52,365 bases of DNA from positions 22,955 to 75,319 of the forward strand of contig JAKAXM010000011.1 in the NCBI GenBank assembly GCA_021816625.1, written 5' to 3'. The translations under genes and the position numbers were made by a program. Below are positions 1 to 52,365 of the stretch, piece after piece (position 1 is the stretch's first letter; every line of letters begins with the position of its first letter). The notes under the pieces were generated by a model that did no database searches, had not been told where the DNA came from, and saw nothing but the letters and a program-made list of their open reading frames with translations. Source of the stretch: Pseudomonadota bacterium (lineage in GTDB: Bacteria > Pseudomonadota > Gammaproteobacteria > Acidiferrobacterales > Acidiferrobacteraceae).

Positions 1-2331
1 TTGAATACCTACGAAAACGATGAGCTCGCGCGCATGACAAGCGGCGTATGGCAGGGCGTGGCCGATGAGATTCGCGGTCAGACGCATCGGCCGCTTGCGG
101 TGGCGCGTCTGGCGCAGCGCTGGGAGGTACTGGGCATACCGCCTCTAAGGCGCGCCCAACGCGAGGCGGAGTTGGTGGTGCAGGATGTTCCCGGTTTACA
201 GGCGATCGCCTGGGCCAATCCGGCCACGCGCGTATTGTGGCGGGTCCCGGGCGTCGACCGCGGACACGTGGTCGGCCGTCTCCTGAACGCCAATCCGGAG
301 CGGGCGCTGGCCCTGGCGCGGGCGCGCATGAGCGGACGGGCGGTCATGACCTCGCTTGTGTCCCTGTTCCGTGGCGGGCGGGGTTTTGCGGTGGTGGCGC
401 CCGTCCATAACGGCGCGGGTTTTCAGGGCTATCTCGTGGGCATATTCGCGACCCGCGGTCTGCTCACCCATCTCGTAGCCAATCTGTGGCAGGGCTATCA
501 CGTGAGCGTGGGTCTGCAGGGCCATGCCTTCTTTGTGCGGGGTCAGCCGGGCGCCCGGCGCTTCCGGGACGTGGGGCACGTGCATTTTCTCGGGCAGGAT
601 CTGCGGCTCGTGGTGAGCCCAGGCCCGCGCGTGATCAACAAGATCGCCGTGGGTCTGCCCATGATCGTTCTGGCAAGCGGGTTTTTGCTCGCGCTTTTTG
701 CTGCGGCCGCGGTCTACGCCATGCAGCAGGCCGAGCGTCATGCGGATTCCTTGGATCGCATGAACGCGGGCCTCGAGAATCTCGTGCTGGCCCGTACGGC
801 GGCCTTGCGGGAAGAACGGGAGCGGTGGCGCGTGACGCTCATGAGTATCGGCGACGGGGTGATCGTGACCGATGGCATGGGCCGGGTACGGGCCCTGAAC
901 GCCGAGGCCGAGCGCCTGACCGGTTATCGGGACGAGGAGGCCCGGGGACATGCGATTGATAGCATCCTACCGCTCTTTCGGGAACCGCAGGGTCCGCCCG
1001 TAGAGGGCCCGGTCGCCCAGGTCTTGCGCAGCGGGCAGGTGCAGCACCTGCGGGGTCCCGCGGTCCTTAAGAGCCGCGATGGCCGCCTGTTCCAAGTCAG
1101 TGATTCAGCGGCCCCGGTCCGTGACGAGGATGGCGAGATCACGGGGGCGGTCATGGTGTTTCGCGACGTGACCCAGCGCCAGGCCCTGGAAGAGCAGGCC
1201 ATGAAGGCCAAGAGCCTCGAATCCCTGGGGGTCCTGGCAGGGGGAATCGCCCATGATTTCAACAATATCCTGACGGCGATCTTTGGCAATATCACGCTTG
1301 CGAAGATCTATGCGCCGGCGGATGGGTCCCTGCAGGGGGCCTTGGCCGATGCCGAGCGGGCCAGCTGGCGGGCGCGCGAACTCACCTTCCAGTTGCTGAC
1401 CTTCGCCAAGGGCGGCGCACCCGTCAAGAAGCCCGGGTCGATCGGTGAAACCGTCCGGGACCTGACGAACTTTTTCCTGAAAGGCTCGGCAGTCCGGTCC
1501 GATATCGTGATACCCGAGGAGTTGTGGCCGACCGAATTCGATCCCGATCAGATGGGGCAGGTGGTGCAGAACATCGTTTTGAACGCCAAGGAGGCGATGG
1601 CCGATGCCGGCCGCTTGGAGGTGCGGGCCCGGAATGTCGCGATCGCGCCCGGGGAGGTCGCCGATCTCGTACCCGGGGATTACGTCGAGATTGCGTTTCG
1701 CGATAGCGGATCGGGGATCGAGAAGCAGTACCTCGAACGGATCTTCGATCCCTATTTTTCCTTAAAGCCGACCGGCACGGGTCTCGGACTTGCCGTTACC
1801 TACTCGGTTTTGAAGCGTCACCAGGGCATCGTCCGCGCGGATTCGGTGCCCGGGCAGGGGACCACGCTCACCCTGTATTTGCCGCGCGCGGGGATGGGGC
1901 GCCGCTCACTGGCGAGCGCCTCCGCGCCGCCGGCCCCGGTGAGTATAGCGGGGCGCGGGCGGCGGGTATTGCTCATGGATGACGATCGCGACGTGCGCGG
2001 GATCGGGGTGCAGCTCCTCAAGGCCCTCGGCTATGAGGTCAGCGAGGCCTCGGGGGGTGAGGAGGCGCTGCGTCTTTATGAGCAGGCTCGGGACCGGGCG
2101 CCCTTCGCGGTGGTGGTGCTCGATCTCACCGTTCCCGGAGGCATGGGCGGCAAGGAGTGTGTACGCCGCCTGCGGACCCAGGACCCGAACGTGCGCGCCA
2201 TTGTCGCGACCGGCTACTACACCGATCCCATCGTCGCGGAGTTCCAGAGCTATGGTTTTGCGGCGGCGGTGCAAAAGCCCTACCGCCTGGAGGATCTGGC
2301 CTCCGCCTTGACCCAGGTCCTCGGCGTCTAG
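1..2331 (+). CDS. Hybrid sensor histidine kinase (CHASE-like sensor, PAS, HisKA/HATPase, receiver), 5' end probably cut by window
   Basis: This is a membrane sensor kinase that autophosphorylates on His and passes phosphate to its own receiver domain. Residues 1-215 look like an extracytoplasmic CHASE-type sensor, followed by one membrane segment (about 218-240) and a short coiled coil. A PAS domain lies at about 275-390. The H-box GGIAHDFNN places the phospho-His at H418. The ATPase lobe has an N-box (QNIVLNAKEAM), G1 DSGSGI, F-box FDPYFS and G2 GTGLGL. The C-terminal receiver has the acidic cluster D660-D662, phospho-acceptor D708 and K759. The frame is open from base 1 and no first membrane segment is visible, so the TTG there is probably internal and the true start lies upstream. 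It is followed by two opgG-like genes and a second kinase with a closely similar core. No separate output domain is visible, so the partner regulator is unknown. Confidence 0.93.
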   Translation: MNTYENDELARMTSGVWQGVADEIRGQTHRPLAVARLAQRWEVLGIPPLRRAQREAELVVQDVPGLQAIAWANPATRVLWRVPGVDRGHVVGRLLNANPERALALARARMSGRAVMTSLVSLFRGGRGFAVVAPVHNGAGFQGYLVGIFATRGLLTHLVANLWQGYHVSVGLQGHAFFVRGQPGARRFRDVGHVHFLGQDLRLVVSPGPRVINKIAVGLPMIVLASGFLLALFAAAAVYAMQQAERHADSLDRMNAGLENLVLARTAALREERERWRVTLMSIGDGVIVTDGMGRVRALNAEAERLTGYRDEEARGHAIDSILPLFREPQGPPVEGPVAQVLRSGQVQHLRGPAVLKSRDGRLFQVSDSAAPVRDEDGEITGAVMVFRDVTQRQALEEQAMKAKSLESLGVLAGGIAHDFNNILTAIFGNITLAKIYAPADGSLQGALADAERASWRARELTFQLLTFAKGGAPVKKPGSIGETVRDLTNFFLKGSAVRSDIVIPEELWPTEFDPDQMGQVVQNIVLNAKEAMADAGRLEVRARNVAIAPGEVADLVPGDYVEIAFRDSGSGIEKQYLERIFDPYFSLKPTGTGLGLAVTYSVLKRHQGIVRADSVPGQGTTLTLYLPRAGMGRRSLASASAPPAPVSIAGRGRRVLLMDDDRDVRGIGVQLLKALGYEVSEASGGEEALRLYEQARDRAPFAVVVLDLTVPGGMGGKECVRRLRTQDPNVRAIVATGYYTDPIVAEFQSYGFAAAVQKPYRLEDLASALTQVLGV

Positions 2332-2421
2332 CGGGGTCGGCCGAACGGGGCTTGCGCATCCAGGCCCAGGCTTCGCACACTCTCGGCGTGGTGCTCGCAC
2401 ATACAGGCCAGGGAGGATCGA

Positions 2422-3978
2422 GTGCGACAGGCAGGATGCGGTGCGCGCGTGTTGGCGCGGGTTCTGGTCGGGCTTGCCGTGAGCCACGCAGGTGGCGCCG
2501 CGGGCCTCAATTTTGCCACGATCGTAAGGCAGGCCCGTCAGCTATCGGCGCAGCCCTTTCACAAAGCCCCACGGATCGCCGGTCTTGCGGATTTTACCTA
2601 CGACGATTACCGGAGTATCCACTTTCGGCCGAGCCAGACCCTGTGGCCCCGCCGCCGCTTTCATATGCAGTTTTTTGCGCCCGGTTACCGCTTCGTGCGC
2701 GCCGTGCGTCTCTATATGGTGACGGCGCGCGGGACTCGCCCCATCCGCTTTCGCCTCGCGCGTTTTCGCTATCCCCGAGGGCTCTATCCGCATCCGCTGC
2801 CGGCCCACCTCGGATACGCCGGGTTTCGCATACTTTATAACGGTTACCATCCGGGCCGCACGCCGCCGGCTACCAACAATCAAGTCATCGTGTTTCTGGG
2901 GGCGAGCTATTTTCGGGCCAAAGGGGCGCGCGAGCAGTTCGGTCTGTCGGCGCGCGCGCTCGCGATCGACACCATTGCCCCGCGTCCGGAAGAGTTCCCG
3001 CATTTCATCGCCTACTGGATTCGCAGGCCCGCCCGGCGCGCCCGTCACATCACGATCTATGGGCTCCTAAACAGCCCAAGCGTCACCGGCGCCGTGCGCT
3101 TCCGGATCCGGCCGGGACGCGCTGTGCACGTCGCCGTGCGCACGACCTTGTTTTTCCGGCGTCCGGTCTATGAGCTCGGCTTGGCCCCGTTGTCTAGCAT
3201 GTATATGTATGATCTGTGCGATCGTCGCCCGTGGGCCTATTTGCGGCCGGCCGTGCACGATTCCGAGGGCTTTTTGCTAAAGAGCGCGCAGGGCCTGCGC
3301 TGGCGACAACTGGCCAATCCCGCGCGCGTGCACCAGTTCATCTTCCCCGTCCGCCACCTCAAGGGTTTTGGTCTGATCCAGAGGGATCGGGATTTCTTTG
3401 ACTATCAGTCGGTTTCCATGGCCTATCAGGGCCGCCCCAGCGTATGGGTGCGGCCGCGCGGCCACTGGGGACCCGGTCGTGCAACCCTGGTGGAGATCCC
3501 CACGCCCAATGAGACCAATGACAATATCGCCATATTCTGGCAGCCCGCCCATCCGCCCCCGCTGCGGCGTGCCTACTCCTTGCGCTATACCCTGCTCTGG
3601 AATGGCCCGGGCCCGTCTGAGCGCGTGGCGCGGGTCGTAAGGACCCGGGAGAGCGCGCGTTGCGCCGGGCGCCCCGTCCGTTTTGTGGTGGATTTCCGAG
3701 GGGCGGCGCTGGCCCTTTACCGGCAGAACCCCGGGCTTTCGGCGCGTATCCGCGCCCCGGGGCCCGGGGATCTGATCGCGCAACGGCGCTTGCGCTTCGT
3801 AGGGCCGGACACGGCCCAGCTGCTTTTTACCGTAGCCGCCAAACGCCCGCCCGATCTGCGCGTAAGGGCCGCTCTTATGGCCCATGGTCGACCCGTGAGC
3901 GAGGTATGGGATTATGTGATCGCAGCCGAAGAGCCGCCCGTCCATGTCTTGTCGCGGCCGCCGGGGCCGCCGCGATGA
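2422..3978 (+). CDS. opgG: Periplasmic glucan biosynthesis protein OpgG/MdoG family (copy 1)
   Basis: OpgG-family proteins act in the periplasm on osmoregulated periplasmic glucans (OPGs), the beta-glucans made by OpgH; some members are beta-1,2-glucanases. The 518-residue length matches the family (about 510). An Ala/Val-rich signal peptide covers about residues 1-30. Family blocks are easy to see: FLGASYFRAKG near 155, EEFPHFIAYW near 195, the GFGLIQRDRDF block near 315, RPSVWVRPRGHWGPG near 335 and the ETNDNIAIFW block near 360. The GTG start has GGGAGG five bases upstream. The stop overlaps the start of the next, divergent opgG copy (ATGA). No opgH lies beside this copy; the only opgH is 6 kb downstream with its own opgG. 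The gene sits between two hybrid kinases. The glucan substrate is inferred from family membership. Confidence 0.9.
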   Translation: MRQAGCGARVLARVLVGLAVSHAGGAAGLNFATIVRQARQLSAQPFHKAPRIAGLADFTYDDYRSIHFRPSQTLWPRRRFHMQFFAPGYRFVRAVRLYMVTARGTRPIRFRLARFRYPRGLYPHPLPAHLGYAGFRILYNGYHPGRTPPATNNQVIVFLGASYFRAKGAREQFGLSARALAIDTIAPRPEEFPHFIAYWIRRPARRARHITIYGLLNSPSVTGAVRFRIRPGRAVHVAVRTTLFFRRPVYELGLAPLSSMYMYDLCDRRPWAYLRPAVHDSEGFLLKSAQGLRWRQLANPARVHQFIFPVRHLKGFGLIQRDRDFFDYQSVSMAYQGRPSVWVRPRGHWGPGRATLVEIPTPNETNDNIAIFWQPAHPPPLRRAYSLRYTLLWNGPGPSERVARVVRTRESARCAGRPVRFVVDFRGAALALYRQNPGLSARIRAPGPGDLIAQRRLRFVGPDTAQLLFTVAAKRPPDLRVRAALMAHGRPVSEVWDYVIAAEEPPVHVLSRPPGPPR

Positions 3979-5306
3979 CTGGCCCTAAAGGCGTGTGCCG
4001 ATGCCGCGGCCGTCTGCGAATGATCGCCTGGGCAGGGGTCGTCACGGCGTCTGCGGGGACGGGGGTGGGGGCCCACACATGGGTCGTGCCGCTGGTGGCC
4101 ATACCCCCGCGCCCCCCGGGCTTTGTGCTTGCGCGCGGGCGCTTTGGCGCCGGGCGTGTGGTCCTGTGCCGGCGTGGGGCCGCGGGAGGGCTGCGCGTGA
4201 CCATCCGCGGCGTCTTGTCGACGCCGGCTGTGTGTCGGCGTGTGGAAGTGGTATCGGCCGCGGAAGGCCTTGGTCGAACCGTGTTGCTGGCCATCGGCGC
4301 GCGCTCGTTTTGGGCGGTCCCGCGCGGGGCCGCGCGTGGTACGGTTGCCGAGGCCCTAGGTCCGGGGGTAGCAGGCCGTTTCCGCACGGTGACCATCGCC
4401 GTCGGGGGGCGTGATCTTGACGTCACGGCGCGCGCCCGCGGGCCCGCGGCGCAGCTGTCCTACCGGTTCCGGGTACGGGCCGGCCGCGGCGTGGACATGC
4501 GCGTGGCGGCCGCCTGGGTATTCACGCAGGCCCCGCCCCCGCGATGGGGTCTGCCGGCCTTGGCGAGCTTTTACCATTACGGGGTAGGGGGGCCGATGCC
4601 GCCCTCCGCCATCGATCTCGCCGACCACGGGGCCGATGGCCTGTGGATTGCGGGGGGCCGGCATGAGTCGTGGGTGCCGCTGACGGACCCGCGCGCCCCC
4701 TTGGTGTGGACCGTCGGTGCTGGGTCCGTACGGGCCTTCGGGCTTTTGCAGCGTGACCGCCGGCGGGACGGGTATGGGGTTCATGCCGCGCGTCTGAGGG
4801 ACGCGGCAGACGTCCGCGCGTGCGTGGGGCGGGGGACCGGAGACCTCATCCTCGAGGAGTGGCCGGCAGCCGCCCGCGGGCGCAACGTGCGGGTAGTCTA
4901 TAACAGGAGACCGGGGCTTGGGCGCCGGCGCGGCGCGAGCCGCTATCGGCTGTCATGGACCCGTGGACAGCCAAGGCCTAGGCCTACGGCGCGGGTCGTG
5001 TCGTCTTTGGTCGGCGGTGATGCGCCGACCGGGGCGCGCAAGTATGTCATCGACTACGTCGGCGGGGCATTGGCCCCGGGGCGCTTGAGGCAGCGTGTGC
5101 GCGGACATGTCCAGGTGCGGCCGGACACCTGGGTTACGCAAGATACGGTCGGCTTTAATCCTTATACGGGCGGGTACCGTCAAGTCGTCCAGGTCCTGCC
5201 GGTAGCGGGCCAACCGGTGCACATCCGCGCCTGGCTCACGGTCGCCGGGGCCACCGTCTCTGAGATCTGGCGCGCGGTGTTGTCGTCCCCGCGAATCGGC
5301 CGCTGA
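3975..5306 (+). CDS. Divergent, probably degenerate OpgG-like periplasmic protein (copy 2)
   Basis: The protein has 443 residues and starts at an ATG that overlaps the stop of the preceding opgG, so translation is probably coupled. A signal peptide ends near GVGA-HT (about residue 33); an in-frame ATG at 4020 is an alternative start. The OpgG/MdoG fold can be recognised from the block AFGLLQRDR near 255, the central LASFYHYG segment corresponding to LSSMYMYD in copy 1, and the C-terminal SEIWRAVL segment corresponding to SEVWDYVI. The RPSxWVxPxGxWGxG and TNDN blocks kept by the other two copies are absent or replaced. Composition is unusually rich in Arg, Gly and Ala. It may be a non-catalytic partner of copy 1 or a decaying duplicate. 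The single intact 1.3 kb frame argues against a pseudogene. Confidence 0.75.
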   Translation: MTGPKGVCRCRGRLRMIAWAGVVTASAGTGVGAHTWVVPLVAIPPRPPGFVLARGRFGAGRVVLCRRGAAGGLRVTIRGVLSTPAVCRRVEVVSAAEGLGRTVLLAIGARSFWAVPRGAARGTVAEALGPGVAGRFRTVTIAVGGRDLDVTARARGPAAQLSYRFRVRAGRGVDMRVAAAWVFTQAPPPRWGLPALASFYHYGVGGPMPPSAIDLADHGADGLWIAGGRHESWVPLTDPRAPLVWTVGAGSVRAFGLLQRDRRRDGYGVHAARLRDAADVRACVGRGTGDLILEEWPAAARGRNVRVVYNRRPGLGRRRGASRYRLSWTRGQPRPRPTARVVSSLVGGDAPTGARKYVIDYVGGALAPGRLRQRVRGHVQVRPDTWVTQDTVGFNPYTGGYRQVVQVLPVAGQPVHIRAWLTVAGATVSEIWRAVLSSPRIGR

Positions 5307-5360
5307 CCCGGCATGGCCGAGCTTGCCGGTGCGCGCGATCGCGGTTCACACTAGGCCATC

Positions 5361-7643
5361 GTGGCAAGCACGGGAGATCGGATGGACGGGGAGGCGTTGG
5401 GGTGGCGGGAGCAGGCCTTCGCCGCGTTTACGCAGGCGGTGACGGAGGCGCTCATCGCGTGGGATCTCGACGGGCGGGTACGCGTATTCAATGTCGGCGC
5501 GGAGCGTCTCTATGGTTATGCCGCCAGCGCGATAGTCGACCACGAAGGCCCGCTGCCCCTGCTTGCGGGAGAGGCCGGCCCTTGGCCACCGCGAACCCTG
5601 CCGGCCCCCGTGTCGCTCGAGCTGATCCGCGTGCGGCAGGACGGGGTGTCGGTGGCCATCCTCGCGCAATTGGTTCCGATCCGAGATGCGGCCGGTGCGC
5701 TCGTGGGGGTGGCCGAGATCGGCCGGCCGGCGCCGCATCCGCTCGCGCTGGCGCGTACCCAGCAGCAAGCCGCGAAGCTTCATCTATCCGCCATCGTCGA
5801 GTCCTCCGAGGACGCCATCATCAGCAAGTCCCTGAAGGGGATCATCCAATCCTGGAACCGAGGGGCCGAACGGGTCTTTGGTTACACGGCCGAAGAGGCC
5901 GTGGGGCGTCCGGTCACTATGTTGATACCGGATGACAGGCGGGATGAGGAAGAGGCCATTTTATCGCGTATCCGTGCGGGGGAGCGCGTTCAACATTATG
6001 AGACCGTGCGGGTCCGCAGGGACGGGCGCCTGATCCGCGTTTCGCTTACGGTATCGCCCGTCTACGATGTCGAGGGGCGTATCGTCGGTGCCTCGAAGAT
6101 CGCCCGGGACATCACGGCGCAGCGCCTCGCAGAGCAGGCGCTGGCCGATTCCGAAGAGCGGCTACGCACCGTTTTGGAGGTCGCGCCGGTCATCCTCTTT
6201 GCCTGCGACACCGCCGGCCGGCTGACGCTTTTGCGAGGGCCGGCCGTGGCGACGCTTGGCTTGAAGAGCGAAGGTCTGCTCGGACGCCCCTTCACGGGCC
6301 TAAGCCGGGGACCGGCTGCCACGTTCTCGGAATATCTGGTGCGGGCGCTCGCCGGCGTGCGCGGCGCGACCATCATAGGGATCGCCGGGCGTCTCATGGA
6401 TGTTCGGTTTCTGCCGGTGACCGATGCCGACGGGCGGATCAGCGGGGTCGGCGGGGTCGCCATCGACGTTACCAATGAACGCAAGCGCCATGAGGAGGCG
6501 CTGCGCGCGACCAAATGGGAGGCGCTGAGCGCGCTTGCGGGCGGCATCGCCCATGATTTCAACAACGTGCTGGCCGCGATCGTCGGTAACCTCGGGCTCG
6601 CCCGGATCAAGATAGACGCGGACAGCGAGGTGGCGCGCTTCATTCAGGAATCCGAGAAGGCGGCCCTTCAGGCGCGGGGCTTGACCCGGCAGCTACTGGG
6701 TCTCACCGATCGACAGCGCCCGGTGCGCCATGTCGTGGATTTAAGTGGCCTGATCGAGTCGACGGTGCGTTTTGCCCTGGGCGGCAGTAACGTGCGGGCC
6801 GACATCCTCGTCGTCCGCGACCTCTGGCCGGTGTGGGGCGACGAAGGCCAGCTGAGCCAGGTCCTGAACAATCTCGTGATCAACGCGCAGCAGGCCATGT
6901 CGCAGGGCGGCGTCCTCGAGGTATTGGCGCGCAATGTAAGCCTGGCTGGGCACGAGAGCGGGTTGGCGGCCGGCGACTATGTGCGCGTGGATTGTGTCGA
7001 TCACGGCAGCGGTATCGACCAGGCCGATCTCGCGCGCATCTTCGATCCGTATTTTACGACCAAGCCCCACGGCAGCGGCCTGGGCTTGACGACGAGCGCC
7101 CGCATCATACGCGACCATGGGGGGCTGATCGAGATGGTTTCGAACCCGAAGGATGGTACCCGGGCCCGTTTTTATCTGCCCCGCTTCGTGGAGCAGCGGC
7201 CGCCCGCCCGAGGCCCGCTACCCCTTCAATCCAAGGGGCGCATCCTGTTCATGGATGACGACGAGCCGGTGCGCAAGGTCGCCCATGCCATGCTGAGCTA
7301 TCTCGGCTATGATGTATGCCTGACTGCGGACGGCTCGGCGGCCTTGCGGGAGTACCAGAAGGGCACCTTCGACGTAGTGATCCTCGATCTCACGGTACGC
7401 GACGGACTAGGGGGCCTTGCCACCCTTGAGCGCCTGCGGGCCCTGAACCCCGGGGTTTTGGCCATCGTGTCGAGCGGATATTCGAGCGATCCCGTGATGG
7501 CCGATCACGAGCGCTACGGCTTTGCCGCCAAGGTCCCTAAACCGTATACGCCCGAGGCCCTGGACGCGGCTATCGTCCCCTTGGTGGCGCGGGCTCGCGC
7601 CGACCGTCTCGGCGGCCAGGCCGCCCCGGCGCGCGGGGCTTGA
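5361..7643 (+). CDS. Soluble multi-PAS hybrid histidine kinase with receiver domain
   Basis: This cytosolic sensor kinase of 760 residues has no membrane segment. Three PAS domains can be traced at about 12-120, 142-252 (SWNRGAERVFGYTAEEAVG is typical of PAS) and 265-375. The kinase H-box GGIAHDFNNVL gives phospho-His H398. The ATPase has N-box NNLVINAQQAM, G1 DHGSGI, FDPYFTTK and GSGLGL. The receiver begins RILFMDDDEPVRK, with phospho-acceptor D676 and a C-terminal KPY. The kinase-receiver half closely resembles that of the kinase at the left end of the window, so the two probably arose by duplication and may share a pathway. The GTG start at 5361 is used; ATG 5382 is possible. It lies 54 bp after the second opgG-like gene on the same strand. 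Confidence 0.93.
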   Translation: MASTGDRMDGEALGWREQAFAAFTQAVTEALIAWDLDGRVRVFNVGAERLYGYAASAIVDHEGPLPLLAGEAGPWPPRTLPAPVSLELIRVRQDGVSVAILAQLVPIRDAAGALVGVAEIGRPAPHPLALARTQQQAAKLHLSAIVESSEDAIISKSLKGIIQSWNRGAERVFGYTAEEAVGRPVTMLIPDDRRDEEEAILSRIRAGERVQHYETVRVRRDGRLIRVSLTVSPVYDVEGRIVGASKIARDITAQRLAEQALADSEERLRTVLEVAPVILFACDTAGRLTLLRGPAVATLGLKSEGLLGRPFTGLSRGPAATFSEYLVRALAGVRGATIIGIAGRLMDVRFLPVTDADGRISGVGGVAIDVTNERKRHEEALRATKWEALSALAGGIAHDFNNVLAAIVGNLGLARIKIDADSEVARFIQESEKAALQARGLTRQLLGLTDRQRPVRHVVDLSGLIESTVRFALGGSNVRADILVVRDLWPVWGDEGQLSQVLNNLVINAQQAMSQGGVLEVLARNVSLAGHESGLAAGDYVRVDCVDHGSGIDQADLARIFDPYFTTKPHGSGLGLTTSARIIRDHGGLIEMVSNPKDGTRARFYLPRFVEQRPPARGPLPLQSKGRILFMDDDEPVRKVAHAMLSYLGYDVCLTADGSAALREYQKGTFDVVILDLTVRDGLGGLATLERLRALNPGVLAIVSSGYSSDPVMADHERYGFAAKVPKPYTPEALDAAIVPLVARARADRLGGQAAPARGA

Positions 7644-7669
7644 GGGGCATGCCTTAGGGGAGGTGAGAC

Positions 7670-8089
7670 ATGACGAAACGGAGTGGATCGCGCCGTCCTG
7701 GCGCGGCTTTGGATAATGACCGGCTCGATGCCATCGTCGCCAAGGCGCATAAGGAGGCCTTCGTGCGGATGCGCGGCTACCGGGAGCAGTCCCTGCGCCT
7801 GCACCCGCACGTCTGCGCCCGCTGCGGGCGCGCCTTCGAGGCCGGCAACCTGCATGAGCTTACGGTGCACCACAAGGATCACAATCACGACCACAATCCA
7901 CCGGACGGGAGCAACTGGGAGAATTTGTGTCTTTACTGCCATGACTGGGAGCACCAGAAGTATTCCTACGCGGTGACCGGGGCAGAAGCGGGTTTTGGGC
8001 TCACTGGGGCCGCCCCGCCCGCCCCCGAGGTCACGCATAGCCCGTTTGCGGCCCTGAAGGAGGCCCTGGCCAAAAAGCGCACGAGTTGA
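7670..8089 (+). CDS. yajD: HNH nuclease family protein, YajD type
   Basis: This is a small soluble protein of 139 residues with an HNH-type zinc-finger nuclease fold. The CARCGR pair of Cys lies near residue 45, followed by the HHKDHNHDHN His/Asp block near 65, the NWENLCLYCHDWEHQKY block near 82 and a Ser/Pro-rich tail. This layout, CxxC then HHxDHN then LCxxCH, is that of E. coli YajD (115 residues), whose role is not known experimentally. GGGGAGGTGA stands just before the ATG and gives a good ribosome site. The gene starts 26 bp after the hybrid kinase and may be read from the same message. It converges on the cold-shock gene. Confidence 0.88.
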   Translation: MTKRSGSRRPGAALDNDRLDAIVAKAHKEAFVRMRGYREQSLRLHPHVCARCGRAFEAGNLHELTVHHKDHNHDHNPPDGSNWENLCLYCHDWEHQKYSYAVTGAEAGFGLTGAAPPAPEVTHSPFAALKEALAKKRTS

Positions 8090-8107
8090 GGCGCGGATAC
8101 GCCGCCC

Positions 8108-8145
8108 AAAGAAAAGGCCGGCAGACCCCGTAGGATCGGCCGGCC
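8108..8145 (-). terminator. Intrinsic terminator of the cold-shock gene (leftward)
   Basis: Read leftward, a 7-bp perfect stem (8139-8145 with 8116-8122, arms GGCCGGC/GCCGGCC) with a 16-base loop is followed by TTTTCTTT at 8115-8108. It lies just past the stop of the leftward cold-shock gene. Read rightward there is no T run, so it serves only the minus strand. Confidence 0.8.
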
Positions 8146-8170
8146 CGGTCACGACTTGCGGGAGCCGCCC

Positions 8171-8374
8171 TTAGGCGGGCGACACCTGCGTGGCCTGAAG
8201 GCCCTTCGGCCCCTTTTCAACTTGATAGGTCACTGCCTGACCTTCGGCCAGGGTCTTAAAGCCCGAGCCCGTGATCGCGGAGAAATGCACGAATACGTCC
8301 GCGCTGCCATCCGAGGGAGAGATAAAGCCAAAGCCCTTCGATTCATTGAACCACTTCACTGTTCCTGTTGCCAT
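8171..8374 (-). CDS. Cold-shock domain protein (CspA family)
   Basis: This single-stranded nucleic-acid binding protein of 67 residues is one OB-fold cold-shock domain. It shows both RNA-binding motifs: KGFGFI at about 13-18 and VFVHF at about 27-31. It starts [14 protein letters not shown], a very typical N-terminus. A GAGG lies ten bases before the ATG. Members bind RNA and act as RNA chaperones or transcription antiterminators; whether this one is cold-inducible cannot be told. A long AT-richer leader lies upstream (about 8375-8480). A terminator stands immediately downstream. It converges with yajD. Confidence 0.96.
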
Positions 8375-8757
8375 TCTGGTATTGCCTCGATTGAGAAAGT
8401 CACATCCCCATTATCAGGGTATAATTGCAGGACCAAAAGGATATATACGGGAAATTACCGGTTGGAACTTCGTGTAACGTCCTAGAGAGCGGCTGCAATG
8501 GGGCTACGCTACGCTACTTGCGCCCCGCTTGCAACAGGAGAAACGGGCGGCGGGACCTAGGTCGGACGTCCGGGGCGGGCCCGAGTTGTCACAATGCCTG
8601 GGTCTGGCGCGCGCGGCGGGGAACTTAGGCGGCGCTGGGGGGGACTTACAGCATACGGAACGCACGGGGCGGTGCCGCAGGGACGGGCGCGTCCCGGCAA
8701 TGGCGAGAGGGTGGGGTCTGGTGAGAAGTGGGGCAGGGCAGATTGCAGCGGGACGCC
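8375..8757. other. Intergenic region with divergent leaders of the cold-shock and glucan genes
   Basis: No convincing gene is present. The left part (8375-8470) is AT-richer than its surroundings and should hold the leftward cold-shock promoter and leader; ATTATACCCTGATAAT-like sequence is present around 8410-8425 on the minus strand, but no well-spaced -35/-10 pair stands out. At about 8506-8520 there is a short tandem (CTACG repeated). The right part is G-rich and leads into the small gene before opgH. Confidence 0.5.
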
Positions 8758-9126
8758 ATGGTCGCCGATAAGCGAACGCACAGACGGGTGCAGGTCATAC
8801 CGCTCGATGTCCATGATCCGGGCGATATTCAGGCACGGGTGCGGGCCTACTTGGGCGTATTGGGGATGCCGGAAGGGCGGATCGAGACGCTGGTGGAGAC
8901 GGCCTGTGCGGGGGCGGCCCATGGCGGCGATGCGTTTCGCCGGCTGCGCGCAGCCCTCGTAGACCATCTCGCTGCGACCGAGCCCGGGGTCGCGGATGAC
9001 CCGGAATGTGCGGGGCTTGCCCGGCTCGCCTTGTGGCTCGACGCCCCGGCCGCCGCTTTGGAATCGCTGCCCGTAAGCCCCCCACTGATCCGCCAGCCCA
9101 TGGCCTCCGAGCGGGACCTCTCATGA
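8758..9126 (+). CDS. Small unknown protein encoded directly before opgH
   Basis: The predicted protein has 122 residues, is soluble, mostly helical, and has no signal peptide. I do not recognise a named domain. The stop overlaps the opgH start (ATGA at 9123-9126), so the two are probably translationally coupled. Its C-terminus, PPLIRQPMASERDLS, recalls the short segment that precedes the first membrane helix in full-length OpgH proteins. The downstream OpgH lacks the roughly 140-residue cytoplasmic N-terminus of E. coli OpgH. One reading is that this gene supplies that cytoplasmic domain as a separate chain; another is that it is an unrelated accessory protein. The start could also be GTG 8728; ATG 8758 has only a weak GGGA upstream. 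Confidence 0.6.
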   Translation: MVADKRTHRRVQVIPLDVHDPGDIQARVRAYLGVLGMPEGRIETLVETACAGAAHGGDAFRRLRAALVDHLAATEPGVADDPECAGLARLALWLDAPAAALESLPVSPPLIRQPMASERDLS

Positions 9127-11240
9127 GCGGGGAGGGGCGCCCTCGGATCGCACGGCTACGAGGCGTGGGACGCGGATTGTTGCTCGGCCTGCTCGTGCTG
9201 GCCCCGAGCGTGGTGGCGAGCGAGTTTATGCTGGATGTGCTGCCGCACCCCGGCTACACCGTTTTGAATGACGCGCTCGCGACCGTATTTGGCTTGTTGT
9301 TTGGCTGGATATCGATCGGGCTTTGGATCTCGCTTGCCGGGGCGTTACGGCTGCTCTTGCGCTCCCGCTCCTGGCTTGCTGGGCGCGGTGAGCTCAGGAC
9401 CGATCCCGGGGCCCGCGTGGCCCTGGTGGTCCCGGTGTTTCGGGAGGATCCGATGGCCGTATGCGCCCGCATCGAGACGATCTATCGTTCCCTGGAGGAG
9501 ACCGGGCGGCTCGCGCAGTTTGATTTCTTTCTTTTAAGCGACAGCAACGACGCCGACGCCTGGGTGGAAGAAGAGGTCGCGTGGGCGGGCCTGCGCGCCC
9601 GGCTCGGGGCGCAGGCGCGGGTCTATTACCGCAGGCGGCGTAATAACATAAAGCGCAAGAGCGGCAATATCGCGGATTTCTGTCGCCGCTGGGGTCTTCA
9701 GTACCGGTATATGGTAGTGCTCGATGCCGATAGCCTGATGGCCGGTGCGACCCTGGGCCGGCTCGTGGACCTCATGGAGCAGAACCCGACGGTCGGCTTG
9801 ATCCAGACCCTGCCGGCCGCCGTGCACCAGAATACGCTCTTTGGGCGAGCCCAGCAGTTCGCCAGTCGGCTCTACGGTCCCGTGTTCGCGGCCGGCCTGC
9901 ATTTCTGGCACATGAGCGAGGGCCATTACTGGGGCCACAATGCCATTATTCGGGTGGCGCCCTTCGTGCGCCATTGCGCCTTGCCGAGACTGCCGGGGGG
10001 CGGGGCGTTCGGCGGTGAGATCATGAGCCATGATTTCGTCGAGGCGGCCTTGATGCGGCGCGCGGGCTGGGAGGTCTGGCTCGAGCCCGGTCTGGAAGGC
10101 AGTTACGAGGAGACCCCGCCCACGCTGCTCGATGAATTGAAGCGGGACCGGCGCTGGGCGCAAGGCAACATCCAGCATGCCCGTCTCTTGTTTGCGCGGG
10201 GCTTTGTGCCGTTACACCGGGCCGTGTTCTTAAACGGCATCATGTCCTATGTGTCTTCCTTGCTGTGGCTTGCCTTTCTCGTGCTCTCGACTATCGAGGT
10301 GGTCCTGCACGTCTTGATACCGCCGCAGTATTTCCCACGGGCCCACGTCCTGTTCCCGGTATGGCCGGTATGGCACCCGGAGTGGGCCGCCATGCTCTTT
10401 TGGTTTACGCTCGCGATCCTGTTCCTGCCCAAGGTCCTGGCGGTCGTCCTTACGGTCGTGCGGGGACGGCTGCGGCTTTTTGGAGGCTTGGGCGCGCTGC
10501 TTTTGAGTGTGACTTTGGAGAGCCTTTTGTCGTCCTTGCTCGCGCCGGTGCGGATGCTGTTTCACACCATGTTCGTGGTGTCGGTGCTGGCGGGCCGCAA
10601 GACGCAGTGGGGTCCGCAAAGCCGGGGCGATGCCAGTACGGGCTGGGCGGAGGCGCTGCGTCATCATATCGGCGGGACCTTGCTCGGGGTCCTGTGGGGG
10701 ACGGCCGTCTACATCTTGAGCCCCCATTACTTCTGGTGGCTCGTGCCCGTGATGGCGGCTTGGGTGGTGGCGATCCCGCTGTCGGTATGGCTGAGTCGGG
10801 CCGGGCCGGGCCGGGCGGCGCGGCGTTGGGGGATCTTTCGCACCCCGGAGGAGATCGACCCGCCGGCCTTGCTACGCCGCTACGAGGAGGCCCGTGCCCA
10901 ACCGGGGCTTAGGCGCCGCACGCCCGCGCGCGGTTTTCTCGCGGCCATCGTCGATCCGGGCGTGAATGCTTTACACTGCGCGCTCTTGAAGCCCTCGGTG
11001 GCAGGACACGAAGGCCTGCTTTTGAGCCGCCAACAGCTCATGCTGGCGGCGATCAAGGATGGCCCGCAGGCCTTGAGCCCCCACGAAAAATTGCAGCTCT
11101 TGAGTGACCGGGATACGGTTGCCGCGCTGCACTGGCGGGTCTGGGCCCTGCGCGCGTCGCGCGCGCGCCAGTGGCTGGATGAGGGCGTACTGGCCCAAGG
11201 CCGGCCGTTGCCGCCGCCGTTTGTCAAGGCGCGGCGCTGA
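9123..11240 (+). CDS. opgH: Membrane glucosyltransferase OpgH/MdoH (short form)
   Basis: This family-2 inner-membrane glucosyltransferase uses UDP-glucose to polymerise the OPG backbone. It has 705 residues against about 847 in E. coli. Two N-terminal membrane helices (about 12-34 and 45-75) precede the catalytic domain, which has LVVPVFREDP, DADS (D201, D203), the SHDFVEAALMRRAGWEVW block and RDRRW (341-345, the RxxRW motif). C-terminal helices run from about 370 to 570. RRRRNNIKRKSGNIADFCRR is highly conserved with OpgH. The missing piece is the cytoplasmic N-terminus, which in E. coli OpgH contacts FtsZ; a separate 122-residue gene overlaps the start instead. opgG copy 3 follows at 22 bp. 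The order opgH-opgG is the reverse of the enterobacterial operon. Confidence 0.95.
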   Translation: MSGEGRPRIARLRGVGRGLLLGLLVLAPSVVASEFMLDVLPHPGYTVLNDALATVFGLLFGWISIGLWISLAGALRLLLRSRSWLAGRGELRTDPGARVALVVPVFREDPMAVCARIETIYRSLEETGRLAQFDFFLLSDSNDADAWVEEEVAWAGLRARLGAQARVYYRRRRNNIKRKSGNIADFCRRWGLQYRYMVVLDADSLMAGATLGRLVDLMEQNPTVGLIQTLPAAVHQNTLFGRAQQFASRLYGPVFAAGLHFWHMSEGHYWGHNAIIRVAPFVRHCALPRLPGGGAFGGEIMSHDFVEAALMRRAGWEVWLEPGLEGSYEETPPTLLDELKRDRRWAQGNIQHARLLFARGFVPLHRAVFLNGIMSYVSSLLWLAFLVLSTIEVVLHVLIPPQYFPRAHVLFPVWPVWHPEWAAMLFWFTLAILFLPKVLAVVLTVVRGRLRLFGGLGALLLSVTLESLLSSLLAPVRMLFHTMFVVSVLAGRKTQWGPQSRGDASTGWAEALRHHIGGTLLGVLWGTAVYILSPHYFWWLVPVMAAWVVAIPLSVWLSRAGPGRAARRWGIFRTPEEIDPPALLRRYEEARAQPGLRRRTPARGFLAAIVDPGVNALHCALLKPSVAGHEGLLLSRQQLMLAAIKDGPQALSPHEKLQLLSDRDTVAALHWRVWALRASRARQWLDEGVLAQGRPLPPPFVKARR

Positions 11241-11262
11241 TAGATCTAGGCCTTACGGAAAA

Positions 11263-13035
11263 ATGGGGAGGATCGTGAACAGGCGGAGTAGGTGGGTGCC
11301 CGTGGTGACGGGCACGATGATGGTGTTGGCCGGATGCGCCACGACCCGTTCGGTGCGCGATGTAGCGGCCGTAGCCCGGCACGCCGAACATACGGGGCAA
11401 CAGGCCCTGGCGGCGGTGCAGGCCTTACAGAAGCAGCGCCAGGCGTCGGACAAGACTCTGCAGGGGGCGATCGCGGCCTTGCAGAGCCAAGAACAGCGGA
11501 CGCTGCGCGCGCTGACGGCGCTGCAGGTTCAGGCGCGGCGCGCGGCCCGGGTACGGCGGGTCGTAAAGCCCACGAAGAGGCCGGCGCCTCCGGCTGTCAC
11601 GAAGGCGGAGATCGGCGCGGTTTTTGCGCATGCCATCGCCCGCGCCCGCGCCCTGGCGCAGGCCCCGTACGTGGCACCCCACCAGGTCGCCCCGGTCCTA
11701 AGGAAGCTCAGCTTCACCGATTACGGCAAGATATCCTATCAGGGGCGAGTGCCCGGCTGGCCGTTGGGCACGCCTTTTCATATCCAGCTCTATCCCGCGG
11801 GCTACCTCTTCACGTGGCCCGAGACCATACGCGTAGTCGCGGGCTCACAGTCGCTGCTGGCGAGTCCGCAGGCGACGGTGAGCGCCGACCCGGGACTCGC
11901 GGCCCGCATCCCCAAGGCGATCCCCCCGGCCGGTTTCAGCGTCTATACCGGTTTCGGGAAAGGGCCGGCCGTCTATGAGTTTCTGTCGTTTCTCGGTGCC
12001 AGCTATTTTCGGGCGCTTGGGCAGGGGCAGGCATGGGGCCTGTCGGCCCGCGGGGTGGCGGTTGATACCGCCCTGCCGCATCGGGCGGAAGAGTTCCCCT
12101 ATTTTCGGGAGTTTTGGTTGCAGGCCGCGCACCCCAAGGCCCGTCATCTCGCGTTTTGCGGGCTTCTCGATAGCCCCAGTCTCGCGGGTGCCTATCGCTT
12201 CATCGTGCATCCCGGCGCCACCACGACCGTCGATGTGAAGGCGGTCTTGTTTGAGCGCCGGGCCGTCCGCCGGCTGGGTATCGCCCCTTTGACCAGCATG
12301 TTCCTGCAGGGCCGCTTCAGTCGCCGGCGTTTCGATCCCCTGGTGCGTGCCGCCCATGACTCCGACGGCCTAGCGATCGGTTTGCCGGGGAACGCGCGCC
12401 TCTTTTGGCCCCTGCGCGACCCGCGGCGCATCGCCATCTACCGGTTCCCTGCGGTCAACCCCAGCGGTTTTGGGCTCATGCAGCGGGCCCGCCGTGCCGG
12501 CGATTATCGCGCCTATGGCATGCATTACGAGGACCGGCCGAGCGCCTGGGTGACCCCCGAGGGCAATTGGGGGGCGGGTCACCTGGTGCTCGTCGAGCTG
12601 CCGACCAATACCGCAACCAATGACAATATCTCGGTGTTCTGGGTGCCGCAGCGACAGGCAGCACCCCTGACCCCCATGACCTTTCACTACCGGATCTCCT
12701 GGATCGGCCACAACCCGCGGGGTCGCCACCTGGGCTATGTGAGCGCTTGGCGTCATGCCTATGATGCCGCGAGTCACAGCGAGACCTATGTGGTGGACTT
12801 TGCGGGGCCGGTGCTGGCCTCCGGGGCGCCCGCAGCCTTTGCCCCCGTTGTCCATGTCGCCGGGCCGGCCCATGTGATCGACCCGTGGGTGACGCGCAAC
12901 GCCGCCGGCGATCTGCGTTTGCAATTCGGGGTCGCACGGTCGGGTTCCGGGCCGGTTACGATCCACGCCGCGCTCCTGCGGGGTCCGGATCGGGTGACCG
13001 AGACCTGGGGGGGGAGCCTACCGGCCTCCCGCTAG
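11263..13035 (+). CDS. opgG: OpgG-family protein anchored as a lipoprotein with an N-terminal coiled coil (copy 3)
   Basis: The protein has about 590 residues, longer than usual for OpgG. It starts with a short basic region, a hydrophobic stretch and the lipobox LAGC (Cys at about 25), followed by Ala, which favours the outer membrane. Residues 27-100 form an Ala/Gln-rich helix with heptad character (many QALAAVQALQ-like repeats), then a Pro/Lys linker. A complete OpgG domain follows: SFTDYGKISYQG near 145, FLGASYFRALG near 243, GFGLMQRARR near 402, RPSAWVTPEGNWGAG near 425 and ATNDNISVFW near 452. GTG 11275 is an alternative start, as GGGGAGG overlaps the first codons. It follows opgH at 22 bp. 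This copy probably serves OpgH from an anchored position; the coiled coil may span the periplasm. Confidence 0.88.
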   Translation: MGRIVNRRSRWVPVVTGTMMVLAGCATTRSVRDVAAVARHAEHTGQQALAAVQALQKQRQASDKTLQGAIAALQSQEQRTLRALTALQVQARRAARVRRVVKPTKRPAPPAVTKAEIGAVFAHAIARARALAQAPYVAPHQVAPVLRKLSFTDYGKISYQGRVPGWPLGTPFHIQLYPAGYLFTWPETIRVVAGSQSLLASPQATVSADPGLAARIPKAIPPAGFSVYTGFGKGPAVYEFLSFLGASYFRALGQGQAWGLSARGVAVDTALPHRAEEFPYFREFWLQAAHPKARHLAFCGLLDSPSLAGAYRFIVHPGATTTVDVKAVLFERRAVRRLGIAPLTSMFLQGRFSRRRFDPLVRAAHDSDGLAIGLPGNARLFWPLRDPRRIAIYRFPAVNPSGFGLMQRARRAGDYRAYGMHYEDRPSAWVTPEGNWGAGHLVLVELPTNTATNDNISVFWVPQRQAAPLTPMTFHYRISWIGHNPRGRHLGYVSAWRHAYDAASHSETYVVDFAGPVLASGAPAAFAPVVHVAGPAHVIDPWVTRNAAGDLRLQFGVARSGSGPVTIHAALLRGPDRVTETWGGSLPASR

Positions 13036-13043
13036 CGGGAGGC
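13024..13043. terminator. Perfect 20-base palindrome between convergent genes
   Basis: GCCTCCCGCTAGCGGGAGGC is a perfect palindrome that contains the stop of opgG copy 3 and lies 8 bp from the stop of the leftward barrel gene. It can form a GC-rich hairpin in either transcript. There is no T run on either side, so termination is likely but not certain. Confidence 0.5.
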
Positions 13044-13051
13044 GCCGGGCG

Positions 13052-13579
13052 TCAGAAGTGATAGCGGAGGCTTAAGAGCAGGCTCTGGAGGCGCTGGCCG
13101 TGGCCCCCGCCACCGAGCCACTGGTATTGGAGCCGGCTGCTTAGGTGAGTGGTGAAGCGATAGGCAAGGCCGGCGCCCGCCAGCAGGTTCACGCTGTGGG
13201 CGGCGGGCCGTCCGGTCGGGCTTTCGCTCGTATGGGCGCCGCCAATGAGGCCCACAAGCGCCCAGTGTCCGCCGAGGGGCAGGCGCCCCGTGCCGGCGAG
13301 ACTAAACACCGTCATCTCAAAGCTTGTGATCGACTCGTAGCCGGCGCGCACCGCGAAGGCCTGGGTCAGGGCATAACTCGCGGAAAGCCCAAAATCCTTC
13401 GCCGTGCCGGCGCGGGCCGCTTGTGAGGCCCCGATATTGACGGCGATCGCGAGCGGGTGGCGGGCCCAGGCCGGGGCCGCCACCGCGAGGGCGGCCGCTG
13501 TGAATACCGCGCGCCGCCACCCTCGGGGACGATGCGATCCATCGCGATGCCGCGGTTCCCGCGCTACACTCAACACCAT
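13052..13579 (-). CDS. Predicted outer-membrane beta-barrel protein
   Basis: The protein has 175 residues, with a twin-Arg-flanked hydrophobic signal peptide (about 22-42, cleavage near AWA-RHP). The rest has alternating polar and hydrophobic strands, short Gly-rich turns and a C-terminal LRYHF. A terminal Phe of this kind is the usual BAM-recognised last strand. Length suggests an eight-stranded barrel such as the OmpA/OmpW/Ail-like group. The function is unknown. The ATG at 13579 shares the palindrome CATG with the ATG of the rightward methyltransferase, so the two divergent starts overlap and one or both may be used differently; no better start is visible before the signal peptide. Confidence 0.7.
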   Translation of the reverse strand: MVLSVAREPRHRDGSHRPRGWRRAVFTAAALAVAAPAWARHPLAIAVNIGASQAARAGTAKDFGLSASYALTQAFAVRAGYESITSFEMTVFSLAGTGRLPLGGHWALVGLIGGAHTSESPTGRPAAHSVNLLAGAGLAYRFTTHLSSRLQYQWLGGGGHGQRLQSLLLSLRYHF

Positions 13580-14216
13580 GTCCCTTCCTTCTCCTGAGTT
13601 GCGCGCCCTACTGGACGCCACGCTTGCGCATTACGAGCAGCGCGCGGAGGCCTTCTGGCAGGCCACGCGCGATCATGATGTCCGCCAGAACCGGGCCGCG
13701 CTGCTCGCGGCGCTTGGCCCCGGGGGCCCATGGACGATCCTGGATCTCGGGTGCGGACCCGGGCGGGATCTTAAGGCCTTTTCCGAACTCGGCCATCGGG
13801 CGATAGGCGTAGAGGCGGTCGGACGTTTCGTCGCCATGGCCGCCGCCCACAGCGCCTGCGAGGTCTGGCAGCAGGACTTCCTGGCGCTCGATCTTCCCGA
13901 CGAGGGCTTCGATGGGATCTTCGCCAATGCCTCCTTGTTTCATGTCCCGCGCCAGAGTCTGCCTTTGGTCCTGGGGCAGCTGCGGACGGCCCTGCGGGAC
14001 CACGGCGTCTTGTTCTGCTCGAATCCGCGCGGTGCCAACGAAGAGGGCTATCGGGACGGGCGCTATGGCGTGATGTACGATTGGCCGACCTGGGCTGCTC
14101 TCGTGCGCGCCGCCGGTTTTACCGAGATCACCCACTATTATAGGCCGCCCGGCGTGAGTCCGGAGGCGGCGCGATGGATCGCCAGCGTGTGGCGCCGGAC
14201 CGCCGGGCCGGCTTAA
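13578..14216 (+). CDS. Class I SAM-dependent methyltransferase
   Basis: This 212-residue soluble methyltransferase has a Rossmann fold. Motif I is ILDLGCGPGRDL (about 54-65), followed by the acidic IGVEAV strand end near 78, the post-motif QQDFLALDLPDEGFDGIFANASLFHV block (about 98-123) and a C-terminal strand region. The N-terminus, with LLDATLAHYEQRAEAFW and DHDVRQN, is typical of a widespread uncharacterised group of class I methyltransferases. The substrate is unknown. No ribosome site precedes ATG 13578; the start lies in the same CATG as the divergent barrel gene. It is the first rightward gene after the convergent pair. Confidence 0.88.
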   Translation: MSLPSPELRALLDATLAHYEQRAEAFWQATRDHDVRQNRAALLAALGPGGPWTILDLGCGPGRDLKAFSELGHRAIGVEAVGRFVAMAAAHSACEVWQQDFLALDLPDEGFDGIFANASLFHVPRQSLPLVLGQLRTALRDHGVLFCSNPRGANEEGYRDGRYGVMYDWPTWAALVRAAGFTEITHYYRPPGVSPEAARWIASVWRRTAGPA

Positions 14217-14661
14217 TAGCTGTCCCAGAGGCCAGCCTAGACCAACGACCATGGCTCGGGGGCACGGATTGGGGGACAGTCTGCCGCTCATCTCGACGGT
14301 AAGCGTAGCCCACCGCACGCGGATTGCCTACCCGTTGCGCCGGTCATGGCCCGGACCGCGAAGGGCGCGGCTTTCCATCGCTCCTTAAAACCCGCATACC
14401 CCCCGCATACCCGTCGTCCGGGGGTGGCTTCCGCCCCCGGGGCGCATCCTCTGTTGCGTAAAGGCGTCTTTACGTTCATAATGGCGGTCTAGGTAAGGCT
14501 AATGTCTGCAGCGTTGTCGATGTCTTCACCGGTTGGCCCGTTTCCCCGACCTCCCTCAGTCGTTACCCTCATCTCACCGTGACCGTTTCGCGTGACGCAC
14601 CGAGCGTCCAGGGGCGGCGTGTGGCCTCGTGCCGCGTTCTCTATGTTTGTCAGGAGTTTGC
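14217..14661. other. Long leader and promoter region before the DEAD-box helicase
   Basis: No gene is supported in these 445 bases. The region holds a hairpin (CCGGGGG 14418-14424 with CCCCCGG 14434-14440) and a near-duplicate CCCGCATACC at about 14390-14412. A well-spaced promoter (14454-14482) is followed by a leader of roughly 170 bases before the helicase start. Long leaders of this kind are common for RNA-helicase genes, where they serve post-transcriptional control. Confidence 0.55.
14454..14482 (+). promoter_or_regulatory. Predicted sigma-70 promoter with embedded inverted repeat
   Basis: A -35 TTGCGT (14454-14459) and a -10 CATAAT (14477-14482) are separated by 17 bases. The spacer carries the inverted repeat CGTAAAG-GCGT-CTTTACG (14457-14474), a perfect 7-bp dyad. 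A repressor bound there would block polymerase. It would drive the RNA helicase gene through a leader of about 170 bases. Confidence 0.5.
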
Positions 14662-15960
14662 ATGTCCTTTGCGTCTTTGAATCTGATTTCCCCGTTGTTG
14701 CAAGCCCTAAGCGCCGCGGGTTACGAAGAGCCGACCCCGATCCAGGCGCGCGCCATTCCGGTGGTCCTGAGCGGGCGCGACCTCATGGCGTGTGCCCAGA
14801 CCGGCACCGGCAAGACGGCCGCCTTTCTGTTGCCGGCCCTGCAGCGCTTAGAAGAGCGCAAGGCCGCCCCGGGCCGGGGTCCCCGCGTCTTGATCCTGAC
14901 CCCCACGCGCGAGTTGGCGACGCAGGTCAAAGACGCCGCCGTCTTATATGCAAGCCAGCTGCGCCATATCCGCATCGGCGCGATCGTAGGCGGCGTCCCC
15001 TATCCGGCTCAGCAAAAGCTGCTGATGCGGCCTTTGGATGTCTTGGTCGCCACCCCGGGGCGCTTTATCGATCACATGGAGCGGGGGCGTATCGATTTTG
15101 CACGGCTTGAGATCGTGATCCTAGACGAGGCTGATCGCATGTTGGACATGGGCTTCCTGCCGGATGTCGAACGCATCATCAAGGCCGCTCCCGCCACCCG
15201 GCAGACGGTCATGTTTTCAGCGACTTTCGAAGGCAGTGTTGCGGGTTTCGCGAGCCGTCTCTTGACCGATGCGGAGCGGATCCGGATCGAGCCTACGCAG
15301 ATGCAGAGTGAGCAGATCACCCAGCACGTGCATTACGCAAGCGATACCGCCCAGAAGAAGGCGATGTTACTCGCACTTTTGAACGAGGCGGCCATGGGTC
15401 AGGCGATCGTTTTTACGGGCACCAAACATGGCGCCGACCGTCTCGCCACGGCCATTGGTCATTCGGGTCATGCCGCGGCGGCCCTGCATGGGGATATGCG
15501 GCAAGGTGCGCGCAACCGGACGTTGGCGGAGTTCCGTTCCGGTGCGGTGCGGGTGCTGGTGGCGACCGACGTGGCCGCCCGGGGTATTGATGTGGCCAGC
15601 ATAAGTCACGTATTCAATTATGACCTGCCGCGTTCGGCTGAGGATTATGTCCATCGCATCGGCCGCACCGGCCGCGCGGGACAGAGCGGGGCGGCCGTCT
15701 CGTTTGCGCTCCGCGACGAGCGGGCGGCCCTCAAGCGCATCGAACGGTTTACCGGGCGCCCCATCCTGCCGGTGCCGGTGCCGGGCTTCCCTTTGATCGA
15801 GGTGCCGGCGGAGGTCCGCGGACGTGCGGCGCCGACGCATCCTACCAAGCGGGGCGCCGGTGCCGGAAAAGGTCCCGCGCGGCACCGCCCGAGCGGGCGG
15901 CCCGGGAATGGCCCGCGCGCGGGCCGGCCCGGGGGCAGCCGGAGGCCGGAGGCGGGCTGA
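14662..15960 (+). CDS. rhlE: DEAD-box ATP-dependent RNA helicase (RhlE-like)
   Basis: This cytoplasmic RNA helicase has 432 residues. The motifs appear in order: Q motif GYEEPTPIQ (about 20-28), motif I AQTGTGKT (about 45), Ia PTRELA, Ib TPGR, II DEAD (155-158), III SAT near 189, IV and V VATDVAARGID near 302, and VI HRIGRTGRAG near 330. A basic Gly/Arg/Pro-rich tail (about 385-432) probably binds RNA, as in RhlE and related helicases. The ATG has CAGGAG five bases upstream. A strong terminator follows, so the gene is probably monocistronic. RhlE versus SrmB or DbpA cannot be settled fully; the short tail favours RhlE. It probably acts in ribosome assembly or RNA decay. Confidence 0.93.
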   Translation: MSFASLNLISPLLQALSAAGYEEPTPIQARAIPVVLSGRDLMACAQTGTGKTAAFLLPALQRLEERKAAPGRGPRVLILTPTRELATQVKDAAVLYASQLRHIRIGAIVGGVPYPAQQKLLMRPLDVLVATPGRFIDHMERGRIDFARLEIVILDEADRMLDMGFLPDVERIIKAAPATRQTVMFSATFEGSVAGFASRLLTDAERIRIEPTQMQSEQITQHVHYASDTAQKKAMLLALLNEAAMGQAIVFTGTKHGADRLATAIGHSGHAAAALHGDMRQGARNRTLAEFRSGAVRVLVATDVAARGIDVASISHVFNYDLPRSAEDYVHRIGRTGRAGQSGAAVSFALRDERAALKRIERFTGRPILPVPVPGFPLIEVPAEVRGRAAPTHPTKRGAGAGKGPARHRPSGRPGNGPRAGRPGGSRRPEAG

Positions 15961-15991
15961 GCGGCGCCCCGGTAGGGTCGTATCGACACGG

Positions 15992-16024
15992 AAGGGGAGG
16001 CGTTGCCTCCCCTTCTTTATTCTT
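15992..16024 (+). terminator. Strong intrinsic terminator after the RNA helicase gene
   Basis: A perfect 10-bp stem AAGGGGAGGC (15992-16001) and GCCTCCCCTT (16005-16014) with a GTT loop is followed by CTTTATTCTT. It lies 31 bases after the helicase stop. Confidence 0.92.
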
Positions 16025-16095
16025 GGGGTCTTGCCCTGGTTGTAGGCATGGCTCATGCCTATGATTTAAGTGACCACTTCCGCTGAGGGTGCCGG

Positions 16096-17538
16096 ATGCG
16101 GGAAGAGCGCGGGGCGCATGATCGGGTACTGACCTTAGGGCGTGTAAAAGCGGCTCGGGGTACGCATTTTTCCGCATTCCTGGTCCTGCTGGGTCTGGCC
16201 GGGATGGCGATTTTTGGGGGGGCAGAGGTCCATCAGCAGGCCCCGGCCTTGCCCGGTGTACTGCCGGCGTTCGCGGCCCTCGTCTTTCTTGCCGATGCCC
16301 TGACGGCCTATTTGTTATGGGGCCAGGCGCGGGCCGGCAACGAGCCCGCCCTGGTGGTACTCGTGGGGTCTTATCTCGGGACGGCGGTGCTGGTCACCGT
16401 CAATGCCTGGCTGTTTCCGGCCGCCTTCCTCATCACGGGCGCGGCGCATGGCAACGGCTCGGGCTGGGCCTGGGTCTTTTGGCATATCCTGTTTGCATTA
16501 GGCACCTTCGGATACGCCGTTTATCCCCGCCAGGACGGCCTCGGGGATCGGGAGTTCCGGCGCGCATCGCGTCTCATCCTCGGTCTCTTTACGGGCCTCG
16601 TGCTAGGGGCTGTCTATGCGGTGCGCTCAGGGGTGCTGCCGCCCCTCATGGGGCGTGGTCCGCATTTTCATCTACCGCGATTTTTATTCGATGTGCTGCC
16701 GCCCCTCATGATCCTTCCCGGGGTGGCCCTCGCATGGCGGCGGCGGGGACAGACGGTGCTCGATACTTGGTTATTCGTGGCCATGGTCGGCATGTGGCTG
16801 GACGCCTGGCTCATGCGTCAGGGTGGTGGGCGTTATGCGGTAGGCTGGTATGCGGCGCACGCCGTGAGCCTCATGGCCGCCCTGGCGGTGCTCGCGGCCT
16901 GCCTCTTCGAGGTCAATCGCCTCTACCGCCGCCTCGTTTTGCGGCATGCCGACATGAGCGAGGCCAATGCCTCGTTGCGCGCCGAAAATGATGAATTGAG
17001 CGCCATAGCCGAGCAAGATGATCTCACGCAGCTCTTGAACCGGCGCGCCATCCTTCAGCATTTGCGCAGCCGTTTCGAGGCGTATCGGACGACCCATGTC
17101 CCAGTCAGCGTGCTGATGATCGACCTTGACCATTTCAAGACGATCAATGATGTGGCCGGTCATCTGGCCGGTGACGATGTGCTCGCGCAGGTGGGTATGC
17201 GGCTGCGGGCGGTGGTGCGCGCGGCCGACCTCGTGGGCCGCTACGGTGGCGAGGAATTCCTGGTTGTGCTCGCGGGGACGGGGCTTGCGGGCGCTGAGGT
17301 CGCCGGCCACAAGATCCTAGAGGCGATACGCGGTCTGTCCTTTGTCTTTGCGGGTCAGGAGATGACGATCACGGCGAGCATAGGCGCGGCCTGTGCGACA
17401 CCGGACGACGTCGGCCCGGACACGCTCGTCGCGCGGGCCGATCAAGCCCTCTACGCCGCCAAGCGCGCCGGACGCGACCGGCAGATGACGGCCGGCGCCG
17501 AGACCGGGGACGCCGACCCCACGACCTGCCGGAGCTGA
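16096..17538 (+). CDS. Membrane diguanylate cyclase (multi-pass N-terminal sensor plus GGDEF domain)
   Basis: This inner-membrane enzyme makes cyclic di-GMP from two GTP. Residues 25-275 contain about seven hydrophobic helices (MASE-type membrane sensor, possibly MASE4). A short coiled coil (about 280-305) leads to the GGDEF domain (about 310-470). The active-site signature is GGEEF at 384-388. An RxxD inhibitory site (R375-D378) lies five residues before it, so product inhibition is expected. DLDHFKTINDVAGHLAGDD near 340 is the canonical nucleotide-binding stretch. No EAL domain is present. GAGGGTG precedes the ATG. The gene stands alone between a terminator and the uppP promoter. The signal sensed is unknown. 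Confidence 0.93.
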   Translation: MREERGAHDRVLTLGRVKAARGTHFSAFLVLLGLAGMAIFGGAEVHQQAPALPGVLPAFAALVFLADALTAYLLWGQARAGNEPALVVLVGSYLGTAVLVTVNAWLFPAAFLITGAAHGNGSGWAWVFWHILFALGTFGYAVYPRQDGLGDREFRRASRLILGLFTGLVLGAVYAVRSGVLPPLMGRGPHFHLPRFLFDVLPPLMILPGVALAWRRRGQTVLDTWLFVAMVGMWLDAWLMRQGGGRYAVGWYAAHAVSLMAALAVLAACLFEVNRLYRRLVLRHADMSEANASLRAENDELSAIAEQDDLTQLLNRRAILQHLRSRFEAYRTTHVPVSVLMIDLDHFKTINDVAGHLAGDDVLAQVGMRLRAVVRAADLVGRYGGEEFLVVLAGTGLAGAEVAGHKILEAIRGLSFVFAGQEMTITASIGAACATPDDVGPDTLVARADQALYAAKRAGRDRQMTAGAETGDADPTTCRS

Positions 17539-17585
17539 GCGCCCGCGCCCCCGACAGGCCAGGCGGCGGCGGGCCGGACGGTTTC

Positions 17586-17614
17586 TTGGCGGAGCCTGCC
17601 TCGTCCTTTATACT
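17586..17614 (+). promoter_or_regulatory. Predicted sigma-70 promoter of uppP
   Basis: TTGGCG (17586-17591), a 17-base spacer and TATACT (17609-17614) form a good vegetative promoter. The expected start is about 20 bases before uppP, which has GAGGAGG as ribosome site. Confidence 0.7.
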
Positions 17615-17640
17615 CGGCCGTTAAGATCGAGGAGGCCGGG

Positions 17641-18474
17641 ATGCGCGTGTGGCAGATGTTGGTATTGGCGGTGGTCCAGGGTGTGACCGAGCTTTTTCCC
17701 ATCAGCAGTCTGGGCCATAGCGTCCTCATCCGGACCATACTGTCCTGGCATTTCCCAAAGACCAGCCCCGACTTTCTACCCTTCCTGGTCGTCCTGCATG
17801 TCGGCACCGCAAGCGCGCTGCTTTTGTATTTCTGGCGCGATTGGCGCGACATCTTGGCGGGGCTATGGCGGGCGCGCGGACGTGCCGGCAATGAGCAGGC
17901 CCGGCTTTTTTGGTTGCTGGTCGTAGCCTCCGTGCCCGCGGGCCTGATCGGGCTCTTATTCGAAAAGAAGATCAAACTCTTGTTTGGCAATCTGGTGGTG
18001 GCCGCGCTCTTTTTGATGGTAAACGGGATTGTGCTCCTGATCGGGGATGCCTTGAAGAAGCGCCGCCCCGACCACACCCTCGATCACATGAGCTGGGGGA
18101 AGGCCTTGTTCATAGGGGCGGCCCAGGCCCTGGCGCTGATTCCCGGGATGTCGCGATCCGGGGTGACGGTCGTCGCGGGCCTGCATAAGGGTTTCGATTA
18201 CGCGGTGGCGGCACGCTTTTCGTTTCTCATGGCCACGCCCATCATAGGGGCGGCGGCAGTGCTCGAGATCCCCAAGCTGTTTCGGGTCACGGGGCATGTC
18301 GATCTGCCGGCGATCTTGCTGTCGGGATTGCTCGCGGGGCTCTTTGCCTACCTCAGCACCTGGATACTGATGCGTTACTTCCGTAAGCAGGAGGTGCAGG
18401 CCCTGCGCCCGTTTGGCTACTATTGTCTGGGCGCAGGCGCGCTGGCGCTGCTTTGGCACTTCGTCGGGGCGTGA
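17641..18474 (+). CDS. uppP: Undecaprenyl-diphosphatase UppP (BacA)
   Basis: This integral membrane enzyme of 277 residues dephosphorylates undecaprenyl diphosphate and so recycles the lipid carrier for peptidoglycan and other envelope polymers. The first signature is GVTELFPISSLGHSVL (about 15-30), with the catalytic Glu in GVTE. The second is PGMSRSGVTV (about 169-178), with the catalytic Arg and Ser. About eight hydrophobic helices are seen. Length matches the family (273 in E. coli). A GAGGAGG ribosome site and a well-placed promoter precede it. It ends 16 bp from the convergent nadB. Confidence 0.97.
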   Translation: MRVWQMLVLAVVQGVTELFPISSLGHSVLIRTILSWHFPKTSPDFLPFLVVLHVGTASALLLYFWRDWRDILAGLWRARGRAGNEQARLFWLLVVASVPAGLIGLLFEKKIKLLFGNLVVAALFLMVNGIVLLIGDALKKRRPDHTLDHMSWGKALFIGAAQALALIPGMSRSGVTVVAGLHKGFDYAVAARFSFLMATPIIGAAAVLEIPKLFRVTGHVDLPAILLSGLLAGLFAYLSTWILMRYFRKQEVQALRPFGYYCLGAGALALLWHFVGA

Positions 18475-18490
18475 CGGCCGTCGGAGGTTC

Positions 18491-20137
18491 TTACGTCCAG
18501 TGTTCCCCGGGGGGTTCGGCCGATTGGGCATAATGGCCGGGCGTCAGGATGGTATCGCGTGCCGGCCGTCCCGTGTCGGGCTGCGGGTAGTCGCGGGAAT
18601 AATGCAGACCGCGGCTCTCGGTGCGCGCCTGGGCGGACCGTATGATGAGCTCGGCCACCTGCACGAGGTTGCGTAGTTCGATCAGGTCGTTCGATATCCG
18701 GAAGTTGGCGTAGTATTCCTGGATCTCCTGAGCGAGCAGCGTCACGCGGTGCAGGGCGCGTTCCAGGCGCTTGTTGGTGCGCACGATGCCCACGTAGTCC
18801 CACATGAAGCGGCGCAGTTCCTCCCAGTTGTGCGATACCACCACCGCCTCGTCGGCGTCGGTTACCCGGCTCTCGTCCCAGGCGGGCAGGGGTCCGGGCG
18901 GCGACGTATATCCGACCCGGGCGATCGCGTCATCGGCGGCGGCGCGGCCCAGCACCAAGCATTCGAGCAGGGAGTTGCTCGCGAGCCGGTTGGCCCCATG
19001 GAGTCCCGTATAGGCGCATTCCCCTATCGCATAGAGGCCCGGCAGGTCGGTGCGCCCCTGCAGATCGGTGAGCACGCCGCCGCAGGTGTAGTGCGCGGCG
19101 GGCACGACCGGGATTGGCCCTTTGGCCATGTCGTAGCCGTAACCCAGACAGCGCTCGTAGATGTTGGGGAAGTGTGTCTTGATGAAATCTGCCCCTTTGT
19201 GGCTGATGTCGAGGCCTACGGCGTCGAGGCCTAAGCGCTTCATTTCGCTGTCGATGGCCCGCGCCACGATGTCGCGCGGGGCGAGTTCGGCGCGCGCATC
19301 ATAGTGCGGCATGAAGCGCGTACCATCGGGCAGTAGCAACACCCCGCCTTCGCCACGCACCGCCTCCGATATCAGAAAGGACTTCGCCTGGGGATGGTAG
19401 AGACAGGTGGGGTGAAACTGCACGAACTCCAGGTTCGCAGTCCGGCAGCCCGCCCGCCAGGCCATGCTGATGCCGTCGCCTGTGGATGTGTCCGGATTGC
19501 TGCTGTAGAGATAGGCCTTCGAGGCCCCGCCCGTGGCGAGGGCCGTGAGCCGCGCCGGGAAGGCCGTTACCGCACTGGTCTTTTTACTGAGCGCATAGAG
19601 CCCCAGGCACCGGTTGGGCCCCGGCCGCCCGAGTTTGTAGCTCGTCACGACGTCCACCGCCAGATGATCCTCGAATACGTGGATCCGGGGATGGGCGCGT
19701 ACCTGGGCGGCGAGTACAGTCACCACGGCACGGCCCGTGGTATCGGCGGCATGGATGACCCGGCGCTGCCCGTGGCCCCCTTCGCGGGTAAGGTGGTAGC
19801 GCCCGTCGTGCGCGGTAAAGGGCACACCCTGGTCGATCAGCCATTGGATGGCCTGGGGCGCCCGTTCGACTACGAAACGCACCGCCTCTTCCCGGCAGAG
19901 CCCGGCCCCAGCATTCAGGGTGTCTTGGATGTGGGCGGCGAACGAGTCGTCTGGGTCGAGCACGGCCGCGATCCCGCCCTGGGCATAGACGCTCGAGCCA
20001 TCGCTTAAGCCGGCCTTCGCCAACAAGGCGACCTCGCCGTGGCGCGCGAGATGCAGCGCGAGGGTAAGTCCAGCGAGCCCTGATCCGATGACGGCAAAGT
20101 CGTAGGGCGGGACGCCGCGATCTTCAGGGTTTGGCAT
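18491..20137 (-). CDS. nadB: L-aspartate oxidase NadB
   Basis: This soluble flavoenzyme oxidises L-aspartate to iminoaspartate, the first step of NAD synthesis. It has 548 residues (540 in E. coli). The FAD-binding GSGLAG is at 18-23, followed by [12 protein letters not shown] near 47. HPTCLYHP near 250 and the [12 protein letters not shown] block near 270 line the active site. The C-terminal helical domain includes LERALHRV near 455. No nadA or nadC lies in the window. It is divergent from rpoE, a common arrangement in Gammaproteobacteria, and convergent with uppP. Confidence 0.97.
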
Positions 20138-20318
20138 GGCGTGCGGCGCACTTAGGTATTTTGGGTTATGATAATGGCTTTATTCCTAATTGCAAAACTC
20201 ATCGCTCAACTGGTGCTCACTATCTGCCTATGCCGATTGTCGTCAAGATGGCTAAATGTTTTCACCAGAGCGAACCTTTTCCCATGGCCGTGGTCACTTG
20301 GAAGTGGTAGGGAGCCCT

Positions 20319-20906
20319 GTGCATGGCACGGCCGACCAGAGCGTCGATCAGGAGCTCGTGGCGCGGGTCAAGCGGGGCGATAAGGGCGCGTTCGACCTCT
20401 TGGTGCGCAAGTACCAGCACAAGATTGCGAAGCTCGTGGCGCGCTATGTGTACGACCGCACGGAAGTGGAAGATGTGACCCAGGAGGTCTTCATAAAGGC
20501 CTACCGGGCCTTGAGCGGCTTCCGTGGAGAGAGTGCGTTTTATACATGGCTTTACCGGATCGCCATCAATACGGCCAAGAACCATCTCGTGTTTCAGGGG
20601 CGGCGGCCGCCCTCGTCCGACATCGAGGCCGACGAGATGGAGTCGGCGGAGATGGGTACCGGCCTAAGCGAGATTGCGACCCCCGAGCACAGCGTCTTGA
20701 CCGACGAAATCGCCCGGACGGTGCTGCGGGTCCTGGAGGGTCTGCCGGAGGATTTGCGCACGGCCATTACCCTGCGGGAGATAGAAGGGTTAAGCTACGA
20801 AGAGATCGCCGTCATCATGGAGTGCCCCATAGGCACCGTGCGTTCGCGGATCTTTCGGGCCCGGGAGGCGATCGATAAGGAATTGAAGCCGTTGTTGGAG
20901 TTGTAG
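20319..20906 (+). CDS. rpoE: RNA polymerase sigma factor RpoE (sigma-E/AlgU)
   Basis: This ECF sigma factor directs the response to misfolded envelope proteins. It is very similar to E. coli RpoE throughout: region 2 has KAYRALSGFRGESAFYTWLY near 65, AINTAKNHLVFQGRRPPSSD follows near 87, and region 4 has LREIEGLSYEEIAVIMECP near 150, then GTVRSRIFRARE. GTG 20319 gives 195 residues, against 191 in E. coli, with AGGGAG upstream; a longer frame to ATG 20256 exists but adds a tail not found in the family. It leads the order rpoE-rseA-rseB-mucD, where its anti-sigma factor follows. Autoregulation is usual, but I see only a weak match to a sigma-E promoter before it. Confidence 0.95.
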   Translation: MHGTADQSVDQELVARVKRGDKGAFDLLVRKYQHKIAKLVARYVYDRTEVEDVTQEVFIKAYRALSGFRGESAFYTWLYRIAINTAKNHLVFQGRRPPSSDIEADEMESAEMGTGLSEIATPEHSVLTDEIARTVLRVLEGLPEDLRTAITLREIEGLSYEEIAVIMECPIGTVRSRIFRAREAIDKELKPLLEL

Positions 20907-20932
20907 CGGTCTTCGTGGGCGGAGAGGGTGCA

Positions 20933-21508
20933 ATGAAAGAGACACTGTCGGCGTTGATGGATGCGGAACTGAAGGCGCGGGATTGCGAAAAGCTGCTCGC
21001 GGCCGCGAGCGAAGATGGCGATTTGCGGGCGGCATGGGGTCGCTATCACATAACGCGCGCGGTGCTCCGTGGCGAATGGGATGGCCGCCTGCATGTCGAT
21101 CTATCGGCCCGGGTCCTCGCGATCCTGGCTGATGCACCGGCCCAGGCGGCCGGCCCGACCTTCTGGGGCCCCCTGGGACGGCCGCGCCGTCAAGAGATCG
21201 CCCGATTTGCGCTGGCCGCCTCTTTGACCGCAGTGGCGGCGCTTTTTGGGCTCCACATGGTAGTGGTAGGGGATCATCTCCAGGGCACGCCCCCGGTGGC
21301 GATGAAGACCGCTTTGGCCACCCCCCTGCGGGCGGCGCCGCGTTACATCGAGCGCGCCCACTGGCAGGGTCCGCGATGGCGCCAGCGCTTGAACACCTTC
21401 TTGTTGGAACACTCGGCCGCGGCCCCTTTGGCTGGGATCAACGGACTGACCTATGTCCACCTCGCGGCTTATAACGGGTCTGGCCCAGAGGCGCGGACCA
21501 AGCGATGA
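20933..21508 (+). CDS. rseA: Anti-sigma-E factor RseA/MucA
   Basis: This single-pass inner-membrane protein holds RpoE inactive until it is cleaved in the membrane after envelope stress. It has 191 residues. The cytoplasmic sigma-binding helices start MKETLSALMDAEL and continue through WGRYHITRAVLRGE (about 40-55). One membrane helix lies near 96-115. The periplasmic part has an Arg/Trp-rich stretch near 140-155. ATG 20933 has GGAGAGGG upstream. The stop overlaps rseB (ATGA). Sequence conservation is low, as is usual for this family; position and architecture support the call. Confidence 0.87.
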   Translation: MKETLSALMDAELKARDCEKLLAAASEDGDLRAAWGRYHITRAVLRGEWDGRLHVDLSARVLAILADAPAQAAGPTFWGPLGRPRRQEIARFALAASLTAVAALFGLHMVVVGDHLQGTPPVAMKTALATPLRAAPRYIERAHWQGPRWRQRLNTFLLEHSAAAPLAGINGLTYVHLAAYNGSGPEARTKR

Positions 21509-22482
21509 CGGGCGCGCGCCCGCTTGTGGCAGCGGGCCTTTTCGTTGTAAGCGGGGTGGTCTTGGCAAACCCCGTCCGCGTGTTTCTGGAACGCATGGAA
21601 GACGCGGCCCACACCCTCAGTTACACCGGCACCTTTGTCTATCGCCACGGCCCGACCCTTGCGGCCATGCACATCGTGCACCGGGCGGCCGACGGGCATG
21701 TCACGGAGCGGCTCACGACAGAAGACGGGCGCCGCCAGATCATCATAGGCAGTCGCGGACGTGTCACCTGCTACTTACCCGGGGAGCATAAAGAGTTCGT
21801 CGCCCGACGCGCGCCATCCTGGCGCGCCTTTCCGGCGATTCTGCCGGTTCATCTCAAACCTCTGCAGCGCTTCTATGCCTGGCGTTTGGGTGGCCGCGCG
21901 CGCTTGGCCGGAAGGGTGGCAAGACTCCTTGTGATCGCGCCCCGTGACGATTATCGCTACGGGTACCGCCTGTGGGCAGACCAAAAGACCGGACTTCTCT
22001 TAAAGGTCTCGGTCGTCGATGACCGCAGTCGGCGCATCGAACAGCTGCTCTTTACGCACCTGCGGGTGCGCGCCCATATCCCCGCCTCGGCCGTTGGCCC
22101 GATTGGCGCGCCGCCCGGGAACCCTTATAAGTTGGAGCGAAGCGAACTGTTTCCGGACCCGCAGCCGACCTGGACCCTGCGCCCCGGGGTGCCGGGTTTT
22201 CGTCTCGTCACATCCCTCATGCGGCGTAGCGCCCGGCACAAGGGGGTCGTGCAGCATCTGGTGTATTCCGACGGCCTAGCCGAGGTGTCGGTCATTATCG
22301 GGCGCCGCCGGCAGGCGGTGGCCCACGCAGAGCTCCTGCGGCTGGGGGCTTTGCATGTCTTTCGTACCATGGTAGGTCGCAGGATGGTGACAGCCCTGGG
22401 CGATGTACCGGCATCGACGGTGGAGCGCATGGCGCTTTCGGTCCGCCGCATAACACCAAAGGTCACGCCCGCCATGCCGTGA
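21505..22482 (+). CDS. rseB: Sigma-E regulatory protein RseB/MucB
   Basis: This periplasmic protein binds RseA and protects it from cleavage; in E. coli it senses off-pathway LPS. It has 325 residues with a signal peptide (about 1-22, cleavage near VLA-NP). The N-terminal LolA-like fold includes LSYTGTFVYRHG near 40 and the DYRYGYRLWADQKTGLLLK block near 155. The smaller C-terminal domain contains GVPGFRL near 230 and QHLVYSDGLAEVSVI near 252, the hallmark of MucB/RseB. It is translationally coupled to rseA by an ATGA overlap. mucD follows within 10 bp. Confidence 0.92.
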   Translation: MTGARPLVAAGLFVVSGVVLANPVRVFLERMEDAAHTLSYTGTFVYRHGPTLAAMHIVHRAADGHVTERLTTEDGRRQIIIGSRGRVTCYLPGEHKEFVARRAPSWRAFPAILPVHLKPLQRFYAWRLGGRARLAGRVARLLVIAPRDDYRYGYRLWADQKTGLLLKVSVVDDRSRRIEQLLFTHLRVRAHIPASAVGPIGAPPGNPYKLERSELFPDPQPTWTLRPGVPGFRLVTSLMRRSARHKGVVQHLVYSDGLAEVSVIIGRRRQAVAHAELLRLGALHVFRTMVGRRMVTALGDVPASTVERMALSVRRITPKVTPAMP

Positions 22483-22491
22483 CACACGGGG

Positions 22492-23904
22492 GTGTCAAGG
22501 ATGATAGGGGATAAGCGCGGGGTATGGCTGGCGCTATGGCTGTGGGCGTGGGCGGGGACGGCATGGGGTGCGCGCACGGACCTGCCGGATTTTGCCCGTA
22601 TCGTGAGCGCCAATCGCGCGGCGGTCGTGAACATCAGCAGCACGGAGGTCATAAAGAACGCGCCGCCGGCCCTGGGGCTGGACGTCCCAGGTGGTCCCGC
22701 CAACCCCTTAAATCGCTTCTTCCGCCATCTTCCCCCCGAGGACCATGGCGGGTCGCGGCCGCTACTCACGAAGTCTCTGGGTTCCGGTTTCATTATCCGG
22801 TCCGACGGCTATATCCTCACCTGCGCCCATGTGATCGATCACGCCCAGCAGGTCATAGTCAAGCTCGCCAACGATCACGACTATGTCGCGCATGTGGTGG
22901 GCCTTGATACGAAAAGCGATATCGCGCTGTTGAAGATTCCGGTCACCGGGCTGCCGGTGGTCACGATCGGGCATTCCGCCCGGCTCACCGTCGGCGACTG
23001 GGTGCTTGCCATAGGCGCGCCCTTCGGGTTCGAGAATTCGGCTACGGCCGGTATCATCTCGGCGATCGGGCGTAATCTCCCGGGTTCCGATTACGTCCCC
23101 TTTATCCAAACGGATGTCCCGATCAACCCCGGTAATTCGGGAGGGCCGCTTTTCAATACCCGCGGCCACGTCATCGGCATCAATTCGCAGATCTACAGTC
23201 GTACCGGTGGTTTCATGGGACTTTCCTTTGCCATCCCCATCGGGTTTGCCATGCGCATAGACCACGAGCTCGCTACGACTGGCCATGTGCAGTGGGGCTG
23301 GCTTGGGGTGACGATCCAAGACGTGACGCGTAAGCTCGCCTTGTCGTTTCATCTGCGCAAACCCTATGGGGCGCTGGTATCCGAGGTCCTGCCTCAAAGT
23401 CCGGCGGCCCAAGGGCATCTTAAGGCCGGCGACGTCATTGTCCGGTACGATGGCCACCCGATCGCACGGTCGGCTAATCTGCCGCCGCTCGTCGGGCTTA
23501 CGCCCATAGGCACGGACGCCCGTCTCGAGGTGATCCGCAACGGGCAGGCGCGCCGTGTCTCGATAGTGATCGGGGCCTTGCCGCAGGCCTTGCCGGTCCG
23601 TTCCCTCACGCGGCCTGAGAAACCCGCCGGCGCGGCCTCACTCGGTCTTGCGTTGCGCGATCTTACGAGTCACGAGCGCCGCGCGCTGGGGGTGAGCGGC
23701 GGGGTGTTCGTGTCCGGAGTCGCCGCCGGGCCCGGCGCGCAGGCGGGGATCGCCCCCGGCGACGTGATTTTGAGTCTCGCGCAGCAGCCTGTCGATTCGG
23801 TGCGGGGCTTCATGGCGATACTGGCCCACGTGCCGTCGCATGAACCCGTACCCGTACTCGTGCACCGCAACGGGAGCTCGGAGTTCCTGGCCCTCACCAA
23901 ATAG
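22492..23904 (+). CDS. mucD: Periplasmic serine endoprotease DegP/MucD
   Basis: This periplasmic HtrA-family protease degrades and refolds misfolded envelope proteins. It has 470 residues. A signal peptide ends near AWG-AR (about 27). The trypsin-like catalytic triad is H113 (TCAHVID), D143 (KSDIALLK) and S216 (GNSGGPL). Two PDZ domains follow (about 275-365 and 380-465). GTG 22492 is used; ATG 22501 is equally possible. Its place as the last gene of rpoE-rseA-rseB-mucD is the Pseudomonas-type arrangement, so it is probably part of the sigma-E regulon. A promoter for lepA starts right after its stop. Confidence 0.95.
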   Translation: MSRMIGDKRGVWLALWLWAWAGTAWGARTDLPDFARIVSANRAAVVNISSTEVIKNAPPALGLDVPGGPANPLNRFFRHLPPEDHGGSRPLLTKSLGSGFIIRSDGYILTCAHVIDHAQQVIVKLANDHDYVAHVVGLDTKSDIALLKIPVTGLPVVTIGHSARLTVGDWVLAIGAPFGFENSATAGIISAIGRNLPGSDYVPFIQTDVPINPGNSGGPLFNTRGHVIGINSQIYSRTGGFMGLSFAIPIGFAMRIDHELATTGHVQWGWLGVTIQDVTRKLALSFHLRKPYGALVSEVLPQSPAAQGHLKAGDVIVRYDGHPIARSANLPPLVGLTPIGTDARLEVIRNGQARRVSIVIGALPQALPVRSLTRPEKPAGAASLGLALRDLTSHERRALGVSGGVFVSGVAAGPGAQAGIAPGDVILSLAQQPVDSVRGFMAILAHVPSHEPVPVLVHRNGSSEFLALTK

Positions 23905-23933
23905 TTGGTGCCATTGCCGAAACCCGGTATGAT
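23905..23933 (+). promoter_or_regulatory. Predicted sigma-70 promoter of lepA-lepB
   Basis: TTGGTG (23905-23910), a 17-base spacer and TATGAT (23928-23933) begin directly after the mucD stop. This would let lepA, lepB and the genes behind them be expressed independently of the sigma-E operon. Confidence 0.6.
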
Positions 23934-23990
23934 GCGGCCACATGTCCGTGACTTTGTTTTGCGGGAAGCGTTAGCGCGCCAAGGCCAAGT

Positions 23991-25784
23991 TTGCAAGATC
24001 GCATCCGCAATTTCTCGATCATCGCCCATATCGACCACGGCAAGTCGACGCTCGCCGACCGCTTCATCGAGTTCTGTGGCGGCCTGACCGCGCGCGAGAT
24101 GGAAAGCCAGGTCCTGGACTCCATGGACCTCGAGCGGGAGCGGGGGATCACCATCAAGGCCCAGAGCGTCACGCTCGACTACAAGGCCTTGGACGGTCTG
24201 GTCTACAAACTCAACCTCATCGATACGCCGGGGCACGTCGATTTTTCCTACGAGGTGTCGCGCTCGCTGACCGCCTGCGAGGGGGCCTTGCTCGTGGTAG
24301 ACGCTGCGCAAGGGGTGCAGGCGCAAAGCGTGGCGAATTGCTACACGGCCGCCGAGCTCAATCTCGAGATCGTGCCCGTCTTGAACAAGATCGATCTGCC
24401 GGCCGCGGACCCCGAGCGGGTGGCGCGCGAGATCGAAGATATCATCGGCGTGCCGGCCACGGACGCTTTGCGCGTGAGCGCCAAGACTGGGCAGGGCATC
24501 CGCGAGATCCTGGAGGCCCTGGTGGCCCTGGTCCCGGCCCCGTCCGGCGATGAGGCCGGGCCCTTGAAGGCCCTCATCATCGATTCCTGGTTCGATACCT
24601 ATCTCGGTACGGTCACGCTGGTGCGCGTGGTCGACGGGGTCTTGCGGCGCGGTGCGCGGGTGCGCTTCATGGCCAGCGGACGTGATTATGATGTCGAGCA
24701 GGTGGGCGTCTTCACGCCCAAACGCCAGCCGGTGGAGATGCTTTCGGCAGGTGAGGTGGGTTATGTGGTGGCCGGGATCAAGGACGTCAAGGGCGCGCGC
24801 GTCGGCGATACGATCACCGAGGCCAAGCGGCCCGCGGGCGCGCCCTTGCCGGGTTTCAAGGAGATCAAGCCGCGCGTCTTTGCCGGCCTCTATCCCATAG
24901 AGGCCGGGGATTACGACGGCTTCCGGGAGGCCCTCGAGAAACTCAAGCTAAACGATGCCTCCTTGCATTTTGAGCCCGAGACCTCCGAGGCCCTGGGTTT
25001 TGGTTTCCGCTGCGGGTTTCTGGGCATGTTGCACATGGAGATCGTCCAGGAGCGCCTCGAGCGCGAGTACGGGCTCAATCTCATTACCACCGCGCCGACT
25101 GTTATCTACGAGGTGCAGACCGCTCAGGGCGAGTGCCTGCGGGTCGACAATCCGGCCCGGCTGCCCGATCCGGGCGCCATCCGCGAGATCCGCGAACCGA
25201 TCATTTCCTGCCACATCTTAGTCCCCCAGGAGTACCTGGGGCCCGTGATTCAGCTGTGCGTGGAAAAGCGCGGGGTGCAGACCGATCTGCGCTTCCTTGG
25301 GCGGCAGGCCATGCTGTCCTATGAATTGCCCCTCAATGAGGTGGTCATCGATTTCTTCGACAGGCTTAAGTCCTTGAGCCGCGGTTACGCGTCCTTCGAC
25401 TATGAGTTCCGGGAGTTCCGGCCAGCGGACCTCGTGCGCGTGGACGTACTCATAAACGGCGACCGGGTCGATGCCTTATCGGTGATCGTGCATCGCGCGC
25501 AGAGCCAGTACCGGGGCCGCGAACTCATCCACAGGCTGCGGGAGCTGATACCGCGGCAGATGTTCGATGTCGCGGTGCAGGCGGCCATCGGGACTCACGT
25601 CATCGCCCGGGAGACCGTAAAGGCCTTGCGCAAGAACGTCACGGCCAAGTGTTACGGCGGCGATGTAAGCCGTAAGCGCAAACTTCTCGAACGTCAAAAG
25701 GAAGGAAAGAAGCGTATGAAGCAGCTCGGATCAGTGGAGATCCCGCAGGAGGCGTTCCTGGCCGTCCTGCGGGTCGAGAAGTAG
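23991..25784 (+). CDS. lepA: Elongation factor 4 (LepA), translational GTPase
   Basis: This ribosome-associated GTPase acts in initiation and elongation fidelity. It has 597 residues (599 in E. coli). G1 is AHIDHGKS (about 12-19), G3 is DTPGH near 79 and G4 is NKID near 133. The LepA-specific C-terminal domain follows, with [20 protein letters not shown] near 550. Translation must start at TTG 23991 (TTG-CAA-GAT), because family identity begins within five codons; AAGG lies about seven bases upstream. The rare start codon may keep expression low. lepB follows at 2 bp. Confidence 0.97.
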
Positions 25785-25786
25785 CC

Positions 25787-26557
25787 ATGTCGCTCGATAA
25801 TTTCTCGGCATGGCTCGTAGGCCTACTCCTCGTGAGCGGCGTACTGTGGCTCGTTGACGCCCTCCGGCGGCGCGGCAAGCCCGGTAGTCATCCCCCGGTT
25901 TATGCCGAGTATGCGCGTTCGTTTTTCCCGGTGATCTTGGTGGTGCTTTTGATACGCTCGTTTGTCGTCGAGCCGTTTCGTATCCCCTCGGGATCCATGA
26001 TACCGACCTTGCACGTCGGCGATTTCATACTCGTGAACAAATTCGCCTATGGGCTCAGGCTCCCGGTCTTGCATACGAAGATCCTGTCGGTAGGGGAGCC
26101 TAAGCGCGGTCAGGTAGTGGTGTTTCGCTACCCCAAGGATCCCTCGGTCGATTACATAAAACGTATCGTCGGCCTGCCCGGGGATCATATCGCCTATATC
26201 AATAAGCAGCTTTATATCAACGGTAAGCTCATCCCCCATTACCATAAGCGCCCCTATCTCTACGCCGAGCAAAGCGGCCAGTTTCTGGAGGCCTATCGCT
26301 ATACGGAGCAGTTGGGCGCCTATCGTCACCACATCATATTGATCCCCGGCATCACCCAGCCGCCCATGCATTTCATAGTGCCCCCCCACGAATACTTTGT
26401 TTTGGGGGATAATCGGGATTTGAGCGATGATAGCCGTTACTGGGGTTACGTGCCGCAGCGCAATTTGGTCGGACGTGCCTTTTTTATCTGGTTCAGCTGG
26501 AATACGGCCCATGGCGGCGGTGTGGACTTCAAGCGGATAGGTCGCAGTATTCCCTGA
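25787..26557 (+). CDS. lepB: Signal peptidase I (LepB)
   Basis: This inner-membrane protease removes signal peptides from exported proteins. It has 256 residues. Two membrane helices lie at about 8-28 and 45-65. The catalytic Ser is S70 in PSGSMIPTL and the catalytic Lys is K125 in DYIKRIVGLPGD. GDNRDLSDDSRYWG near 208 is the third conserved box. Only two bases separate it from lepA, as is usual in Gammaproteobacteria. Signal peptides elsewhere in this window would be its substrates. Confidence 0.97.
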   Translation: MSLDNFSAWLVGLLLVSGVLWLVDALRRRGKPGSHPPVYAEYARSFFPVILVVLLIRSFVVEPFRIPSGSMIPTLHVGDFILVNKFAYGLRLPVLHTKILSVGEPKRGQVVVFRYPKDPSVDYIKRIVGLPGDHIAYINKQLYINGKLIPHYHKRPYLYAEQSGQFLEAYRYTEQLGAYRHHIILIPGITQPPMHFIVPPHEYFVLGDNRDLSDDSRYWGYVPQRNLVGRAFFIWFSWNTAHGGGVDFKRIGRSIP

Positions 26558-26583
26558 TAACAAGAACCCAGGAGGGAGGACTT

Positions 26584-26961
26584 ATGTCAAGGGATAGCGA
26601 GCGGGGGGCGTCGTTTTGGAGCCTCCTTGTGTGCCTGGTCTTGGTGGGTTTTTTGGTGTTTCTCGCCTTTGAGATCGCGCCGCCCTATTTCGCGAATTGG
26701 CAGATCGAGAAGGCGCTTGCCAATGTCGCGAAGCAGCCGGGCGCCGACAGCTTCGGGAGAAGCGCCTTACGCAGCGCCGTGCGTCGCGAGTTCGCGGTAG
26801 GTTACATAAGCCACGTGTCGGTTGCCAAGGATCTGCATTTTCGGCGTACGGCACACGGCTTGCGGGTCATGGTCTTTCGTTATGAGGTTCGGGTCCCGAT
26901 CATGGCTAACGTTACCGCGCTCATAGCATTTGTAGACAGGCGCAAGGTTACGGGCTCTTGA
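26584..26961 (+). CDS. DUF4845 membrane protein
   Basis: The protein has 125 residues. One hydrophobic helix (about 10-30) is followed by a periplasmic or cytoplasmic alpha/beta domain. GASFWSLLVCLVLVGF is typical of the DUF4845 family, which is nearly always encoded between lepB and rnc. Its function is not known. GGAGGGAGGA precedes the ATG. Its stop overlaps the TTG start of rnc (TTGA), so the two are translationally coupled. Confidence 0.9.
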   Translation: MSRDSERGASFWSLLVCLVLVGFLVFLAFEIAPPYFANWQIEKALANVAKQPGADSFGRSALRSAVRREFAVGYISHVSVAKDLHFRRTAHGLRVMVFRYEVRVPIMANVTALIAFVDRRKVTGS

Positions 26962-27632
26962 ACGATCCTCAGGGGCTTTTGCGGGGGCTCGGTCATGTCT
27001 TTCGGGATCCGGCGCTGCTCCTGCGGGCCCTGACCCATAGGAGCCACGGGGCCGACAATAACGAGCGCCTCGAATTTCTGGGGGATGCGGTGGTCAATCT
27101 CGTCATGGCCGATGCCCTTTACGCGCGGTTTGGGACGCTATCGGAAGGTGAGCTCACGCGCCTGCGGGCGCGGCTCGTGCGTACCGAGACGCTGGCCGCG
27201 GTCGCCCGGGAGGTGGGATTGGGGGCGTTTTTGCGGCTCGGCAGCGGTGAACTGAAAAGCGGGGGTTTTGACCGGGATTCGATCCTTGCCGATGCCCTGG
27301 AGGCGGTGATCGGCGCGGTCTATCAGGATGGCGGCTATGAGCACGCGCGCACCGTCGTCGATCGTCTTTTTGCCGAGCGCCTGGTCGGCATCGACAGCCA
27401 CGCCCAGAGCAAGGACGCCAAGACGGCCTTGCAGGAATTCCTGCAGGCCCGCGGTTGCGAATTGCCGCGTTACGAACTCGTGAGTATCACGGGACAGGAC
27501 CATGATCAGTCATTTTGTGTGGTGTGTCAGGCGGCGGGGCTTGCCGAACCGACCCAGGGACAAGGTTCGACCCGTCGCCATGCCGAGCAAGAGGCGGCCA
27601 GGCTCGCCCTGCGCCGGTTGATGGCGACATGA
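26958..27632 (+). CDS. rnc: Ribonuclease III
   Basis: This endonuclease cleaves double-stranded RNA, including rRNA precursors and structured mRNA. It has 224 residues (226 in E. coli). The signature NERLEFLGDAVV (about 35-46) carries the catalytic acids; the second acidic pair lies in DALEAVIGAVY near 113. The dsRNA-binding domain is at about 152-222 and ends RRHAEQEAARLAL. The start is TTG 26958, overlapping the preceding stop; no ATG is available before the conserved N-terminus. era overlaps its end. Confidence 0.97.
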   Translation: MNDPQGLLRGLGHVFRDPALLLRALTHRSHGADNNERLEFLGDAVVNLVMADALYARFGTLSEGELTRLRARLVRTETLAAVAREVGLGAFLRLGSGELKSGGFDRDSILADALEAVIGAVYQDGGYEHARTVVDRLFAERLVGIDSHAQSKDAKTALQEFLQARGCELPRYELVSITGQDHDQSFCVVCQAAGLAEPTQGQGSTRRHAEQEAARLALRRLMAT

Positions 27633-28531
27633 GCGGGTTTCGCAGCGGCACCATCGCGATCTTCGGGCGCCCGAACGTGGGCAAGTCGACGCTCATCAAC
27701 CGCGTGCTGGGACATCGTTTGCTCATCACCTCACCCAAGCCCCAGACGACACGTCACCGGATCCTTGGCATCAAGACGACTGCGCAGGCGCAATTCCTGT
27801 ATCTGGATACCCCGGGCCTCGTAGGGGGCGGTAAGGGCGCTCTGGCTCGGCACATGGACGGGGCGGTTGCCCAGGCCCTCGGCGAGGCCGATTGCCTGGT
27901 GATGGTGGCGGCCTGCCCGCGCCTCCAGGAGGAGGACGAGCGGGCCCTGCAGTTCGTGCGTGACCACCTGCGAGGGCGTGCGCTCATCCTGGCCTTGAAC
28001 AAGGTCGATCGTATGCCGGACAAAGCGCAGCTCCTGCCCTTGATGGCCGAGCTTGGCCGTCGCGGGACGTTTGCCGAGATCGTCCCGCTGTCGGCCCGCG
28101 ACGGGAGCAACGTCGATGCGCTCGAGCGCGTGATCGAGGCGGCGCTGCCTGTGCAGGCGGCCTTGTATCCCGAAGACCAGCTGAGTGACCGTAATGATCG
28201 TTTCTTGGCCGCCGAGTTTATTCGGGAGCAGGTCTTTCGGCGATTTGCCAAGGAGATCCCGTACGTCACCACGGTAGACATAGAGTCGTTTCGCGTCGAA
28301 AGGCGCCTCGTCCGTATCGAGGCTGTGATCTATGTCGAGAAAGAGGGCCAGAAGGCAATCCTGGTAGGTGAGGGGGGGGCGGGGCTCAAGGCCGTCGGGA
28401 CCGCAGCCCGCCACACCCTGGAAGGCCATCTGGGGCGCAAGGTCTACCTGGGGCTCTGGGTCAAGGTCCGGGGAGGCTGGTCGGATGATGCGCGGGCCTT
28501 GCGTAGTCTCGGTTATGCAGATGACAATTAG
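27629..28531 (+). CDS. era: GTPase Era
   Basis: This essential GTPase binds the 3' end of 16S rRNA and helps assemble the small ribosomal subunit. It has 300 residues. G1 is GRPNVGKS (about 13-20), G3 is DTPG near 60 and G4 is NKVD near 124. The C-terminal KH domain (about 205-290) contains VEKEGQKAILVGEGGAGLK. The ATG overlaps the rnc stop (ATGA). recO follows at 3 bp. The rnc-era-recO order is the classic gammaproteobacterial block. Confidence 0.97.
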   Translation: MSGFRSGTIAIFGRPNVGKSTLINRVLGHRLLITSPKPQTTRHRILGIKTTAQAQFLYLDTPGLVGGGKGALARHMDGAVAQALGEADCLVMVAACPRLQEEDERALQFVRDHLRGRALILALNKVDRMPDKAQLLPLMAELGRRGTFAEIVPLSARDGSNVDALERVIEAALPVQAALYPEDQLSDRNDRFLAAEFIREQVFRRFAKEIPYVTTVDIESFRVERRLVRIEAVIYVEKEGQKAILVGEGGAGLKAVGTAARHTLEGHLGRKVYLGLWVKVRGGWSDDARALRSLGYADDN

Positions 28532-28534
28532 AAG

Positions 28535-29266
28535 ATGCGCACCGACGATGAGCGCGGCTTCATCTTGCACCGCTATCCTTACGGCGAAACAAGTGTTTTG
28601 CTGGAGGCGTTTACCTACGATTTTGGACGGGTAGGTCTGGTCGGCCGGGGGGTCCGGCGGGGTGGACGCGCCTTCGCGGGTGCCCAGCTGCGACCCTTCC
28701 AGCCCCTGCTTTTGAGCTGGTCGGGGCGGGGCGGCGATCTGTCGACGCTCGTGCGCGCCGAGGCCCCGGAGGCCGCCATATCGCTGGGCGGCAACGCGGT
28801 TTGGTGTGGTTTTTATGTCAATGAGCTCCTGCTGCGCCTCCTGCACCGACATGACCCGCACGCCGACCTGTATGTCGCGTATGACGAAGTCCTAAGGTCG
28901 CTCGCCGTAAGCGGTTGCCAGGAAAGCGCCTTGCGGATCTTTGAAAAACGGTTGCTCGCGGCGCTAGGCTATGGTCTTACGCTCGCGCGCGAGGCGCACA
29001 CAGGAGAGCCAGTGCGCGCCGATCTGACCTACCGGTATGTGCGCGATGAGGGGGTAGTGCGGGCCGGCCCCGATACCCCGGGCCGCACCGTCGGGGGCGC
29101 GACCTTGATGGCCTTGGCCCGGGAGGATTTCCGGGATGCGACCGCATTGCGGGAGGCTAAAGGCCTGCTCGGGGATGCCCTGGCCCCGCTTCTGGGCGAT
29201 CGCCCCCTCTATACACGGGGACTCTTTCGCACTATGCAGGCGGCGCGCAAGCCGCCGCGCGAGTGA
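28535..29266 (+). CDS. recO: DNA repair protein RecO
   Basis: RecO loads RecA at gaps together with RecF and RecR. The protein has 243 residues, with an N-terminal OB fold (FILHRYPYGETSVLLEAFT near 10) and a helical C-terminal part (FYVNELLLRLL near 92, RIFEKRLLAALGYG near 135). No zinc-binding Cys cluster is visible, which agrees with the gammaproteobacterial form. ATG 28535 lies three bases after the era stop. Confidence 0.95.
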   Translation: MRTDDERGFILHRYPYGETSVLLEAFTYDFGRVGLVGRGVRRGGRAFAGAQLRPFQPLLLSWSGRGGDLSTLVRAEAPEAAISLGGNAVWCGFYVNELLLRLLHRHDPHADLYVAYDEVLRSLAVSGCQESALRIFEKRLLAALGYGLTLAREAHTGEPVRADLTYRYVRDEGVVRAGPDTPGRTVGGATLMALAREDFRDATALREAKGLLGDALAPLLGDRPLYTRGLFRTMQAARKPPRE

Positions 29267-29332
29267 GGGGCCAGGCGCCATAGACAGAGCCATCGCCCGC
29301 CTCAAAACCGCTATTTCGTGTACGAGGACTCT

Positions 29333-30058
29333 ATGAAGCTTGGGGTGAACATCGATCATGTGGCGACTCTGCGCGCGGCGCGCCGAACGCGCTACCCGGA
29401 TCCCGTGCAGGCGGCGCTGGTCGCCGAGCAGAACGGGGCGGACGCCATTACCTTGCACTTACGGGAGGATCGGCGCCATATCCAAGATCGTGACGTGACC
29501 TTGCTCTCGGGTATGCTCACGGCGCGTATGAACCTGGAGATGGCCATCACCGATGAGATGCTGGCGATCGCCGCGCGGCTAAGACCGCAGGACTGTTGTC
29601 TCGTCCCCGAGCGGCGTGCGGAATTGACCACCGAGGGTGGTCTCGATGTGGCCGGTAGCGAGACCCGGGTGGCTGCGGCCTGCGCGCAGCTCGCGCAAGC
29701 CGGTATCCGGGTCTCGCTCTTCATAGACCCCGATCCCCGCCAGATCGAGGCCGCCGCCCGCGTGCGCGCACCGGTCGTCGAATTCCATACCGGCACCTAC
29801 GCGGATGCCATCGGAGAGGCGCAAGCCCGCGAGTATGAGCGGCTGGTGGCCGGTGTCGCCGCCGCCCGCGCGTTGGGGCTCGTTGCGCATGCCGGCCATG
29901 GTCTTCATTACCACAACGTGGGGCGCGTCGCAGCCATCCCCGGGGTCGCCGAGCTCAACATCGGACACGCCATCGTGGCCCGGGCCTTATTTACAGGCCT
30001 GGGCCCGGCCGTGGCCGAGATGAAGCGGCTGATGGTGGCCGCCGCGATACCGGCGTGA
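29333..30058 (+). CDS. pdxJ: Pyridoxine 5'-phosphate synthase PdxJ
   Basis: PdxJ condenses 1-deoxy-xylulose 5-phosphate with aminoacetone phosphate to form pyridoxine 5'-phosphate, the last ring-forming step of vitamin B6 synthesis. It has 241 residues. [16 protein letters not shown] is at the N-terminus; [14 protein letters not shown] near 42, EFHTGTYAD near 150 and [11 protein letters not shown] near 190 are diagnostic. ATG 29333 has GAGG five bases upstream; a GTG 15 bases earlier is less likely. acpS overlaps its end. Confidence 0.97.
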
Positions 30059-30435
30059 TCGTCGGTATCGGTACCGACATCGTGCGTGTGGCGCGGCTCG
30101 AGTCCGCGTTCGCCCGGTTCGGGGCGCGCTATGCCGAGCGGATCTTGGGTGCGACGGAGTTAGACGAGTTCGCTACCACGGCGCGGCGCGGCCATTTTCT
30201 CGCGAAACGATTTGCCGCCAAGGAGGCGGCCGCCAAGGCCCTGGGGACGGGATTTCGCGGGGCCTTCGGGCTGCGCGACATCGTGGTGGATCACGACCCG
30301 CTCGGTGGCCCGCGGCTCGTGTTGGGCGGAGGCGCGCGCGTGCGCGCCGAGACGCTTTTGGTGACGCGGATACATGTCAGCCTAAGCGACGAGGAGGAGT
30401 ATGCGGTGGCCCTCGTCATCTTGGAGGCGGCCTGA
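30055..30435 (+). CDS. acpS: Holo-[acyl-carrier-protein] synthase AcpS
   Basis: AcpS transfers 4'-phosphopantetheine from CoA to acyl carrier protein. It has 126 residues. [16 protein letters not shown] is the N-terminal metal-binding motif and [17 protein letters not shown] (about 48-64) the second one. The start is GTG 30055, overlapping the pdxJ stop (GTGA). It ends the long housekeeping operon and is followed by a terminator. Confidence 0.97.
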
Positions 30436-30474
30436 CCCCCAGGCCTGGCCTGCTCTTAAACTAGACTTGTTCTT

Positions 30475-30497
30475 AAAGGGGGCCTCGGGGCCTCTTT
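30475..30497. terminator. Bidirectional terminator between acpS and yggX
   Basis: AAAGGGGGCC (30475-30484) and GGCCTCTTT (30489-30497) pair with a TCGG loop, including two G-U pairs. The A and T ends make it usable in both directions. It touches the yggX stop codon, so it can end both convergent transcripts. Confidence 0.65.
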
Positions 30498-30762
30498 ACT
30501 TCTTGCCGCCCGCGGCCTTGACGACCGGCGGCCGTCCTTCAAAGAAAAAGGCGCGCATCATCGCCTCGATGTCCCGCTGTGACTCGGGATCGGCCGTGTT
30601 CAACCGGTGATCGTTCATGAGTACGGAGAGCTGATCGAGCCACTGCCGCCACCCGTCTTGCGACACCTCCTCATAGATCCGTTGACCGAGCTCGCCTGGA
30701 TAAGGCGGCCGGTCGAGACCGGGGGCGCTGCGTTTTAAGACCCGACATTGAACCATACGCAC
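30496..30762 (-). CDS. yggX: YggX family protein (oxidative damage protection, Fe(II) trafficking)
   Basis: This small soluble protein of 88 residues is linked in enterobacteria to protection of Fe-S clusters. The family core is clear: CRVLKRSAPGLDRPPYPGELG at 6-26 and the LNTADPESQRDIEAMMRAFFFEG stretch near 55-77. The Cys near 6 is conserved. GTG 30762 has GGAGG about nine bases upstream; an ATG two codons later is too far from that site. A TATACT -10-like box lies upstream at 30798-30793 on this strand, without a good -35. It is divergent from the Fe-S carrier gene, which fits an iron-sulfur theme. Confidence 0.93.
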   Translation of the reverse strand: MRMVQCRVLKRSAPGLDRPPYPGELGQRIYEEVSQDGWRQWLDQLSVLMNDHRLNTADPESQRDIEAMMRAFFFEGRPPVVKAAGGKK

Positions 30763-30832
30763 GCGGGGGTTCCTCCGTGACGTGAGGCGGGCAGTATAAC
30801 GGAGGCCCGCGTCCTTTAGGAAGGACCGCCGC

Positions 30833-30862
30833 CTGACACGAGGCAGGCTAAGGCGCTATACT
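30833..30862 (+). promoter_or_regulatory. Predicted sigma-70 promoter of the A-type Fe-S carrier gene
   Basis: CTGACA (30833-30838), an 18-base spacer and TATACT (30857-30862) form a promoter about 20 bases before the start of transcription expected ahead of the ATGGAGG ribosome site. No IscR-like dyad is evident. Confidence 0.6.
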
Positions 30863-30888
30863 GGAGTCTTACCCTATGGAGGTTTCCC

Positions 30889-31305
30889 ATGCCCCAAGAG
30901 CAAATGGTAGCGAGCCCCCGCGCGGAATTTCCGCTCTTCCTTAACGAGGAGATCCATGTCACGGATGCAGCCTACAGCAAGCTGCGCGCGATCGTAGCCG
31001 ATGCCGCAGCCGACGGCGTGATCGGCATACGCGTCTATGTCTCGGGCGGCGGTTGTAGTGGCATGACCTATGGCATGGTCATGGCCGAGGCCGAGGGTGA
31101 TCGCGACGCGGTGTGGCAGAAAGATGGCCTGAAGATATTCGTAGACGCCATCGCCTTAAGCTACCTCGAGGGGGCCGAGATCGATTACACGGAGGAAGGA
31201 GAGCCGCGCTTCCTGTTTCGCAACGTCTTCTCGCGCTCCGGGGGCGGCGGGGCGTGTGGCGGTTGTGGCGGTGGCGGCGGTGGCGGCGGGTGCGGGTCCC
31301 ACTAA
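30889..31305 (+). CDS. A-type Fe-S cluster carrier (ErpA/IscA family) with Gly/Cys-rich tail
   Basis: A-type carriers bind an Fe-S cluster and hand it to target enzymes. The protein has 138 residues. The HesB-like core spans about 20-120: VTDAAYSKLRAIV near 24, the first cluster Cys in SGGGCSGMTYG near 57, and SYLEGAEIDYTEE near 92. The usual C-terminal CGCG ligand pair is replaced by a stretched tail with C-x2-C-x8-C in which every spacer residue is Gly. All three Cys could still bind a cluster. GGAGG lies upstream of the ATG and a promoter precedes it. The next gene starts inside this tail. Confidence 0.9.
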   Translation: MPQEQMVASPRAEFPLFLNEEIHVTDAAYSKLRAIVADAAADGVIGIRVYVSGGGCSGMTYGMVMAEAEGDRDAVWQKDGLKIFVDAIALSYLEGAEIDYTEEGEPRFLFRNVFSRSGGGGACGGCGGGGGGGGCGSH

Positions 31306-32597
31306 AGCGGCCGCGGCTCTTACTCATCGCGCCGTTCGGGAGTTACCGGACGGCGCCTTTCTTGGCGGCTGCGGAGCGGTCGGCCGAGGTGGTGTTGGCA
31401 AGCGAGGGGACGGCGAATATCGTCGACGCGGGTCTGCCGGGCTTGCGTTTGCCGTTTGGCGATCTGCCCGCCTGCCAGGCCATCCTGACGGAGGAGGCCC
31501 GGCGACGGGGACCCTTTCAGGCCATCCTGGGTCTCGATGACCTCGGGGCCGAGATCGCGGGCGCGCTCGCCCCGTCCCTAGGATTGGCCGGCAATCCCCC
31601 GTCCGCCTTGGCCATCGCCCGGCGCAAGGATTGGGCCCGTGCCGCGCTGCGCGGCGCGGGGGTCCGCGTCCCGTGGCATCGTGTGCTCGCCTTGGATGAA
31701 CCCCTGCCCGATTTCACGGACCTACCCTTCCCCTTGGTGTTAAAGCCCGTGGCCCTATCGGGAAGCCGCGGCGTCATGCGCGTCGACGATAGGGTGGGGC
31801 TTTACGAGGCCCTTAGGCGCCTGCGCGCGATCCTCGGCCGTGACGAGCGCGCGGTCTGGAATCGAGCCCTCCTGGAGCGTTTCGTGCCCGGTCGCGAGGT
31901 GGCCCTGGAAGGTTTGCTGACAGGCGGGGTCTTGCAGACCCTCGCGATCTTCGCCAAGCCTGAGCCCTTGGATGGCCCGTTCTTCGAGGAGACCTATTAC
32001 ATCACCCCGGCGGATCTGGATCCGGCCCTGGCCGAGGCCGTGCGTCGCGAGGTCGAGGCCGGTGCGCGGGCCTATGGTCTACGCGAAGGCCCCGTCCATG
32101 CCGAGTGCCGTTTGAATGGGGACGGGGTATGGATCATCGAGATCGCGGCCCGGACCATAGGTGGTCTGTGCGGGCGCCTGTTGCGATTCGGGGCGGGGCT
32201 TTCTTTGGAGGAACTCGTGGTCGCGCATGCCTTGCGCGCCCCCATCGTGCCCGTGAGCCGGGAGGGGGCTGCGGGGGTCCTCATGATCCCGATCCCGGGT
32301 CTTGGTATTCTAAAGCGCGTGGAAGGGCTCATGGCCGCCGACCGGGTCCCGGGGATCGTCGAGATCGTCATCGATGTCCGTGCGGGGCAGGAGCTCATAC
32401 CCTTGCCCGAGGGCGCAAGCTACCTAGGCTTTGCCTTTGCCGAGGGCGCAAGCCCTGCCGCGGTTTACGAGGCTTTGCGCACCGCCCACGGCCATCTCCG
32501 GTTCGTGTTGGCGCCGGTCTGGCGTCCCGCGGTCAGGCCGCCGGAGGCAGTGGGGGTTCCCGGAACCACGACTGCCACAGCGATGCCGCGAGCATGA
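31290..32597 (+). CDS. ATP-grasp family ligase of unknown substrate
   Basis: ATP-grasp enzymes join a carboxylate to an amine or thiol through an acyl phosphate. The protein has about 435 residues. An N-terminal Rossmann-like domain (about 5-95) is followed by the ATP-grasp fold: PLVLKPVALSGSRGV near 153 (P-loop-like ATP lid), ERFVPGREVALEG near 205, and the metal-binding IIEIAARTIGG near 285. The C-terminal part resembles BacD-type amino-acid ligases. The substrate is unknown. The GTG start lies inside the end of the preceding gene, a 16-base overlap; no later in-frame start fits the first strand. Its 3' end overlaps the convergent permease gene by 65 bp. Confidence 0.82.
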   Translation: MRVPLKRPRLLLIAPFGSYRTAPFLAAAERSAEVVLASEGTANIVDAGLPGLRLPFGDLPACQAILTEEARRRGPFQAILGLDDLGAEIAGALAPSLGLAGNPPSALAIARRKDWARAALRGAGVRVPWHRVLALDEPLPDFTDLPFPLVLKPVALSGSRGVMRVDDRVGLYEALRRLRAILGRDERAVWNRALLERFVPGREVALEGLLTGGVLQTLAIFAKPEPLDGPFFEETYYITPADLDPALAEAVRREVEAGARAYGLREGPVHAECRLNGDGVWIIEIAARTIGGLCGRLLRFGAGLSLEELVVAHALRAPIVPVSREGAAGVLMIPIPGLGILKRVEGLMAADRVPGIVEIVIDVRAGQELIPLPEGASYLGFAFAEGASPAAVYEALRTAHGHLRFVLAPVWRPAVRPPEAVGVPGTTTATAMPRA

Positions 32598-33555
32598 TGA
32601 GCAAGGGTCCGGCGATGACCCCCACGAGACCAAAGACCTTCGCGCCCCCGAGGATGCTAAGCAATAGCGCCATGAACGGCACGGAACTCTCTTTGCCGGT
32701 AACGAGCGGCCGCAAGAGGAGATCCGCGGCGGTGATGACGGCCACGCCCCACGCCGCCGTCAAGAGGCCCGGAAAGACGTGCCCCGTGAGCATGAGCCAG
32801 CCCGCGACGAGCGCGAGTACCGCGCCTGCGCCAAACGGGATGGCCGACAGCAAGGCGGTGGCGATCAGCCAGATCGACCACAAAGGCATACCGGCAAGCC
32901 CGTAACTTATCCCGATCAGGCCGCCCTCCACGAGCCCTACGCCGATGATGCCCAGCATCACCGCGCGTGCGGACGCGGCGGTCAAGGTCAGGACCTGCGC
33001 GCCGCGCGGTCCCCACAGGGTTTGGGCGATCCAGGTGAGTTCGGCCTTGACGCGTTCACCGCGCAGCGCGAGCGAAAAGACAACTGCGGTTGCGATCAGG
33101 GTATGGAGGAGGAATATCCAGATATGCCCGAGGCTTGCCCTGATGAGGTCGGAGTGGTGGCCTAGGTAATGCACGAGGACCTTGGCGTTGAGGCGGTGGA
33201 GATGGCTTGCGAGCCAATGGCCGATGATGGGCACGTGCGCCAGCGTCGGCGGGACCTTCACGAGCGGCGCGCCGCTGCGCCAGCGGGCGATCTGGGGCGC
33301 CAGGTTGGCGGCGAGCGTTTGGATGACGAGCCACGACGGCAACACGATGACCGCAAGCCATGTGAGCGCATGGAGCAAGGCCCCCGCCCAGCGCGGAATC
33401 GCCAGGGCCCGTTCGACTGCGAGTTGGACGCGCCAACCGACCACGCATAGTACGGCCCCCATGAACAAGGGCACGAAGTACGGACTCAAGGGATAGATCG
33501 CCAGCACGAACAGGGCCGCGAGCGCGATGCGGCCGTAGCGGCCTCCGCGCGTCAT
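32533..33555 (-). CDS. AI-2E family membrane protein (PerM/YdiK-like)
   Basis: The protein has 340 residues with about eight membrane helices, most in pairs at 10-40, 60-85, 148-168, 205-260, 270-320. The C-terminal SILGGAKVFGLVGVIAGPLL is the family hallmark. Members are named for an autoinducer-2 exporter but have diverse or unknown substrates, including Na+/H+ exchange. No substrate can be assigned here. Its last 65 bp overlap the end of the convergent ATP-grasp gene. Confidence 0.92.
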   Translation of the reverse strand: MTRGGRYGRIALAALFVLAIYPLSPYFVPLFMGAVLCVVGWRVQLAVERALAIPRWAGALLHALTWLAVIVLPSWLVIQTLAANLAPQIARWRSGAPLVKVPPTLAHVPIIGHWLASHLHRLNAKVLVHYLGHHSDLIRASLGHIWIFLLHTLIATAVVFSLALRGERVKAELTWIAQTLWGPRGAQVLTLTAASARAVMLGIIGVGLVEGGLIGISYGLAGMPLWSIWLIATALLSAIPFGAGAVLALVAGWLMLTGHVFPGLLTAAWGVAVITAADLLLRPLVTGKESSVPFMALLLSILGGAKVFGLVGVIAGPLLIMLAASLWQSWFREPPLPPAA

Positions 33556-33869
33556 CGGCGGGGTCCGGCCGGTGTGGCGACCCCCAGGCCCTGCGCGGTG
33601 CGGGATCGGTGGGGGGCGCAGCGGCGAGGGTTAGGCATGTGTCCATCATAGGGCCGCTGGTCGCGAAGTCAATCGACACCAGGCCAGGAGGGGTGGGGTC
33701 AGGCGGCCCGGTACGCCCACTCGGTCGTGCCTCTTGCCGGCGCGGGGCGCTGGTCGGTCTGTTTTGTGCGCTCGTCATGTCGGCCTAACAAAAAACAACA
33801 AGGGGACGGTTTTTTGCACCGTCCGATAGGTTATCCTTGAGAGAGCTTGGTGTCTCGAGAGGAATGGAG
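33556..33869. other. Intergenic region upstream of a secreted-protein gene
   Basis: No gene is supported. The left half is GC-rich and leads to the leftward permease. The right half is AT-richer and holds the hairpin at 33804-33824 and the ribosome site GAGAGGA at 33857-33863. Confidence 0.5.
33788..33824 (-). terminator. Leftward terminator-like hairpin with no gene to serve
   Basis: GGACGGT (33804-33810) pairs with ACCGTCC (33818-33824). Read leftward, it is followed by CCTTGTTGTTTTTTGTT, a terminator layout. No leftward gene ends here. Read rightward it would be a leader hairpin with a U-rich loop before the secreted-protein gene. Confidence 0.45.
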
Positions 33870-34226
33870 ATGGCCACCAAAAATCCCTGGGTCTTGGCGT
33901 TAGGCCTGGTTTGCGGTGTCCTGGTCGTGGGGTCCCGCACGGCCTGGGCCGCGTATCCGATCGCTTCTGCCCCGGTCCATGGCCGGGCGCTGGTCGTCGA
34001 CGACGATGACGAAGGTGATGGCGACTGGTTTCCGCTGTGGTTTGGTTTTCGCGCCTTCGCGCCCCGGCGCCGCGTCATCATAGAACGTAACTACTACCCG
34101 CCACCGCCGCCGCCGCGTCCAGCCTATTACTATTATTGCCGGGATCCGGAGGGGTATTACCCGCGGATCCCCAATTGTCCGAGCGGCTGGCTGCGCGTAC
34201 TGCCCCCCGGCGATGGCCCGCCTTAA
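33870..34226 (+). CDS. Secreted Tyr/Pro-rich protein with C-terminal GYYP/CPSGW motif
   Basis: The protein has 118 residues. A signal peptide covers about 1-25 (cleavage near AWA-AYP). An acidic stretch (DDDDEGDGD near 42) is followed by Arg- and Pro-rich parts, a six-Pro run, YYYYCRDPEGYYPRIPNC near 85 and CPSGWLRVLP. This two-Cys YYYxC...GYYP...CxxGW tail occurs in many small exported proteins of Proteobacteria; its function is unknown. The two Cys could form a disulfide. ATG 33870 is preferred because GAGAGGA is six bases upstream; ATG 33864 is possible. It overlaps the next gene by 14 bp. Confidence 0.78.
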   Translation: MATKNPWVLALGLVCGVLVVGSRTAWAAYPIASAPVHGRALVVDDDDEGDGDWFPLWFGFRAFAPRRRVIIERNYYPPPPPPRPAYYYYCRDPEGYYPRIPNCPSGWLRVLPPGDGPP

Positions 34227-34641
34227 TCCTGAGCCGCCCGCGGTCGATGGCGATACGGCCCCGTGCCGCCCGCTTGCGGTCGTGTTGACGCCGGCCGCCC
34301 GGGCGCGGCTTGACGGCCGCAGCGATATGCTGTTTGTCGAAATGGAGCTCTTCTTTAGCTGCCTCGTGCGTAAGCGTCTGCGCCTCGACTCCGAGCCGCT
34401 TGCGGGGGCGGCCGTGTGGCGAGGCGTAGGGCACGAGCGCTTGACCGCGTGGTTTCATCCCGTCATGGCCCAGCACTGTGCACTGCAGGACGACAGCCGC
34501 CTAGAAGATCTGCCGCTCGCCGATTTTCCGTTGGCCCGCCGAGGCGCCTTTCAGCCCCGTTGGCTACGCCTCGACCTGCGTGACGGACGGTTCGTGGGCG
34601 ATTTCGGGTGGCAGCAGGGTGGGCCGCCCGACCGGGCCTGA
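34213..34641 (+). CDS. Unknown soluble protein
   Basis: The predicted protein has 142 residues with no signal peptide or membrane helix. It has a plausible alpha/beta pattern (VVLTPAARARL near 23, LFVEMELFFSCLVRKRL near 40, WFHPVMAQHCAL near 80, PRWLRLDLRDGRFVGDFGW near 115). I do not recognise the family. The start overlaps the preceding gene by 14 bases, so it may be coupled to it. It might fall in a group of short proteins found in chemolithotrophs, but nothing in the sequence proves that. Confidence 0.6.
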   Translation: MARLNPEPPAVDGDTAPCRPLAVVLTPAARARLDGRSDMLFVEMELFFSCLVRKRLRLDSEPLAGAAVWRGVGHERLTAWFHPVMAQHCALQDDSRLEDLPLADFPLARRGAFQPRWLRLDLRDGRFVGDFGWQQGGPPDRA

Positions 34642-34785
34642 GTGGGTGCGAGGTAGGCTGGTCTTCGGACCGGGCGATATCCGTGATCAGGCCAAGGGGG
34701 CGCGTCTGCGGGGCGGGTCTTTAGGACCGCGCCCGGATGCCGCGCGGCCGGCGGCGTCGTAATCGAGAGAATGACAGCTTAACGC

Positions 34786-36330
34786 ATGCCGCCCGCCTAC
34801 CCTAAAGGTTCCACGCTGAGTCAGCGGCGCGCCTATAAGGCGCTGCACGCGTTTTGTCTGGATCCGGCGTCCGCCGAGGCAAGCTCTGTGCTGTGCGGCT
34901 ACGCTGGGACGGGCAAGACTTGGCTCGCCGTCCACCTCATTCAGGCGGTCTGTGCCCAAGGCCTGAGGGTCGCCGTGTGCGCCCCCACGCATAAGGCGAT
35001 CGCGGTCATAAGCGCCAAACTGACCCCCTCGGCGCGCCAACGCGTCTGGTACGGTACCCTGCACGCCCTACTTGGGCTCAAGCTGCGCGAGACCCATGAG
35101 GGGGGTATGGACGCCACCTTGGATCGCAACCCGAAGACCTTGTATTTCGAATCCTATGATGTCGTCTTCATCGACGAATCCAGTATGGTGGGCCCCGATC
35201 TCTTGGCCTACATCGAGCGGTTTCAAAGGGGCGCGCGCACGCGCGTCGTCTATATCGGCGACCCCGGGCAACTGGCGCCGGTCGTGCAACGGGCGCGCCC
35301 GGAGGGCTCAGCGCAGGGGCAGCTCGCCTTGGCGGAAGAACCGGCATCGGTGCCGCCGGTCTTCGCACGTTCTGCGCCGCGCTATGATTTGCAGGAGATC
35401 GTTCGGCAAAAATCGACCGGACGCCCGCATCCCATCGTCCAGTTCGCGCAGGAGATCCGCCGCTATATCGAACACGAAGCGGACGGGGTCTTCGACCCCG
35501 CCGCCATAAGCGCCTACCTCGCCGCGCACGCCGCCGACATGGTGGTCGTGCGCAAGGCCCAGGCCCGCGACGTGGCGGCGGGCGCCATAAGCTTGCGTAA
35601 GCGCCGTCCCGCGAAGGATATCCGGGTGTTGGCGTGGCGCAACCGGGTGGTCGATACCCACAATCGTCTCATTCATGAGGGGCTCGCATCCCTCTATGGA
35701 CACGCGGCCACCGCCACATCCGCGCACGCGCCGTTCTGGCCCGGCGAGACCATCATCGCGCGCGAGACCCTCTATGGCTTCCGGGCGCAGGCGGCCATGG
35801 CGCAACAGGACGCGAAGACTTGGGAGGAGGCGCTGGCGCCCCTCGAGACCGCCCAACAGCGAAAGGACCCGGAACGTACGCGCCGCGACGCGCTCGTTGC
35901 GCTCATAGCCAATAATACCGAGATGGTAGTCCGCAGCTGCGAGCCGTGGCGCCATCCCTACCTCGATATCGACAGCTACCGCATAGAAGCGCAGGAGGCC
36001 GCCGACGCGGAGGCGATCACCTTGTTCGTCGCCGCCGACCCGCGCGCCTATGACCGGCTGGTGCGCAAGACCTGGGACGGATATCGCAGCAGCGCAAGCC
36101 GCCGGCCCGAGGACTTCCGTCGGGCCTGGGCCGTGACCCGGGCCTGCGCGCCGGTCATGCACGGCTACGCCATGACCGCGCACAAGGCCCAGGGCAGTAC
36201 CTTTGATTACGCGCTGATCGATGTCGCCGATCTCGCCTACATGATCGCCGCCGCCGGCGCTGACGACTACCACCGCGCGCTGTACGTCGCGGTGACCCGG
36301 GCGGCAGAACAGGTGTGGCTCTGCCTCTAA
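34786..36330 (+). CDS. Superfamily 1 DNA helicase (RecD/Dda-like)
   Basis: This ATP-driven DNA helicase has 514 residues. Walker A is GYAGTGKT (about 39-46), Ia is APTHKA near 67, Walker B is VVFIDESSM near 126 and motif III is YIGDPGQLAPV near 154. IV is in LAWRNRVVDTHN near 285. Motif V is MTAHKAQGSTFDYALID near 463, and VI is YVAVTRAAEQ near 501. This is the RecD2/Dda subgroup of 5'-3' helicases. An extra region at about 340-440 (charged, helical, no motifs) lies between IV and V. No recB or recC is nearby, so it is a stand-alone helicase. Nothing suggests phage origin. Confidence 0.9.
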   Translation: MPPAYPKGSTLSQRRAYKALHAFCLDPASAEASSVLCGYAGTGKTWLAVHLIQAVCAQGLRVAVCAPTHKAIAVISAKLTPSARQRVWYGTLHALLGLKLRETHEGGMDATLDRNPKTLYFESYDVVFIDESSMVGPDLLAYIERFQRGARTRVVYIGDPGQLAPVVQRARPEGSAQGQLALAEEPASVPPVFARSAPRYDLQEIVRQKSTGRPHPIVQFAQEIRRYIEHEADGVFDPAAISAYLAAHAADMVVVRKAQARDVAAGAISLRKRRPAKDIRVLAWRNRVVDTHNRLIHEGLASLYGHAATATSAHAPFWPGETIIARETLYGFRAQAAMAQQDAKTWEEALAPLETAQQRKDPERTRRDALVALIANNTEMVVRSCEPWRHPYLDIDSYRIEAQEAADAEAITLFVAADPRAYDRLVRKTWDGYRSSASRRPEDFRRAWAVTRACAPVMHGYAMTAHKAQGSTFDYALIDVADLAYMIAAAGADDYHRALYVAVTRAAEQVWLCL

Positions 36331-36452
36331 CAGGGCCCCGCGGGACCCACGAGAGGGCGTCGTGTCCGCCGGGAGACTATGGCCGCAGGGTGCCCGCAGG
36401 TTCTGTGCCGATCAGCGCGTCCCCGCCTGGGAGAAAGATCTGCGGGGATTGA

Positions 36453-36481
36453 TGTAACCTTTTGTCGAGCTCGCTCGTCTC
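36453..36481 (+). promoter_or_regulatory. Predicted ECF-type promoter of the CBM48/sigma cluster
   Basis: TGTAACC (36453-36459), a 16-base spacer and CGTCTC (36476-36481) match the AAC-type -35 and CGTC-type -10 seen for many ECF sigma factors. It lies about 57 bases before the first gene of a cluster that encodes an ECF sigma factor, so autoregulation is likely. A GGCC-AACC-GGCC hairpin follows in the leader. Confidence 0.6.
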
Positions 36482-36537
36482 ATGGGTCGTTAGAAGACCG
36501 GCCAACCGGCCGTGTCACCCATCGAGGAGTCGACGAA

Positions 36538-37236
36538 ATGAGGAAGATCACGGGTGTGTTCGTAGCGGGCCTCATGGCGGCAGGGCCGGCATGGGCCGGG
36601 GCCACCGCCACGGCGGCGTCCCTGACGCGCCTATTGACGCATCAGGGTTTCTCCCAGGAAACGGCATTGCGTCTGGCGCAGACGGCTCGGCGTTTTTATA
36701 AGGGCGGGGCGGGCGTACGGCTCGCGCACTCTCTCGATACCTTGCCCAAGCTTCCTCAGACTGACTATCGCGGGGCCGCGCTCACGCCGCAAGCCGCCGC
36801 CGGCTACGGTCTCGTCTTGAGCGCCGCCCTGCGGCGGGGGCTTGCCCCTGCGGCCGTGGTCGCCACGGGCCAGGCCTTTGTACAGGGTGTCGAGGCCGGC
36901 GGGTCCCCGGGGGCGACGGCCCAACGGGTGCTGCAGGGGCTCGCGGAGGGCCTGCGCGGAACGGCGCTCGCGGCCGTCGCCCGCCGCACGGCGACAGACG
37001 TCCATGCTGATCGGTCGCCGACCGGTGATGCCGACGGCATCGGCGCCGTGGCGCCCGGCCGCGCGCTAAGTTCGGGCCCGTTGGGGCGCCCGACCGGCCT
37101 TGCGCCGACGCCGGTCGCGGTGGGGGCCCCCGTTACCATGGGCCCCGGGGCCGGGGCCTTCAGGGGACCGATGACCGGCGCCTCGCCGGTAGCCCGGGGT
37201 TCGATGGGCGGATCTGGGGGCATGGGGCAGCCCTGA
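36538..37236 (+). CDS. Secreted helical protein with Gly/Pro/Met-rich tail (cluster gene 1)
   Basis: The protein has 232 residues. A signal peptide covers about 1-20 (cleavage near AWA-GA). Residues 25-150 are helical, with a repeated pattern of the type GLAPAAVVATGQAFVQGVEAG, i.e. a Gly-hydrophobic-Pro turn followed by a helix and a Gly-rich turn. Residues 150-232 are rich in Gly, Pro, Ala and Met and end with a GGSGGMGQP tail. I do not recognise a named domain. The last gene of the cluster encodes a protein of the same layout. GAGGAG lies nine bases before the ATG, and an ECF-type promoter stands upstream, so it is probably a target of the cluster sigma factor. Confidence 0.7.
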   Translation: MRKITGVFVAGLMAAGPAWAGATATAASLTRLLTHQGFSQETALRLAQTARRFYKGGAGVRLAHSLDTLPKLPQTDYRGAALTPQAAAGYGLVLSAALRRGLAPAAVVATGQAFVQGVEAGGSPGATAQRVLQGLAEGLRGTALAAVARRTATDVHADRSPTGDADGIGAVAPGRALSSGPLGRPTGLAPTPVAVGAPVTMGPGAGAFRGPMTGASPVARGSMGGSGGMGQP

Positions 37237-37297
37237 AGCTTGGGCAGCGCGAGGGCTAACGCCCCCGCGCCCATCACCTAAGAGGGGGAACGGGATC

Positions 37298-37591
37298 ATG
37301 ACAATCGTGAGCCAGAGAAAGGCCGGGGCGGCGCTCGCGGCCGGTCTTTATGGGGGACTTGCAGGGGCGGCCATCCTCGCGGGGCCGGCGGCGGTTTTGC
37401 ATCGCCAGATCGCCTCACCGACGAGTGGGTATTTTTCGCCAAGGACCCATGGCAACGGTGCGGGCGGGGTGCTGCGCCGGGCATTCGGGGGCTACGCCGC
37501 CAATGGTTTCATGTCCCCCTCGGGACAGCTTGTAACGAGTCCGCAACAGGCCTTGCCGGGGTCATCGGGTGCTATGTCCGGAAGGCCGTGA
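37298..37591 (+). CDS. Small predicted membrane or exported protein (cluster gene 2)
   Basis: The protein has 97 residues. A hydrophobic Ala/Gly-rich segment (about 9-33) follows a short basic start (SQRKAG), so it is a signal anchor or signal peptide. The rest is Gly/Ser/Pro-rich and low in complexity, without Cys. I do not recognise a family. GAGGGGG is placed well before the ATG. It sits between a secreted helical protein and a predicted barrel on the same strand. Confidence 0.6.
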   Translation: MTIVSQRKAGAALAAGLYGGLAGAAILAGPAAVLHRQIASPTSGYFSPRTHGNGAGGVLRRAFGGYAANGFMSPSGQLVTSPQQALPGSSGAMSGRP

Positions 37592-37619
37592 GCCATGTTC
37601 GTTTAGGTAAGGGGGTGTT

Positions 37620-38375
37620 GTGAGGGGGCGGATTATGGGGTTTATCGCCGCTAGCGTCCTGGCAGGTGTTGGCGGCGCGCGGGCAACGATGTTCGGGGGC
37701 GTGGACGCCGGGGCGCTTTGGGAAAGCAATTTCGTGGGGGCCCCGCCCGGAACGAACCCGCTGCCGGTATTCATGGGGATCTATTCCGGATACTTGGGCG
37801 GCTACACGGGCTTCGATAAGGACCGCGGCGCGTGGGTGGGTTCGGTGAACTTCGAGGCCGACCGTCTCCGTCAGTACACGTCCCTGGATGATAACGCCTA
37901 CGGGGGTTCGGCGGGGGTTTTTCATGACTTGGGCAACGAGGCATCGGTTTTGGCTACGGTGGGAGGTGACCTCCTGCGTTATAGCAACAGCATTCGCGAT
38001 CTTGCGATTTATGTGGGACGGATTCATTTCAAGGAAGGGGGGCAGACGCGCTGGTTTGGTGAGACCGTCGAGTATGACGACGGACAAGGCACCGCGGCCT
38101 TCAATACCTACCAAGGATATATAGGGACCGTGGCGTTCAATTGGAAGCCCATTAAGTCCGATGTCGTGACCGTATCGGTCGCGCATGCCGTCGATCGTTA
38201 CGATGTGGCGACGGCGGGCCTGCGTACCTCGGACGCCGGGAGTCTGGGATGGTTGCAAGAACTTGGACACAAGATTTATGTCCGCGCCTCCCTCAGCCGA
38301 GAGTACGTCGCGGTGGCCTCTGGCCCGCACTTTTACGCGACGCTCATAGGGGCAGGATTGGGCGTTTCGTTCTAG
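37620..38375 (+). CDS. Predicted outer-membrane beta-barrel protein (cluster gene 3)
   Basis: The protein has 251 residues. A signal peptide covers about 1-22 (cleavage near ARA-TM). The mature part alternates amphipathic strands with Gly/Asp-rich turns, has many Tyr and Trp, no Cys, and ends with AGLGVSF, a barrel-like last strand. It would form about ten to twelve strands. I cannot name the family. GTG 37620 is taken; ATG 37635 also has a good ribosome site (GAGGGGG) but would leave no basic start before the hydrophobic core. It is probably part of the envelope complex or regulon of this cluster. Confidence 0.68.
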   Translation: MRGRIMGFIAASVLAGVGGARATMFGGVDAGALWESNFVGAPPGTNPLPVFMGIYSGYLGGYTGFDKDRGAWVGSVNFEADRLRQYTSLDDNAYGGSAGVFHDLGNEASVLATVGGDLLRYSNSIRDLAIYVGRIHFKEGGQTRWFGETVEYDDGQGTAAFNTYQGYIGTVAFNWKPIKSDVVTVSVAHAVDRYDVATAGLRTSDAGSLGWLQELGHKIYVRASLSREYVAVASGPHFYATLIGAGLGVSF

Positions 38376-38412
38376 GCTTTTCGGCCTGCGGGGGGATGTT
38401 TATAGTGACGGC

Positions 38413-38751
38413 ATGGAAGCGCGCGCGCATCGGCGGAAGGTATCGAGGACGGTTTTGGCAGTGTGTGGCGGGTTCGCGCTGGGGCTTGCCTGCGCCCGGG
38501 GTCGCGAGGTGCTGTTTCGGATCCATGCCCCGGTCGCAGCCGCGGTGTCTGTATGCGGGAGCTTTCGAGACTGGCGCTGCGTGCCGTTGGTGCGTGGGCC
38601 ACGGGGGGAATTTTGGGGCCGCTTAGCGGTGTCGCCGGGCCTTTATGAGTACGGGTTTCGCGTCGATGGGCGCTGGCGGTTGGGCCGGGGCGCCGCCCAG
38701 GTGGACGACGGCTTCGGCGGCCGCAACGATCTTTTGCTCGTACGGCGTTGA
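38413..38751 (+). CDS. Exported CBM48-like (isoamylase N-terminal/E-set) domain protein (cluster gene 4)
   Basis: The protein has 112 residues. A signal segment (about 10-28) precedes a single E-set domain: VLFRIHAPVAAAVSVCGSFRDW (33-54 in pieces: FRIHAP, VSVCGSFRDW) and GLYEYGFRVDGRW near 81, closing with a GFGGRNDLL turn. This is the pattern of CBM48/AMPK-type glycogen-binding domains, where the GSFxxW loop binds alpha-glucan. The paired anti-sigma factor two genes downstream carries the same domain. It may be a periplasmic partner or decoy for the same ligand. Sugar binding is inferred from the fold, not shown. Confidence 0.75.
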   Translation: MEARAHRRKVSRTVLAVCGGFALGLACARGREVLFRIHAPVAAAVSVCGSFRDWRCVPLVRGPRGEFWGRLAVSPGLYEYGFRVDGRWRLGRGAAQVDDGFGGRNDLLLVRR

Positions 38752-38818
38752 GCTGTCGCCGCAGGCCCGGAGGGTCCGGGCGATGGCGGGCCGGGCCGCT
38801 GCGGAGCGGGCGTAAGTC

Positions 38819-39397
38819 GTGGAGGAGTCGGGACATGAGGGTCGAGACGAGGAGCCGGCATGGATCGCGCGCTGCCGGCGCGGGGAGACGGCCGCTTTTC
38901 GGCCCCTCGTCGAACGCTATGCGCGCATGGTTCATACCGTGATCTCGCGTCTTGCGCCGGCGGCTGATGTCGACGATCTCGCCCAGCAGACCTTTCTGGC
39001 AGCCTTCGAGCGCCTCGACCAATACCGGGAGGGTGCGCGGTTTTCGACCTGGCTGTGCCAGATCGCGATCAACAAGGCCCGCGATGAGTACCGGGCGGCG
39101 CGGCGCCGGCCGGAGCTTGGGGATGCGGAGTGTCTCGATGAGCATCGCGAGGATGGACCCGAGGATCAGGCCGTCCGGCAGGAAAACGGGGGCGCAGTGG
39201 TACGCGCGCTTGGCCGGCTTGCGGGACCGGATCGCGAACTACTGGTTTTGAAATACGTCATGGAGGAGAGCTTCGAGACGGTGGCAGAGATCCTGGGTAT
39301 CACGGTGGGAGCGGCCAAGGTCCGCGCGCTGCGCGCCCGGGAACGATTTCGGGAGATCCTGAGTAAGGACGAACGATATGGCAAGCGAGACGGATAA
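38819..39397 (+). CDS. ECF RNA polymerase sigma factor (cluster gene 5)
   Basis: The protein has 192 residues. Region 2 spans about 15-85: AFRPLVERYARMVH, VDDLAQQTFLAAFERLDQYRE and FSTWLCQIAINKARD. Region 4 spans about 130-190, with ELLVLKYVMEESFETVAEIL then GITVGAAKVRALRARERF (helix-turn-helix). No region 1.1 or 3. GTG 38819 is the only in-frame start before region 2; the strong GGAGG-ATG at 38821-38837 is out of frame. The gene overlaps the anti-sigma gene by 20 bp. The upstream cluster promoter is the likely target. It is distinct from the RpoE encoded 18 kb to the left. Confidence 0.92.
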   Translation: MEESGHEGRDEEPAWIARCRRGETAAFRPLVERYARMVHTVISRLAPAADVDDLAQQTFLAAFERLDQYREGARFSTWLCQIAINKARDEYRAARRRPELGDAECLDEHREDGPEDQAVRQENGGAVVRALGRLAGPDRELLVLKYVMEESFETVAEILGITVGAAKVRALRARERFREILSKDERYGKRDG

Positions 39398-39890
39398 GCG
39401 TCTGACGGACGCAGCGCTTGATGCGGGCCTTAGGGCCTTGGCGGCGCCACCCATGGCCGCCGATTTTGCCGACCGCGTCATGGATCGCATCGGGCAGTCC
39501 CCGCGGTGCGCATGGCGTCGGTGGCCGCGGCGCTGGGCGGTAGCGGCCATGGTGATGGTAGGGGCGGGGGCCGCGCTCGTGGCTGTCATGGTGCGGCCGG
39601 CGGTCCCGGCGGGGGCACGGCTCGTGCGTTTCGTGTTGCGCAGGCCCGGGGCGACGCAAGTCGCTTTGGCGGGGAGCTTCAATGATTGGGGCCGGCGCGT
39701 GGCGCTGCGGGCGCGGGGCCATGGCCTATGGAGTGTACGGCTGCCGCTCAAGGCCGGACGCTATACCTATGTATTTGTGGTCAATGGCCACGAGGTCATC
39801 CCGGATCCGCACGCAGAGGCCTATCGGCCGGACGGCTTTGGGGGCGAGAATTCCGTAATCGTCGTGAACGGCCCGCGGGAGGTTGCGTGA
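39378..39890 (+). CDS. Membrane anti-sigma factor fused to a periplasmic CBM48-like domain (cluster gene 6)
   Basis: The protein has 170 residues. The cytoplasmic part (1-48) contains LTDAALDAGLRALAAPPM and ADFADRVMDRI, short amphipathic helices suited to bind a sigma factor; no zinc-binding HxxxCxxC is present. One membrane helix lies at about 52-72. The periplasmic part (83-165) is an E-set/CBM48 domain with VRFVLRRP, VALAGSFNDWG, GRYTYVFVVNG and DGFGGENSVIVV. The GSFNDW loop is the usual glucan-contact site. It overlaps the ECF sigma gene by 20 bp, the standard sigma/anti-sigma arrangement. The likely role is to hold the sigma factor until a periplasmic polymer or sugar binds or leaves. 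That regulatory mode is inference. Confidence 0.85.
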   Translation: MASETDKRLTDAALDAGLRALAAPPMAADFADRVMDRIGQSPRCAWRRWPRRWAVAAMVMVGAGAALVAVMVRPAVPAGARLVRFVLRRPGATQVALAGSFNDWGRRVALRARGHGLWSVRLPLKAGRYTYVFVVNGHEVIPDPHAEAYRPDGFGGENSVIVVNGPREVA

Positions 39891-40720
39891 GGCGCCCCAG
39901 GATAGTGATCCTGTTGTGCGTGGTCGCAAGCCTGCTCGCGCCCCTGCGGACGTGGGCGGCGCAGGTGTCGCTAGCGAGCGTACAGCGCGCGGGGGTGCCG
40001 CCCCCTCGGGCGCGGCGTCTGCTACGCGCCGCCGACAGGGCCCGTGTCCCGCCCCCGATCCTGCGCGCCTGGGTCCAGATCCTGGCGGATCTACACCGCG
40101 ACCATCTGCCCACGTCGCTTGCGACCGGAGAGATCTTCGAGGGGCTCATGAAGGGCATAGCCCCGGGCCGGATCACCGACGCCATGCAGGCCTACGCGCG
40201 GGCCTTGCAGCGCGCGGACCTGTTTTTGCAAAGCCACGTGCGCCACCTTGCCCCCGGTACGCGTCCCCAAGCGCAGCGGCAGGCCTTGGCGGGTCTCGTC
40301 ATTGCGCAGCGCGTGGGCTTGGGGCCGCGGCGCCTTACGCAGCTTTTGGGGCCGCGGCGGTTGTCGCTTGGGCGTCTTGCGGCCTATGTCCAGGTGGCGG
40401 CCGATCTGCGTTCCTGGGGTATGGGTCGCGGGCGTGTCGTCCGGATCCTACGCCGCGCGCGCCGGGCCGGGGTGCCAGCCAGGGCGGTATTGCGGCTCGA
40501 TGCGCGTCTTGCGCAGGCGCAAGCGCGCGGACATATAGGGCAGCATTTGGGTCGCGAACTAGAGCGCGGCCTTGGGCTTCACTCGGCGCTCGGTCCGGCC
40601 ATGGGGCCGCGCGGGGGGCTCATGGGTGGTCCTGGTGGGGGTATGGGGATGGGCGGACCGGGCGGCACCATGGGACCGTCTGCTGCGGGTCCCGGCGGCA
40701 TGGGCGGTGGGCACCCATAA
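39887..40720 (+). CDS. Secreted helical protein with Gly/Met-rich tail (cluster gene 7)
   Basis: The protein has 277 residues. A signal peptide covers about 1-25 (cleavage near TWA-AQ). Residues 28-235 are helical and rich in Arg and Ala, with repeated turns such as RAGVPPPRARRLLRAAD and RAGVPARAVLRL (Gly-Val-Pro caps before a helix). Residues 240-277 are Gly/Met/Pro-rich and end with a GGMGGGHP tail. It resembles cluster gene 1 in layout. GTG 39887 overlaps the anti-sigma stop (GTGA), so it is coupled to that gene. The tail might mediate surface or matrix attachment; no family is recognised. It converges with uup. Confidence 0.7.
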   Translation: MRRPRIVILLCVVASLLAPLRTWAAQVSLASVQRAGVPPPRARRLLRAADRARVPPPILRAWVQILADLHRDHLPTSLATGEIFEGLMKGIAPGRITDAMQAYARALQRADLFLQSHVRHLAPGTRPQAQRQALAGLVIAQRVGLGPRRLTQLLGPRRLSLGRLAAYVQVAADLRSWGMGRGRVVRILRRARRAGVPARAVLRLDARLAQAQARGHIGQHLGRELERGLGLHSALGPAMGPRGGLMGGPGGGMGMGGPGGTMGPSAAGPGGMGGGHP

Positions 40721-40728
40721 GCCGCCGT

Positions 40729-42636
40729 TTAGGCCTCGTTTCCCGCGGATTCCAGGAGCGCCCAGCGGGCGTAGGCACCCGCCAAGGTCTTTTCCAGAGC
40801 GGCGAGCTCCTCGTAGAGCTTCCCAGCCTTGGCAGGGTCGTCTCTATAGAGGCTGGGATTGCCGGCCGCCGCTTGCAGGGCGGCTTGCCGGGCCTCCAAG
40901 GCCTCGATGCGCGCCGGCAGTTCGTCGAGCTCACGCTGTTCTTTGTAGGACCGACGCCGGCGTTCGGTGCGTGACGCGACCGCAACGGTCTCCGCGGTCG
41001 CATCGATGGGAGACGCAGCCGGCGCGGCGGCCGCCGCCGGTGTCCGGGCCATCTGCGGAAGCGCGCTATAGCCCCCGACATATTCGCTGATACCGCCACG
41101 GCCGTCGAACAGCCATACGGTGGTGGCCACATGGTCGATGAAGGCCCGGTCATGGCTTACGAGGAGGATGGTTCCCGAGAACTCCATCAGCGTCTCTTCC
41201 AGGAGCTCCAAGGTCTCGGCGTCTAAGTCGTTGGTCGGTTCATCGAGCACGAGCAAGTTTGCGGGTTTGGCGAATAGCCGCGCGAGAAGCAGGCGGTTAC
41301 GCTCGCCCCCCGAGAGCATGCGGACCGGTGATCGCAGGCGTTCTGGGGGAAACAGAAAGCGGCGCAGATAACCCGCGACGTGTTCTGTCTGGCCGCCTAT
41401 GCTTACGGTAAGCCGGCCTTCGCCGACGCTGTCCATGACGGTGGCATCCGGATCGAGTTGTTCGCGTTGTTGATCGAAATAGGCGACCTCGAGGCGCGTG
41501 CCGGCACGTACGATTCCCCCGGTCGGCGCCATGTCCCCAAGGAGGGTCCGCAAAAGGGTGGACTTACCGACGCCGTTTGGGCCTACGAGCGCAATGCGAT
41601 CACCCCGTTGTACAGTCGTGCTGAAGCCACGCACGAGGGTCTGGGCGCCGTAGGCGATGGTGAGGTCTTCGGCGGCAAAGACGATCTTGCCCGACGATTG
41701 CGCCGGGTCGAGTTGCAGCTGCACGCGACCGACGCGCTCACGGCGTTCTTGGCGTTCCCGGCGCATGGCCTCGAGTGCCCGCACGCGGCCTTCGTTGCGC
41801 GTCCGCCGGGCCTTGATCCCTTGGCGGATCCAGGCCTCCTCGGCTGACAGGCGCTTATCAAACAACGCATCTTGCGCCTCTTCCGCCGCCAGGGCCTGGG
41901 CCTTGCGTCGCACGTAATCTTCGTAACTGCCGGGCCAAGAGGCGAGCGTCCCCCGGTCGAGTTCGATGATGCGAGTAGCAAGCCGCTTCAAGAACTCGCG
42001 GTCATGGCTTACGAACAGTACGGCGCCCGTAAAACTGGCGAGGTAGTTTTCAAGCCACAGTATCGCCTCGATATCGAGATGGTTCGTGGGTTCATCCAGT
42101 AAGAGTAGGTCCGGGCTTGTGACGAGCGCTCGCCCGAGCATGACCCGCCGGCGCCACCCGCCGGAGAGGGTATTCATGGTGGCATGCGCATCGAGGGCGA
42201 GTTCTGTGAGCACGGTCTCGATGCGCTGCTTGAGCCGCCAGCCATCGCCACTGTCTAGGATCTGCTGGACCGTTCCCAGGCGCGCGAGGACCGCCGGCGG
42301 CGTGTCCTCACCGAGTTGGGCGGTAAGGCGGTCGTACTCGCGCAAGGCCGAACCAAGCTCTGCGAGCCCGCCTGCGACCACGTCATAGACGGTCTCGGTT
42401 TCGCCGCAGACGACCTCCTGGTCGAGCGTTGCTATGCGGAGATTGCTCTGGGCAGTGCGGGTGCCGCTGTCGGGCTTTATGGTACCTGCCGCGATGCGCA
42501 TGAGCGAGGATTTGCCCTCGCCGTTACGGCCGATCAGACAGACGCGCTCGCCGGCTTCCAGCGTGAGCGCGGCGCCCTGCAGGAGCGGATGGTGACCATA
42601 GGCTAGACTGATATCTTCGAGACGGAGTAGCGCCAT
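40729..42636 (-). CDS. uup: ABC-F family ATPase Uup
   Basis: This soluble protein has two ATPase domains and no membrane part. It has 635 residues (635 in E. coli). Walker A sites are GRNGEGKSS (about 37-45) and GPNGVGKST near 350. ABC signatures are LSGGW near 165 and LSGGERNRLL near 437; Walker B lines are LLLLDEPTNHLD and LLVLDEPTNDLD. The linker between the domains is charged and helical. The C-terminal tail (about 555-635) is a coiled coil typical of Uup that binds DNA or ribosomes. Uup acts on ribosome assembly and on excision of transposons. It converges with the sigma cluster and diverges from the transferase gene. Confidence 0.95.
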   Translation of the reverse strand: MALLRLEDISLAYGHHPLLQGAALTLEAGERVCLIGRNGEGKSSLMRIAAGTIKPDSGTRTAQSNLRIATLDQEVVCGETETVYDVVAGGLAELGSALREYDRLTAQLGEDTPPAVLARLGTVQQILDSGDGWRLKQRIETVLTELALDAHATMNTLSGGWRRRVMLGRALVTSPDLLLLDEPTNHLDIEAILWLENYLASFTGAVLFVSHDREFLKRLATRIIELDRGTLASWPGSYEDYVRRKAQALAAEEAQDALFDKRLSAEEAWIRQGIKARRTRNEGRVRALEAMRRERQERRERVGRVQLQLDPAQSSGKIVFAAEDLTIAYGAQTLVRGFSTTVQRGDRIALVGPNGVGKSTLLRTLLGDMAPTGGIVRAGTRLEVAYFDQQREQLDPDATVMDSVGEGRLTVSIGGQTEHVAGYLRRFLFPPERLRSPVRMLSGGERNRLLLARLFAKPANLLVLDEPTNDLDAETLELLEETLMEFSGTILLVSHDRAFIDHVATTVWLFDGRGGISEYVGGYSALPQMARTPAAAAAPAASPIDATAETVAVASRTERRRRSYKEQRELDELPARIEALEARQAALQAAAGNPSLYRDDPAKAGKLYEELAALEKTLAGAYARWALLESAGNEA

Positions 42637-42749
42637 GAGTGAGTAGGGCCTGCGATACGGGCTTTGAGTAAGTCCGCTATAATCGCAGGTCCGCCACGGG
42701 TGGGCAACGTATGCCCTGACCCGAATGTGACATTCAGAGGAGAAGGATC

Positions 42750-43445
42750 ATGCTCGATCTCTACTATTGGCCAACCCCGAATGGTCACAAGATGACGATC
42801 TTTCTCGAGGAGGCGAGGCTGGCCTACCGCATCATCCCGGTCAATATCGGCCGTGGTGAGCAGTTCAACCCCGATTTTTTGGCCATTGCCCCTAATAACC
42901 GTATGCCAGCGCTCGTGGATCATGACGTAGAAGGCGAGCCTCTACGGCTTTTTGAGTCCGGGGCCATGCTGCAATATTTGGCCGAGAAGACTGGGCTTTT
43001 TCTGCCCCGGGAGTCCCGTGCACGCTTTACTGTCCTGCAGTGGCTGTTTTGGCAAATGGCGGGCCTGGGGCCGATGGCGGGGCAAAACCATCACTTCGCG
43101 CGCTATGCCCCGGAGAAGATCCCCTACGCGATAGACCGCTACGTCCGCGAAACGACGCGGCTCTATGGTGTCTTGGACCGGCGGCTGGCGCAGACCCCGT
43201 TCGTTGGCGGATCTGAGTACTCCATTGCCGACATGGCGTGCTACCCATGGATCGTTCCTTACAAGGATCAGGATCAGGACCTGAACGCCTTCCCGCACCT
43301 GCGGCGCTGGTTTGAGGCACTCGCGTCGCGTCCAGCCGTGGTGCGGGCCTACGCGCTCGCCGCTACGGTCGCCGAAAATCGTCCCTTAGACGAGGAGGCA
43401 CGGCGTCATTTGTTCGGGCAGCGGCAGCCTGATGCTTCGGCCTGA
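42750..43445 (+). CDS. Glutathione S-transferase-like protein (Nu class, YfcG/YghU-like)
   Basis: The protein has 231 residues. The N-terminal thioredoxin-like domain (about 1-85) has YYWPTPNGHKMTIFLEE and RMPALVDHD, then FESGAMLQYLAEKTG. The helical C-terminal domain (about 95-205) has MAGLGPMAGQNHHF near 109 and YSIADMACYPW near 155, typical of Nu-class enzymes, which have disulfide-bond reductase activity on glutathione. No active-site Cys is evident; Nu-class members use Thr and Asn. A TATAAT box lies at 42678-42683 without a clear -35. It is followed by yccF at 23 bp. Confidence 0.93.
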   Translation: MLDLYYWPTPNGHKMTIFLEEARLAYRIIPVNIGRGEQFNPDFLAIAPNNRMPALVDHDVEGEPLRLFESGAMLQYLAEKTGLFLPRESRARFTVLQWLFWQMAGLGPMAGQNHHFARYAPEKIPYAIDRYVRETTRLYGVLDRRLAQTPFVGGSEYSIADMACYPWIVPYKDQDQDLNAFPHLRRWFEALASRPAVVRAYALAATVAENRPLDEEARRHLFGQRQPDASA

Positions 43446-43468
43446 TGCGGCGCGCGCAAGGGGGATTT

Positions 43469-43876
43469 ATGTTGACTGGGATCGGCAATGTGTTGTGGTT
43501 TGTTCTGGGGGGCGCGGTCATGGGGCTCGCTTGGTGGCTTGCCGGACTTCTTGCGATCATTTCGATCGTGGGCATCCCTTGGGCCCGGGCCTGTTTTGTG
43601 ATTGGCCAGTTCACGTTCTTTCCGTTTGGTAAGGAAGCGGTCAGTCGTAGCGTGCGCAGCGGCCGTATCGATATCGGTACAGGCCCTCTCGGGTTAGTGG
43701 GTAACGTCCTGTGGTTCCTGTTTGCCGGCGTGTGGCTGGCCATGGGCCATATGGTGGCGGCATTCGCCAATTTCATTACCATAATCGGGATCCCCTTCGG
43801 TATCCAACATGTGAAGCTCGCTGTGCTTGCGATGGCGCCCATTGGTCTTCAGATCGTGGACAAGCGTTCGGCCTGA
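43469..43876 (+). CDS. yccF: YccF/DUF307 inner-membrane protein
   Basis: The protein has 135 residues with about four hydrophobic helices in two halves. Each half has the same pattern: GNVLWFVLGG...GIPWARACF and GNVLWFLFAG...GIPFGIQHVKL, i.e. an internal duplication that is the hallmark of YccF. FPFGKEAV near 53 lies between them. Its function is unknown. ATG 43469 has AAGGGGG upstream; ATG 43445 would add eight residues without support. It may share a message with the transferase gene. Confidence 0.92.
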   Translation: MLTGIGNVLWFVLGGAVMGLAWWLAGLLAIISIVGIPWARACFVIGQFTFFPFGKEAVSRSVRSGRIDIGTGPLGLVGNVLWFLFAGVWLAMGHMVAAFANFITIIGIPFGIQHVKLAVLAMAPIGLQIVDKRSA

Positions 43877-44277
43877 CGCGTCGGAGGCGTTGCAGGGTTA
43901 GGGCGTATCGTTTGTAAGGACGCAGTCTTGCGTGCGTCTTGGGGCGGGGCTTTGTGTAGATGCCTATAAAGATGCGTCCCAAGCCGGCACGAAACCCCGC
44001 ATTTATGGAGGGTTAGGGCGAACGCGCCGCCGCGGTAGGCCAGTCCTGCGCGGACCGCGCAGCATCTCTATGTATCGGTATATCCAAAGGGCCACAAATA
44101 AAACCTGTAGGGAAATAGCCCCAAAGCGCAGCGTTTTGCGCGCGTTGGCAGCAGACGGCGGCCGAGGAGACGCTGAGCCCGCGCTTAACGGATGCGTAGG
44201 ATGAGTCCGGCCCGAAAGACGGATGGCCTTGCCGGAGGCGGGGTCTACGATGGGACAGGCATAGGGAGTGTATGATT
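43877..44277. other. Intergenic region before the beta-propeller lipoprotein gene
   Basis: No gene is supported in these 400 bases. A hairpin (GACGCA 43920-43925 pairing with TGCGTC 43934-43939) could end the yccF transcript, but lacks a T run. TGCGCG-GAC-CGCGCA (44047-44061) is a perfect short dyad. The part from 44060 to 44110 is AT-richer (TATGTATCGGTATATCC) and may hold a promoter. No riboswitch is recognised. Confidence 0.5.
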
Positions 44278-45474
44278 ATGGGTAAGGTTTGGGCGTACGG
44301 CTCACGCGTCCTGCTTTTGGCACTCGCTGTGAGTCTCACGGCTTGCAAGACATCGGGCGGGAATGCGGGAAGCGGTAGCGCCACCCCGGCGGGGCCTGCG
44401 CCCGTGGCCAGTCCGGCGCCCCAGCCGGCCGTATCGGGGGGTGTACCGGCGGCCACGACAGAGGCCTTTGTCACCAATAGCGGCGCCGGCACGATCGCCA
44501 CCTATACCGTGACGGACGGACAGCTGTCGGTTACGCCCGTCAGCACTACGGTGACTGCCGCGCAATCGACCCCGCGCTGGATTACCCTGAATGGCGGTTT
44601 CGCCTATGTGGCCAACATGGGTTTCAACGACGTCTCGACGTATACCATAAATCAAGGGGTTTTATCGGCGGTCCCGGTGAGTACGACCGCGCCCATTGCC
44701 GGAACGGCCCCCAATAAGATCATTGTGAACAATACCGGCACGATGGCCTATGTCGCCAATCTCGCCGCCGGCGATGTGTCGGCCTACCCAATCCACAGTG
44801 ATTTGCTCGCAACGGACCCGGTCGAGACGACGGCGCCCGCGCAAGGCTATGACATAGCCGGCATCGTCTTAAGTCCCTCGGGACAGCACCTCTACTGCGT
44901 GTATTTCATAAGCACAGGTACGACCGGGGACGGCTATGTAGCCTCCTATGCCGTCACAAACGGGGTGCCCGCCCCCATGCCGCTTAGCGTAACGGCCATC
45001 CTGCCCAATACCAACCCTATGGGGATTGCGATCAGCCTGTCGGGCCACCATATCTATGTCGTGAACACGGGTATCGGCAACATCGCGACCTATGCGGTAA
45101 CGGGCGGGGTACTATCCCAGCAGCCGGTGGCGACCACGACGCCCGTCACGGGATCGAACCCCTTCATAGACGCCCTCGATCCTACGGGTGACTACCTCTA
45201 TGTGGCCAATCAGGGCAGCGGCACCGTCGCGTCCTATCGAATCACCAATGGCCTACCGGCTTCCGTTCCCCTTAGCGTCAGTCGCGCCGTGGCCGGTTCT
45301 GGCCCGTTTGGGGTGACGGTCGGGGTCCGGGGCCGTTTCTTGTATGTGACCTGCGAGCAAGGGGGTGATGTCGCGTCTTATGCCATCACCAACGGAGTCT
45401 TGTCGGCGCAGGCGGTAAGTGTTACCCGCCCAAGCCCCGGTTCCGTGCCCCTGTGGTTGGCGGCGGCTTCCTAA
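44278..45474 (+). CDS. Beta-propeller lipoprotein (lactonase/YVTN-like, seven repeats)
   Basis: The protein has 398 residues. A signal peptide ends in the lipobox LTAC (Cys near 23), followed by a Gly/Ser/Pro/Ala-rich linker (about 25-60). The rest is built from seven repeats of about 48 residues, each ending in a segment of the type YTVTDGQLSVTPVSTT. Other copies read YTINQGVLSAVPVSTT, YAVTNGVPAPMPLSVT and YAITNGVLSAQAVSVT. This fits a seven-bladed propeller of the PF10282/YVTN type. No catalytic residues for a lactonase can be shown. ATG 44278 has GGGAG nine bases upstream; ATG 44272 is possible. It is probably surface- or periplasm-exposed, and partners are unknown. Confidence 0.82.
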   Translation: MGKVWAYGSRVLLLALAVSLTACKTSGGNAGSGSATPAGPAPVASPAPQPAVSGGVPAATTEAFVTNSGAGTIATYTVTDGQLSVTPVSTTVTAAQSTPRWITLNGGFAYVANMGFNDVSTYTINQGVLSAVPVSTTAPIAGTAPNKIIVNNTGTMAYVANLAAGDVSAYPIHSDLLATDPVETTAPAQGYDIAGIVLSPSGQHLYCVYFISTGTTGDGYVASYAVTNGVPAPMPLSVTAILPNTNPMGIAISLSGHHIYVVNTGIGNIATYAVTGGVLSQQPVATTTPVTGSNPFIDALDPTGDYLYVANQGSGTVASYRITNGLPASVPLSVSRAVAGSGPFGVTVGVRGRFLYVTCEQGGDVASYAITNGVLSAQAVSVTRPSPGSVPLWLAAAS

Positions 45475-45494
45475 ACGACCCAGCGGCAGAGGCG

Positions 45495-45525
45495 GCCTAG
45501 GGCCATGCGGCACTCGCCCCTAGGC
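45495..45525 (+). terminator. Possible terminator after the propeller lipoprotein gene
   Basis: GCCTAGGG (45495-45502) and CCCTAGGC (45518-45525) form an 8-bp stem with a 15-base loop, 20 bases after the stop. No uninterrupted T run follows, so confidence is moderate. Confidence 0.45.
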
Positions 45526-45759
45526 GGCCGGGCCTTGTATCCTTGCGGGTATGCGGGCGGACTAATCCCTCCCCGTGCCTACGTTCATAGGCAGGCCATC
45601 CCCACGGTCTCGTTCTAAACGGTGGTGCCGCGGGCAGGGCGCGCTACGGCTGGCAGCCAGAGCCGGCTTCGGCTAAGCTTGGCGGGCGCATACAGGAGGC
45701 GGTCCGATCTGCCCCCGCTTCATCTGAAGCGGCGCTTGGGAGGCTTACCCGCTCACGCC

Positions 45760-47061
45760 ATGGCAGTAATGGTCGACCACCATCACCTCGTGCAGTCCCC
45801 CGAGCGCGTCCTCTATTTTGTGTTGCTGCAGCTTGTGGCCATCATCGGGCTTGCGCGCGCCCTGGGCTGGCTTGCGCGGCGGGTCGGGCAACCGCGATCG
45901 GTAGGGGAAATCGTAGCCGGCCTCTGTCTGGGGCCCTCGCTTTTCGGCCACTGGGCGCCGGGCGTGTCGCAGTATGTGTTTGGTAGTGCCTCACATCTGC
46001 CGCTTGTCATCATGAGCCAGATCGGGCTTACCTTGCTCATGTTCCAGATCGGGATGGGATTCGATTTCTCGCACCTGCGCGAGGCCGCAAACGGGCGCGC
46101 CGTCGGACTTATTGCCGCTACCGCGGTTATCCCGCCGTTCATTGCCGGTATCGGTTTAGGTTTTGGGTCGCATGGGCCGCTCGCGCATGGCGTGCCCGTA
46201 CTCCCCTATAGCCTGTTCTTGGGCACGGCCCTTGCCATCACGGCCGTGCCGATCCTCGGGCGCATATTGGTTGAATACGGCCTGACGCGCACGCGGGTCG
46301 GGGCCATTACGATTAGTGCCGCGGCCATCAACGACGTGACCGGGTGGCTGCTCTTGCTCGCGGTCGCGGCCTTCGCAAGCGCACGGTTCTCGCTCGCGGC
46401 CATGGGGGTCCGCCTGGGTTACTTGGCGCTTTACCTGCTCGTGTGTGGGGCGGTCATAAAGCCACTCGTACATCGTTTCTTGCGGCAGGTGCGCTGGCCC
46501 GAGGGCGGGGGCCTTGCGGGGGATGTCCTGGCGCTTACCTTGCTCGTCGTGTTTGTGTCGGGCATGGTGACCTACGAGATCGGTATCTTCACGATCTTTG
46601 GCGGATTCGTCATGGGTGTGATCGTCAACGATAACACGGAGTTCGTGGCCCGGTTTCGGCAAACCGTGGGCGATTTCGTAACGGTGTTCTTTTTGCCCAT
46701 ATTCTTTACCTACGCCGGTTTGCGCACGAACTTGACCGGGATCGATAGTCTGGACTTGTGGCTCTGGTGCGGCGTCATTACGCTGGTGGCGAGTGTCAGC
46801 AAGGGGCTCGGGGCCTATATGGGCGCGCGCCTAGGGGGGCTCGATAGGACGGCTGCGGGCGTGGTCGGCGTGCTCATGAATACGCGCGCGCTCATGGAGC
46901 TCATCGTGATCAATATCGGTTACAGCGCGGGTTTCATTCCCAAGATCGTCTATACCCTGCTCGTGGTCATGGCGCTTGCGACCACCGTGATTACGGGGCC
47001 CCTGCTGCGTCTCTTGTTGCCGCGAATGGGCCACGAGATCCCGTCGGGCGTGGATGCCTAG
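45760..47061 (+). CDS. Cation:proton antiporter, CPA2 family (KefB/NhaS-like membrane domain)
   Basis: The protein has about 433 residues with twelve to thirteen hydrophobic helices and no C-terminal TrkA-N domain. VGEIVAGLCLGPSLFG near 45, IGLTLLMFQIGMGFDF near 87 and AAAINDVTGWLLL near 195 are family signatures; the last holds the Asn-Asp pair typical of CPA2 ion-binding sites. It probably exchanges Na+ or K+ for protons, useful for pH control. The frame is open upstream to GTG 45622, but that part has no family similarity; ATG 45760 (or 45769) is chosen. No regulatory subunit is nearby. It converges with the SDR gene. Confidence 0.9.
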   Translation: MAVMVDHHHLVQSPERVLYFVLLQLVAIIGLARALGWLARRVGQPRSVGEIVAGLCLGPSLFGHWAPGVSQYVFGSASHLPLVIMSQIGLTLLMFQIGMGFDFSHLREAANGRAVGLIAATAVIPPFIAGIGLGFGSHGPLAHGVPVLPYSLFLGTALAITAVPILGRILVEYGLTRTRVGAITISAAAINDVTGWLLLLAVAAFASARFSLAAMGVRLGYLALYLLVCGAVIKPLVHRFLRQVRWPEGGGLAGDVLALTLLVVFVSGMVTYEIGIFTIFGGFVMGVIVNDNTEFVARFRQTVGDFVTVFFLPIFFTYAGLRTNLTGIDSLDLWLWCGVITLVASVSKGLGAYMGARLGGLDRTAAGVVGVLMNTRALMELIVINIGYSAGFIPKIVYTLLVVMALATTVITGPLLRLLLPRMGHEIPSGVDA

Positions 47062-47078
47062 ACCTTGCGCGGCATGGC

Positions 47079-47864
47079 CTAACCGCCTTCCCGGAACCCC
47101 GGGTATATCAGCATCCCTCCGTCGACAGCAATAGTGGTCCCCGTCATATAGCTTGCGAGGTCGCTCGCCAGAAAGGCGATCACCTGTCCGATCTCCGTTG
47201 GTTGCCCGAGCCGGGCCATGGCGATCTTCTGGTCGAGGTCGGCAAGGGATTGAGGTTGGCTCCATACTTCTTTGTTGATCGCAGTCTGGATCGCGCCCGG
47301 TGCGACCGCAAGCACACGGATCCCGCTCGCGGCCGTTTCCTGCGCCAAGGTCTTTGTGAACATCGAAAGACCCGCTTTGGCGGCGGTATAGGCGCTATAG
47401 CCGCTCCAGGGTATGAACTCATGGACCGAAGTGATGTTGATGATGACGCCGCGGCCTCGTTCCTTCATGCCCCCGACGACCGCCCGGGCGCAATAGTAGG
47501 GGCCGAGCAGATCGATCCCGATCACCTTTTCCCAGGCCCTGGTATCGTCATGGCCGACGGTAGCCCGGGTTCCGTCGGCGCCGGCATTATTGATGAGGAT
47601 ATCGATGCCGCCGAGGGCGGTTTCGACGGAGGCGATGAGTGCGGCCGCGGACTCGGGATCCGATATGTCGGCGGCAAAGGACTGGCCCCGGCCTCCGCCC
47701 TGCGTGATGCGCGCGATGAGCGCCTCGGCGTCTGGACGCCCGTTGTGGTAATGCGCCGCTACCGTGGCACCGGCATGGGCGAGGTTCTGGGCAATAGCCT
47801 GTCCCAAGCCCCCGCTGGCCCCGGTTACGAGCGCTACCCGACCGTGGAGATCAATCGCGATCAT
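47079..47864 (-). CDS. Short-chain dehydrogenase, probably glucose 1-dehydrogenase
   Basis: This soluble NAD(P)-dependent oxidoreductase has 261 residues. The cofactor motif is TGASGGLG (14-21) and NNAG is near 92. The catalytic residues are S146 and Y159-x3-K163. The C-terminal VDGGMLIYPGF resembles that of Bacillus glucose 1-dehydrogenases, where the last residues shape the active site. Its start overlaps the end of the GH15 gene by 14 bp, so it is probably co-translated with it. A GH15 enzyme that frees glucose followed by a dehydrogenase that oxidises glucose to gluconolactone makes sense as a pathway. The substrate is inferred; other SDRs share this fold. Confidence 0.85.
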   Translation of the reverse strand: MIAIDLHGRVALVTGASGGLGQAIAQNLAHAGATVAAHYHNGRPDAEALIARITQGGGRGQSFAADISDPESAAALIASVETALGGIDILINNAGADGTRATVGHDDTRAWEKVIGIDLLGPYYCARAVVGGMKERGRGVIINITSVHEFIPWSGYSAYTAAKAGLSMFTKTLAQETAASGIRVLAVAPGAIQTAINKEVWSQPQSLADLDQKIAMARLGQPTEIGQVIAFLASDLASYMTGTTIAVDGGMLIYPGFREGG

Positions 47865-50217
47865 GGCCGCCTCCGATGATGCTCAGGGAAAAGTCCGTGC
47901 CGACCCAACCCTGATCGTGGCAATACAGGGTAAAGTTGAGCGTGTGCGCGTTCTTGAAGAGGTCGCTCGGTAGGCTCGCAACCCACCTAAGCCCCCAGTC
48001 CTCCGCCGGCGTATCGCGTATCCCGTGCCAGCCATCAAGGCCCCAGTGGATTACGAAGTCGCGGTCTAAGGCGACACGCAATTCCTCGCCGGCGAGAATC
48101 TCTCGCGGGCGGTCGCCCCATTGCCACAAGCGAAAAGTAAGCCTGGGCCGTTGGCCGGCATAGCGACGCCAAGTCTCGGTCGGGCGATCGACGGGATGGC
48201 CGGACCGGTGGCTGTGACACAGTTTGATGAATTCCGCATGAGCCCAGGCAAGGGGCATGGCCGACCCGCTGGGGGCGCCTGCGCTAAGCCCGGCCGCGGG
48301 TAAGGGGTCGCTATCCCAGACCTGTTCCGGCAGCAGCCCTCCGCGGCCCGTCATACCTGCCATAGCCATGAGATAGGGGAGGGGGTCTTCGCCCGCGGCT
48401 ATGGCGTAGTGACCTCGTTCGCCCGTCAAAAGCGGCCAGCCGCGCCCAATCCCGGCGCCATTGAAGGGGCTGCCATCGGCGTGTTCGCCATAGCCGTCGC
48501 CATTGTAGCGATGCCATACTGGACCTGCGGGCGTTGTCGTCTTCAGCAGGGCATCGGCCAGGACTATGGTGGCCACGATACGGGGATCGTGGGGGTCGCG
48601 CAGACCAAAGCGCACGAGTTGCAGGAAGTCGGTTGCAATCTGGGATGCGGCGGCGAGCTGCAGGTCGTCATTGCGGTTTTTGATGGGCAGCAGATCGCCG
48701 TCTGCGTTTTTGCGGTTTAGGATGTCCGCTGGGGCGGCGCGTATGTAATACCCCGGGACCTGATACTGACGGGCGAGCGCCGTGTCTTCGACATAGGTCC
48801 AGTCCTCGATGCGGGTGTTCCAATAATCGGCGAACATAAGCGCGCAGTCGCGTGTCTTGCCGCTCAAGAACGCGGCCCCTTCCACCAGGGCGGCGATGAC
48901 GACGGCGAGCGTGAAGGCGTTGATGCCCGCATCTTCCTCCCAGCGGTCCTGGGTCGTGACCGGGCCCTCGCGCACGAGAAAGCGCAAGGCCCGAACAACC
49001 ATATCCTCGACGGCGATGTCATGTAAGGCGCCGCGGGCCTTCAGCGCGGCTGCGAGCAGGACGGGGAAGCCCGTTTCGTCGAGCTGTACGCCCCGCCAAA
49101 ACGGCAGGCCTCCCAGCCATTGATTCTGGAGCCAGTGGCCATCGTCTTGCTGGGTCGCCATGAGATAGGTCAGAATCGTGCGGACCTCGCGCATGGCCCC
49201 GAGGGCCAAGAGCGCGCCTGCGCTCTCGACTAAGTCCCGAGACCACACGAGGTGGTAACCGCCTATGGTGTCGCTCGCTTCGCCCCAGGGGACCGCGAGG
49301 CTCGCGACGATGGCGCCTGGGAACCCCCGATCCTCGTGGACCTTGATTACCGTGGCCGAGCGCGTATAGAGCGCGTTCAAGGGTTCCGGCAGACCATGGG
49401 CGCCCTGGTCTTTGGGCTCATGCCGGGAATGCCAATCCTGCCAGCCGCTCGCATAATCCCGCGCCGCTCGCTCGAAGCCTTCGCTCAGGGCCGACCAGGC
49501 GATGGTGGCAGCGGCCTCCTTACAGCTCGCGAGGCCTACGGCGATGGTGCCGGTACGGGGTAGGCACCCTCCGAGGGCCACTTCCCCGGGCCCTGCCTCC
49601 GCGTAGCGCCAGGTCATCTGGCCGTGGGCATGAAAGTCCTGCCATAAGTCGCTGATCCCGACCTCGCCCACGGAACAAGGCCCCAGTGCCGGCCGCCCCG
49701 CGCCGTCCTTGCAGGTGATAGCAAGCCCAAACGGTCCTTGTTCCGCCCATAAAACGGCACGGCCCGCCCAATGGCCGACAAAGGCACGATTGTTGGCGGC
49801 ATCGGCGCCAAGCCGCGGCGCGCATAAAAGGTAGGGACGCAAATGCATGTTTCCCTGAAGCGCATAATCGATCAAGAGCGCATCGCGAATGGGATCGACT
49901 ACGACGCGAAAACAAAACTCGAAATGTTCGTGGTGGTGTCGTATGGTAGGGGCCGGCACGCGCGGATCAGGCCATTCGATCGTGGGCGCAGGGCTCATTT
50001 TCAGTTCCTGCCAGAGGCCCTGGCCGTCGGCGATGATGAAACCAAGATCGCGAATCTGCGGGATATCGACGTGTGGATAGAATATCTCGGTAATGATTCC
50101 GCTGCCGGTTGTAAACCACAGCCGGCTATTACCAAGCGCCGTCCCTACGCAGTCCTTGCGGGCCGTCGACCAGGTAGGGCGGCGCCAGGGGGCGTGTGGG
50201 GCGCGTTCGCCTGTCAT
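47851..50217 (-). CDS. Glycoside hydrolase family 15 enzyme (glucoamylase/glucodextranase-like)
   Basis: The protein has 788 residues. Residues 1-260 form the N-terminal beta-sandwich of prokaryotic glucoamylases; residues 270-680 form the (alpha/alpha)6 catalytic barrel, and the rest a C-terminal beta domain. The catalytic acid lies in RWEED (E427/E428) and the base in LLPEQVWDS (E631). GGYHLVWSRDLVESAGAL near 325 is a substrate-site hallmark. It releases beta-glucose from the non-reducing ends of alpha-1,4 or alpha-1,6 glucans. No signal peptide is visible, so it is probably cytoplasmic and acts on stored glycogen or imported oligosaccharides. A glucose-dehydrogenase-like gene overlaps its end. 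The leader holds two palindromes at 50380-50403. Confidence 0.93.
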   Translation of the reverse strand: MTGERAPHAPWRRPTWSTARKDCVGTALGNSRLWFTTGSGIITEIFYPHVDIPQIRDLGFIIADGQGLWQELKMSPAPTIEWPDPRVPAPTIRHHHEHFEFCFRVVVDPIRDALLIDYALQGNMHLRPYLLCAPRLGADAANNRAFVGHWAGRAVLWAEQGPFGLAITCKDGAGRPALGPCSVGEVGISDLWQDFHAHGQMTWRYAEAGPGEVALGGCLPRTGTIAVGLASCKEAAATIAWSALSEGFERAARDYASGWQDWHSRHEPKDQGAHGLPEPLNALYTRSATVIKVHEDRGFPGAIVASLAVPWGEASDTIGGYHLVWSRDLVESAGALLALGAMREVRTILTYLMATQQDDGHWLQNQWLGGLPFWRGVQLDETGFPVLLAAALKARGALHDIAVEDMVVRALRFLVREGPVTTQDRWEEDAGINAFTLAVVIAALVEGAAFLSGKTRDCALMFADYWNTRIEDWTYVEDTALARQYQVPGYYIRAAPADILNRKNADGDLLPIKNRNDDLQLAAASQIATDFLQLVRFGLRDPHDPRIVATIVLADALLKTTTPAGPVWHRYNGDGYGEHADGSPFNGAGIGRGWPLLTGERGHYAIAAGEDPLPYLMAMAGMTGRGGLLPEQVWDSDPLPAAGLSAGAPSGSAMPLAWAHAEFIKLCHSHRSGHPVDRPTETWRRYAGQRPRLTFRLWQWGDRPREILAGEELRVALDRDFVIHWGLDGWHGIRDTPAEDWGLRWVASLPSDLFKNAHTLNFTLYCHDQGWVGTDFSLSIIGGGHDRD

Positions 50218-50379
50218 GAAACGGGGCCCCCGGTACGGGGCGGCTTTGCGGGTTCACCTGGTCGGGGAACGGGCCAAGATCGCGCCGCCGCGAAAGCGAA
50301 GGGCCGCGCTGGGCGGCGATAGCGGGGGGCGGGTACGAGCTGTGCGGGTGTCAATATTAAGCTTAGGAGGGCGTCCATG

Positions 50380-50403
50380 GCTTACGGTAAGCTCCTTATA
50401 AGG
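50380..50403. promoter_or_regulatory. Two adjacent palindromes upstream of the GH15 gene (candidate operator)
   Basis: GCTTAC-G-GTAAGC (50380-50392) is a perfect 13-base inverted repeat, and CCTTATAAGG (50394-50403) is a perfect 10-base palindrome directly beside it. They lie 160-185 bases before the GH15 start. TTATAA could be part of a -10 box. A dimeric regulator is plausible; which one is not known. Confidence 0.4.
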
Positions 50404-50498
50404 CCGACACCGGGGCAATAGGCAGTATAGCCAATGACGGGGATCGGGTCTTGTGCGCCCCGGGCGGGTCTTTGCGCCGGTGAAGGCGGTCCCGCTCT

Positions 50499-51341
50499 TC
50501 AGAGGGGCGCACCGCCCGCCTGTGGATCTCTTGGTATCGATAGGACAACGGTTGGGATCGCGGGCGTTGGGCGCACAGGTCCCTGTCGATCGTGAGCGCC
50601 AGGCCCCAATCGCGCCACGAGCAGGATATTGGCGAAGGGCATGGTGCCGTTCATGGGTAGATGGTCTACGGTAAAGCCAAGTTGTGTCAGGGTCTTAAGC
50701 CAGCCCTCGATCGATCGCCCATACAGGCGCCGTAACAGCTGTCCACGGAGCGCAGCCATGAGCCAATCGTTCCACTGGCTCAGGCGATAGCGCCAGCCGC
50801 CCCTGCCATTGCCGATGCGCAGCAGCAATAGCCCGTTTGGGCCGAGAGCGGTCTTTACGCGGCGCAGGATAGTCTCTTGGCGGTCCCAGGTCAGGAAATG
50901 CATGACATCCCAAATGACCGCCACGTCGGCATGACCCAGGTCGGCGGCATAGATGTCACCTTCCTCGAACACCGCTGTGGCGTAACCAAGCGTCTGCGCG
51001 CAGCGGATGTCGCGGCCTTGCCGGTCGATCCCGCGTAGAGACAGCGATTGCGGTGGTGGGGGCTGGTCGTCCGGCCATAGGCCCTCGTCGTGACAGGCTT
51101 GCGCGGCCTGCAGCCAAGCGGCTAAGAGTCCACGACCACAACCGAGATCCAAGATGTGGCAGCCGGACGGAATGAGGCCTATGCGCAGCACATCGGCGAA
51201 CACCGGGTCCCATCGCAGTTTTCCGCGCGCAAAATGCCAGGCAAAACGCCCGGCGGCCCGGTAGGGTGCGGCCGCCCGCTCGATCAGTTCCGGCAGCGGC
51301 AGGTCGCGCCGCCGAACCTGCTGCGAACGGGCGCCGCGCAC
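50499..51341 (-). CDS. Class I SAM-dependent methyltransferase
   Basis: The protein has 280 residues. Motif I is ILDLGCGRGLLAAWL (about 63-77). GIDRQGRDIRCA near 103 is the end of strand two, EEGDIYAADLGHADVAVIWDVMHFL (in pieces, near 125-150) contains motif II and post-II, and the C-terminal part has GPNGLLLLRIG near 166. The N-terminal RAAGRFAWHFARGKLRWDPVF stretch is common in methyltransferases encoded with aryl-polyene and fatty-acid clusters, but none of those genes is here. The substrate is unknown. GTG 51341 is the start. The lipoprotein gene lies 77 bp upstream on the same strand. Confidence 0.85.
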   Translation of the reverse strand: MRGARSQQVRRRDLPLPELIERAAAPYRAAGRFAWHFARGKLRWDPVFADVLRIGLIPSGCHILDLGCGRGLLAAWLQAAQACHDEGLWPDDQPPPPQSLSLRGIDRQGRDIRCAQTLGYATAVFEEGDIYAADLGHADVAVIWDVMHFLTWDRQETILRRVKTALGPNGLLLLRIGNGRGGWRYRLSQWNDWLMAALRGQLLRRLYGRSIEGWLKTLTQLGFTVDHLPMNGTMPFANILLVARLGPGAHDRQGPVRPTPAIPTVVLSIPRDPQAGGAPL

Positions 51342-51418
51342 CCCTTAGATGTCCGTCCGCACGGCGTTTGCGCCACCGCAATAGGCCCGCGGATGCGCGG
51401 ACCGGAATGTGAGCCCGG

Positions 51419-51823
51419 TCATTTCGGATAACCGGTGGCGTGGGGGTCTACCGAGATCGTAATCAGTTGTTCTTGAGAGCTGCCCCAGTGACTTTGGGAG
51501 AACACGAGTTCTCCTTGGCCGCGATAATACCAGTCGGAACGGAAGGTATCGCCACCGAAATAGAAGGGGATGAATTGCTTGCCCGTGATGTGTCCATGTT
51601 GGCTGGTCGGTGGCCCGATGAGGCCTGCCACTTCCGCGCGGCCCATGCCGAGCCGCACTTTGGCAAAGGCCGTTCCCGGCTGTGGGCGCCCATGGGGGTA
51701 ACCTTTAAGGGCATTGGCCTTCGCGGTTGTGGTGCTTGCGGGGGCGGGCGCGGAGTTGTGAGTAGGTTGGGTGGCGCAGGCGCCCAGGGCAAGGCACGCC
51801 GCTAGAGAGATGATCCGTTTCAT
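51419..51823 (-). CDS. BamE/SmpA-OmlA-like lipoprotein
   Basis: The protein has 134 residues. A signal peptide ends in the lipobox LGAC (Cys near 16) with Ala next, which points to the outer membrane. A Thr/Ala/Pro linker (20-45) is followed by a domain with VRLGMGRAEVAGLIGPP near 57, typical of the SmpA/OmlA (BamE) fold, then DWYYRGQGELVFS near 97. Full BamE proteins bind BamD in the barrel assembly complex; this one is divergent and has no bam neighbours, so it may be a paralogue. GGAG lies eight bases before the ATG. Confidence 0.8.
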   Translation of the reverse strand: MKRIISLAACLALGACATQPTHNSAPAPASTTTAKANALKGYPHGRPQPGTAFAKVRLGMGRAEVAGLIGPPTSQHGHITGKQFIPFYFGGDTFRSDWYYRGQGELVFSQSHWGSSQEQLITISVDPHATGYPK

Positions 51824-52238
51824 GATTTCTGCTCCGTTGTTATTATTTGGCAGCTGGCATGGCGTTATCGCGCAGCGGTTCTAGCACTCTAGCAGAGGCC
51901 GCCCGGAACACCAACGATAAGTTCGGAGCTGTCGCTATCCGGGCCCCCGACATAACAGCCTGCCCTGTAGGCCGCCGGGTTCGGGGTAAAAGGAATCAGG
52001 TGCATCGACGTGAGTCACCCGCGAGCCTCAGGGTACGCCTCCGATTCGGGTGTGTACCGCGACGCAGCATACTCACCGTTCCAGCGGACCTGCGGGCGGT
52101 GGGCGCCCGAGGCGGCCTGCTGCTTGTTTTCGTGCTCGCCACGTAAAAGGGCAAGGCCGGGGCGGGTCGGTCCGAGCGTGGGTTGCCGTGACGAGAAGCC
52201 CGCGCACGAGGCGTGGGCTGGTGGGCTGTCTGCGTGAA
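51824..52238. other. Non-coding region between the BamE-like gene and tRNA-Glu
   Basis: No gene is supported in these 415 bases. The first 40 bases hold the ribosome site and AT-rich promoter area of the leftward lipoprotein gene. The middle part (51990-52100) can fold as a rod (separate entry). The last part, near 52180-52235, is the downstream flank of the tRNA. Confidence 0.5.
51997..52092. ncRNA. Candidate structured RNA (strand unknown)
   Basis: Nested complementary pieces form a long rod: CAGGT (51997-52001) with ACCTG (52088-52092), GTGAGT (52010-52015) with ACTCAC (52071-52076), GCG with CGC, and GGTAC (52032-52036) with GTACC (52054-52058). Such a rod recalls 6S-type RNA; the minus strand has GGTGAGTATGCT, close to a GGTGAGCATGCT core in E. 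coli 6S RNA. Neither promoter nor terminator is clear, so the call is tentative. Confidence 0.3.
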
Positions 52239-52314
52239 TGGCGTCCCCAAGGGGATTCGAACCCCTGTTACCGCCGTGAAAGGGCGATGTCCTAGGCCTC
52301 TAGACGATGGGGAC
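52239..52314 (-). tRNA. tRNA-Glu (anticodon UUC)
   Basis: Read leftward from 52314, the sequence forms a full cloverleaf: acceptor GTCCCCA with TGGGGAC, D-arm TCTAGAGGCCTAGGAC, anticodon loop CTTTCAC with anticodon TTC (52280-52278), and T-arm with GTTCGAATC. The CCA end is encoded (52241-52239). It is nearly identical to E. coli tRNA-Glu. Confidence 0.97.
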
Positions 52315-52365
52315 TAAAGGGCTTGCCTTGCTGTGACTGCCTCTACGGCAGGCGTAGAAGGCCCG

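Follow-up and report, generated by a model that had tools for sequence, protein, structure and literature searches.

A predicted ECF sigma factor operon of Acidiferrobacteraceae with an extracytoplasmic CBM48 domain and a conserved helical third component

Closest described systems

Sigma E, RseA and RseB combine an ECF sigma factor, a single-pass anti-sigma factor and a secreted periplasmic partner with an envelope output and autoregulation. All five features are common to the operon described here as predicted, which lies in a window of 52,365 nucleotides (the whole stretch of DNA analysed) from an Acidiferrobacteraceae genome. The two systems differ in their parts. RseA is not known to have a CBM48 and RseB is beta-rich, whereas the putative partner encoded here, P7, is modelled as all-alpha and lacks a Pfam match, and in the present system a CBM48 is either part of the barrel or the product of an adjacent gene. 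The glycogen-binding domain of the AMPK beta-subunit is of the same AMPK1_CBM/CBM48 sequence family, but here the CBM48 is predicted to be the portion of a bacterial membrane protein that lies outside the cytoplasm. The CBM48 / AMPK glycogen-binding domain has two sugar-contact tryptophans.

Anti-sigma factors serving as carbohydrate sensors are described in the RsgI/SigI pairs of Clostridium thermocellum (PMC12203970). These are similar in pairing a sigma factor with a membrane anti-sigma factor whose extracytoplasmic sensor is in some cases a carbohydrate-binding module, but they are pairs of Bacilli/Clostridia with a trans-wall region and with sensors that include CBM3, CBM42 and PA14, they control the cellulosome, and a helical third protein is not mentioned in the portion of that paper used here (PMC12203970). 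Neither the SigI-type sigma nor the RsgI N-terminal domain is among the Pfam or listed NCBIfam matches of P5 (best 25 of 100) and P6. Class I anti-sigma factors (ASDI) often carry zinc motifs, according to the part of the source drawn on (PMC7406223). A zf-HC2 match is likewise present at the N-terminus of four relatives of P6, above the Pfam cut-off in locus L072 and below it in L066, L067 and L070, whereas the short N-terminus of P6 itself has none; "carbohydrate", "glycogen" and "CBM" are absent from the main text of the ASDI paper. No published description of the system was found in the literature searched, the main ECF classification being outside that search, and to this extent the statement of the preliminary description that the locus matches no characterised system holds.

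Gene content of the locus

Seven ORFs (P1 to P7) occupy positions 36538-40720 on the + strand, flanked on one side by an AAA/UvrD_C helicase and on the other by an ABC protein with two domains in the domain search, as expected from the preliminary description, whose names "RecD-like" and "uup" fit the flank domains. The helicase is placed outside the unit because its orientation is reversed in four relatives. The last three genes overlap as had been claimed, P5/P6 by 20 bases and P6/P7 by 4 bases.

P5 (38819..39397, +; 192 aa) has Sigma70_r2 (7e-16) and r4_2 (1e-9) matches in Pfam, and TIGR02937 of NCBIfam is likewise above cut-off; being short and carrying Sigma70 regions 2 and 4, it is classified as an ECF sigma factor. 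P5 and its orthologues form an 8-row alignment. In a quick tree the sigma factors linked to the system tend to group together (5 label changes versus a shuffled mean of 20), and a single monophyletic clade is not established by it. One row of this tree labelled "other" (L271) may be the missing sigma factor of the L066 cassette, which is cut at a contig end.

P6 (39378..39890, +) has one transmembrane-like segment by hydropathy (residues 54-72), which is present in 83 of 87 anti-sigma factors, and is classified as a single-pass membrane protein; its gene accompanies and overlaps that of the ECF factor. Its cytoplasmic part would be short, about 53 residues. No anti-sigma model is above cut-off for P6, the weak match to NF052375 (1.4e-5) being far below it. 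P6 and P4 (38413..38751, +), a lone CBM48 protein predicted to be exported, match AMPK1_CBM with 5e-10 and 2.1e-9, respectively, both score above the Pfam thresholds of AMPK1_CBM and CBM_48, and by sequence both are members of the CBM48/AMPK-type family. The P6 profile also matches pullulanase (5ot1, 1e-11) and AMPK-beta2 (2f15, 6e-5) among PDB sequences. Thus, the sigma factor and the two CBM48 domains proposed earlier are borne out by Pfam, and the outer domain of P6, for which that proposal required an E-set fold, matches CBM48/AMPK-beta by sequence.

P3 (37620..38375, +) had been called an outer-membrane barrel, and is still predicted to be one from its sequence appearance and from the C-terminal Phe in six of eight orthologues (8-row alignment, 38-67% identity). 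Pfam gave no convincing match for it, and among PDB sequences there was none. In Balneolia-class genomes the corresponding locus has a barrel fused to a second CBM48 as its fourth gene. P4 is homologous to the C-terminal CBM48 of these fusions (hhalign 96.5%), and homology of P3 to the Balneolia-class barrel was not detected (hhalign probability 1.9). Therefore, the reading of P3 and P4 as a split version of the fusion finds support in its CBM48 portion alone.

P7 (39887..40720, +), a predicted secreted protein, is all alpha in the AlphaFold model (pLDDT 85), and its family has the EG-x-x-K motif in 48/48, 25/26 and 8/8 sequences. P7 has no match in the Pfam search; across the family such matches are scattered, each in at most 2 of 48 members. 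For the fold, there is no PDB match with E below 0.001; the highest-scoring structures, at Z 9.6 to 8.3, are designed helical repeats, and no kinship is drawn from these, this level being common for helical proteins. P1 (36538..37236, +), with a signal-peptide-like N-terminus and a Gly/Met-rich tail, appears to be a secreted helical protein and a distant paralogue of P7 (profile match 96.5% to the P7 family and 82% to the wide P7 alignment; 0.025 in plain BLASTP), and was found in L031-L034 and L037. P2 (37298..37591, +) has the conserved segments SP-x-x-GYFSPR and GFMSPSGQ-like in a 6-row alignment, no Pfam match, and was not found in L037. It had been taken for a small membrane protein; since its relatives show signal-peptide-like N-termini, it is probably secreted instead.

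Distribution and promoter

The seven-gene set recurs in 8 of 60 Acidiferrobacteraceae genomes searched, the window's own included. The anti-sigma factor was not found in 7 of 14 genomes of the genus, and the system is therefore dispensable. Its core (ECF sigma factor, CBM48 anti-sigma factor and P7) is found again in genomes of the Balneolia class, the Deferrisomatales phylum, Acidobacteria, Leptospiraceae and Lentisphaerae. In the Balneolia class, sigma factor, CBM48 anti-sigma factor, barrel-CBM48 and P7 are complete in 47 of 54 loci, and the seven incomplete ones either end at a contig edge (six) or have a frameshifted barrel gene (one). P7 is present in 19 of 20 Deferrisomatales-phylum loci. 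Of 30 CBM48 loci outside Acidiferrobacteraceae, 20 were set aside, having long or lone CBM48 proteins and no sigma factor or P7 found; P7 is present in 10/10 distant anti-sigma loci, with the sigma gene within the locus in nine. Over 244 genomes, anti-sigma factor and P7 occur together in 53, one alone in 2 and 7 (P7 without anti-sigma factor in 7) and neither in 182 (Fisher p 3e-43, kinship ignored). One locus, L248, contains anti-sigma factor and P7, and a sigma factor was not detected in it. Among the matches listed from 398 Pseudomonadota genomes, the N-terminal part of the anti-sigma factor is matched only by the window's own genome; the others start at model position 76 or later and are chiefly proteins of at least 700 aa, probably glycogen enzymes, or small lone ones. 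The search for the trio across genomes and the comparison of neighbourhoods, as proposed in the preliminary description, thus find the neighbours conserved in Acidiferrobacteraceae and in distant groups.

An ECF-type promoter had been placed at the head of the operon. This motif (36453..36479, +; TGTAACC-N16-CGTC, equal to GTAAC-N17-CGTC) is the sole exact match in the 2.19-Mb genome, versus three for the reversed control pattern, and it is kept with identical spacing in 6/6 upstream regions (the window and five relatives) with diverged flanks, in agreement with that placement. P5 is its predicted user, and the operon is apparently autoregulated by its own sigma factor. In the Balneolia class both boxes are alike and the spacer is one base shorter (N16 versus N17); GTAAC-N16-CGTC stands 5' of 39 of 50 sigma genes, compared with at most five in shuffles. 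There are 97 GTAAC/CGTC sites at N16 versus 0-6 per other spacing, 40 of them preceding sigma genes and 35 DUF4382-type genes. Five sites beyond the cassettes likewise stand 5' of DUF4382 lipoprotein genes, and Balneolia-class sigma and DUF4382 lipoprotein genes have, as judged from these motifs, one common promoter. Genome-wide totals are not above the reversed-pattern controls (19 versus 21 in 18 genomes, 45 versus 64 in 12 genomes), and the enrichment is one of position, not of genome-wide count. None of 25 loci, made up of those of the Deferrisomatales phylum, the remaining distant ones and that of the Bacteroidetes MAG L076, has GTAAC-N16/17-CGTC 5' of the sigma gene, hence this promoter is not common to the whole family.

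Signalling models and their meaning

Gene content and order, conservation, domain identity, promoter motif and co-occurrence are computational observations, and from them we infer anti-sigma activity, topology, release and a regulatory partnership of P7. The locus is probably an autoregulated operon for envelope signalling by an ECF sigma/anti-sigma pair, and would represent the Acidiferrobacter version of a system that is widespread. P6 would reside in the inner membrane, its short cytoplasmic part holding P5 inactive, and its periplasmic CBM48 together with secreted P7 would sense a condition of the periplasm or of the outer membrane. On the signal, P6 would release P5, presumably by proteolysis, and free P5 would transcribe its own operon from the GTAACC/CGTC promoter, giving more sensor parts and the outer parts, i.e., barrel P3, exported CBM48 P4 and secreted P1 and P2. 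The earlier view of P7 as simply an output of the system was given up; it is probably more than that, as a relative adjoins nearly every CBM48 anti-sigma factor found and stays with it where other neighbours change.

The rival explanations stay inside the ECF/anti-sigma frame and turn on what the ligand is and what P7 does. An alpha-glucan is a possible ligand of the P6 CBM48, to judge from its family. In a glucan sensor, a glucan present in the periplasm or on its way in would be bound by the anti-sigma CBM48, and the CBM48-bearing barrel would be a maltodextrin-type porin made in amounts tuned to the sugar. Besides family membership, this agrees with the first CBM48 Trp, invariant in 87/87 anti-sigma factors, and with the second, the DG-x-x-W loop Trp, found in 70/87; however, the latter is missing in all eight Acidiferrobacteraceae proteins, the window's included, leaving P6 with one of the two sugar-contact tryptophans. 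The Balneolaceae barrel is structurally most like the cyclodextrin porin CymA (Z 20.6, rmsd 3.3, 254 aligned) and next OmpG (Z 19.3, rmsd 3.6, 232 aligned), yet both are also just 14-strand monomeric barrels, and such a fold shows no substrate. A same-strand alpha-amylase-family gene follows downstream, but in 3 of 54 Balneolia-class loci, and multihaem cytochromes adjoin the system in 11 of 20 Deferrisomatales-phylum loci. Glucan sensing appears somewhat unlikely.

Sigma E with RseA/RseB is the working model for a monitor of envelope assembly, in which the CBM48 would be a protein-binding E-set with P7 as its partner, reporting on the assembly of barrels or surface proteins and not on sugar. 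The retention of P7 in nearly every locus, the envelope character of the genes that follow the promoter or adjoin the trio (barrels, lipoproteins and MtrC/MtrF-like cytochromes) and the fact that this genus has lost a Trp likely to contact sugar point to such a monitor, while most relatives retain the CBM48 aromatic residues; its chances may be put a little below even. Alternatively, P1, P2 and P7 may be proteins of the cell surface or of a matrix, in whose export the barrel perhaps assists, the sigma factor merely switching this coat on and P7 being cargo. Secretion-signal-like N-termini, Gly/Met- or Gly/Pro-rich tails, the similar C-terminal ends of P1 and P7, GGGPP tails in 34 of 48 Balneolia-class P7s, GG-PP stretches in 18 of 47 barrels, and duplication of P7 in some loci are consistent with a coat, but P7 remains with the anti-sigma factor where multihaem cytochromes adjoin, and this explanation is unlikely.

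ECF/anti-sigma envelope signalling is already known, and on the best reading the system is a new variety of it in which a third component is conserved. Extended to several phyla, the proposal, a tentative one with less than even prospects, is of a three-component family in which an extracytoplasmic AMPK-like domain and a secreted helical protein without a Pfam entry would control an ECF sigma factor setting outer-membrane make-up, be it in glucan porins that themselves bear a CBM48, in DUF4382 lipoproteins or in surface cytochromes. Conserved unknown genes (the P7 family, barrel-CBM48 fusions and DUF4382 lipoproteins) are thereby placed in one predicted regulon and given a testable function, and the predicted promoters make the system directly testable in a culturable cassette-carrying bacterium. 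If true, the fold used by AMPK for glycogen binding would also be at work outside the bacterial cytoplasm, as part of a switch for a sigma factor.

The operon and its relatives in the Acidiferrobacteraceae

The seven same-strand ORFs claimed in the preliminary description were all recovered in this region (about 36453–40720, + strand), flanked by a helicase gene and, on the other strand, a gene for a two-domain ABC protein. ORF5 encodes an ECF sigma factor, both ORF4 and ORF6 carry a CBM48/AMPK1_CBM domain above Pfam cut-offs, and the Pfam search gave no family for ORFs 1, 2, 3, and 7. P6, the anti-sigma factor encoded by ORF6, has a single transmembrane-like segment (residues 54–72) followed by CBM48, and its gene overlaps the sigma gene by 20 bases and the P7 gene by 4 bases. 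A similar Met-Gly-x-Pro C-terminus is frequent in orthologues of P1 (36538–37236) and P7 (39887–40720). The same genome has a second P1-like gene outside the operon (contig C47, L038:5235–5774), adjoining a secreted ORF on the opposite strand; neither has a Pfam match.

Clear P6 orthologues are present in eight of the 60 genomes searched with P6, own genome counted (seven among the 14 genomes of the genus and one among the four from the remainder of the family). In each, another CBM48 is encoded some 0.9 kb upstream; one of the eight contigs is deposited as Acidiferrobacter sp. The proposed gene neighbourhood held across genomes, all seven genes being found in the same order in the window and four relatives. 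In two relatives the operon is interrupted by contig ends, and in a relative from another genus it has six genes, P2 not being found there, and flanks that differ from those of the window.

Helicase orientation is reversed in four relatives compared with the window: the gene (34786–36330) points toward the operon in the window and away from it in L031–L034, which suggests a local inversion. Since the helicase points the other way in these relatives, transcription of the operon must start from a promoter of its own. The ECF-type promoter described at the operon head, TGTAACC-N16-CGTC (36453–36479), is indeed kept in all six upstream regions (window and five relatives). The window's genome contains no other exact match, while in the other-genus relative a further copy lies directly 5' of the sigma gene. 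Counted across 18 genomes, the motif is not commoner than its reversed control (19 and 21 matches, respectively), so its value lies in its position.

Distribution outside the family

When the anti-sigma alignment was used to search the genome collection, 35 loci were retrieved, 30 of them outside Acidiferrobacteraceae, and ten of these 30 have a CBM48 anti-sigma factor. It is adjoined by a P7 relative in all ten and accompanied by a sigma gene in nine, the exception being L066, a locus whose contig starts after the sigma position. The order sigma, anti-sigma, ORF with C-terminal CBM48, and P7 is shared by KatS3mg041, a Bacteroidetes MAG, and two MAGs of Balneolia type; the CBM48 ORF of one of the latter two also has beta-barrel family matches. 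In Leptospiraceae, a lone CBM48 and a barrel-like ORF (judged by eye, with no Pfam match) are separate genes, resembling the window arrangement.

The class of the Balneolia genome, which we take to be GTDB Rhodothermia, was sampled with 244 genomes. The anti-sigma profile was matched at 1e-15 by 142 of them, and the 55 reaching 6e-33 were counted as anti-sigma factors, including G511, in which a contig end truncates the protein to its CBM48. The other matches, among those listed, start at or after model position 84, in CBM48 or just ahead of it. The complete set of sigma, anti-sigma, barrel-CBM48 fusion, and P7 genes was found in 47 of the 54 loci examined out of these 55; six loci miss a part at a contig end and one has a frameshifted fusion gene. 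Sixty of the 244 genomes have P7, accompanied by the anti-sigma factor in 53 and without it in seven (Fisher p 3e-43, uncorrected for kinship), and the two genomes having the anti-sigma factor without P7 have their loci near contig ends.

Among 297 genomes from the phylum to which the Deferrisomatales genome belongs, 23 matched at 1e-25, three being already in the set. The 20 newly fetched loci include P7 in 19 and the sigma gene in 18; L246 is interrupted by a contig end, and no sigma was detected in the L248 locus. An additional CBM48 protein stands immediately ahead of the sigma gene in L249, L251, and L253. Multihaem cytochromes with MtrC/MtrF-like domains adjoin the trio in the distant locus L067 and the Acidobacteria MAG L072. 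A neighbour protein with at least four CXXCH motifs is encoded in 11 of the 20 Deferrisomatales-phylum loci (L240–L246, L250, L252, L255, L259); in that phylum, this frequent placement beside multihaem cytochrome genes is a hint that the system may control surface electron transfer.

Promoter and predicted regulon in the Balneolia class

The two promoter boxes are common to the Balneolia class and the window's family, where the spacing is one base longer. GTAAC-N16-CGTC precedes 39 of 50 Balneolia-class sigma genes, compared with at most five in any of ten shuffles. When spacings of 8–25 were scanned in the 54 loci, 97 sites were found at N16 and 0 to 6 at every other spacing. These 97 lie ahead of sigma genes (40), one lipoprotein cluster (35), P7 (5), other ORFs (8), or no gene (9). 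The cluster is found in 40 of the 54 loci, and its two tested members are DUF4382 proteins. Twelve whole genomes have 45 sites, compared with 64 for the reversed control, and about 20 of the 45 are outside cassettes. Eleven of these, spread over ten loci, were inspected: five have DUF4382 genes downstream, in four loci (three lying on a different contig or separated from the cassette by hundreds of kb, one no more than about 20 kb from it), one precedes an unnamed lipoprotein gene, and five have no fit. GTAAC-N16/17-CGTC is absent before sigma in all 25 loci checked from the Deferrisomatales phylum, other distant loci, and the Bacteroidetes MAG L076.

Predicted structures, possible glucan sensing, and standing of the system

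The P7 model, built from 48 sequences, is all-alpha (pLDDT 85), with no clear relative in the PDB. In the model of a Balneolaceae fusion protein (pLDDT 84), 14 strands precede the CBM48 region, and the barrel most resembles CymA (Z 20.6, rmsd 3.3, 254 aligned), with OmpG next (Z 19.3, rmsd 3.6, 232 aligned). Sequence homology between this barrel and P3 of the window was not detected.

Two tryptophans, of FN-x-W and DG-x-x-W type, are presumably counterparts of AMPK sugar contacts. The former is present in 87 of 87 anti-sigma factors. The latter is present in 70 of 87 overall and in none of eight in the window's family. A same-strand alpha-amylase-family gene follows the cassette in three of 54 Balneolia-class loci (L189, L192, L202). 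Glucan sensing may thus apply to the wider family and would be less likely in that of the window.

In the literature covered, no paper was found linking sigma/anti-sigma factors with CBM48, AMPK1_CBM, a glycogen-binding domain, glycogen recognition, isoamylase early set domain, or DUF4382. Publications on anti-sigma factors, carbohydrate-binding modules, and ECF, one of which treats RsgI (PMC12203970), hold nothing evidently on this system, judging by titles and abstract openings. The terms carbohydrate, glycogen, and CBM are all absent from the main text of two ECF papers (PMC7406223; PMC8103513). The sigma factors may already be numbered as a group in the main ECF reclassification, which lies outside the literature covered. 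The operon is real and conserved, and by its predicted functions it is an apparently undescribed variant of ECF/anti-sigma envelope signalling with a conserved third, predicted secreted component, P7.
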